Made by a program: the position numbers and the translations under genes
The notes under the pieces: generated by a model
What the model saw: only the letters and a program-made list of their open reading frames with translations
What the model was told of the DNA's origin: nothing
The model's database searches: none
DNA from: a virus
Direction: 5' to 3' (one strand)
IMG/VR virus record: IMGVR_UViG_3300034159_000063
Location: 1-27,862 of that record
DNA: 27,862 bases
Shown here: positions 1-27,862 of the stretch, piece after piece
Numbering within the stretch: the first letter of the stretch is position 1
Layout: the number at the start of each line of letters is the position of its first letter

Positions 1-650
1 GGCCAGTCAGGTTCCGCTGTGTTTGCGCTCTGCCCGGCGGTTCGGTTGCTTGGCGGTTCGGTTGTCCGGCTGGGCGTCCGGCTCGGTACGATTGACAGAT
101 CGCTACCACCACCACCACCCGTGGGCGCTGGGGCCGTGGGGGGTAGGGGGGTGGTGGGCTCTTCTGAGAGTCTTCCGGACTCTTCCGGACTCTGAGTCGT
201 CATTTTCATGGCGTCAGGAAGGGCTAAATCGGGCGTGGCTCCGACAATTTTGTCGGAGCCTCTGATCTTTTTGTCGGAGCCTCTGATCTTTTTGTCGGAG
301 CCTCTGATCTTTTTGTCGGAGGTTTGGATCGTAAATCCCGACAAATTTGTCAGGGGTGTCTCGTGCATGACGAGCCGTTTACCGAGTCCCTTTTGGCCAG
401 GGTTGGGGGTGTACGTAATCCAGCCACAGGCTTGTAGCTCCTTTAGCCAGCGGTAAATGCTGCGATCATCGACGCCGAGATCTGCGGCAAACGCCCCGAC
501 AGTAGCAGGCATATGGCGGTAGTGGTACATGCTGAGCAAGCCGTACATTCGCACCGCCGAAGCGCCTACGCGGGCATCAATGACCAGTGCGTGGGGTGTC
601 TTCGCCCATGTCTCAGGCGGCCCATCGATCATTGTCTCTTCAGTACTCAT
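1..650 (-). CDS. Winged-HTH replication-initiator-like protein (C-terminus beyond window edge)
   Basis: The frame is open from the ATG at 650 to the left edge, giving at least 216 residues. Residues about 20-95 form a winged helix-turn-helix with a core 'DDRSIYRWLKELQACGWI', typical of phage and plasmid replication-initiator or regulator N-terminal domains. It is followed by three exact copies of the heptapeptide SDKKIRG and a degenerate fourth, encoded by a 21-bp DNA repeat. The rest is a Pro/Ser/Gly-rich, probably disordered tail. The start lies 9 nt after the stop of the upstream paralogue at 660-923, so the two are probably co-transcribed. A role as replication initiator is inferred from fold plus in-gene iterons, as in lambda O. 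It could instead be a transcriptional regulator. The reading frame itself is certain. Confidence 0.72.
   Translation of the reverse strand, partial: MSTEETMIDGPPETWAKTPHALVIDARVGASAVRMYGLLSMYHYRHMPATVGAFAADLGVDDRSIYRWLKELQACGWITYTPNPGQKGLGKRLVMHETPLTNLSGFTIQTSDKKIRGSDKKIRGSDKKIRGSDKIVGATPDLALPDAMKMTTQSPEESGRLSEEPTTPLPPTAPAPTGGGGGSDLSIVPSRTPSRTTEPPSNRTAGQSANTAEPDW
241..354. repeat. 21-bp iteron array flanked by palindromes, inside the wHTH gene
   Basis: Three perfect 21-bp tandem copies lie at 248-268, 269-289 and 290-310, with an 11-bp partial copy at 311-321. Each contains an imperfect dyad (CCTCTGA ... TCGGAGG). The array is bracketed by CCGACAA-TT-TTGTCGG at 241-256 and by the 12-bp perfect palindrome GACAAATTTGTC at 340-351. 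The period is two helical turns and also seven codons, so the array is in frame with the gene that contains it. The arrangement resembles the origin iterons in lambda gene O, but no AT-rich melting region is obvious next to it. Confidence 0.75.
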
Positions 651-659
651 AGAGAGCCC

Positions 660-923
660 TTAGCGTATCCGTACACGCCGATGCAGTCCGGCAGTGCCCT
701 GTGCGTGTTCGTAGACAATCCAATCGGCATCGTGCAGCGCCGCGAGCCAGCGATAGACGCTGCGCTCTGTCGCATCGAGTCGCGCGGCCAGGTCTTCGAT
801 ATCGAAGGCAGCACCCAGAGCCAATAGCTCGTGTAATGCCCCGTAACACCGTACGACTGGCGCGGATTGCGAGCGAATAAGGGCGTATGGTATTTCTGCG
901 GCGGTAGTCTTTCGCTTCCTCAT
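660..923 (-). CDS. Winged-HTH protein, paralogue of the neighbouring initiator-like protein
   Basis: An 87-residue protein that is almost entirely a winged helix-turn-helix: 'LAARLDATERSVYRWL' is the recognition-helix region, followed by a wing with 'DWIVYEHAQG'. It aligns along its length with residues about 17-95 of the downstream protein (shared pattern PxALxxx ... RxYGxL ... RSxYRWLxxLxxxxWIxY), so the pair is a tandem duplication. The ATG at 923 is preferred over the out-of-frame ATG at 933 because AGAGGAC precedes it at normal spacing. It lacks the repeat-bearing tail. DNA binding is inferred from the fold, and the target is unknown. Confidence 0.72.
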   Translation of the reverse strand: MRKRKTTAAEIPYALIRSQSAPVVRCYGALHELLALGAAFDIEDLAARLDATERSVYRWLAALHDADWIVYEHAQGTAGLHRRVRIR

Positions 924-941
924 GTCCTCTCATCTCCGCCG

Positions 942-1181
942 CTACGCCGATGCGCCCGGCGCCTCATCCGTGCTATCATTGCGATGCACTCTTCCCCCAT
1001 CTTCGCCCTCCCGCGTATCGCACACGTCGGGGGGGCTCGGCGTGTCCGGCGCAGACATCATCGCCCGCAGCGCCTCATCAGAGAGAATCGCCGCAGAGGC
1101 CTTGAGCCGGCGCCGGGCGCTGTCGTACCAGCCGGGCGCCCAGACGGTCTGGCGCCAGAAGTCACTCGTCTGTCGGTGCAT
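942..1181 (-). CDS. Hypothetical protein, 79 aa
   Basis: The start is placed at the ATG at 1181 because GGAGG lies 5 nt upstream; an in-frame ATG at 1199 has a poorer site. The protein begins MHRQTSDFWRQ, has a tryptophan-rich N-terminus (FWRQTVWAPGWYDSARRRL), a short helical middle and a charged, probably disordered tail. It overlaps the end of the upstream gene (stop at 1162) by 20 nt, as expected in a phage operon. No family recognised. It is read in the same direction as the two wHTH genes and probably belongs to their operon. Confidence 0.55.
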   Translation of the reverse strand: MHRQTSDFWRQTVWAPGWYDSARRRLKASAAILSDEALRAMMSAPDTPSPPDVCDTREGEDGGRVHRNDSTDEAPGASA

Positions 1182-1359
1182 CGCTGCCTCCTTCGTCATT
1201 AGGGCCGCTCTGCATGGCGATCCGGTGATCGCGCAGGTAGTCGTAGATCGCCTCGGCGTGCCGGCTCATGGTGTTGAGTCGCCGCCACTCCTCAGGCGTC
1301 GCGGCATTCCTCCGATCCATCTCCAGTTCCAGCAGCAGGCCGAGGGCGTGGGCGATCAT
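1162..1359 (-). CDS. Hypothetical small helical protein, 65 aa
   Basis: A short, mostly helical, acidic protein (LLLELEMDRR, EEWRRLNTMSRHAEAIYDYLRDHR) ending in an Asp/Glu-rich tail. The start ATG at 1359 has GAGG a few bases upstream. It is the first gene of the leftward operon of four. Its start faces the plus-strand gene at 1390 across only 30 bp, so any shared promoter must lie inside coding sequence. No family recognised. Confidence 0.5.
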   Translation of the reverse strand: MIAHALGLLLELEMDRRNAATPEEWRRLNTMSRHAEAIYDYLRDHRIAMQSGPNDEGGSDAPTDE

Positions 1360-1389
1360 GTCCTCACGTTGATCCCTTCGGAGCTATCA

Positions 1390-1773
1390 ATGGTCGATCC
1401 GATGCTGCTCCAACTCATCGATGTCGTTGAGCGAGACTCAGGGGCGCTCAACGTGTCGCTGATCGTCGGCGGCCAGGTCATCAGCGGGATACTCATCGGC
1501 GAATACCCGTGGTCTCGCGCCTACACCGTGCAGCTTGCCGATCTGGCGCCAGACGAGTCTAGCGAGGCCGCGCTGCTGCAAGCGGCACGCGAACCCACTC
1601 CACCCGACGGCCCTGACGACGCGGAACAGATATCCAGACCTGACGACGACCCAGGGCCAGACGCCTCAGCGCGCTACCTCCATCTCGCCGCCGCCGAGGG
1701 CGCGGGATATGCGCTGCGCTGGCGTATCCGACTCGCCGATGTCTCTGGGTGGATGCTGGTGGGCCTAGCCTAA
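1390..1773 (+). CDS. GvpU-like protein (gas-vesicle accessory family), orphan
   Basis: A 127-residue protein. The N-terminal part has the pattern of GvpU proteins: a helix, then 'SGALNVSLIVGGQVISGILIGEYPW', which matches the family's beta-strand block with VGG.xxSGxLI. The C-terminal part has 'RYLHLAAAEG' and 'LRWRIRLADVSGWMLVGL', matching the family's FIHLKxA and WRGxLxxVxGFxLG segments (quoted from memory of the family). A Pro/Asp-rich insert (about residues 65-95) separates the two. The ATG at 1390 is chosen because CGGAG lies upstream. No other gas-vesicle gene is in the window. Its role in a phage is unknown; in bacteria GvpU is accessory to vesicle assembly or clustering. Confidence 0.6.
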   Translation: MVDPMLLQLIDVVERDSGALNVSLIVGGQVISGILIGEYPWSRAYTVQLADLAPDESSEAALLQAAREPTPPDGPDDAEQISRPDDDPGPDASARYLHLAAAEGAGYALRWRIRLADVSGWMLVGLA

Positions 1774-1837
1774 GCCCGCGCATCGCTTCCACGATGCGAT
1801 CTGCGATGCGAGACATCGCCTGTCCCTGTCCTTTCTT

Positions 1838-1888
1838 CGGGCCTTCGCTCCCCGATGGGGAGCTTGTCATAGTGGCGGCGCTGGGCGT
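1838..1888 (+). repeat. Dispersed hairpin repeat, copy A
   Basis: CGGGCCTTC is followed by a hairpin (GCTCCCC 1847-1853, loop GAT, GGGGAGC 1857-1863), then TTGTCATAGTGGCGGCGCTGGGCGT. Two further copies at 2470 and 2988 share the flanks but have different stem bases that still pair. It lies between convergent genes and has no run of T, so it is not an ordinary terminator. Confidence 0.7.
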
Positions 1889-2196
1889 CACCAATCACGT
1901 TTCTTCTTTTTCTGGTTTCCAAAGTACGGATGTGGGCTTCCGTACCCAGACATGCGCTCACCGGTTCGTGGCCCGCGAGGAATGAACACACGGCCCCATC
2001 GCCACCGAGGGATGTACTCGCGGGCCTGTGAGACAAACATCGCGATCGGCTTCTTGGCATCCTTGCTGCGCCGAACCAGCGTCCGTGATCGGTCGGTTCC
2101 GAGGTACTCGACAATCAGGCGCACCTGCACGCGGTCACGTTCGTTGTCGATACCGAGATCAAGCAAAGCCTGTGCAAGTGTCTCTTCCAGTGACAT
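1888..2196 (-). CDS. Hypothetical basic protein, 102 aa
   Basis: The start ATG at 2196 is supported by GAAGGAG 7 nt upstream. The N-terminal helix 'LEETLAQALLDLGI' is followed by a basic region with a tryptophan motif (YIPRWRWGRVFIPRG) and a lysine-rich end (KKKKRDW), suggesting nucleic-acid or membrane contact. No family recognised. It stands alone on the minus strand between hairpin-repeat copies A and B, so it looks like a single-gene unit bounded by the repeats. Confidence 0.5.
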   Translation of the reverse strand: MSLEETLAQALLDLGIDNERDRVQVRLIVEYLGTDRSRTLVRRSKDAKKPIAMFVSQAREYIPRWRWGRVFIPRGPRTGERMSGYGSPHPYFGNQKKKKRDW

Positions 2197-2543
2197 ACAG
2201 ACTCTCCTTCGGAGGAGCATTGGTATTCCAGCGAGTGCCTAGCGGGCCGCGTATCCGGCGAACCCCCACGCACTCGCACACAGTAGCCCAGACGGGCGGG
2301 CCGGCATCCCTGCCTATCCCCTCGTCAGTCGGCAGTGCCGGGGCACCGAGGGGGTTGCAGAGCGGTTTCTGTAGGCGCCGCTGCTGATCGTCTGGGGTTT
2401 AGGTTGGTAACGTTCGTTTGTTCACACGGCCTTCATCGTCCGTTGACGATGATCCGCTAGGATCTTCTACGGGCCTTCGCTTCCTTCGTAGGGAGCTGTA
2501 CATACAGTGGCGGCGCTGAGCGTCCCAACCACAGGTTCAGGCA
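2197..2543. other. Non-coding stretch with hairpins and repeat copy B
   Basis: No convincing gene on either strand. It holds a perfect stem-loop CATCGTC-CGTT-GACGATG at 2429-2446, a small GATC...GATC dyad just after it, and repeat copy B. No clear promoter could be picked for either flanking gene, although TTGACG occurs at 2438. Confidence 0.5.
2470..2523 (+). repeat. Dispersed hairpin repeat, copy B
   Basis: Same layout as copy A: CGGGCCTTC, then stem GCTTCCT (2479-2485), loop TCGT, AGGGAGC (2490-2496), then TGTACATACAGTGGCGGCGC and TGAGCGT. Stem bases differ from copies A and C but still pair, including one G-U. It lies 20 nt upstream of the gene at 2544. Confidence 0.7.
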
Positions 2544-2984
2544 ATGGTATTCATCGTGATCTGGGTCGTCTGCGGGTTCGCCGCAGCGGCCATCGCACAG
2601 GGCAAGGGCAACTCGGGATTCGGCGCGTTCCTTGCCGGCCTCTTCCTCGGCCCCCTCGGCATCATCATCGCCGCGCTGATGCCGTCGAACCCCGCCGGGC
2701 AGGCCGCGCGGGCGGTGGACAGCGGCGAAATGAAGCGCTGCCCCCAGTGCGCCGAGCTGGTCCAGGCCGAGGCCCTGGTCTGCCGGTACTGCCGATACTC
2801 GTTTGAGAGGCCCTCGGCACAACCCAGGCCCTCGGTGCCGCCGGCTGCAAAGCCCCCGGCGCAACCGAGGCCGGCCGCAACGCCAGCGGCGCCACGCGGG
2901 CAGCGCTGGCTCTGGGCCGCAGTGGGAGTCGTAGTCATTGCGCTGGGCTTCCTCGTAACGATGCTCCTGCTGAGACTGTTCTAA
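2544..2984 (+). CDS. Membrane protein with zinc ribbon, 146 aa
   Basis: Three predicted membrane segments: residues 2-18, 26-46 (GFGAFLAGLFLGPLGIII) and 122-145. Between the second and third lies a zinc ribbon (CPQC at 66-69 and CRYC at 80-83), then a Pro/Ala-rich linker. The layout matches small bacterial and phage zinc-ribbon membrane proteins of unknown function. The first two segments resemble the hydrophobic pair of superinfection-immunity-type proteins, but this is weak. It is framed by hairpin repeats B and C and followed by a large stem-loop at 3065, so it looks like a stand-alone unit, perhaps expressed from the lysogen. Confidence 0.7.
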   Translation: MVFIVIWVVCGFAAAAIAQGKGNSGFGAFLAGLFLGPLGIIIAALMPSNPAGQAARAVDSGEMKRCPQCAELVQAEALVCRYCRYSFERPSAQPRPSVPPAAKPPAQPRPAATPAAPRGQRWLWAAVGVVVIALGFLVTMLLLRLF

Positions 2985-2987
2985 CAA

Positions 2988-3033
2988 CGGGCCTTCGCTC
3001 TCTCACTGAGAGCTGTGCATAGTGGCGGCGCTG
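2988..3033 (+). repeat. Dispersed hairpin repeat, copy C
   Basis: CGGGCCTTC, stem GCTCTC (2997-3002), loop TCACT, GAGAGC (3008-3013), then TGTGCATAGTGGCGGCGCTG. It begins right after the stop of the zinc-ribbon gene. Comparison with A and B shows compensatory stem changes with constant flanks. Confidence 0.7.
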
Positions 3034-3064
3034 ACAACTGTTCGGGCGGCAGCGCAACCACACC

Positions 3065-3126
3065 AAATCAGGGGCTACTAGCGGAGGCAACTAACCTCAC
3101 GCCGCTAGTAGCCCCTGATTTATTTA
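3065..3126. terminator. Large perfect stem-loop, probable terminator
   Basis: A perfect 20-bp inverted repeat (3065-3084 and 3102-3121) with a 17-nt loop is followed on the plus strand by ATTTATA. It would end plus-strand transcription of the zinc-ribbon gene. The minus-strand gene 3068-3349 ends inside it: its last codons and stop are written in the stem, so the same structure may act on both strands. Confidence 0.65.
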
Positions 3127-3349
3127 TAGCGCTCAGGCGTGCCTCCGTCCCGTCGATCACCTTGTTGATTTCCTCGACAGACATCCCCGCCCGCTCTGCC
3201 AGCGATGCCACATAGATCCGCATCACCTCTCGGCGAGTGCCAAGGCGCGGCGCAGTCTTCAGCGACCCATCAGCGATCCAGTTGCGGATCGTCTGAGTGG
3301 TAGTGCCGAAAATCTCAGCTGCGATCTCTGTGGTCGTAAATACCCGCAT
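3068..3349 (-). CDS. Helix-turn-helix regulator (MerR/excisionase-like), 93 aa
   Basis: The N-terminus 'VFTTTEIAAEIFGTTTQTIRNWIADGSL' is a clear MerR/excisionase-type helix-turn-helix with its short wing (RLGTRREV). The remainder is helical, with a 'MSVEEINKVIDG' segment. The start ATG at 3349 follows an excellent GGAGGTGA; an in-frame ATG at 3376 is poorer. It is transcribed away from the plus-strand early operon from a back-to-back promoter pair, the classic position of a phage repressor or Cro-like switch protein. Its last residues are encoded by the arm of the stem-loop at 3065. Acting as the switch regulator is inferred from position. Confidence 0.7.
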   Translation of the reverse strand: MRVFTTTEIAAEIFGTTTQTIRNWIADGSLKTAPRLGTRREVMRIYVASLAERAGMSVEEINKVIDGTEARLSAINKSGATSGVRLVASASSP

Positions 3350-3383
3350 TCGCCTCACCTCCTCTCGACTCTTCACAAGCCAA

Positions 3384-3458
3384 ACAGTACCATACGATCC
3401 AATTTCATGTCAAGGAGCAAAATAAACCCTTGACAAACAAACCACCATGGCGTATACT
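3384..3458. promoter_or_regulatory. Back-to-back sigma70 promoters with mirrored -35 boxes
   Basis: Plus strand: TTGACA 3430-3435, 17-bp spacer, TATACT 3453-3458, driving the operon at 3513. Minus strand: TTGACA (3408-3413), 18-bp spacer, TACTGT (3384-3389), driving 3068-3349. The two -35 boxes form a perfect 8-bp inverted repeat (TGTCAAGG 3408-3415, CCTTGACA 3428-3435), so one dimeric protein bound between them could control both directions. Confidence 0.75.
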
Positions 3459-3512
3459 AAGCAGGTCGGAACAAAGTAAGCAAAGCAACGCATCGCACCA
3501 CAGGAGCCCCCG

Positions 3513-4106
3513 ATGAACACTCGCAGCTACGCCTCCCACCGCCTCCTAACGAACCTCGAGGCCTCGTTTGACGGCGATCGCCAGCGCATCGCGGCGGCGC
3601 AGCTGGCCGAGGCGCAGGCGGAGCGCACGGCGCAGGGCATCGCCGCCATCGAGCCGTCGGTGCTCGCGGCGCTGTTCGCCGAGTGCCCGTGGCGGGCGTG
3701 GGGGCTCCTGGCCGGCCTCAGCGAGCGGCAGATGGTGATCGAGGCCATTGACTACGCAATGTACCTGGAAACCCAGGGCATCGACCTCCCCTGGGGCTGC
3801 ATCCTGCGCACGTGGACTCGCCGGCTGGCCGAGCGCGCCGCCGAGGCCGAGGCGCTCCTGGCCCTGGCTGAGGCCGGGGCCTTCGATGCCGACGGCGGGC
3901 ACGAGGATGAGGGCAGGGAGCCTGAGACGGTCGAAGTCGAGTCGTCGAAGGGCGACGGGACGACGTACACCGTGGCGACCGACGGGTCGCACTGCACGTG
4001 CAAGGGCTTCTTCTACCGGGGCACCTGCCGGCACGTCAAAGAGATCCTCGACAACGAGGTCAAGTTCGACCACCGCATCGATGCGGACGCCCGGTACGCG
4101 GCGTAG
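3513..4106 (+). CDS. SWIM zinc-finger protein, 197 aa
   Basis: The C-terminus carries a SWIM-type zinc finger: C161-x-C163, then C172-x-H174 in 'HCTCKGFFYRGTCRHVKEI'. The N-terminal 130 residues are helical and Ala/Glu-rich. In this family SWIM fingers bind DNA or proteins, and they occur in phage recombination and regulatory proteins. Start: AGGAG 7 nt before the ATG at 3513. It is the first gene after the strong divergent promoter, so probably an early gene. The acidic linker (about 124-145) separates the two halves. The function beyond metal-dependent binding is not known. Confidence 0.7.
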   Translation: MNTRSYASHRLLTNLEASFDGDRQRIAAAQLAEAQAERTAQGIAAIEPSVLAALFAECPWRAWGLLAGLSERQMVIEAIDYAMYLETQGIDLPWGCILRTWTRRLAERAAEAEALLALAEAGAFDADGGHEDEGREPETVEVESSKGDGTTYTVATDGSHCTCKGFFYRGTCRHVKEILDNEVKFDHRIDADARYAA

Positions 4107-4116
4107 GGACAGCGAA

Positions 4117-4185
4117 GGGCGCAGGATTGCCCTGCGCCCCACACGACCGGGGCGGGCACACCCTGCAAAAAGTAGCCCGCCCCGG
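4117..4185 (+). other. Two strong stem-loops in the leader of the next gene
   Basis: Hairpin 1: GGGCGCAGG (4117-4125), 5-nt loop, CCTGCGCCC (4131-4139). Hairpin 2: CCGGGGCGGGC (4147-4157), 17-nt loop, GCCCGCCCCGG (4175-4185). Both stems are perfect and no T-run follows either. CCTGC in the second loop could pair with the GCAGG of the first stem. They separate the SWIM gene from the GTG start at 4204 and may modulate read-through or mRNA stability. Confidence 0.55.
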
Positions 4186-4203
4186 CGCAGAGAGGATACC
4201 ACA

Positions 4204-4413
4204 GTGTCGAAGGAACTGAACTGGTTGCTCGGCCAGGCCCTCTGGGGGATGCAGACGGCGATTATCAACGTCGAGTCGGAGCGCGCCGAGAAGGTGCTCC
4301 ACGTGCTGAGCGCCGGCCAGGAGATCGTGGAGGTCGAAGGGCGCCGCTGGGCCATCTGGTACGACGCCGCCGGCGAGCGCAACGCCACGCCGCTGGCCGA
4401 GGAAGGCCAGTGA
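4204..4413 (+). CDS. Hypothetical protein, 69 aa
   Basis: GTG start at 4204 with AGAGGA about 8 nt upstream. One helix (LNWLLGQALWGMQTAIINVESERAEK pattern) is followed by a compact beta part with 'EIVEVEGRRWAIWYDAAGE'. The stop overlaps the start of the GGDEF gene by 4 nt (GTGA), so the two are translationally coupled and may work together. No family recognised. Confidence 0.55.
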   Translation: MSKELNWLLGQALWGMQTAIINVESERAEKVLHVLSAGQEIVEVEGRRWAIWYDAAGERNATPLAEEGQ

Positions 4414-4955
4414 TCACCCGGGGCGCGATGCTCCAGGCGATCGCGACGCACGCCGCCGAGACGAGCGCCCTGCGCCGGCGCATCGGCGACTTGACCTGGA
4501 ACAAACAGCTCGGCTGCCCGAAGCGTGAGGCGATCGAGGAGGCGTGGTCAGCCATCGCCCACGCCGGGATGGCGATGATCTTCCTGGATCTCGACGGGCT
4601 CAACGCGCTGAACTACGCCCACGGCTACGACGCGATCGACGGGCGGATCGCCGCCGTCTGGGCGGACATCCGCCCCGGGCTGCGGGCGACTGACCCCCAC
4701 GGGCAGTGGCAGGGCGGCGATGAGTTCGTGATCGCGGCGCCGCACGCCGACGCCTACGGGCTGGCGGTGCGGGCCCAGGCCCTGCTCGGCGCCCGCGACC
4801 TGTCCGCATCGCGGGTCATCGTAGCGGCGCTGCCATGCATCGCCGCCACCGTGGCCGGCGCGTCCCACGCCCTCCGCGTCGCGCGGGGCGGGGCGCGGGG
4901 GGACGGCCAGCGCGGCGTCCTAGTCGATCGCCGCGATCAGGAGCGGACAGCCTGA
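4410..4955 (+). CDS. Small GGDEF-domain protein (diguanylate-cyclase-like)
   Basis: A 181-residue protein with one GGDEF domain (about 26-160) and no sensor domain. It has the exact GGDEF signature at 102-106. The metal-binding 'FLDLDGLN' strand has D60 and D62. N68 and D77 align with the substrate-contacting Asn and Asp of PleD (from memory of that family), in 'NYAHGYDAID' where the usual NDxxGHxxGD stands. A product-inhibition-like RxxD lies at 92-95, but six rather than five residues before GGDEF. The lysine usual after the DxD stretch is Asn here. Known family reaction: 2 GTP to c-di-GMP. Activity here is inferred. The GTG start overlaps the upstream stop. Confidence 0.7.
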   Translation: MITRGAMLQAIATHAAETSALRRRIGDLTWNKQLGCPKREAIEEAWSAIAHAGMAMIFLDLDGLNALNYAHGYDAIDGRIAAVWADIRPGLRATDPHGQWQGGDEFVIAAPHADAYGLAVRAQALLGARDLSASRVIVAALPCIAATVAGASHALRVARGGARGDGQRGVLVDRRDQERTA

Positions 4956-4986
4956 GACGGAATAGCGCAGAGGAGCTGAGACGACG

Positions 4987-5187
4987 ATGCAGATCACCGA
5001 TGGAACGAAGACCTACACATTGCTCGACACGAAGACCGAGGGCGGGCGCTTCTTCGGCCACCCGCGCCGCAAGTCGCGGATCTGGCTCCCCGATCACCAG
5101 GTGGAGGCCCTACGGGAGGGCAAGCCGGTCTGCACCGAGAGCCGCACAGATCGCGGCTGGGTTACGACCAACTACCGCCCGCTCTAG
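4987..5187 (+). CDS. Hypothetical small basic protein, 66 aa
   Basis: A beta-rich, basic protein (KTYTLLDTKTEGGRFF, HPRRKSRIWLP) that could fold as a small OB- or SH3-like barrel; this is a guess from strand pattern only. GAGGAG lies about 11 nt before the ATG at 4987. It follows the GGDEF gene by 31 nt and is the last gene before a 221-bp spacer with a promoter-like block. Confidence 0.5.
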   Translation: MQITDGTKTYTLLDTKTEGGRFFGHPRRKSRIWLPDHQVEALREGKPVCTESRTDRGWVTTNYRPL

Positions 5188-5302
5188 TCCGACCGACCGA
5201 CACGCCACGGGCCAGGGAACTGCGGCCAGCGCAACCACCGCACCCCGCTGAGATCCACCGACACTCAGCATGGCCGAGGCACCGCCGACAAGGCGGCCGC
5301 GC

Positions 5303-5311
5303 TGCTACACT
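5303..5311 (+). promoter_or_regulatory. TGCTACACT extended -10 element
   Basis: One of six elements of the form TGCTAYRCT in the window (a TGn-extended -10). It is the weakest by upstream similarity (GCGGCCGCGCTGCTACACT). It lies about 98 bp before the gene at 5409, in the 221-bp spacer, which otherwise shows only a small CCGCC...GGCGG hairpin. Confidence 0.45.
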
Positions 5312-5408
5312 CAGCATCAGCACTGCTACCAACGGACAATCAGGGAGGCGTCGCCCGCAGCAACGGCGCCATGGCACACAACGCAGCACAACGAATACGA
5401 GGAATACA

Positions 5409-6263
5409 ATGATCGGCAGGAATAAGGTACAGGCCCTGCAGGACGCGGCCACACTCCAATACGCCAACGGGAAGACCGTCGCCCGCCAGACGCTCGGCAG
5501 CGGGCGCTTCACCCCGCTCGTAGGGTTCCACGTGGAGGTCGGCCGCGATGAGGAGTTCGACCGGGCGATGTTCGATGCGGGCACGCCGCAGATCGAGATT
5601 AAGCACCAGCGCGCCGGCGGCGCCGAGATCGTGCGACACTGGTACCTGGGTGAGTCGGTGCGGCTCTACGTGATCACCAGTGGCCCCGTCGCCCCCACCG
5701 TGGCCACGTCGCTGGCGGGCCGCGCCGCCGCAGCGACCGCCGAGGCCGGCATCGGGCTGCGCTGGGGCGCCGGAGAGCGCTCGAAGATGGCAGTGCGCGG
5801 CTACCTCGATATCGGCGAAGCGCTGCCCCTGGTACAGCTGTCGGTGCGCTCGCGCATGACCGACGTGCTCCTGGGCGCTCTGATTGACCACGCCCGCGTG
5901 CTCGAAGCGGCGGACTCCCTGATCGACCGGGCGAAGCACCCGGCGCTCGTGACCTTCCACGAAGTCGCCCTGCCCCTCGGCCCCGCCGAAGAGCAGGAGT
6001 GGGGCAAGGGCGACACGGCGACGGTGGTGCCCTTCCAGAGCCTGCACCCCGCCGATGTGGGCGCCGCGTACCTGCGCGCCGTCTGGCGGCCCGACGGCGT
6101 CCACAGCGCCGCAGAGCAGGCGTGGGGCGCGACGCAGGCGTGGGCGGCGGAGTACGCTGAGGCCGACGACTCCAGCGACCCCACGCCGCCGCCCGCCGAG
6201 GATGTCGCCGAGGATGCGCCGGCCGAACCGCGCCACCTGGCCAAGCGCCGCTTCCCAGTGTGA
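5409..6263 (+). CDS. Hypothetical phage protein, 284 aa
   Basis: GGA lies 6 nt before the ATG at 5409. The protein has an N-terminal helix and a long mixed alpha/beta middle with a beta-rich 'GFHVEVGRDEEFDRAM' start, 'EIVRHWYLGESVRLYVITSGP', and 'YLDIGEALPLVQLSVRSRMTD'. The C-terminal tail is Asp/Pro/Glu-rich and probably disordered, ending in a basic tip (KRRFPV). An acidic tail after a folded core is seen in many phage DNA-metabolism proteins, including single-strand-binding ones, but no signature settles this. It is probably the first gene of the unit that runs to 8610. Confidence 0.6.
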   Translation: MIGRNKVQALQDAATLQYANGKTVARQTLGSGRFTPLVGFHVEVGRDEEFDRAMFDAGTPQIEIKHQRAGGAEIVRHWYLGESVRLYVITSGPVAPTVATSLAGRAAAATAEAGIGLRWGAGERSKMAVRGYLDIGEALPLVQLSVRSRMTDVLLGALIDHARVLEAADSLIDRAKHPALVTFHEVALPLGPAEEQEWGKGDTATVVPFQSLHPADVGAAYLRAVWRPDGVHSAAEQAWGATQAWAAEYAEADDSSDPTPPPAEDVAEDAPAEPRHLAKRRFPV

Positions 6264-6292
6264 TCGTCGCCGTAGTAGCAAGGAGTCCTGCG

Positions 6293-6796
6293 ATGTCTAT
6301 GTCCAAACAGCAGCTCCGCAGCAAGCTCGCCGAGGCCGAGGCGCACATGGCACGCCAGCACCGCAACCTCGTTACAATGGCGCAGTCGCGCCGGAGGTTT
6401 CGGGACGCGCTACGCAGCGCCCGCGCCGAGGTGTGCCGCCTGAAGATTGAGATCGCCGCCCTCGGCCCGATCATCGCCGCCGCCAAGGATCTGCGCCGCG
6501 CCGACACCTGGCAGCGCGGCGCCGCCTGCGAGTCCGACGATGACGCTGCCTGCGATGCCGTGGATCGCGCCATTGACGCGGTGTGCGCCGCCGTAGACGT
6601 GCGGCAGTCCGGGGAGCCGCCGCCGGCCTCTGAGGTCGAGTCCCTGCGCGCCGAGGTCGAGTCGCTGCGGGCGCAGCTGGCAGCGCACGGCGACGCGCTC
6701 TTGGCCGGCTTCGTGCCCGACGCGCCGGCGCAGGACGCCGAGGATGTCGCCGTGTTCCTGACGATGGACGCGCCGGGGGATGAGGTGGCAGGATGA
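6293..6796 (+). CDS. Coiled-coil protein, 167 aa
   Basis: AAGGAG 7 nt before the ATG at 6293 decides the start. The N-terminal 65 residues are a basic coiled coil (QLRSKLAEAEAHMARQHRNL), and a second heptad stretch (EVESLRAEVESLRAQLAAHG) lies at about 120-140. Two cysteines (about 79 and 88) sit in an acidic region. The tail is acidic. The stop overlaps the next start (ATGA). It is probably an oligomeric scaffold or accessory protein; no family recognised. Confidence 0.55.
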   Translation: MSMSKQQLRSKLAEAEAHMARQHRNLVTMAQSRRRFRDALRSARAEVCRLKIEIAALGPIIAAAKDLRRADTWQRGAACESDDDAACDAVDRAIDAVCAAVDVRQSGEPPPASEVESLRAEVESLRAQLAAHGDALLAGFVPDAPAQDAEDVAVFLTMDAPGDEVAG

Positions 6797-7173
6797 AAGA
6801 GGCGACACTGCCCCTCCTGCGCCCTACAGGGCGTGGCAAGGGCTACTTCAGCGGGCTGCGCGCAATCGACGCGCAGATCGGCGCAGCGCTCAGGGAGGAG
6901 GCCCTGGGCCACAAGGTCGGCACTGGCCTCACGCTGGGCACCTGCGCGCGGCTGGCGCTGCGCTACCGGCTCAAGATGGCGGCCCTGTTCACGCTCCTGG
7001 AAGATGCGAACATCATCCCAGCCGGGAGCTACGACAACCTGAGGCGTAGCAATATGCGCTACGGCGACGGCTACGCCCGCTTCGCCCCGCTGCGCCTGTT
7101 CGCCGAGTACATCGCCCGCAATGGCCTCCCTGAGGCTGCGCCGGGCTGCGAGGAACCGCTATGTACGCTTTGA
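6793..7173 (+). CDS. Hypothetical protein, 126 aa
   Basis: The ATG at 6793 overlaps the upstream stop by 4 nt, so the genes are translationally coupled. A basic, helix-rich protein with 'LKMAALFTLLEDANIIPAGSY' and 'RFAPLRLFAEYIARNGLPEA', both amphipathic helices. A cysteine pair near the end (GCEEPLC) is the only possible metal site. The 3' end overlaps the ASCH-like gene by 13 nt. No family recognised. Confidence 0.55.
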   Translation: MKEATLPLLRPTGRGKGYFSGLRAIDAQIGAALREEALGHKVGTGLTLGTCARLALRYRLKMAALFTLLEDANIIPAGSYDNLRRSNMRYGDGYARFAPLRLFAEYIARNGLPEAAPGCEEPLCTL

Positions 7174-7742
7174 CTCTCACCGCCCCGTGGGGCAGCCTCG
7201 TTGCCATCGCCGCCCAGCGCCCGGAGCTAGGCAAGCACTGGGAGACCCGCAGCTGGAAACCGCGCGGGCTGAGCAAGCCGCTGCGCTTCGCGATCCACCA
7301 GGGCAAGAACCTGAAGCCGGTGGGCGGGAAGCTCGGCCTTCAGGGCATCTGCGCCGACGCGCCGTTCTGGGCGGCGCTTGACTCCGCGCTCTACGAAGAG
7401 CGGCGGGATGCGCAGGACAACGCCTACCCGTCCTGGGACGTTGCCCGGCTGCCGCTGGGGAAGATCGTCGCCGTGGCCACGCTGGCCGAGGTGGGCCGCG
7501 CCTGCTGGGGCTACGAGGGACATCAGCCCGTCCCCGCCGTGCGCCGGCCCGATGGCAAGATCGAGAACGTGCCGCAGCCGGAGCTGAGCTTCGGCGACTA
7601 CACGCCGGGGCGCCTCATCTGGCGGCTCGTCGATATCATCGCCCTCCCCGAGCCGGTGGAGGCGCAGGGAAAGCAGGGGCTATGGATGCTCGGCGGGCGC
7701 GCGGCGGCGGCGGTCGCTGAGCAGATCGGGGCGGCGTCGTGA
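7161..7742 (+). CDS. ASCH/PUA-like domain protein, 193 aa
   Basis: The start 'MYALTLTAPWGSLVA' followed by 'KHWETRSWKPRG' and 'LRFAIHQGKNL' is the signature layout of ASCH-type PUA-fold proteins of phages: the first strand with a PW motif, the ETRSW motif, and a following strand with basic residue. A strand 'LGKIVAVATLAEV' and a late 'RLIWRLVDIIAL' complete the barrel. ASCH proteins bind RNA or modified bases. The gene overlaps both neighbours and immediately precedes a Mom-like DNA-modification gene, so recognition of nucleic acid or modified nucleotides is a reasonable inference. Confidence 0.7.
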   Translation: MYALTLTAPWGSLVAIAAQRPELGKHWETRSWKPRGLSKPLRFAIHQGKNLKPVGGKLGLQGICADAPFWAALDSALYEERRDAQDNAYPSWDVARLPLGKIVAVATLAEVGRACWGYEGHQPVPAVRRPDGKIENVPQPELSFGDYTPGRLIWRLVDIIALPEPVEAQGKQGLWMLGGRAAAAVAEQIGAAS

Positions 7743-8442
7743 GCGCGGCGATCTCCCTGGAGCTGGCCGACGATGCGGGGCTGGCCTGGGCGCAGGCCCG
7801 CATCGTCGAAGATCACTACCATCGCCGATCTGCTACCTCGTCAATCACCATGCGGCGTGGGGCGCGGCAGCGGCAGCCGGGCAGCGCACCGTCGGCGTGC
7901 TGATGTTTGGCAGGCCAGAGGCGACCCGCTGCTACGTCGGCGGCCTGACCTACGGCAGCGGCGACGATGTGCGCGCTGGGCGGGCGCAGTTCGACCGTTG
8001 GGAGCTGCTGAACCTGGCCCGCATCTGGATCCATCCCTGGTTCCAGGCCGGCGGCCTCTACTGTCGAGAGGATGAACTGCCCGGATTCACCGACCGGCGC
8101 GGCATCTGGCGCAGCACCCTGGCCAGCACGGCGATCTGCGCGGCCCTGCGACAGCTCAGCTACGACTACCTGCGCATCCGCCCGCCGGTCGATTGCGCCT
8201 ACCCCTACGCGATCCGCGCCGTGCTGAGCTACTGCGACACGCGAGTCCACCGGGGCGCGATCTACCGGGCCAGCGGCTTCAGCCTGGCCCGGCGCAACGA
8301 TGCCGGGATAGAGACCTGGTGGACATCCGCCGTCGCGCCGCTGTCGGCCGAGCAGGATGCGACGATCCGCCGCCTCTCCGAGCGTTCGCCGAGATCGCAG
8401 CGCATCCGGGCGGAGCGGTCGCAGCTGGAGCTATGGCCATGA
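7739..8442 (+). CDS. Mom-like GNAT-fold DNA-modification protein, apparent frameshift
   Basis: A GTG at 7739 (overlapping the ASCH stop) opens a frame reading 'LELADDAGLAWAQARIVEDHYHR', which stops at 7903. The remainder is in the -1 frame: 'PICYLVNHHAAWG' before the GTG at 7897, then to 8442. The joined product looks like a Mom/GNAT protein: 'VGVLMFGRPEAT', 'DRWELLNLARIWI', and near the end 'VLSYCDTRVHRGAIYRASGF', the acetyl-CoA-fold motif of the Mom family. Known role of the family: modifying adenine in phage DNA against host restriction. The shift lies about 7812-7842 and contains no slippery heptamer, so it is either a real indel or a sequence error. If translation starts only at 7897, the first strand and helix are missing. 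Confidence 0.6.
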
Positions 8443-8610
8443 CCCTCCGCAGCGTCTTCGCCGTCATCTTCGCCGAGGCCACTGCCCGCCAACGTCCCTG
8501 ACGATGCGACCCGCCGCGACTACATCAATCGGCAGGGCTGGCACCGTGTCGCGCTGAGCTGGGCGGCGCCGGCGCCGATGTTCCCTGAGGACACGCTGCC
8601 GCCGCTCTAG
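8439..8610 (+). CDS. Small protein with apparent frameshift
   Basis: The ATG at 8439 has GGAG 8 nt upstream and reads MTLRSVFAVIFAEATAR, stopping at 8501. One base later the other frame continues 'NVPDDATRRDYINRQGWHRVALSWAAP' to a stop at 8610. Dropping one C near 8490 joins them into a coherent ~56-residue protein. Both halves look coding (polar/hydrophobic pattern, no early stops). No family recognised. It is the last gene before the regulated promoter at 8718. Confidence 0.4.
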
Positions 8611-8630
8611 CGACAAACTCGCGCCAACTC

Positions 8631-8646
8631 GCGCCAGCGCTGGCGC
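8631..8646. other. 16-bp perfect palindrome
   Basis: GCGCCAGCGCTGGCGC, preceded by a direct repeat (ACTCGCGCCA twice). There is no T-run, so it is more likely a protein site or mRNA 3'-end stabiliser than an intrinsic terminator. It sits in the spacer between the gene ending at 8610 and the promoter at 8718. Confidence 0.45.
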
Positions 8647-8707
8647 AAGGCGAGCCTCTGGACTCAGCGGAGGCCAGGGGCTTCATCGTAGGATGGCGAT
8701 GATTTCC

Positions 8708-8751
8708 TTGAAAGTAGTTGACTTTCAAGATTGAAAGTAGTATACTTTCAT
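8708..8751 (+). promoter_or_regulatory. Promoter covered by two tandem palindromic operators
   Basis: TTGACT 8718-8723, 17-bp spacer, TATACT 8741-8746. Two 21-bp dyads of the same design, TTGAAAGT-n5-ACTTTCAA (8708-8728) and TTGAAAGT-n5-ACTTTCAT (8731-8751), are centred 23 bp apart. The first covers the -35 box and the second the -10 box. A repressor dimer on each site would shut the promoter fully. The transcript starts near 8753 and feeds the operon at 8785. Confidence 0.8.
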
Positions 8752-8784
8752 AGAGAGCAGTTAGACAGCATAGGAGACACGAAG

Positions 8785-9015
8785 GTGACATACGCAGAAG
8801 CAGCCAAGATCAAGGTCGGGGACAAAGTGACGATCACGTACCTCGACAAGCCGGAGCAGGTCACAGTCGTTGAGACAATCCACTCGGATCGATGGGGCAA
8901 GCAGATGGTTGTTGAGTTTCCCAGCGGCGCACAGGTCGCCGTAGGCTACAAGACGATGGCGGCGGGCTTCACGAGCGAGGCAGCGCGGCACGCCAACTCG
9001 CTCTTGGAGGCATAG
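8785..9015 (+). CDS. Hypothetical small beta-barrel-like protein, 76 aa
   Basis: GTG at 8785 with GGAG 8 nt upstream. Codons further upstream lie before or at the predicted transcript start, which rules out the longer frame. 'AAKIKVGDKVTITYLDKPEQVTVVETI' and 'KQMVVEFPSGAQVAVGYKTM' suggest a KOW/SH3-like barrel. It is first in the operon behind the double operator. No family recognised. Confidence 0.6.
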   Translation: MTYAEAAKIKVGDKVTITYLDKPEQVTVVETIHSDRWGKQMVVEFPSGAQVAVGYKTMAAGFTSEAARHANSLLEA

Positions 9016-9276
9016 ATGGCAAAGCGAGGCCCCGCCGCCGGTAGAGCAAAGACCGGCGGCGCTCGCTCCGGAGCCGGGGGCACGGTCAGCGAGATCCACA
9101 TCAGCAAGGAACACGCGAAGACGCTGCGCTCGCTGCTAAAGCTCCAGGCCAGCGGAAAGTACAGCCGCGAAGAGGTAGCGCGGTGGGTTGAGTCACAGAT
9201 CGACGCAGCATGGGCCGAGTACGACGCCGAGATCAGTGAGGCCATAGAAACAGCATGGGAGGGGGAGATCTTGTGA
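9016..9276 (+). CDS. Hypothetical protein with basic Gly-rich start, 86 aa
   Basis: GGAGG is 6 nt before the ATG at 9016, inside the end of the upstream gene. The first 23 residues are Lys/Arg/Gly/Ala-rich and probably disordered. The rest is helical (EHAKTLRSLLKLQ, SREEVARWVESQI, acidic end). The basic tail suggests nucleic-acid contact. No family recognised. Confidence 0.5.
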   Translation: MAKRGPAAGRAKTGGARSGAGGTVSEIHISKEHAKTLRSLLKLQASGKYSREEVARWVESQIDAAWAEYDAEISEAIETAWEGEIL

Positions 9277-9482
9277 TCAACGAAATCAAGCGTCTTATTC
9301 TCCGCCCAGAACCGCATCAGCGGCGTACGATCATCGCTGACATGATCACAAGCGGCATGACCATCAACGCTAAGGCACTGGCAGTGCAGTTCATGTGTAG
9401 CGTGAACTCAATCTATTTGAAGCACTGGACAGAGTGGCCGTTTGAGATCGAGGTTAAGGAATGGACGGGGCGACACACATGA
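9273..9482 (+). CDS. Hypothetical HTH-like protein, 69 aa
   Basis: The GTG at 9273 overlaps the upstream stop (GTGA). The middle, 'TSGMTINAKALAVQFMCSVNSIYLKHW', has the spacing of a helix-turn-helix (helix, turn at about MCS, recognition helix). This is a pattern reading and not a family match. It ends in a Trp-rich segment. It is co-translated with both neighbours. Confidence 0.45.
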   Translation: MINEIKRLILRPEPHQRRTIIADMITSGMTINAKALAVQFMCSVNSIYLKHWTEWPFEIEVKEWTGRHT

Positions 9483-9748
9483 TCACGATTTTCGTTGAGA
9501 AGTCGACGGATGGGTACGGTGAGGCGGCGGACTTCTTCGTGATGCGAGACGACGGCGCTGCCCAGCGCGAGCTGAGCGGCCCGTGGCGCACGGCGGATGT
9601 GGCGCAGGCGCAGGCCGAGAACGCCGCGCACAAGGCGGCTGGGGAAGGCAAACAGGCGATCTGGACGGTCAAGCCGGATGATGTGGCCCGGCGCGAGTAC
9701 GACCGGCGCGGCGAGCCGGGATCGCGGTCTGCGTGGATCGTGCGATGA
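9479..9748 (+). CDS. Hypothetical small alpha/beta protein, 89 aa
   Basis: The ATG at 9479 overlaps the upstream stop by 4 nt; a more distal ATG at 9461 has its Shine-Dalgarno too close. Beta-alpha pattern: 'ITIFVEKSTDG', 'ADFFVMRDDG', 'GPWRTADVAQAQAENAAHKAA', 'QAIWTVKPDD'. It ends in a basic tail. No family recognised. Confidence 0.5.
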   Translation: MITIFVEKSTDGYGEAADFFVMRDDGAAQRELSGPWRTADVAQAQAENAAHKAAGEGKQAIWTVKPDDVARREYDRRGEPGSRSAWIVR

Positions 9749-10257
9749 TCGACGATCTACGCCGCCTCCTCGCTCCCGTGCTGGCGCGGCGCCTCACCGC
9801 CGCTGAGCGCCGTGAGTTCGCCGCCGCGCTGGGCGAGCTGGCCGCTCAGCAGGCGGCGCTGGCCGAGGCAGACCAGCGCATCGGCCACCAGGTGCGCCGG
9901 GCGCAGATGGACTCAGCCCCGCGAACCGGCGGGAGGCCCAAGGGCACCGGGGCGCGCTTCCTGCGCTGGGAGCCGTCGCATGGTACAGGAAAGCATGATC
10001 GACGCACGGGGAGTCTTCATATTGGCCGTGCGCTATGGCAGGAGCTGGGGGAGCCGAGACACATGGACGTGCAGCGGCTCGGGCCATCCCTGGTGCTGCG
10101 ACCGTGCCTCCCTGGCATCGGCTGGACGGTGACGAAGCCGCCGAACGGGATGCCACGACTCAACATCGGCGACGAAGCGGCGGACATGCTGCGACTGGCC
10201 GAAGGCCGCTACCCCGCCGAGATCAGGGACGGCGCGATCATCGCGTCATGGAGCTGA
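9745..10257 (+). CDS. Hypothetical protein, 170 aa
   Basis: The ATG at 9745 overlaps the upstream stop (ATGA). The N-terminal ~55 residues form an Ala/Arg/Glu-rich helix. A Gly/Arg-rich linker (RTGGRPKGTGARFLRW) follows, then a beta-rich C-terminal half ('VQRLGPSLVLRPCLPGIGW', 'PRLNIGDEAADMLRL', 'RDGAIIASW'). Two-part layout; no family recognised. Confidence 0.5.
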   Translation: MIDDLRRLLAPVLARRLTAAERREFAAALGELAAQQAALAEADQRIGHQVRRAQMDSAPRTGGRPKGTGARFLRWEPSHGTGKHDRRTGSLHIGRALWQELGEPRHMDVQRLGPSLVLRPCLPGIGWTVTKPPNGMPRLNIGDEAADMLRLAEGRYPAEIRDGAIIASWS

Positions 10258-10260
10258 GCA

Positions 10261-10476
10261 ATGTGGATCAATGTGAGAGATGCGCTGCCGAGCAAGGACA
10301 TCGATGTGCTGGCCTGCATCGCGCAGCACCGTCAGATCATCGTGGCGCAGTGGGACGGCGCAGAGTGGTGCGCGATTGACTACGATCTCGACGAGAACGA
10401 GTGGTATCTCTTCGAGGTGCCCGCCCCGATCACACACTGGCAGGCGCTGCCAGTCCCGCCGAGTCTAATCGCCTAG
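10261..10476 (+). CDS. DUF551 protein, 71 aa
   Basis: It matches the DUF551 layout: an opening 'MWINVRDALPSKDIDVLACI', a middle strand pair with 'QIIVAQWDGAEW', and the closing 'ITHWQALPVPP'. This family is common in phages and prophages; its function is unknown. It starts 3 nt after the stop of the upstream gene and is the last gene before a strong terminator, so it closes the operon that begins at 8785. Confidence 0.75.
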   Translation: MWINVRDALPSKDIDVLACIAQHRQIIVAQWDGAEWCAIDYDLDENEWYLFEVPAPITHWQALPVPPSLIA

Positions 10477-10497
10477 CCCCGCCCCGCCCGCCCTGCC

Positions 10498-10528
10498 AAC
10501 CGCGCCACCTTCTGGCGCGGTTTTTCTT
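10498..10528 (+). terminator. Intrinsic terminator
   Basis: Perfect 10-bp stem AACCGCGCCA (10498-10507), 5-nt loop, TGGCGCGGTT (10513-10522), followed by TTT and then CTTT. It ends the operon 8785-10476. Confidence 0.9.
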
Positions 10529-10533
10529 TGCCC

Positions 10534-10608
10534 AGCTTTGCACCAACCTGGTGCAAGTCGGTGCAAAGCTGTGCAAGTTGGTATGTAAGGATAGCGTATA
10601 CCCTATCC
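10534..10608. promoter_or_regulatory. Cluster of inverted repeats (operator-like)
   Basis: AGCTTTGCACC (10534-10544) pairs with GGTGCAAAGCT (10560-10570). A second GGTGCAA at 10550-10556 makes a TTGCACC-n5-GGTGCAA dyad with the first. A further TGTGCAAG follows at 10571. Then GGATAG (10589-10594) and CTATCC (10603-10608) form a separate dyad; GGATAGCGT reappears inverted as ACGCTATCC at 10689-10697. No gene lies here. The cluster lies between the terminator and the excisionase promoter, so binding sites or an origin are both possible. Confidence 0.6.
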
Positions 10609-10703
10609 AGGCGTCAGGCATCCGAGCTTGGGTATGCGGAAAAACGTCCCTCGTTCGGCCACTTTCTGGCATCATTGGGCACTCCTAGACGCTATCCTGA
10701 CAC

Positions 10704-10762
10704 ATCGGCTATTATCGGCTATCATCGCCATCGTTGACACTGCAACGCCTGCTGTCTATACT
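10704..10762 (+). promoter_or_regulatory. Consensus promoter preceded by three 10-bp direct repeats
   Basis: TTGACA 10734-10739, 17-bp spacer, TATACT 10757-10762. Directly upstream lie ATCGGCTATT, ATCGGCTATC and the looser ATCGCCATCG (10704-10733), in phase with the helix and abutting the -35 box, the usual place for an activator or repressor. It drives the excisionase-like gene at 10791. Confidence 0.75.
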
Positions 10763-10790
10763 GGTTGGCATCTCTCGAAAGGAGCATGCC

Positions 10791-10964
10791 ATGCTAAGCG
10801 TCTCACAGGTAGCGGAGCGTCTGAACATCTCTGAGCCCGTGGTGCTGCGCCTTATCAGGAAAGGCGAGCTGCTGGCCTTCCGCGTCGGGAACGAGTATCG
10901 CATCGAAGAGGAGGCCCTGTCCGCCTACCTCGCACGGTCGGCGACTCGCCCGGCCACGCATTGA
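10791..10964 (+). CDS. Excisionase-family helix-turn-helix protein, 57 aa
   Basis: The ATG at 10791 has AAAGGAG 6 nt upstream. 'MLSVSQVAERLNISEPVVLRLIRKGELLAFRVGNEYRIEEEALSAYL' in short segments is a textbook excisionase-type (MerR-like) winged HTH: helix-turn-helix, then 'RKGELLAF' wing and 'YRI' strand. It lies near the integrase and has its own consensus promoter. It could be the excisionase or a small regulator. The stop codon TGA lies inside the next promoter block. Confidence 0.75.
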   Translation: MLSVSQVAERLNISEPVVLRLIRKGELLAFRVGNEYRIEEEALSAYLARSATRPATH

Positions 10965-10979
10965 TCGCCGTGCTATGCT
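10957..10979 (+). promoter_or_regulatory. Recurrent promoter block (extended -10 TGCTATGCT)
   Basis: CGCATTGATCGCCGTGCTA (10957-10975) is identical to the block at 20982-21000, 10 kb away. Here it is followed by TGCT to complete TGCTATGCT (10971-10979). It overlaps the stop codon of the excisionase-like gene. There is no -35 box at 17 bp, so recognition is probably by the TGn-extended -10. Confidence 0.7.
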
Positions 10980-11021
10980 GAGGCTACCGCCGCGCCGACC
11001 GTGCGCTGTTTCCTGTCCGCC

Positions 11022-11061
11022 CGGGCTCTTGCGGCGCGGCAGTTTCGCAACCGGGAGCCCG
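11022..11061 (+). other. Leader stem-loop that hides the Shine-Dalgarno site
   Basis: Outer stem CGGGCTC (11022-11028) with GAGCCCG (11055-11061) and inner stem TTGCG (11029-11033) with CGCAA (11046-11050), a 4-nt bulge between the two on the 3' side. The GGGAG ribosome site of the gene at 11064 is in the bulge and 3' arm, so translation could be low until the structure opens. Confidence 0.6.
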
Positions 11062-11063
11062 CC

Positions 11064-11204
11064 ATGCCGCGACGCATCAGCATTGTGATCTTCGCCCTGA
11101 CTCTGCTGGCCACGGCGATCACGCTGCCCGCCCTCGGGGGCGCGGCGCTATCCCTGATGCCCCTGTGGGCGGTGGCAATGGCCCTGCTGGCGTGGCGAGT
11201 CTAG
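11064..11204 (+). CDS. Small membrane protein, 46 aa
   Basis: The ATG at 11064 has GGGAG 6 nt upstream. Two hydrophobic segments, about 5-22 (ISIVIFALTLLATAITLP) and 25-44 (GAALSLMPLWAVAMALLAW), separated by a Gly. Two short segments with a basic start suit a small inner-membrane regulator or toxin-like peptide. Its leader can fold over its own ribosome site, a feature often seen for harmful small membrane proteins. No family recognised. Confidence 0.55.
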   Translation: MPRRISIVIFALTLLATAITLPALGGAALSLMPLWAVAMALLAWRV

Positions 11205-11367
11205 GCCCCTCAGCGACCCCTCGGAGCGCACCGCCATGGCCTCGATTCGTGAGCGGATTCGCCTTCGCCCCAACCTCGATTTTTCGACCCCGGTTGAGCG
11301 CGCCCTGACGCGGCGAATCGACCCGGCGGATCATGGCGACATGATCGAGAAGAGTTATTCCAGACAG
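11205..11367. other. Spacer with a possible truncated plus-strand frame
   Basis: A plus-strand ATG at 11236, with GGAG 9 nt upstream, opens a frame whose first ~40 residues look protein-like (MASIRERIRLRPNL) before running antisense through the HNH gene. This could be a gene interrupted by the HNH insertion. Otherwise nothing was seen. Confidence 0.3.
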
Positions 11368-11877
11368 TTACCTGCGCTCGGCCAAGTAGCGGATTGCGCG
11401 GGCCATGATTTCAGTATCGTCATGGAATGCGCCAATGCCGATATTGCATGCAGAACAAAGCAGCCCACGGATTTTCCCGGTGACATGATCATGGTCAACG
11501 CTGAGGTGACAGAGTGCGCCGCGAGAAATCTTTGTTTCTGGCCGCCCGCAGATCGCACAGACTCCGCCCTGGTCGCTAAGCATCTGGTCATAGTCGTCAC
11601 GAGTGATGCCGTAGTGTCTCTTCCAAGAAGAAGCCTTGCTGTCGTGGCGAGCATTGGGGTTGTTCGCGTAGTACCGAAGTCGATACCCCTTGTAAATCTC
11701 GGGCTTTTCCTTGCGCTGATCTCGGACAAAGGCATTTCGGCAATCACGGCATGCAGCAGACGGCTTATACCGACCGGATTTATTCGTAATGACGAACTGA
11801 TCCAGCGGTTTCGCCTCGTGACACTTGGGGCAGACTCGGGTACCGTCGGGGTGTTGGGGATGGGGTACAATAGCCAT
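11368..11877 (-). CDS. HNH endonuclease, endonuclease VII-like, 169 aa
   Basis: GAGGAGGT is about 8 nt upstream of the ATG at 11877. The C-terminal half carries the endonuclease VII/HNH zinc core: C107-x2-C110, 'VDHDHVTG' with H129 and H131, then C141-x2-C144 followed by N145. A second CxxC pair at 16-19 and 43-46 makes an N-terminal zinc knuckle. It is a free-standing phage nuclease read against its neighbours and placed between the small membrane gene and the integrase, as mobile (homing-type) HNH genes often are. It has its own minus-strand promoter (TATAAT at 11948-11953, TGG just upstream). Confidence 0.75.
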   Translation of the reverse strand: MAIVPHPQHPDGTRVCPKCHEAKPLDQFVITNKSGRYKPSAACRDCRNAFVRDQRKEKPEIYKGYRLRYYANNPNARHDSKASSWKRHYGITRDDYDQMLSDQGGVCAICGRPETKISRGALCHLSVDHDHVTGKIRGLLCSACNIGIGAFHDDTEIMARAIRYLAERR

Positions 11878-11918
11878 TGTCGTGACCTCCTCATAGGTTA
11901 CGGCCATCCCCCTGGCTG

Positions 11919-11953
11919 TTGACGCAGCGCAGGGGTTTCGTATGTTCATTATA
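11919..11953. promoter_or_regulatory. Divergent promoter elements for integrase and HNH gene
   Basis: Plus strand: TTGACG 11919-11924, 16-bp spacer, TATGTT 11941-11946, about 54 bp before the integrase ATG. Minus strand: TATAAT (11948-11953 as ATTATA) with TGG just upstream on its own strand, giving a TGn-extended -10 for the HNH gene. The two -10 boxes nearly touch, so initiation in one direction would hinder the other. Confidence 0.55.
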
Positions 11954-11999
11954 CCATAATCGGGCGTTTACGGCATTACAATGCGGAAAACTTCGCTCT

Positions 12000-12980
12000 A
12001 TGAGTTTACGCACACGCACCATACAGAAGCTCGTATCCCCCGAGTCGGTATCAGATCCGGTTGTCTTATCTGTGCCCTCTTCCCTTCCCCCCACCCCCAC
12101 CCCCGCAGCGACCTACCTGGCCCGCCTCGCGCCCGGCTCACAGCCCACGATGCGCGCCGCCCTGGCCGCCCTGGCCCGCCTCCTGCGCAGCCCCGACATC
12201 CACGCCTGCCCCTGGCATCTGCTGACCTACGCCCACACGGCCGCCCTGCGTGCCCAGTTGGCCGCATCGCTGGCGCCGGCGACGGCGAATAAGATCCTCG
12301 CTGCCCTGCGCGGCGTGCTGACCGAGTGCCGCCGTCTCGGCCTCATGGGCGCCGACGCCTGCGCGGCCGCGCGTGACATCGCCCCGGTGAAGGGCCGGCG
12401 CCTGCCCGCCGGGCGCGCCCTGGAAGCCGCCGAGATCTCGGCCCTGCTGCGCGCATGCAACGCCGACGCCTCCCCCCGTGGCCGACGCGACGCCGCGATC
12501 ATCGCCGTCGGCTACGCCGCCGGGCTGCGCCGCGCTGAGATCGTCGGCCTCTCGCTGGCAGACTACGAACCGGCCACGCGGGCGCTGACCGTGCGCCGGG
12601 GCAAGGGCAACGCCGCGCGCGTGGCCTACTTCGGCGCCGACTGGGCTGGCCTCATCGATGCCTGGGTCGCAGCGCGGGGCCGGCGCGGCGCGGCGCTCTT
12701 CGTCGGCGTGTCGCGCACGGGGCGGATCATCCCGCGTGGCCTGGCCGCATCCACGGTGCGCCAGATCTGCCTCGCACGCGGGGCGGAGGCCGGGATCGCC
12801 CGCTTCAGCCCTCACGACCTCAGGCGCAGTTTTATCAGCGACCTCCTAGACGCCGATGTGGATGCGCTGGCGGTGCAGGCCTGCGCCGGCCACGCGAACC
12901 TGGCAACCACCGGGCGCTACGACCGCCGGGGGGAGCGGGCGAAGCGGGCAGCGGTCGAGCGGCTGCGGATGCCCGCCTAG
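12000..12980 (+). CDS. int: Tyrosine recombinase (phage integrase), 326 aa
   Basis: All catalytic positions of the tyrosine recombinase/integrase fold are visible: R177 in 'AAGLRRAEIVGL', K202 in the beta-hairpin 'RRGKGNAAR', 'HDLRRSF' with H272 and R275, H298 in 'GHANLAT', and the nucleophile Y307 in 'TGRYDRRG'. An N-terminal arm or core-binding domain (about 35-115) includes 'PATANKILAALRGVLTECRRLGL'. The role is site-specific integration or excision. It starts at the ATG at 12000 with a weak ribosome site. Length and GC content fit the neighbourhood. The attP site is probably in the following non-coding stretch but cannot be located. Confidence 0.88.
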   Translation: MSLRTRTIQKLVSPESVSDPVVLSVPSSLPPTPTPAATYLARLAPGSQPTMRAALAALARLLRSPDIHACPWHLLTYAHTAALRAQLAASLAPATANKILAALRGVLTECRRLGLMGADACAAARDIAPVKGRRLPAGRALEAAEISALLRACNADASPRGRRDAAIIAVGYAAGLRRAEIVGLSLADYEPATRALTVRRGKGNAARVAYFGADWAGLIDAWVAARGRRGAALFVGVSRTGRIIPRGLAASTVRQICLARGAEAGIARFSPHDLRRSFISDLLDADVDALAVQACAGHANLATTGRYDRRGERAKRAAVERLRMPA

Positions 12981-13082
12981 CCCCGCCCCCCGGCGCGACG
13001 TGGCCCCTCGGCGCCCCGCCCCGGTGTCTCTGCCCGCGATGCGACCCGGCGCCGCTCAGCGAGGCGCACAGCAAGCCGGGGC

Positions 13083-13102
13083 CTTGCGCGGCGTGCTATG
13101 AT
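13083..13102 (+). promoter_or_regulatory. Recurrent promoter block, TGCTATGAT variant
   Basis: CTTGCGCGGCGTGCTATG (13083-13100) is repeated exactly at 13178-13195. The -10 here is TGCTATGAT (13094-13102). It lies 30 bp before the long stem-loop at 13132. Confidence 0.6.
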
Positions 13103-13131
13103 GCGGCATCGATAGCCTACTCGACAAGACG

Positions 13132-13170
13132 AGGCCCAGCGCGAGCCGCCACGCTTACCGCGCTGGGCTT
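13132..13170 (+). other. 11-bp stem-loop with 17-nt loop
   Basis: AGGCCCAGCGC (13132-13142) and GCGCTGGGCTT (13160-13170) pair along 11 bp with one G-U in RNA. It lies between the two identical promoter blocks. No T-run follows. It may be a transcript leader or an attenuator of the first promoter. Confidence 0.6.
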
Positions 13171-13177
13171 CGGCGAT

Positions 13178-13197
13178 CTTGCGCGGCGTGCTATGCT
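13178..13197 (+). promoter_or_regulatory. Recurrent promoter block, TGCTATGCT
   Basis: An exact 18-bp repeat of the block at 13083, completed as TGCTATGCT (13189-13197). It would start an RNA near 13204, running into the structured non-coding stretch. Confidence 0.6.
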
Positions 13198-13314
13198 AGT
13201 GCCTAGCTGGTACCTGGACGACTCGCGGGCGTGCGTCACACCAGGGCCGGCGCCAATACCAAACCCCATGGCTCAGGGGTCAAGCCCAGGGGGAGCCGGT
13301 GGAAATCCGGCGCA

Positions 13315-13398
13315 TGGATAGCTCGATAGGATTGGAGCACGGCGTTCGTTTCGTCGGGCGCATCGTGTACAGCGGGGCAGATCCGCAGCTATCCACCA
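13315..13398 (+). ncRNA. tRNA-like cloverleaf candidate ending in CCACCA
   Basis: A perfect 9-bp pair TGGATAGCT (13315-13323) / AGCTATCCA (13387-13395) is followed by CCA, so the end reads CCACCA. Inside lie a CGGCG/CGTCG stem with a 7-nt loop and a GCGG/CCGC stem with a 7-nt loop. It lacks the TTCRANTCC T-loop and a normal position 37, so it is not a standard tRNA. It may be a tRNA-like RNA domain, or chance. Confidence 0.35.
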
Positions 13399-13537
13399 AT
13401 GCCCACAAAAACGCGCAGGCGTAGACGCAGGATACTGAGGGCAGACAGGGCCGACCGCGCGCGATACCCTGTTCGGGGCTGCCAGCGCCCCATCAGCTGG
13501 CCGGGAGTCCTGATACCAGCTACGCCACTTGGCCCGG

Positions 13538-13592
13538 AGGGGCGCGCGGACAACGCCCCTCACCCGCGCCCCGGCTCCGATAGCCGGGGCGC
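13538..13592 (+). other. Two adjacent perfect GC stem-loops
   Basis: AGGGGCG (13538-13544) with CGCCCCT (13554-13560), 9-nt loop. GCGCCCCGGCT (13566-13576), 5-nt loop, AGCCGGGGCGC (13582-13592). The second is very stable but has no T-run, so it is not a typical terminator. Confidence 0.65.
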
Positions 13593-13649
13593 CCCCACCG
13601 AAGCCAAAGGCCGACTATGGGCCAACGGCGATATACGATGCATCGGCAC

Positions 13650-13683
13650 AACGCCCCTCCCTGCCAGCCAGGGAGGGGGCGTT
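13650..13683 (+). other. Long stem-loop before the lysis promoter
   Basis: AACGCCCCTCCCTG (13650-13663) pairs with CAGGGAGGGGGCGTT (13669-13683) with one bulged G and a 5-nt loop. It is preceded by the palindrome CGATGCATCG (13636-13645). It is probably the 3' end of the upstream non-coding transcript, though T-poor. Confidence 0.55.
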
Positions 13684-13705
13684 GCTGCGTGCGACGAGAC
13701 GCCCG

Positions 13706-13714
13706 TGCTATACT
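13706..13714 (+). promoter_or_regulatory. TGCTATACT extended -10 before the lysis genes
   Basis: TGn-extended -10, preceded by GACGCCCG, a looser version of the recurrent block. A transcript would start about 13720, inside the stem-loop at 13718, and lead to the endolysin. Confidence 0.55.
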
Positions 13715-13717
13715 GCG

Positions 13718-13772
13718 ATCACGGTACAGGGCGCGCGGAAAGCGATGCCTGTACCGTGATATGCGCCGCGCG
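13718..13772 (+). other. Stem-loop with possible pseudoknot or alternative pairing in the endolysin leader
   Basis: Perfect 13-bp stem ATCACGGTACAGG (13718-13730) / CCTGTACCGTGAT (13748-13760) with a 17-nt loop. Loop bases CGCGCGG (13732-13738) are complementary to CCGCGCG (13766-13772) just downstream. The 5-nt linker is short for a 13-bp stem, so the second pairing may be an alternative rather than a simultaneous pseudoknot. The ribosome site of the endolysin lies 16 nt further. Confidence 0.6.
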
Positions 13773-13799
13773 TCCTGGCCCCTCGTCAGGAGCAGCGTC

Positions 13800-14456
13800 A
13801 TGCCCCCCGATCTCTCCCTCGTGTCCGCCCCTCGCATCGCCCGCCCCGCGTTCGCCGCCGTCCTCTCGGCGGCGCACAGCCCCGCCGCGCCATACGCCGA
13901 CTCCTGCTACGCCGCCATTACGGCGCAGGGCATTGACCCCGCCGTGGGGCTGGCGATGTTTCGCCACGAGTCGGGCTGCGGCTGCGCTGGCGTGGCCGCA
14001 CGCACCCGCAACTGGGGCAACCTCAGGAAGAGCATGGGCCGCGCGCACCACGTCGCCGACGGCTGGGCCTGGTACTCGACGTGGGCCGATGGCGCCGCCG
14101 ACTGGGCGCTGCTGATGCGCGCCTACGTCGGGCGCGGCGTGGCCACCGTGCGCGCCGCCATCCCCGTCTACGCCCCGCCCTCGGACGGCAACGCCCCCTC
14201 GGCCTACATTGAGGCCGTCCTGGCCGCCGTCGCCTCCTGGCAGGACGCCGCCGACCCGTGGCGGGAGTGGGGCGACACGTATCCGCTGCCAGCGGCGGAG
14301 CGCGGCTTCGCGATCCCGCTGCGCTGGGCGCAGGATGGCAACCTCGGCGCGGCCACATCCGAGGAGATCGCGGTGCTGGTCGGCGCCGGGCGGCTCTTCG
14401 AGCGCGGCGCGATCCTCTGGATTCGGGCCAGCAATGCGACCAAGGTGTTTCGGTGA
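13800..14456 (+). CDS. Endolysin, glucosaminidase/lysozyme-like, 218 aa
   Basis: The ATG at 13800 has AGGAG 7 nt upstream. The fold resembles glucosaminidase-type peptidoglycan hydrolases: 'GIDPAVGLAMFRHESGCG' with the probable catalytic Glu in FRHES, 'RTRNWGNLRKSMG' (the N-W-G-N-L motif after the active site) and 'WYSTWADGAADWALLMRAYV' (the D-x-x-W-x-x-L helix). It cleaves cell-wall glycan at the end of infection by family analogy. A C-terminal 60-residue region may be a wall-binding part. No signal peptide is visible, so release depends on the holin-like protein two genes downstream. Confidence 0.75.
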   Translation: MPPDLSLVSAPRIARPAFAAVLSAAHSPAAPYADSCYAAITAQGIDPAVGLAMFRHESGCGCAGVAARTRNWGNLRKSMGRAHHVADGWAWYSTWADGAADWALLMRAYVGRGVATVRAAIPVYAPPSDGNAPSAYIEAVLAAVASWQDAADPWREWGDTYPLPAAERGFAIPLRWAQDGNLGAATSEEIAVLVGAGRLFERGAILWIRASNATKVFR

Positions 14457-14462
14457 TCGCCA

Positions 14463-14825
14463 ATGAGTCACAGCGATGCCCGCCGGCAGCTTGCGCAGAT
14501 GCGGGCGCAGCTCCGACTCGACCCGAGCAATAAGTGGCTTTCGGTGGAGATCGCCCTAACGGCGCGCACGCAGCGCCACCTGGAGCGCGCCGAGTCTGCG
14601 GGCACCCTGGAGCCGCTGCCCGCCCTGATCGCCAAGCTGGCGCAGGGCCAGATCACCGCAGACACGGCGGGCTCTGCGATCACCCGCGACCTCTCACTAG
14701 CCTCGCAGGTCGCCGCCGTCTCGCTGGGCGGCGCGCAGACGGGCGACGTGCGCATCGGCGACGTGGCCGGCGGGAGCATCTACCACATCTACCTGGGAGG
14801 GCCGACCGATGACCACCGGCGATGA
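14463..14825 (+). CDS. Hypothetical protein in the lysis cassette, 120 aa
   Basis: The ATG at 14463 follows GGTGA a few bases upstream. The first 60 residues are helical and basic (SDARRQLAQMRAQLRLDP). The tail carries 'TGDVRIGDVAGGSIYHIYLGG', a Gly-rich beta repeat-like motif that also occurs before effector-type domains in some bacterial signalling proteins (a weak resemblance). It lies between endolysin and holin and overlaps the holin start. No family recognised. Confidence 0.5.
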   Translation: MSHSDARRQLAQMRAQLRLDPSNKWLSVEIALTARTQRHLERAESAGTLEPLPALIAKLAQGQITADTAGSAITRDLSLASQVAAVSLGGAQTGDVRIGDVAGGSIYHIYLGGPTDDHRR

Positions 14826-15078
14826 CACGCTGGCCGCCGAGATGATCGGCCTGCTGCGCGATATCAAGGGCCAGCAGGACACGCAGGCGCAGAAGAGCAG
14901 TGCGCTGGAGCGGGCCATGCTGGCGCTGAACCAGGGCTTCAGCGACCTCAACGATCGCCGCCTCTCGGCGCAGGCCGCAGCCACGAAGGGCCTGGCCGGC
15001 GCCGTCTGGGGCCTCTCCGCCGCCATCCTGATCGCAGGGGGCCTCATCGCCGCCGCGATCACCTGGGGGATCCGATGA
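14809..15078 (+). CDS. Holin-like membrane protein, 89 aa
   Basis: N-terminal helical region with heptads (LLRDIKGQQDTQAQKSSALERAMLAL), then one transmembrane segment at about 63-86 (GLAGAVWGLSAAILIAGGLIAAAITW). This coiled-coil plus single C-terminal membrane helix resembles XhlA-type hemolysin/holin proteins that assist phage lysis. It sits in the lysis cassette directly after the endolysin and one small gene. It could alternatively be a membrane-anchored accessory lysis protein. Confidence 0.6.
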   Translation: MTTGDDTLAAEMIGLLRDIKGQQDTQAQKSSALERAMLALNQGFSDLNDRRLSAQAAATKGLAGAVWGLSAAILIAGGLIAAAITWGIR

Positions 15079-15290
15079 ACCCGATCTATACGCCCTACGG
15101 CGTCGCCCCCGCCGAGGCCGCGCCGGCGCCGGATGTCCAGGCGCAGCTGCGGGCGCTCTGCGGCGACATGGCGCTCATTGAGGCCGACGTGAGCCGACTC
15201 ACCGCCATCGTCGACTCCGTGCTGCGCCGGCTCACGGTGCTGGAGCGGCGCGAGCTGGCCCGCCGCCGCCGCCGGGGCGCGCCGAGATGA
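15075..15290 (+). CDS. Hypothetical small protein, 71 aa
   Basis: The ATG at 15075 overlaps the upstream stop. Pro/Ala-rich start, then a helix (QAQLRALCGDMALIEADVSRLTAIVDSVLRRL) and an Arg-rich tail (ARRRRRGAPR). A basic tail after a coiled coil is typical of small virion or regulatory proteins. No family recognised. Confidence 0.5.
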   Translation: MNPIYTPYGVAPAEAAPAPDVQAQLRALCGDMALIEADVSRLTAIVDSVLRRLTVLERRELARRRRRGAPR

Positions 15291-15634
15291 GCACCGCGGA
15301 CGACTTCGCACGCTGGGCACTGGCCACCTCGGCGCTCGAGGAGGCGCGCCGCCGCGATCTGCCCCCGGCGCAGATCGCCGACATGCTGCGCATCTCACAT
15401 GAGACGACGGAGACCCTGCTGCGCGGGATCGTCGCCACGATGCGGCGCTACGAGCGGGCGCTGGACCGCGCCACCACCGCCGCCACCGCGCAGATCGACG
15501 CCGACAGCCAGCGCGCCTGGCGCCGACTCGACGCCCACGCCGCGCGCCTGGAGGTCATCGAGTCGACACTGGCCGATGCGGCACTGGCGGTCATTGAGGC
15601 TACGCTGGCCGCTGAGGCCGAGGCGCAGACGTGA
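15287..15634 (+). CDS. Hypothetical protein, 115 aa
   Basis: The ATG at 15287 overlaps the upstream stop. 'DLPPAQIADMLRISHETTETLLRGI' has helix-turn-helix spacing (IADMLRIS, then ETTETLLRGI), followed by a long Ala/Arg/Asp helix. DNA binding is a possible reading and not a family match. The gene belongs to the same overlapping series leading to the terminase. Confidence 0.5.
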   Translation: MSTADDFARWALATSALEEARRRDLPPAQIADMLRISHETTETLLRGIVATMRRYERALDRATTAATAQIDADSQRAWRRLDAHAARLEVIESTLADAALAVIEATLAAEAEAQT

Positions 15635-15849
15635 TCGAGGGCCTCGATAGTATCTGGATGGAGACCGCCATGCGAGCCGCCGAGAGCATCGTCTTCGAGC
15701 GACCAAGCTGGATACAGGATGTCGACTGGCAGTGCCTCATCGCCCGCCTGCGCGCCGTCGCCGCCGAAGAGGAGCTGCGGATCGACAAAGAGCGCTGCGA
15801 GGCGGCGATGCGGGCGCGGCCCGTCGCCGTGGAGGCTCCGACGCAATGA
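15631..15849 (+). CDS. Hypothetical protein, 72 aa
   Basis: GTG at 15631 overlaps the upstream stop (GTGA). Mostly helical (ETAMRAAESIVFERPSW, then a helix rich in Glu and Arg). One Cys pair (WQCLIARLRAV, RCEAAMRAR) could bind metal or be incidental. No family recognised. Confidence 0.45.
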   Translation: MIEGLDSIWMETAMRAAESIVFERPSWIQDVDWQCLIARLRAVAAEEELRIDKERCEAAMRARPVAVEAPTQ

Positions 15850-16088
15850 CCACGAACCGCGCCGCGCTGCTCGGCCTGCCCCTGGTCCACGCCGCCGATG
15901 CCATCGCCGAGGCGTCGAGCCCGGCGCTCGCCGAGGCCCTGCTGCGCTGGGCCGAGCTGCTCGTCGAGCGGCTCGACGCCCGCAACGCGGCGGCGCTGCT
16001 GCGCGGCGTGGCGCGGATGCGCAGGATGGAGGATCGCATGGATATCAGCGATCTCATCGTGTTCTATGACCCGCTGAGCCCGTATTAA
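15846..16088 (+). CDS. Hypothetical helical protein, 80 aa
   Basis: The ATG at 15846 overlaps the upstream stop. Almost entirely alpha-helical and Ala-rich (AIAEASSPALAEALLRWAELLVERL, AALLRGVARMRR), ending DPLSPY. It closes the small-gene series; a 42-bp spacer separates it from the terminase. No family recognised. Confidence 0.5.
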   Translation: MTTNRAALLGLPLVHAADAIAEASSPALAEALLRWAELLVERLDARNAAALLRGVARMRRMEDRMDISDLIVFYDPLSPY

Positions 16089-16130
16089 ATACTTCGGATT
16101 TCTTCGGAAATGTTCGACTTTGAGGACTCT

Positions 16131-16865
16131 ATGAGCGACACCACGCCACAACCTACGACCCCGCTCACACCCCAGGAGCGCTACGACGCGGCGCTGGCCG
16201 CGCTCCAGGCGAAGCAGCGCAAATTCGTCGCGCACTACCTGGCCAGCCTCAACGCCAGCCAGGCGGCCCGGCAGGCCGGCTACAGCGAGAAGACCGCCGG
16301 ACAGATCGGCTACCAGCTACTTCAAAAAACTTCAATCTCCACAGCCGTTTCCGCCGGCATGGCCCTCCAGGCGATGCCCGCTGAGGAGATCCTGGCCCGC
16401 CTCAGCGCCCATGCGCGGGGCGACATGGGCGACTTCCTACGGGTCGATGAAGAGGAAATCCAGGTTTCATGGTCGGTACTGGAGCTGCCTGCCGACCGTG
16501 ACGGGAACCCGGACCTCTCAGGGACGATCTACGACCTGGCCAAGCAACAGATCGTGAAGCCGACCCAGCGAATCCTGCACACGGCGACGGTCACGCGATC
16601 CGTCGCCCGGCTCGATCTGCTGGCGGCCGGGAAGGCCGGGAAGCTCGGCCTGGTCAAGAAGTACAGCCTCGACGAGGACACGGGCAAGGTCGGCATTGAG
16701 CTCTACGATGCACAGGCCGCGCTGGCGAAGCTCGGCGAGCATCAGGGCCTCTGGGGCAAGGGGGCCGACATCCTCAAGCTGATCGACCTGTCCAAGCTCT
16801 CGCCAGAGCAGCTGGAGCGCATCGCCAAAGGAGATGATCCGCTTGCTGTCCTACTCGACAAGTAG
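16131..16865 (+). CDS. terS: Terminase small subunit, 244 aa
   Basis: The start is the ATG at 16131 (GAGG 5 nt upstream), and not the in-frame ATG at 16110, which has no ribosome site. 'KQRKFVAHYLASLNASQAARQAGYSEKTAGQIGYQLL' is the classic helix-turn-helix of terminase small subunits that bind the packaging site, with the N-A-S-Q-A-A-R-x-A-G-Y core. 'MALQAMPAEEILARLSAHARGDMGDFL' follows, as in the family. The C-terminal half is larger than in minimal small subunits. It overlaps the large-subunit start by 32 nt. Confidence 0.88.
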   Translation: MSDTTPQPTTPLTPQERYDAALAALQAKQRKFVAHYLASLNASQAARQAGYSEKTAGQIGYQLLQKTSISTAVSAGMALQAMPAEEILARLSAHARGDMGDFLRVDEEEIQVSWSVLELPADRDGNPDLSGTIYDLAKQQIVKPTQRILHTATVTRSVARLDLLAAGKAGKLGLVKKYSLDEDTGKVGIELYDAQAALAKLGEHQGLWGKGADILKLIDLSKLSPEQLERIAKGDDPLAVLLDK

Positions 16866-18264
16866 CCTTCAGCTGCGCGCCCAGGCCGAGCTGGAGCGCC
16901 GGCGCCGTGTGAGCGCATCGCCCAAGGAGCCGGGCGGCGATCTCGCGGCCTACGTCGAGTCGACGACCCCGCTGCGCCTTGAGCCCTGGCAGCGCATCCT
17001 CACCGCCCGCCTTGGGCAGCTGCGCCACCAGGTCGGCCAGCGCCTGCTGATTCACGGCCCGCCCCAGTTCGGGAAGTCGATCATCATCAGCCAGCGCTTC
17101 CCGGCCTGGCTGCTGGGCGAAGCCCCGCTTCGGCGCGTACGCATCGCCTGCTACAATGTGAGCCACGCGATCCGCTTCTCCGGCGTCTGCCTCGATCTGC
17201 TGCGCGAGACGGCGCGGGGCGATGCATCACCGCCCGCCGTCGCCAGCAAAGAGGAGTGGTCAACGCGGGCAAGGATGGGCCTGCGCGACGCCAACCCGAG
17301 CATGAAGGCCCTCGGGCTCGGCACGGGATTCACCGGCCTCGGCGTGGATGACCTGATCATCGACGACCCCTACAAGAATGCCCAGGAGGCCAGAAGCCCG
17401 GCCCACACGGTGATGCTGCACGACTGGTGGCAACAGGTCGTGCTGAGCCGGCTCAACCCGTCAGCCAACGCGGTCGTGATGTTCCACCGCTGGTGGGAGG
17501 GCGACTTCGCCGGGTGGCTGATTGAGCAGGGCGGCTGGGAGGTGCTGCGCTTCCCGGCGCTGGCCGATGGCGGCCCGGATGACCCCACGGGCCGTGCCAT
17601 CGGCGAGCCGCTCAGCCCGCGCTTCGATGCCGCCTTCCTGGCAGACAAGCGAGCGAAGATGGGTACGGCGTTTGAGGCCATGTACCAGGGAACGCCCTAT
17701 CCCGCCGAGGGCGCGATGTTTAAGGCGGGCAAGGCGCAGTTCGTGGATGTCGCGCCGGCTGGCGATGATGTGCAGTGGGTGCGGCGCTGGGACGTGGGCG
17801 CCACGGCGGGCGCGGGTGATTACACGGTCGGCGTGCTGATGTGGCGCACCGGAGCGGGGCGCTACGGCGTGGCCGACGTGGAGCGCGGGCAGTGGGACAC
17901 CGATGAGCGCGACGCGAAGATCAAAGAGACCGCCGAGACCGACCGCAGCGCCGGCCGCCACGTGCTGCACCTGCTGCCGCAGGACCCGGGCGCGGCCGGC
18001 AAGAGCCAGGCGCTCGCCTTCACCCGCCTGCTCGACGGGTTCTGGGTCGATACCGAGATCGAGACCGGCGACAAGGTAACGCGGGCTGACCCGCTCAGCT
18101 CACAGTGGAACGCCGGCAACGTGGACATGGTGCGGGCGCACTGGAACAAGGCGTTCCTCGACGAGCTGCTGGCGTTCCCGCGCGGGCGCAATGACGACCA
18201 GGTAGACGGCGGCAGCGGCGCATACAACCGCCTCGCCACCGCAGGAGGCTGGGGCCTTGCCTAA
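16834..18264 (+). CDS. terL: Terminase large subunit, 476 aa
   Basis: ATPase domain: Walker A 'GPPQFGKS' at 75-82 and Walker B 'DDLIIDDP' at 172-179. Nuclease domain (RNase H fold, about 310-470): 'WVRRWDVGATAGAGDYTVGV' with the first Asp and 'NDDQVDGG' near the end. It cuts concatemeric DNA and powers packaging. The ATG at 16834 has its AAAGGAG directly adjacent (too close), so a TTG at 16843, 9 nt past that site, is an alternative start. Shares 32 nt with the small subunit gene. Confidence 0.9.
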   Translation: MIRLLSYSTSSLQLRAQAELERRRRVSASPKEPGGDLAAYVESTTPLRLEPWQRILTARLGQLRHQVGQRLLIHGPPQFGKSIIISQRFPAWLLGEAPLRRVRIACYNVSHAIRFSGVCLDLLRETARGDASPPAVASKEEWSTRARMGLRDANPSMKALGLGTGFTGLGVDDLIIDDPYKNAQEARSPAHTVMLHDWWQQVVLSRLNPSANAVVMFHRWWEGDFAGWLIEQGGWEVLRFPALADGGPDDPTGRAIGEPLSPRFDAAFLADKRAKMGTAFEAMYQGTPYPAEGAMFKAGKAQFVDVAPAGDDVQWVRRWDVGATAGAGDYTVGVLMWRTGAGRYGVADVERGQWDTDERDAKIKETAETDRSAGRHVLHLLPQDPGAAGKSQALAFTRLLDGFWVDTEIETGDKVTRADPLSSQWNAGNVDMVRAHWNKAFLDELLAFPRGRNDDQVDGGSGAYNRLATAGGWGLA

Positions 18265-20344
18265 CGAAAGCTATCTCATCACCGACGGCATCAAGGCCAT
18301 CCCCTTGTCGGCCCTGCCCGCTGAGGCGTGGTCCCCCGTCGATCCGCTCGACGCCGGGGGCTCTGAGACCTCGGCGCGCCGCCTGCGGGCCGCCGTGCCC
18401 GTGCTCTCGCGCTGCCTCGATGTGCGCGCCAAGGGCGTCGCCTCAGTGCCGATGCGCCTGGAGCGCGGCGGAGACGACATCGCCGACACGCCGGAGGGCC
18501 GCGCCATCCTGGCCACGCTGCGGGCGCTGATGTATCGCTCCGAGGTGGGTCTATGCATGAGCGCGGCGGCCTACTGGGAGCTAGGCACGAACCGGCTAGG
18601 GAGGCGCCTCACGCCGTTCTGGTGCGCCACCGGGAGTGTCACCGAGACGCGCGACCCGGACACGGGCGACCCGACGTTCTACCGCACCGGCGTGCGCAGC
18701 GGGCGAGCCCTGGGCGTCATTGACCCGCGCCGCATCGCGCCGATCTACCTGCCCAGCGACGAGGTGGACATCGGCCCCGATCCGCAGGTGGCGCCGGTGC
18801 GCCCGGCCCTGGCCAGCGCCGGGCTGCTGCGCGGGCTCGACGCCTACAGCTCGGCCTTCTTCGCGCGCGGCGGCGTCAAGATCACGCTGCTTCAGCTGGA
18901 CTCGTCGCTGCCCAAGACCGAGCGCGACAAGCTCAAGGACTGGTGGGATCGGGCGATCCGGGGCGTGCGCTCGGCCTTCTCCTCCCTGGTAATCAGTAAC
19001 AAGGTGGAGCCCAAGGTCATTGGCAGCGACCCCAAAGACACGGCGGCGCCCGAGCTGCAGAAGGCTGGGCGTGAGGACGTGGCGGCCGCCATGGGCGTGC
19101 CCATGTCGATGCTGTACAGCTCCGCTCTGGCCGGGGGAACCGCCGACGCCGAGCGGCTCAACTTCTTCGAGCAGACCATCTTCCCCGAGTCCGACCTGAT
19201 CATCCCCGTGGCCAATGAGCGCTGGCTGGCGCCGCAGGGCATGGAGATCATCGCCGACTACGACCGGCACGAAGTCAGGCAATGGGCCTTCGCCCAGCGC
19301 GCCGAGGCCATGGTCAAGCTGACGGCTGGCGCTGCCACCCTGACAGTCGACGAGGGCCGCGCCCGGCTGGGCCTGCCGCCGATGGAGAAGCCGCCCACGC
19401 CACCACCACCCGCCGCGCCAGCGGCGCTGCCCGGCCCGCCCGGCGCGCCCCCACAGCTGCCGCCGCCCAGCGATGCGCCGCCCGATGCGCTGCCCAGCGA
19501 CGCGCCCGCCACGAAGGCGCTGGCCCTCTGGCAGGCGAAGGCCCTCAACCGCCTGCGCCGCGGCCGCGCCGCCGCCGTCGGCTTCGACGATGAGGCCCTC
19601 GACCCCGAGGAGGCGGCGATCATCGCCGAGCGACTGCGCGGCGCAACGACTCCCGAGGCGATCAAGAAGGCCTTCGCCGTGCCGCCCCCAGGAAGCGACC
19701 TCAGCGAGGCTGAGCGCGCCGTGTACGATGCCCTGCGCCCGGTGCTCGAGCGCTACGGCCCGAAGGCCGCAGAGGCCCTGCTGCGCGGGGAGGGCCTCGA
19801 TACATCGGCGTTCAGCGCCGAGCTACGGGCCGCGCTGGCGTCGGCCCTGCTGCCCCTGGTGGCATCGGGCGCAATGGATCTCGCCGCCGGCGTCGGGCCG
19901 GCGATGGACGCCGCCTTCGCCGCCGGGCTCAGTGCATCCTACGCGGAGGCCCTCGGCCAGCGGATCGCAGGCATCACGGACACGACCCTGAAGGCTGTCC
20001 AGAAGGCGCAGGCGCTCTATCGCACGACGCCGGGGATGACCAGGGGGCAGCTAGAGCAGCTGCTTCAGTCCAGCTTCTCACCCAGGCGCGCCGAGAGCAT
20101 CGCGATCACTGAGACCAGCAACGCTGCCGCCGTTGCTGCGACGTATACCCAGCGCTACCTGGCTGAGCACGGGCTCACGTTCGTGCGGCGCTGGAACGCG
20201 AGCAACGATGAGAGGATGTGCCCCATCTGCGGGCCGCTGAACGGCAAGACCGAGGAGGTCTGGAAAGACCGCTTCCCCGACGGCCCCGCCGCCCACGTTC
20301 GCTGCCGGTGCTGGCTGACCCTGGCACCCACAGAGGAGGGCTGA
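18257..20344 (+). CDS. Portal protein fused to a Mu gpF-like minor head domain, 695 aa
   Basis: TTG start at 18257 with AGGAGG upstream, overlapping the terminase stop. Residues 1-370 are an HK97-type portal: 'PVLSRCLDVRAKGVASVPMRL', 'YPxxI'-like 'DPRRIAPIYLP', the pore-region 'AAAMGVPMSMLY', and 'AERLNFFEQTIFPE'. Residues ~370-420 are a Pro-rich linker. The C-terminal ~100 residues are a Mu gpF-like head-morphogenesis domain: 'ETSNAAAVAATYTQRYL', 'FVRRWNASNDERMCPIC' and 'HVRCRCWL'. Separate genes in most phages; here one frame with no internal stop. It would couple the DNA-entry ring to a minor head protein. Confidence 0.85.
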   Translation: MPNESYLITDGIKAIPLSALPAEAWSPVDPLDAGGSETSARRLRAAVPVLSRCLDVRAKGVASVPMRLERGGDDIADTPEGRAILATLRALMYRSEVGLCMSAAAYWELGTNRLGRRLTPFWCATGSVTETRDPDTGDPTFYRTGVRSGRALGVIDPRRIAPIYLPSDEVDIGPDPQVAPVRPALASAGLLRGLDAYSSAFFARGGVKITLLQLDSSLPKTERDKLKDWWDRAIRGVRSAFSSLVISNKVEPKVIGSDPKDTAAPELQKAGREDVAAAMGVPMSMLYSSALAGGTADAERLNFFEQTIFPESDLIIPVANERWLAPQGMEIIADYDRHEVRQWAFAQRAEAMVKLTAGAATLTVDEGRARLGLPPMEKPPTPPPPAAPAALPGPPGAPPQLPPPSDAPPDALPSDAPATKALALWQAKALNRLRRGRAAAVGFDDEALDPEEAAIIAERLRGATTPEAIKKAFAVPPPGSDLSEAERAVYDALRPVLERYGPKAAEALLRGEGLDTSAFSAELRAALASALLPLVASGAMDLAAGVGPAMDAAFAAGLSASYAEALGQRIAGITDTTLKAVQKAQALYRTTPGMTRGQLEQLLQSSFSPRRAESIAITETSNAAAVAATYTQRYLAEHGLTFVRRWNASNDERMCPICGPLNGKTEEVWKDRFPDGPAAHVRCRCWLTLAPTEEG

Positions 20345-20348
20345 CGCC

Positions 20349-20828
20349 ATGACCCGCATCACCACCACCGGCGACCCCGTCGCCGTCTACAACGCCATCG
20401 CCAAGGCCCTCGTGCCCGCCGTGCGCGCCGCCGCCGTCGGGTACCTGGAGGCGTATCGGGACGTGCTGACCCCCTACCCGCCCTCATCCGAGGCCAACCG
20501 CCCCAACGCGCGCGGGCGCTGGTACGAGCGCGGCTATGGCCCGCGCTGGAACCGCAGGCGCGGCGGGCCGGGCGGGCGCAAGACAAGCCAGATGCTGGGG
20601 CGCTCCTGGCAGGTTGAGCCACAGGGCGCCGGGGCCCATCTCTGGAGCAGGGCCAGCTACAGCGGCTATGTCCACCGCGACCCACAGAGCAGCCTGCGCC
20701 CGGTGCAGGCGAAGTTCCACGCCGCGCGCGGCTGGGTTGATACCGGCGCGGCGTACCGGGAGCTGGAGCGACGTAGGGTCTGGCCACGCCTGATCATCAC
20801 GGCGTGCCAGCACGCGCTAGGGAAGTAG
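20349..20828 (+). CDS. Hypothetical phage structural protein, 159 aa
   Basis: It starts 4 nt after the portal stop. It contains 'VPAVRAAAVGYLEAYRDVLTPYPP', a Gly/Arg-rich loop (GRWYERGYGPRWNRRRGGPGG), and 'ASYSGYVHRDPQSSLRPVQ', then a Trp-rich helix. The size and place (directly after portal, before capsid) suit a head-tail connector or head-completion protein. The sequence alone does not identify it, and a minor capsid role is an inference from position. Confidence 0.5.
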   Translation: MTRITTTGDPVAVYNAIAKALVPAVRAAAVGYLEAYRDVLTPYPPSSEANRPNARGRWYERGYGPRWNRRRGGPGGRKTSQMLGRSWQVEPQGAGAHLWSRASYSGYVHRDPQSSLRPVQAKFHAARGWVDTGAAYRELERRRVWPRLIITACQHALGK

Positions 20829-20830
20829 CC

Positions 20831-20989
20831 ATGAGCGAGCAGGAGCGCAAGGAGCTTGAAGACGCCTTGCGGCAGGCGATCAGCCTCGTGCGCTCGCTGG
20901 CCCGCGCGCTGGGCAAGCCCTGCCCCATCGCCAGCCGGGAGGAGCGCAGGGAGGAGCGGCGCGAGCGCACGGTAACGCCGTCGCATTGA
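20831..20989 (+). CDS. Small basic coiled-coil protein, 52 aa
   Basis: The ATG at 20831 follows the upstream stop by 2 nt. A single helix (ERKELEDALRQAISLVRSLARAL), one CPIAS turn, then an Arg/Glu-rich tail (REERREERRERT) that looks like a solvent-exposed helix. Its stop TGA lies inside the promoter block at 20982. No family recognised. Confidence 0.45.
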   Translation: MSEQERKELEDALRQAISLVRSLARALGKPCPIASREERREERRERTVTPSH

Positions 20990-21004
20990 TCGCCGTGCTA
21001 CACT
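20982..21004 (+). promoter_or_regulatory. Recurrent promoter block, TGCTACACT
   Basis: CGCATTGATCGCCGTGCTA (20982-21000) is identical to 10957-10975. The -10 reads TGCTACACT (20996-21004). It overlaps the preceding stop codon and is followed after 36 nt by a strong terminator. Confidence 0.7.
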
Positions 21005-21039
21005 GTAGCTAATTCGTTCGCGCCCTACGCTGAAAAGCC

Positions 21040-21084
21040 AGCGGCGCATCTGCCCCTCGTGGGCGGGTGCGCCGCTTTTTCTTT
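21040..21084 (+). terminator. Intrinsic terminator in the leader of the DdrB-like gene
   Basis: AGCGGCGCA (21040-21048) with TGCGCCGCT (21068-21076), inner stem GCCC/GGGC, then TTTTTCTTT. It lies between the promoter block at 20996 and the ATG at 21092. Read with that promoter, it would end a short RNA of about 75 nt, or act as an attenuator for the head operon. Confidence 0.85.
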
Positions 21085-21091
21085 GCCACCT

Positions 21092-22927
21092 ATGCCGAAC
21101 CCACACGCCAGCCTCCAAAACCCGAAGCTCTACCGCACGCTCCGCCGCAAGGGCCTGAGCAAGGCGGCGGCGGCGCGCATCTCCAACGCCCGCACGCCGG
21201 GGCACACGGTGAAGGCGCGGCGGGCCGGCGTGGGCGCGGCGTGGAAGGCCCACGAGGATTGGCTCGACGGCATCGGCGACGCCACGAAGCGCGTCCCCAC
21301 AGGTCGCAGCGGCTACGTGCGCGACGCCCAGGGCCGCTTCGCCCGCACGGCGGGGTCGGCGTCCCGCTCCGAGGCCCGCGCGACGCTGCTGGGCGCCCAC
21401 GCCGAGGCCAGGGCCGCCCAGCGCACCACGCACGCCAGCGAGCGCACGGCCATCAGGGAGCGCCACGCCGCAGAGCGCGCCAGCGGGGCAAGCACCGCCG
21501 CCGGGCGCGCCGCAGAGCGCACAGCGCTGAAAGAGCGCCACGCCAGCGAGCGCGGCGGCCTGCGCCAGGCCCACGCCGAGGCGCGTAGGGCCATGTCGGC
21601 GCAGCACGCCAGTGAGCGCATCGCCGAGTCCTCGCAGGCGCTGCTGGAGCGGCGCAAGCCGGCCACTGAGGCGACAGTCACCCGCGCCTATGGCACCGAC
21701 CCCAACACCAGCTACGAGCTACGCCACCGCCTGGTGGACATGTCCGAGATCCAGGCCAGCAACACGGCCAGCGGTGGGATCAACCCGAAGTACGACCCGG
21801 CGCTTCAGCCCCGCGATCGGAGCCGGCAAGCCAGCCAGGCGCAGATCGACGCCGTGGCCCGCAAGCTCAACCCCGACGCCCTTGTCACCGATTTCCACCA
21901 GATCGACAAGGGCGCGCCGATCATCGACTCATCGGGAAACGTGCTATCTGGGAACGGGCGCACCCTGGCACTTCAGCGCGCCGCCGATATGCATCCCGAT
22001 GTCTATGACTCCTACAAAGCCAAGCTCAAAGAGCACGCCAAAGAGCTTGGCCTTAACCCCTCCGAGATCGACGCGATGAAGCACCCGGTCCTGGTGCGCG
22101 AGCTGACCGGCGATCACGACACCGCCGCCTTTGCCCGCGAGGCGAACAGCTCGGGCACGCTGCGCATGTCGCCGATGGAGCAGGCGAAGGTTGACGCCGG
22201 CCAGATCACCGACGCGCACATGCTCAGCTTCCACGTGAAGGAAGACCAGAGCATCGACCACGCGCTGCGCGATCCCGACAACCGGGCCTGGGTCAATCGG
22301 TTCATGAAGAGCATCCCGGAGAATGAGGCGGCGAACCTCAAGACTCGAGACGGCGATCTGAACCAGATGGGCCTGTACCGGGCGAAGGCGGCGATCTACA
22401 CCAGCGCATTCCCCGGCGCGCACGGCGAGCGTATGGCCGAGTCGATGCTGGAGTCGATCGAGCCAGACATGAAGAGCATCCAGAACGGCATCTCTGGCGC
22501 CCTGCCCGGCCTGGCCCGCGTCCGGGCGCAGACCCACAGCGGAGAGCGCGACCCGTCGCTCGACCTGACGCCCGATATCGCCCGCGCGGTTGACGACCTC
22601 GCACGCATCAAGGCCGCGCCGCAGTACGCGAAGCTCCCGGCGAGCCAGCGGGTCTCACAGCATATCGAGGCGTCGCGGCACTCATCGGTGCATCTCGGCG
22701 GCGAGCATATCAGCGAGGAGCACGCGCGCCTGCTGACCCACCTGGACAGCATCGGCAACAAGCCGGCCGCCGTCCGCACCTTCCTCCAGAAATACTCCGA
22801 TCTTGTCGATGGCCAGCCGTCGCCTCGGCAGAGCGGCCTCTTCGGCGGCGAGCGCATGACCAGGGCGCAGCTGCTCGACAGCCTGCTAGGCACGGCCCAG
22901 CCAGCCGCGCAGGGGAGCATGTTCTAA
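21092..22927 (+). CDS. DdrB-like ParB-fold virion/polyvalent protein, 611 aa
   Basis: The N-terminus 'NPKLYRTLRRKGLSKAAAARISNA' is a short phage-type helical motif. Residues ~95-190 are a long Arg/Glu/His-rich helix with repeated ERHAxER motifs (coiled coil). Residues ~200-480 hold the DdrB-ParB domain: 'QIDAVARKLNPDALVTDFHQI', 'GAPIIDSSGNVLSGNGRTLAL' with the diagnostic GNGR at 287-290. This domain is described in phage 'polyvalent' proteins that are packed or injected. No Shine-Dalgarno is visible before the ATG at 21092. It follows the terminator by 7 nt. Confidence 0.65.
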   Translation: MPNPHASLQNPKLYRTLRRKGLSKAAAARISNARTPGHTVKARRAGVGAAWKAHEDWLDGIGDATKRVPTGRSGYVRDAQGRFARTAGSASRSEARATLLGAHAEARAAQRTTHASERTAIRERHAAERASGASTAAGRAAERTALKERHASERGGLRQAHAEARRAMSAQHASERIAESSQALLERRKPATEATVTRAYGTDPNTSYELRHRLVDMSEIQASNTASGGINPKYDPALQPRDRSRQASQAQIDAVARKLNPDALVTDFHQIDKGAPIIDSSGNVLSGNGRTLALQRAADMHPDVYDSYKAKLKEHAKELGLNPSEIDAMKHPVLVRELTGDHDTAAFAREANSSGTLRMSPMEQAKVDAGQITDAHMLSFHVKEDQSIDHALRDPDNRAWVNRFMKSIPENEAANLKTRDGDLNQMGLYRAKAAIYTSAFPGAHGERMAESMLESIEPDMKSIQNGISGALPGLARVRAQTHSGERDPSLDLTPDIARAVDDLARIKAAPQYAKLPASQRVSQHIEASRHSSVHLGGEHISEEHARLLTHLDSIGNKPAAVRTFLQKYSDLVDGQPSPRQSGLFGGERMTRAQLLDSLLGTAQPAAQGSMF

Positions 22928-24372
22928 TGACACTTCCCCCCGTCCCCAAGCGCACCAGCTACGCCGACATCGGCGCGGACGATCTGACGTTCGCCCTGTT
23001 CTACGACCGCATCGCCCCGAGCGACGCGCTCAGCGACACCACGGAGCCCCCTATGCCTGCTACCAAAGCCTCTCGCCGCCACTCCGCCGCCGACGAGGCC
23101 GCGCTGAAGGCGTGCCGCACGCACCTGGTGAGCGCGAACAAGGCCCTCGACGATGCGGGTGCGCCCGACGCCGACGGCGACGGCATCCCCGACAGCCAGG
23201 AGGCCGCAGTGAAGGCGGTGCCCGGCATCGCCCCCGACGCCCACGGCGGCGCCATGGCATGCTTCGTCACGTCACAGGAGACCCAGGCCCTGCTGCGCGG
23301 GCTGCTGCCGGCGGAGCTACGGGCCGACAGCGAGGCGGATCATCTCACGATCGCCTACCTCACAGAAGACGCCGAGTCCTGCGCCGACTGCAAGGGCGCG
23401 CTGCTGCGCGGGCTCGTGGCCGTGGCCGAGAGCGGCGGGCCGATTGTGGGCACGCTGGGCGGCCTGGCCCGCTTCCCGGCCAGCGAGACCAGCGACGGCA
23501 TGGATGTGCTCGTGGCTCTCTTCGACGCCCCCGGCCTCGACGACCTGCGCGTCGCCGTGATGGACGCCGCGTGCTGCGCTGAGCTTGATCCGCCGATGGA
23601 GCACGGCTTTATCCCCCACATCACCCTGGCATACATCGACCCCGCCGAGCCCACGCCCGCGATCACGATGGGGCGGGATCCGCTGACCTTCGACGCGATC
23701 AGCCTGGTGTGGGCTGGGGAGCGCATCGACATCCCGCTGTCGGGCGAGGGCGACGACTACGAGGCCGAGGATGACGGCGAGGGCGATGGCGACATGGGCG
23801 GCATGGCGATGGGCGGCATGGCGCAGGCCCCAACCGCCGAGATCAAGATGCTGGCCGACGGGCGCCTGCTCATCCCCGGCATCCGCTACGGCGGGCGCGA
23901 TCTCGTGGGGGATACCTTCACGAAGTCCACCGACCTGGGGATGGCGCGCAGCTTCGTGGGCATGCCGGTCTACTACGACCACGCCCAGCGCGGCATCAAA
24001 TCGCAGATCGGCCATGTGGCGGCCTACCAGCCAACCGACGATGGGATCGACTTCTACGTCGAGCTGGATCGCAGCCACAAGTACAAGGCCACGATCGAGC
24101 GCCTGTATTCCGAGAAGGCGCTGGGCGGCACAACGGGCGCCCTCCCCCACCTGGTGGTGCGAGAGGGCGGCGAATTGAAGCGGTGGATCCTCGGCGAGCT
24201 GAGCGTATCCCCTACGCCGGCTGAGCCTCGAAATATCCCCGGCACGCAGGCGCCGACGAAGGCCGCCCCGGAGGCGTCGCAAGGCGCGGCGGGCGGCGAG
24301 CTGGCGCGAGTGCTGGCAGCGACAACCAACGGCTTTCTCGCGTATCGGCTCCGCAGCCGCTACGGCAAGTGA
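22927..24372 (+). CDS. 2H phosphoesterase domain fused to a prohead-protease-like domain, 481 aa
   Basis: Residues ~81-92 form an EF-hand-like loop (DADGDGIPDSQE). Residues ~108-272 carry two HxT motifs, H139-L-T141 ('DHLTIAYL') and H231-I-T233 ('FIPHITLAYI'), the signature of 2H phosphoesterases (2'-5' RNA ligase/cyclic phosphodiesterase fold). After an acidic linker (273-300), residues ~303-437 look like a prohead-maturation protease: 'LVGDTFTK', 'YYDHAQRGIKSQIGHVAAY', 'WILGELSVSPTPAEPRN'. The place of the usual Ser ('SSGA' in relatives, from memory) reads T-T-G-A here. It lies directly before the capsid gene, as a protease would. The ATG overlaps the upstream stop. Confidence 0.65.
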   Translation: MTLPPVPKRTSYADIGADDLTFALFYDRIAPSDALSDTTEPPMPATKASRRHSAADEAALKACRTHLVSANKALDDAGAPDADGDGIPDSQEAAVKAVPGIAPDAHGGAMACFVTSQETQALLRGLLPAELRADSEADHLTIAYLTEDAESCADCKGALLRGLVAVAESGGPIVGTLGGLARFPASETSDGMDVLVALFDAPGLDDLRVAVMDAACCAELDPPMEHGFIPHITLAYIDPAEPTPAITMGRDPLTFDAISLVWAGERIDIPLSGEGDDYEAEDDGEGDGDMGGMAMGGMAQAPTAEIKMLADGRLLIPGIRYGGRDLVGDTFTKSTDLGMARSFVGMPVYYDHAQRGIKSQIGHVAAYQPTDDGIDFYVELDRSHKYKATIERLYSEKALGGTTGALPHLVVREGGELKRWILGELSVSPTPAEPRNIPGTQAPTKAAPEASQGAAGGELARVLAATTNGFLAYRLRSRYGK

Positions 24373-24381
24373 GGACACACC

Positions 24382-25614
24382 ATGCCCGCAGAACTCTCCG
24401 ACATCCAGTCCCTCATGGAGGCCCAGCAGACGGCCTTCCTCAAGGTCCTCGACGACCGCGACGCCGCGATCAACGCGCGCCTCAAGGCATTCGAGGATGC
24501 GCCCGCGCTCAAGAGCAGCGGCTTCATCACCCAGGACGGCGGGGCGAACGACCCCGAGATTAAAAACTTCGCCGACTTCCTCAAGGCGGTGCAGCGGCGC
24601 GACCATAAGCGCCTGAGCGCCGTCTACAAGACCGGCTGGCAGGAGTACGGCGGCGAGGCGGTCAAGGCCCTCAGCGAGGGCAGCGGCCCCGCCGGCGGCT
24701 TCGCGGTTCCTGTGACCTACGAGACCGAGATCTCGAAGATCGAGGCGACGATCGCCTTCTTCGAGCCGCTAGCCTTCCAAGTCACCATGGCCAGCGACAC
24801 GCACAAGTTCACCATGCTCAAGCAGACCGGCAACCCCAGCAGCAGCGGCGTGGGCGCGTCGGGCTACTTCGGCGGCATGTACTTCACCATGACCGCCGAG
24901 GGCGGCACGATCACCGACCGCACGCCGGAGTTTGAGCAGGGCACCCTCCAGGCCCGCAAGCTCACCGGGCTGAGCGTGGCTAGCAGCGAGATCCGCGAGG
25001 ATGCGCCGCAGATCGAGCGCGAGCTGATGACGATCTTCGCCGAGGGCCTGGCTACCGCCAAGCAGTACCTCTTCCTGCACCACAACGGCGTCGGCGGCCC
25101 GCTGGGCGCGCTGAGCGCGGCGAACCCGGCGCGGCTCCTGGTGACGCGCAAGGCGACCGGCAACGCCATCGAGATCGCCGACGCGGCCGGGCTGATCGCC
25201 AGGATGATCCCCTCGCTCGCGGGCGGGTCGATCTTCATCACCCACCCGTTCGCCATCGAGGATCTGATGCAGCTCAGCCTGGTGACCAACGGCGACCCCG
25301 CGTTCATCCCGGCCAGCGGGCAGGCGCCCGGGTCGCCGCTGCTGGGCACGCTCATCGGCAAGCCCGTGTACAGCGATGAGTTCGCGGCACTGCCCGGCAG
25401 CCCGGGCGACCTCTCGCTCGTGTCCCCCCGCGCCTACGCCGTGGGCACCCGCTCGGGCACGCTCATCCAGGGCTCGGAGCATGTGCGCTTCGACAGCGAC
25501 CAGTACACGTGGCGCGTCACGACCCGGCTCGATGGCCAGCCGCGCATCGACGGCACCTTCAAGCTGGCCGACGGGAGCAACTCGGAGACCTCCGCCTTCT
25601 GCGTCCTGAACTAG
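24382..25614 (+). CDS. Major capsid protein, HK97 fold, 410 aa
   Basis: N-terminal helical delta region (about 1-95, with 'LMEAQQTAFLKVLDDRDAAINARLKAFE') that a maturation protease would remove. The main HK97 features follow: 'GGFAVPVTYETEISKIEATIAFFEPLA' (N-arm and E-loop strand), a P-domain spine helix 'EIREDAPQIERELMTIFAEGLATAKQY', and 'LSLVSPRAYAVGTRSGTLIQGSEHVRFDSDQYTWRVTTRLDGQP', the usual C-terminal A-domain. It builds the icosahedral head. AGGACAC precedes the ATG at 24382. Confidence 0.88.
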   Translation: MPAELSDIQSLMEAQQTAFLKVLDDRDAAINARLKAFEDAPALKSSGFITQDGGANDPEIKNFADFLKAVQRRDHKRLSAVYKTGWQEYGGEAVKALSEGSGPAGGFAVPVTYETEISKIEATIAFFEPLAFQVTMASDTHKFTMLKQTGNPSSSGVGASGYFGGMYFTMTAEGGTITDRTPEFEQGTLQARKLTGLSVASSEIREDAPQIERELMTIFAEGLATAKQYLFLHHNGVGGPLGALSAANPARLLVTRKATGNAIEIADAAGLIARMIPSLAGGSIFITHPFAIEDLMQLSLVTNGDPAFIPASGQAPGSPLLGTLIGKPVYSDEFAALPGSPGDLSLVSPRAYAVGTRSGTLIQGSEHVRFDSDQYTWRVTTRLDGQPRIDGTFKLADGSNSETSAFCVLN

Positions 25615-25631
25615 GCGCGCCGCGCGTTATC

Positions 25632-25652
25632 CGGGGCGGCCCGCGCGCCCCG
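25632..25652 (+). other. Short stem-loop between capsid and decoration genes
   Basis: CGGGGCG (25632-25638) and CGCCCCG (25646-25652) with a 7-nt loop and no T-run. It would reduce, but not stop, expression of the following genes relative to the capsid protein. Confidence 0.45.
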
Positions 25653-25667
25653 TGGAGGATAGAAACC

Positions 25668-26135
25668 ATGCACGATAGATTCCGCGACCGCGTGGCGATC
25701 ATCGGCCGCGTCTCGCCCAACGCGCTCGGGACGGGGACGGTGGCCAGCGATGTATTCGACTTCTCAAAGTGGCGGCGCGTGGTTGCCGTGCTGGCCACGG
25801 GCGACGTGGGCAACAACGGCACGGTGCAGGTCGCGGCCTACGCCGTGGCCGCCAACGCGGCCAGCGGGGGCACGGCGATCAGCGGCAAGACCTTCACTGC
25901 ATCCACCTTCACCGGCTCAGGCAGCGGCACGGCGGGCGGCAGCTACCACGAGGGCGTGCTCGAGGTCACAGACATCGAGGCCAAGGCCGCGCTGAACACG
26001 GCGCGCTACGGCTACTTCACCCTCACCGTGGCCACGGCCACGAGCGACGCCACGCTGATCATCCTAGGCGTCGACGCACGCTACGAGCCTGCGAGCGGCA
26101 GCGACCTGGGCAGCGTGGCCGAGATTATTAGCTAG
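25668..26135 (+). CDS. Probable head decoration or minor structural protein, 155 aa
   Basis: The ATG at 25668 has GGAGG 9 nt upstream. Gly/Ser/Thr/Ala-rich beta protein: 'ASDVFDFSKWRRVVAVLATGDVGNNGTVQVAAYAVAAN', 'GKTFTASTFTGSGSGTAGGSYHEG', 'NTARYGYFTLTVATATSDATLIILGVDARYEP'. Directly after the capsid gene, so a decoration or stabilising protein is likely. The sequence alone does not fix the family. Confidence 0.65.
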   Translation: MHDRFRDRVAIIGRVSPNALGTGTVASDVFDFSKWRRVVAVLATGDVGNNGTVQVAAYAVAANAASGGTAISGKTFTASTFTGSGSGTAGGSYHEGVLEVTDIEAKAALNTARYGYFTLTVATATSDATLIILGVDARYEPASGSDLGSVAEIIS

Positions 26136-26141
26136 GCAGCC

Positions 26142-26828
26142 ATGATCGACTATCGGATCAGCCGAAGAGCGAAGGTGGGGCGCGGATGCGTCTTCGCCCC
26201 CTTCGCGATCATCGCCGACGGCGTCGAGCTGTGCGACGGCGTGACCGTCGAGTCCGGCGCCGTCGTCGGGCGCGTGAGCGTGCGTGGCCTCACCGCGCGA
26301 GACCCCGGCCCGCCGCAGCTGACCCTCGTGGGCGCCGGGACACACATCGGCTGTCACGCCGTGATCTACGCGGGCGCGCTCATTGGCGAGCGCTGCCTCA
26401 TCGGCGACGGCGCAAGCATCCGCGAGGGCTGCGTGCTCGGAGCGGACGTGCGGCTGGCCACCGGGGTCAGCGTCAACTACGAGACCCTGATCGGCGCGGG
26501 AACCGTCGTGATGCAGGGCACGCACCTCACCGGGCGGATGAAGATCGGGCGGGGCTGCTTCATCGGCCCGCTGGTGGCTACGATGAACCACCAGGAGCCG
26601 AGAAACGGCTTCGTATCCGATGAGGTGCGCGGCCCGACCATCGGGGACGGCGTGCTCATCGGCGGCGGAGCGTGCATCCTCCCCGGCGTGACCATCGGCG
26701 ATGGGGCAGTGATCGGCGCCGGCGCGATCGTCACCAGGGATGTCCCGGCGGGCGCGACCGTGCTGGGCCAGGCCGCCCAGCTGCGCGACGATACGGCCAC
26801 GAAGCCGGGGAGGAAGGTGCGGCCATGA
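26142..26828 (+). CDS. Left-handed beta-helix acyltransferase, 228 aa
   Basis: Repeated hexapeptide motifs of the [LIV]-G-x4 type run through the protein: 'VGRGCVFAPFAIIADGVELCDGV', 'IGCHAVIYAGALIGERCLIGDGA', 'IGDGVLIGGGACILPGVTIGDGAVIGAGAIV'. The loop 'GPLVATMNHQEPRNGF' contains the His that is catalytic in sugar O- and N-acetyltransferases, and 'VTRDVPAGATVLGQAAQ' is the typical C-terminal end. It is probably a sugar acetyltransferase using acetyl-CoA. The two glycosyltransferase-like genes that follow point to a sugar cassette for glycan or virion modification. Confidence 0.8.
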   Translation: MIDYRISRRAKVGRGCVFAPFAIIADGVELCDGVTVESGAVVGRVSVRGLTARDPGPPQLTLVGAGTHIGCHAVIYAGALIGERCLIGDGASIREGCVLGADVRLATGVSVNYETLIGAGTVVMQGTHLTGRMKIGRGCFIGPLVATMNHQEPRNGFVSDEVRGPTIGDGVLIGGGACILPGVTIGDGAVIGAGAIVTRDVPAGATVLGQAAQLRDDTATKPGRKVRP

Positions 26829-27370
26829 CACGCCTGATCATCCTCACGATGGCGCTGCGCCCCGCTGGCGTGCTGCGGGCGGCCGAGAGCGTCGCCGCCG
26901 CAGTGGCCACATCGCCGTGGCCACTGGAGCACCGCATCGTGTGGCACCAGGGCGAGCCCGACCCCACGCGCGTGCGGGTGGCCGAGCGCGTCACACAGGC
27001 GCTGGCCGAGCTACCGCCCGACTCGTGGGTGTTCGCCGTGGACGATGACAACCTGTTGCACCCCGATCTGCCCCGGCGCCTAGCCGAGCAGCTCGGACGC
27101 ACGCCCGACGCCCTGGCCGTCGTCTTCGGCCAGATGCACGAGTCGGTGCCCGCGTGCCTCCGTCCAACGCTGCCGCCCACGCCGGGGAAGATCGACGGCG
27201 GGCAGGTAGCGATCCGCGCCGACTATGCCGCGCTCATCCCCTGGAAGCCCGGACCAATGGGCGACGGCGCGTATCTAGCAGCGCTCTACGCTCGTGCGCC
27301 GGATCACTGGGCCGTCTGCTACCAATTTGATGAGCCGCTGAGCTACCACAACGCGCAGGTGTGGCTATGA
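26825..27370 (+). CDS. Glycosyltransferase-like protein, 181 aa
   Basis: The ATG at 26825 overlaps the upstream stop. It has a GT-A-like pattern: an opening 'RLIILTMALRPAGVLRAAES' strand-helix, 'HRIVWHQGEPDP', and a DxD-type motif in 'SWVFAVDDDNLLHPDLPRRLAEQLGR' followed by 'ALAVVFGQMHES'. 'MGDGAYLAALYARAP' fits the acceptor side. Only the compact core of a GT2-like enzyme is present, so it may be an unusual or degenerate member. Donor and acceptor unknown. Confidence 0.6.
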   Translation: MTRLIILTMALRPAGVLRAAESVAAAVATSPWPLEHRIVWHQGEPDPTRVRVAERVTQALAELPPDSWVFAVDDDNLLHPDLPRRLAEQLGRTPDALAVVFGQMHESVPACLRPTLPPTPGKIDGGQVAIRADYAALIPWKPGPMGDGAYLAALYARAPDHWAVCYQFDEPLSYHNAQVWL

Positions 27371-27862
27371 CGCCGCGAATCCTCATCGTAACGCCGCTGC
27401 TGCGCAGCTATGGCCGTGCGATCACCGCCGCGCATCGGCTCGTGCGGCGGGCGCCGTGCCCGGTGGAGTGGATGCTGCTGAGCGAGCAGCCCCACGCGGG
27501 CTACGACTACCGCAACGTGCTGCACGCGAACAACCGTGCGCGCACGGCGATGCTGGCGGGCGACTACAGCCACCTCCTGATGCTGGAGGATGACATGGTG
27601 CCGCCCCCGGAAGCGCTGGGCCTGCTGCTCGGCTGCGAGGCGCCCGTGGCCTACGGGCTGTACTGCTGGCGTCGGGGCGGGCGGCATCTCTGGAGCGCCT
27701 ACCGGGCGGGCCAGAGCCTTTCACAGGCCGACCCCGTCGGCGCTGCGGTGGCGTTCGCCGCGGGCGCCGTGCGCGAGACGCACGGCGTGGGCTTCGGCGT
27801 CGCGCTCATCCGGCGCGACGTGCTAGAGGCGGTGCCCTTCCGCCTGCCGGATGACTACGACC
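27367..27862 (+). CDS. Glycosyltransferase-like protein (runs off the right edge)
   Basis: The ATG at 27367 overlaps the upstream stop by 4 nt. The visible 165 residues show 'RILIVTPLLRSYGRAITAAHRLV' (GT-A start), 'HANNRARTAML' and 'SHLLMLEDDMVPPPEALGLLL', whose EDD carries the metal-binding acid motif of GT2-type transferases. A later 'GFGVALIRRDVLEAVPF' continues the fold. It is paralogous in layout to the preceding gene. The C-terminus lies outside the window. Confidence 0.6.
   Translation, partial: MTPRILIVTPLLRSYGRAITAAHRLVRRAPCPVEWMLLSEQPHAGYDYRNVLHANNRARTAMLAGDYSHLLMLEDDMVPPPEALGLLLGCEAPVAYGLYCWRRGGRHLWSAYRAGQSLSQADPVGAAVAFAAGAVRETHGVGFGVALIRRDVLEAVPFRLPDDYD

Follow-up and report, generated by a model that had tools for sequence, protein, structure and literature searches.

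A 2H phosphoesterase domain joined to a capsid maturation protease-like domain in a phage head gene module

Organisation of the locus

The stretch of viral DNA analysed here, referred to as the window (IMG/VR record IMGVR_UViG_3300034159_000063, 27,862 nucleotides), contains a head gene module that includes a terminase large subunit gene (16834..18264, + strand; PF17289, phrog_38 E=2.3e-63). Downstream of this a portal-MuF fusion (18257..20344, +; PF04860 E=6.7e-23, PF04233 E=1.1e-11), a DdrB-like ParB protein of 622 aa (21059..22927, +; PF18763 E=2.1e-30), an ORF of 481 aa (22927..24372, +, as are all its features given below) and an HK97-type major capsid protein of 410 aa (24382..25614, +; PF05065 E=8.7e-22, TIGR01554 E=1.4e-34) follow in that order. 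The ATG of the 481-residue ORF overlaps the stop codon of the ORF upstream (TAATG), and in the capsid protein an N-terminal region of about 100 aa precedes the capsid fold. DdrB-like ParB is a domain type of polyvalent, head-packaged proteins; another IMG/VR contig, L136, also encodes it, but fused to the portal. Known defence-system models (PADLOC-DB) gave no matches among 10 window ORFs. A joint manipulation of nucleotide signals by the 481-residue ORF and a gene with a GGDEF motif (4410-4955; PF00990 E=7.4e-7) had been suggested on a first, sequence-only reading of the window; the GGDEF gene is real, but it lies some 18 kb upstream in another module, and no tie between the two was found.

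The 481-residue ORF is a visible mosaic of four parts. Its leader (residues 1-42; 22927..23052) shows homology to the beginning of the L136 MuF gene (L136:6469-7275) and is disordered in the structural model, and a helical segment, 'TKASRRHSAAD' (residues 46-80; 23062..23166), is in many relatives common to the gene just upstream of the protease, or lies in the same ORF as the protease. The 2H phosphoesterase domain (residues ~105-275; 23239..23751) is joined by an acidic, Gly- and Met-rich linker (residues ~276-303; 23752..23835), mostly disordered in the model with pLDDT falling from ~69 to 36, to a capsid maturation protease-like domain (residues ~306-437; 23842..24237).

Sequence and active site of the 2H domain

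Both the extent of the ORF and its two HxT motifs, H139-L-T141 (HLT; 23341..23349) and H231-I-T233 (HIT; 23617..23625), are exactly as the sequence-only reading had them, and the motifs are about 90 residues apart, as the 2H phosphoesterase superfamily requires. Two such motifs alone prove little, since at least two HxT occur in about 12% of shuffles of the 481-aa protein. The window protein is matched by PHROGs 14859, 2659 and 18402 and by PF13563 (2_5_RNA_ligase2), the latter with E=1.2e-4 and 22.6 bits, under the curated cut-off of 27 bits; the same profile scores 48.4 bits with the near relative L136 and matches all 96 ORFs scanned with E <= 0.01. Peptide patterns returned only two near-identical contigs as direct 2H relatives in IMG/VR, and the second contig (L103) has the same head genes as the window, without a difference across the coding regions compared; a scan of bacterial genome contigs gave no close relatives of the full protein.

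A broad set of relatives needed a degenerate scan with motif 2, by which 118 phage ORFs were fetched on that motif alone. Among the scored rows, i.e. those that cover motif 1, the His of motif 1 is conserved in 116 of 116 and the Thr in 115 of 116, and the only invariant columns in 11 divergent phage 2H domains are the H, T, P, H and T of the two motifs. The AlphaFold2 model of the domain (pLDDT 91.9) has the two-lobed 2H fold, and this predicted fold together with the conservation rules out that the motifs arose by chance. The assignment of residues ~105-275 to the 2H phosphoesterases is accordingly secure, and the proposed refutation, HxT residues not conserved in homologues, was contradicted by the alignments.

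The same conservation bears upon whether catalysis matters to the phage. The domain might instead serve in assembly, as a scaffold, or in the binding of RNA or nucleotides, with catalysis irrelevant and the fusion reflecting mosaicism in a crowded head module; the mosaic make-up of the ORF and the frequency of head gene fusions in phages (PMC7302621) both fit such an explanation. However, both HxT motifs are conserved almost without exception in domains that have otherwise diverged widely, as one would expect of an enzyme but not of a scaffold that merely binds, and we consider a purely structural role very unlikely.

Relationship to RNA cyclic phosphodiesterases and to Acb1

The nearest relatives of the 2H domain are the LigT/ThpR-type RNA 2',3'-cyclic phosphodiesterases (CPDases), with Acb1 more distant. 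Bacterial and archaeal CPDases give the best match in both sequence and fold, with profile E-values of 2e-12 to 3.5e-11 and structural matches to drCPDase (Z 17.6), E. coli LigT (Z 15.5) and Usb1 (Z 15.5), CPDase and LigT structures overall having Z of 15-18. Unlike these enzymes, the phage domain sits within head proteins, and whilst LigT/ThpR and drCPDase have HITLAR or HITLGR, the window protein has HITLAY, so that the Arg shortly after the second HxT that defines LigT/ThpR in the strict sense (HITLxR) is replaced by Tyr236, a Tyr nearly invariant in its relatives. Because of this replacement, specificity may differ from that of the solved CPDases.

That the closest solved relatives act on RNA 2',3'-cyclic phosphates is the main argument for RNA-end healing, in which the domain would open the 2',3'-cyclic phosphates left when host toxins or anticodon nucleases cleave tRNAs or mRNAs, either at the outset of infection or late; RNA repair is likewise the role that PMC9503650 and PMC7824862 give to many phage 2H domains. 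Against this, no RNA ligase or tRNA gene is present among the window ORFs scanned, the window being less than the whole genome, polyvalent-type 2H domains are never seen with RNA ligases according to PMC5512222, and packaging such an enzyme would be unusual. RNA-end healing therefore seems to us an unlikely function.

A different target is suggested by Acb1, the anti-CBASS nuclease of T4/FBB1, which has the 2H fold and the HxT/HxT tetrad of the same superfamily (PMC9117128). Acb1 is further marked by an aromatic pocket for the nucleobase (Y12, W74, F107, W147), by E141 and by a lid at the C-terminus (PMC9117128). An Acb1-like anti-CBASS enzyme, or one directed against type III CRISPR, would hydrolyse cyclic oligonucleotide alarms, either post-injection or in the producing cell. 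The model does match the Acb1 structure 7T26 (Z 10.6), the Acb1 profile PF23474 gives weak matches (E <= 0.01) in 20 of 96 ORFs, and an interaction between the Bas13 prohead protease and CBASS is cited in PMC12409349. Nevertheless, LigT and the CPDases match the domain clearly better, both by sequence and by fold, and do not uphold the specific anti-CBASS role put forward in the sequence-only reading. The window protein has no match to PF23474 up to E=1 (the cut-off is 27 bits, and relatives reach 16.3-18.3 bits where scored), which together with a structural match weaker than those to CPDases speaks against membership of the Acb1 family. The solved Acb1 is, moreover, a small free protein, whereas the window domain is fused to a head protein. 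Hydrolysis of such alarms is in our view a doubtful role for the domain.

2H domains in head proteins of other phages

A recognised head domain (portal, MuF, protease or capsid) is present in 45 of the 99 non-redundant 2H ORFs, of which 25 have a portal (8 also with MuF), 19 a protease (2 also with capsid, 1 also with MuF) and one MuF. Fusion to the portal is at least as frequent as fusion to the protease, and no special link between the protease and CBASS is therefore indicated, a further point against an anti-CBASS role. In isolates, stand-alone 2H genes lie beside or between the portal/MuF, protease and capsid genes. The window ORF itself shows the arrangement by which polyvalent effectors are recognised, i.e. 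an effector domain joined to a late-module head protein.

The closest 2H domain (42% identity) is that of L136, which, together with a further IMG/VR contig, L158, encodes full 2H-protease-capsid polypeptides, in which a single chain holds both the 2H domain and the shell protein. The protease in both is of the window type; they differ from the window ORF in the inclusion of the capsid protein and in having Ser as the protease nucleophile. Among cultured phages, Salgado gp18 and Kharcho gp87 of Arthrobacter phages, deposited as 'RNA ligase', combine a 2H domain and then a head protease in one protein, as in the window, just downstream of portal and MuF-type genes; their protease half is, however, of the XkdF type (Peptidase_S78_2), with a GYSIGG or GFSIGG serine motif, and not of the window type. 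In the 'head maturation protease' of Gordonia phages (PHROG 18402, e.g. Ailee gp17) the 2H domain lies within the protease gene upstream of the capsid gene, but the order is reversed relative to the window, with the protease-like part N-terminal and the 2H domain mid-protein; the Gordonia phages Mutzi and Jambalaya have a stand-alone 2H gene. On a quick tree the 2H-protease fusion requires 18 changes, of which well-supported branches force just 2, and the differing protease families and both domain orders argue for several origins of the fusion; a single origin was rejected on these grounds. Many isolated phages have a 2H enzyme with an intact active site under the annotation 'RNA ligase' or 'head maturation protease', and metagenomic phages have this domain joined to portal, MuF, protease and capsid proteins.

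A possible route into the phage head

The best reading of these observations is that the ORF encodes a CPDase-like, catalytically competent 2H enzyme that is borne into the head by its protease module. During assembly this module, to which the enzyme is joined by the flexible acidic linker, would carry the enzyme into the procapsid, where the enzyme would remain, cleaved free or still joined, to be ejected along with the DNA and to act early in the new cell. Its catalysis would be metal-independent, through the two HxT motifs, on a 2',3'-cyclic, 2'-5' or cyclic-oligonucleotide phosphodiester, belonging to either an RNA end or a defence signal. We put the chances of this packaging and ejection scheme as a whole at about even; action late in infection, in the producing cell, is just as conceivable. 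The recurrence of this family's 2H domains in head proteins makes entry into the head plausible, and to that extent the sequence-only reading, which has the enzyme locked inside the head, may be right. The retention and delivery that it also envisaged are not supported, and head proteases commonly self-digest and exit.

Where the partner of the 2H domain is MuF or portal, packaging and injection against nucleotide signalling have already been proposed (PMC9503650, PMC5512222). The polyvalent proteins treated there (Iyer et al. 2017, PMC5512222; NAD-ADPr survey 2022, PMC9503650) have the 2H domain on a late-module head structural protein as in the window, whose DdrB-like ParB neighbour is a polyvalent domain too, but the carrier is MuF or portal in place of a protease. 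A protease fusion is not mentioned in the main text, as searched, of either paper, and a literature search found no text on a 2H-capsid protease fusion. Precedents for internal head proteins include Alt and the internal proteins of T4, which are cut by the head protease, remain inside and are ejected (PMC7411985), and DdrB and the prohead protease of P1, which are found in purified virions (PMC9024508). If 2H enzymes are indeed carried in the virion, many phages would bring with them an enzyme ready to counter RNA damage or nucleotide alarms before phage gene expression; packaging is testable in the cultured Arthrobacter and Gordonia phages.

The protease half and Thr402

In many IMG/VR phages an HK97-type capsid protein is directly preceded, in one chain, by a domain that shares 52-63% identity with the protease-like domain, and in the window the next gene encodes such a capsid protein, in agreement with the earlier description of the protease-like domain as capsid maturation-type. 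This domain lies between the portal and major capsid genes, the location expected of an S78/assemblin-like prohead protease. Outside the 2H region the best structural match of the model is to the VZV protease, a middling one (Z 7.2, 3.3 A over 103 residues) that aligns residues 310-436, where pLDDT is mostly 64-92. Of the conserved catalytic His and Ser of prohead proteases only the His (H352) is present: the presumed nucleophile position is occupied by Thr402 (codon ACA, 24130..24132). The domain also has E424. This position is Ser in 100 of 101 unique rows, and Thr in this lineage only.

The substitution allows a more specific form of the packaging scheme, in which the protease half of the Thr402 lineage would have turned into a carrier or packaging handle. 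With Thr for Ser, normal proteolysis would not occur, or would occur slowly, and the 2H enzyme would stay joined, be trapped intact in the capsid and be ejected; we regard this as rather improbable. The Thr-for-Ser change would provide a natural test of whether carriage of cargo needs an active protease.

The 2H domain lies nearest the LigT/CPDase branch

The 481-aa ORF (22927-24372, + strand) carries two HxT motifs, at residues 139-141 and 231-233, exactly where the sequence-only reading placed them. This pair alone is weak evidence for a 2H phosphoesterase, since about 12% of shuffles of the protein also contain at least two. The Pfam family 2_5_RNA_ligase2 matches at E=1.2e-4, below the family cut-off; PHROGs families named 'RNA ligase' or 'head maturation protease' cover the domain with matches at ~1e-11 to 1e-14. 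An alignment of eleven phage 2H domains, in which identity to the window's own ranges from 25 to 34%, has five invariant columns, namely the H, T, P, H and T of the two motifs. Scanning of IMG/VR used a DNA pattern for the second motif only (HG[FY]xPHxTLxY), leaving the first motif out of the search, and gave 118 ORFs with a profile match; in the rows covering the first motif, its His is present in 116/116 and its Thr in 115/116, so that both motifs are kept in homologues, a result consistent with the earlier reading.

An AlphaFold2 model of residues 100-285, computed with 56 sequences, has a pLDDT of 91.9 for the 2H domain. Its best PDB fold matches are Deinococcus radiodurans CPDase (Z 17.6) and Thermus thermophilus TT0787 (16.8), followed by Escherichia coli LigT and human Usb1 (both 15.5), with viral 2'-5' phosphodiesterases at Z 12-13 and Acb1 at 10.6, a ranking with which Foldseek agrees. 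Sequence-profile scores are 2e-12 to 3.5e-11 for archaeal and bacterial CPDases, 4e-4 for LigT and 2e-3 for Acb1. The domain therefore belongs to the 2H phosphoesterases and has its closest relatives in the LigT/CPDase branch, although the solved CPDases compared have Arg after the second HxT where the window domain has Tyr. The fold assignment of the earlier reading thus stands, but a specific anti-CBASS role is not supported, CPDases matching better than Acb1 in both fold and sequence. By kinship only, the enzyme is more likely to act like a CPDase, on 2',3'-cyclic or 2'-5' bonds, than to cleave rings as Acb1 does.

The protease-like domain carries threonine at the presumed nucleophile position

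Many IMG/VR phages encode ~550-aa proteins that pair an N-terminal domain, 52-63% identical to residues ~306-437, with a C-terminal HK97-type capsid protein. The conserved residues, namely His352, a GxSTG-type motif (400-404) and an ELS motif (424-426), form a pattern that fits head-protease families. More distant relatives (contigs L093, L146) give weak Peptidase_S78 matches, PHROG head-maturation-protease families match L009 and L316, and the top structural match of the full-length model outside the 2H domain, varicella-zoster virus protease (Z 7.2), is no more than suggestive.

From the motif and general knowledge of these proteases (PMC7411985), we infer that Ser at the position equivalent to 402 is the catalytic residue. 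It is Ser in 100/101 unique rows, some of them retrieved using a Ser pattern, and in all 78 earlier relatives retrieved without one; in the window lineage it is Thr402 (ACA, 24130-24132). Within this protease family, a Thr-form scan of IMG/VR matched the window lineage alone; the window and two public contigs that share Thr402 are near-identical, and are hence counted as one lineage.

Most likely, the 2H enzyme would enter the procapsid by way of the protease-like module and the upstream helical segment. Head cargo can be trimmed by the head protease, retained and ejected, as T4 Alt and internal proteins show (PMC7411985), and P1 DdrB and prohead protease were detected in purified virions (PMC9024508). 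Inside the head, full protease activity could remove the 2H part by destruction or expulsion, whilst activity weakened by Thr402 could leave it joined.

A mosaic gene within the head module

The start codon (ATG) of the ORF shares bases with the stop codon of the preceding ORF, and the HK97-type major capsid gene begins 10 bases downstream, the module being ordered terminase small and large subunits, portal-MuF fusion, 159-aa ORF, DdrB-like ParB protein, 2H-protease ORF and major capsid protein. A public contig (L230) extends ~10 kb rightward beyond the window, which is an incomplete genome.

As judged from its sequence, the ORF is a mosaic. Its residues 1-42 resemble the beginning of the MuF gene of contig L136 (E 1.3e-9 over this region), and residues 46-58 (TKASRRHSAAD) match a motif that dozens of relatives carry either within the protease ORF or in the gene immediately before it; the 2H domain is placed between this segment and the protease, and is followed by an acidic linker. 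L136 also holds the closest relative overall, in which 2H (42% identical to that of the window), protease and capsid form a single 896-aa chain; this gene is followed by a portal-DdrB-ParB fusion (L136:3065-6469) and then the MuF gene.

The motif KASRRHS[EA][SA]D (window copy at 23062-23094) is strongly conserved in contigs L003-L072 and may act as a signal for head targeting or for cleavage. In relatives, the gene upstream of the protease-capsid gene (L003:3700-5061 and similar) encodes a Cys-rich domain (GANGAHY..C..CVFY..GxCEIV.G..C.LWIIPE), near the place that 2H takes in the window. A hexapeptide-repeat acyltransferase-like gene (26142-26828) lies between head genes; 26126-27347 is swapped for ~0.5 kb in an otherwise near-identical contig (L103/L002), and resembles an inserted extra gene.

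2H domains are joined to several head proteins

After removal of near copies at 80% identity, 45 of 99 2H ORFs had a head domain by custom-built portal, MuF, protease and capsid profiles (seeded from the window and annotated phages), a lower bound because Pfam detects proteases that these profiles overlooked (L155). The fusions comprised 17 portal-2H, eight portal-2H-MuF, 16 2H-protease (the window lineage being one), two 2H-protease-capsid, one MuF-2H-protease and one 2H-MuF. Pfam scans of two sets (96 ORFs in total, the window and 95 others) agree, the leading head families being Phage_portal, Peptidase_S78, Peptidase_S78_2, Mu-like_Pro and Phage_Mu_F.

Domain order varies among isolates: Arthrobacter phages Salgado and Kharcho have 2H and then an XkdF-type protease, in Gordonia phages the protease-like part precedes 2H, and Streptomyces phage YDN12 has MuF and then 2H within a long fusion protein. 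In Gordonia phages Mutzi and Jambalaya, 2H is a separate gene, flanked by protease-like and capsid genes. The 2H-domain tree needs 18 changes of protease label, of which strongly supported branches force only two; together with the two domain orders and the several protease families, this suggests, without proving, that the fusion arose repeatedly. In Gordonia phage ChisanaKitsune (L087:4223-5311), the 2H gene adjoins one annotated as a VIP2-like ADP-ribosyltransferase, both in the head module.

Relation to published proposals and to nucleotide signalling

Iyer et al. 2017 (PMC5512222) report polyvalent proteins in which a 2H domain is fused to MuF or portal, and propose that these domains act as RNases or against signals. 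A 2022 survey (PMC9503650) reads such fusions as a hint that the enzyme is packaged and injected to counter oligonucleotide signalling. The packaged 2H enzyme of the sequence-only reading is therefore essentially a published idea; fusion to a head protease finds no mention in the main texts searched, and 2H-protease examples already exist in public annotation under other names.

An interaction between the prohead protease of phage Bas13 and a CBASS sensor has been reported (cited in PMC12409349), which makes the 2H-protease pairing intriguing; a special 2H-protease-CBASS connection is nevertheless not indicated, because fusions of 2H to portal proteins are no less frequent. The GGDEF-domain ORF that had been tied to the 2H gene (4410-4955, early region; 181 aa, PF00990 E=7.4e-7, motif intact) is real, but no link between the two was found.

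Elsewhere in the window, 7897-8442 gives a weak match to PF25680 (Mom DNA-modification family; E=1.6e-4, below cut-off), and 21-bp tandem repeats (CTCTGATCTTTTTGTCGGAGC) lie close to the left end (239-322). Similar 30-bp repeats (CGCATTGATCGCCGTGCTA...) at 10957-10986, 13080-13109 and 20982-21011, 70-87% identical to the first, are possibly promoters; one of them precedes the DdrB-ParB gene by ~50 bp.
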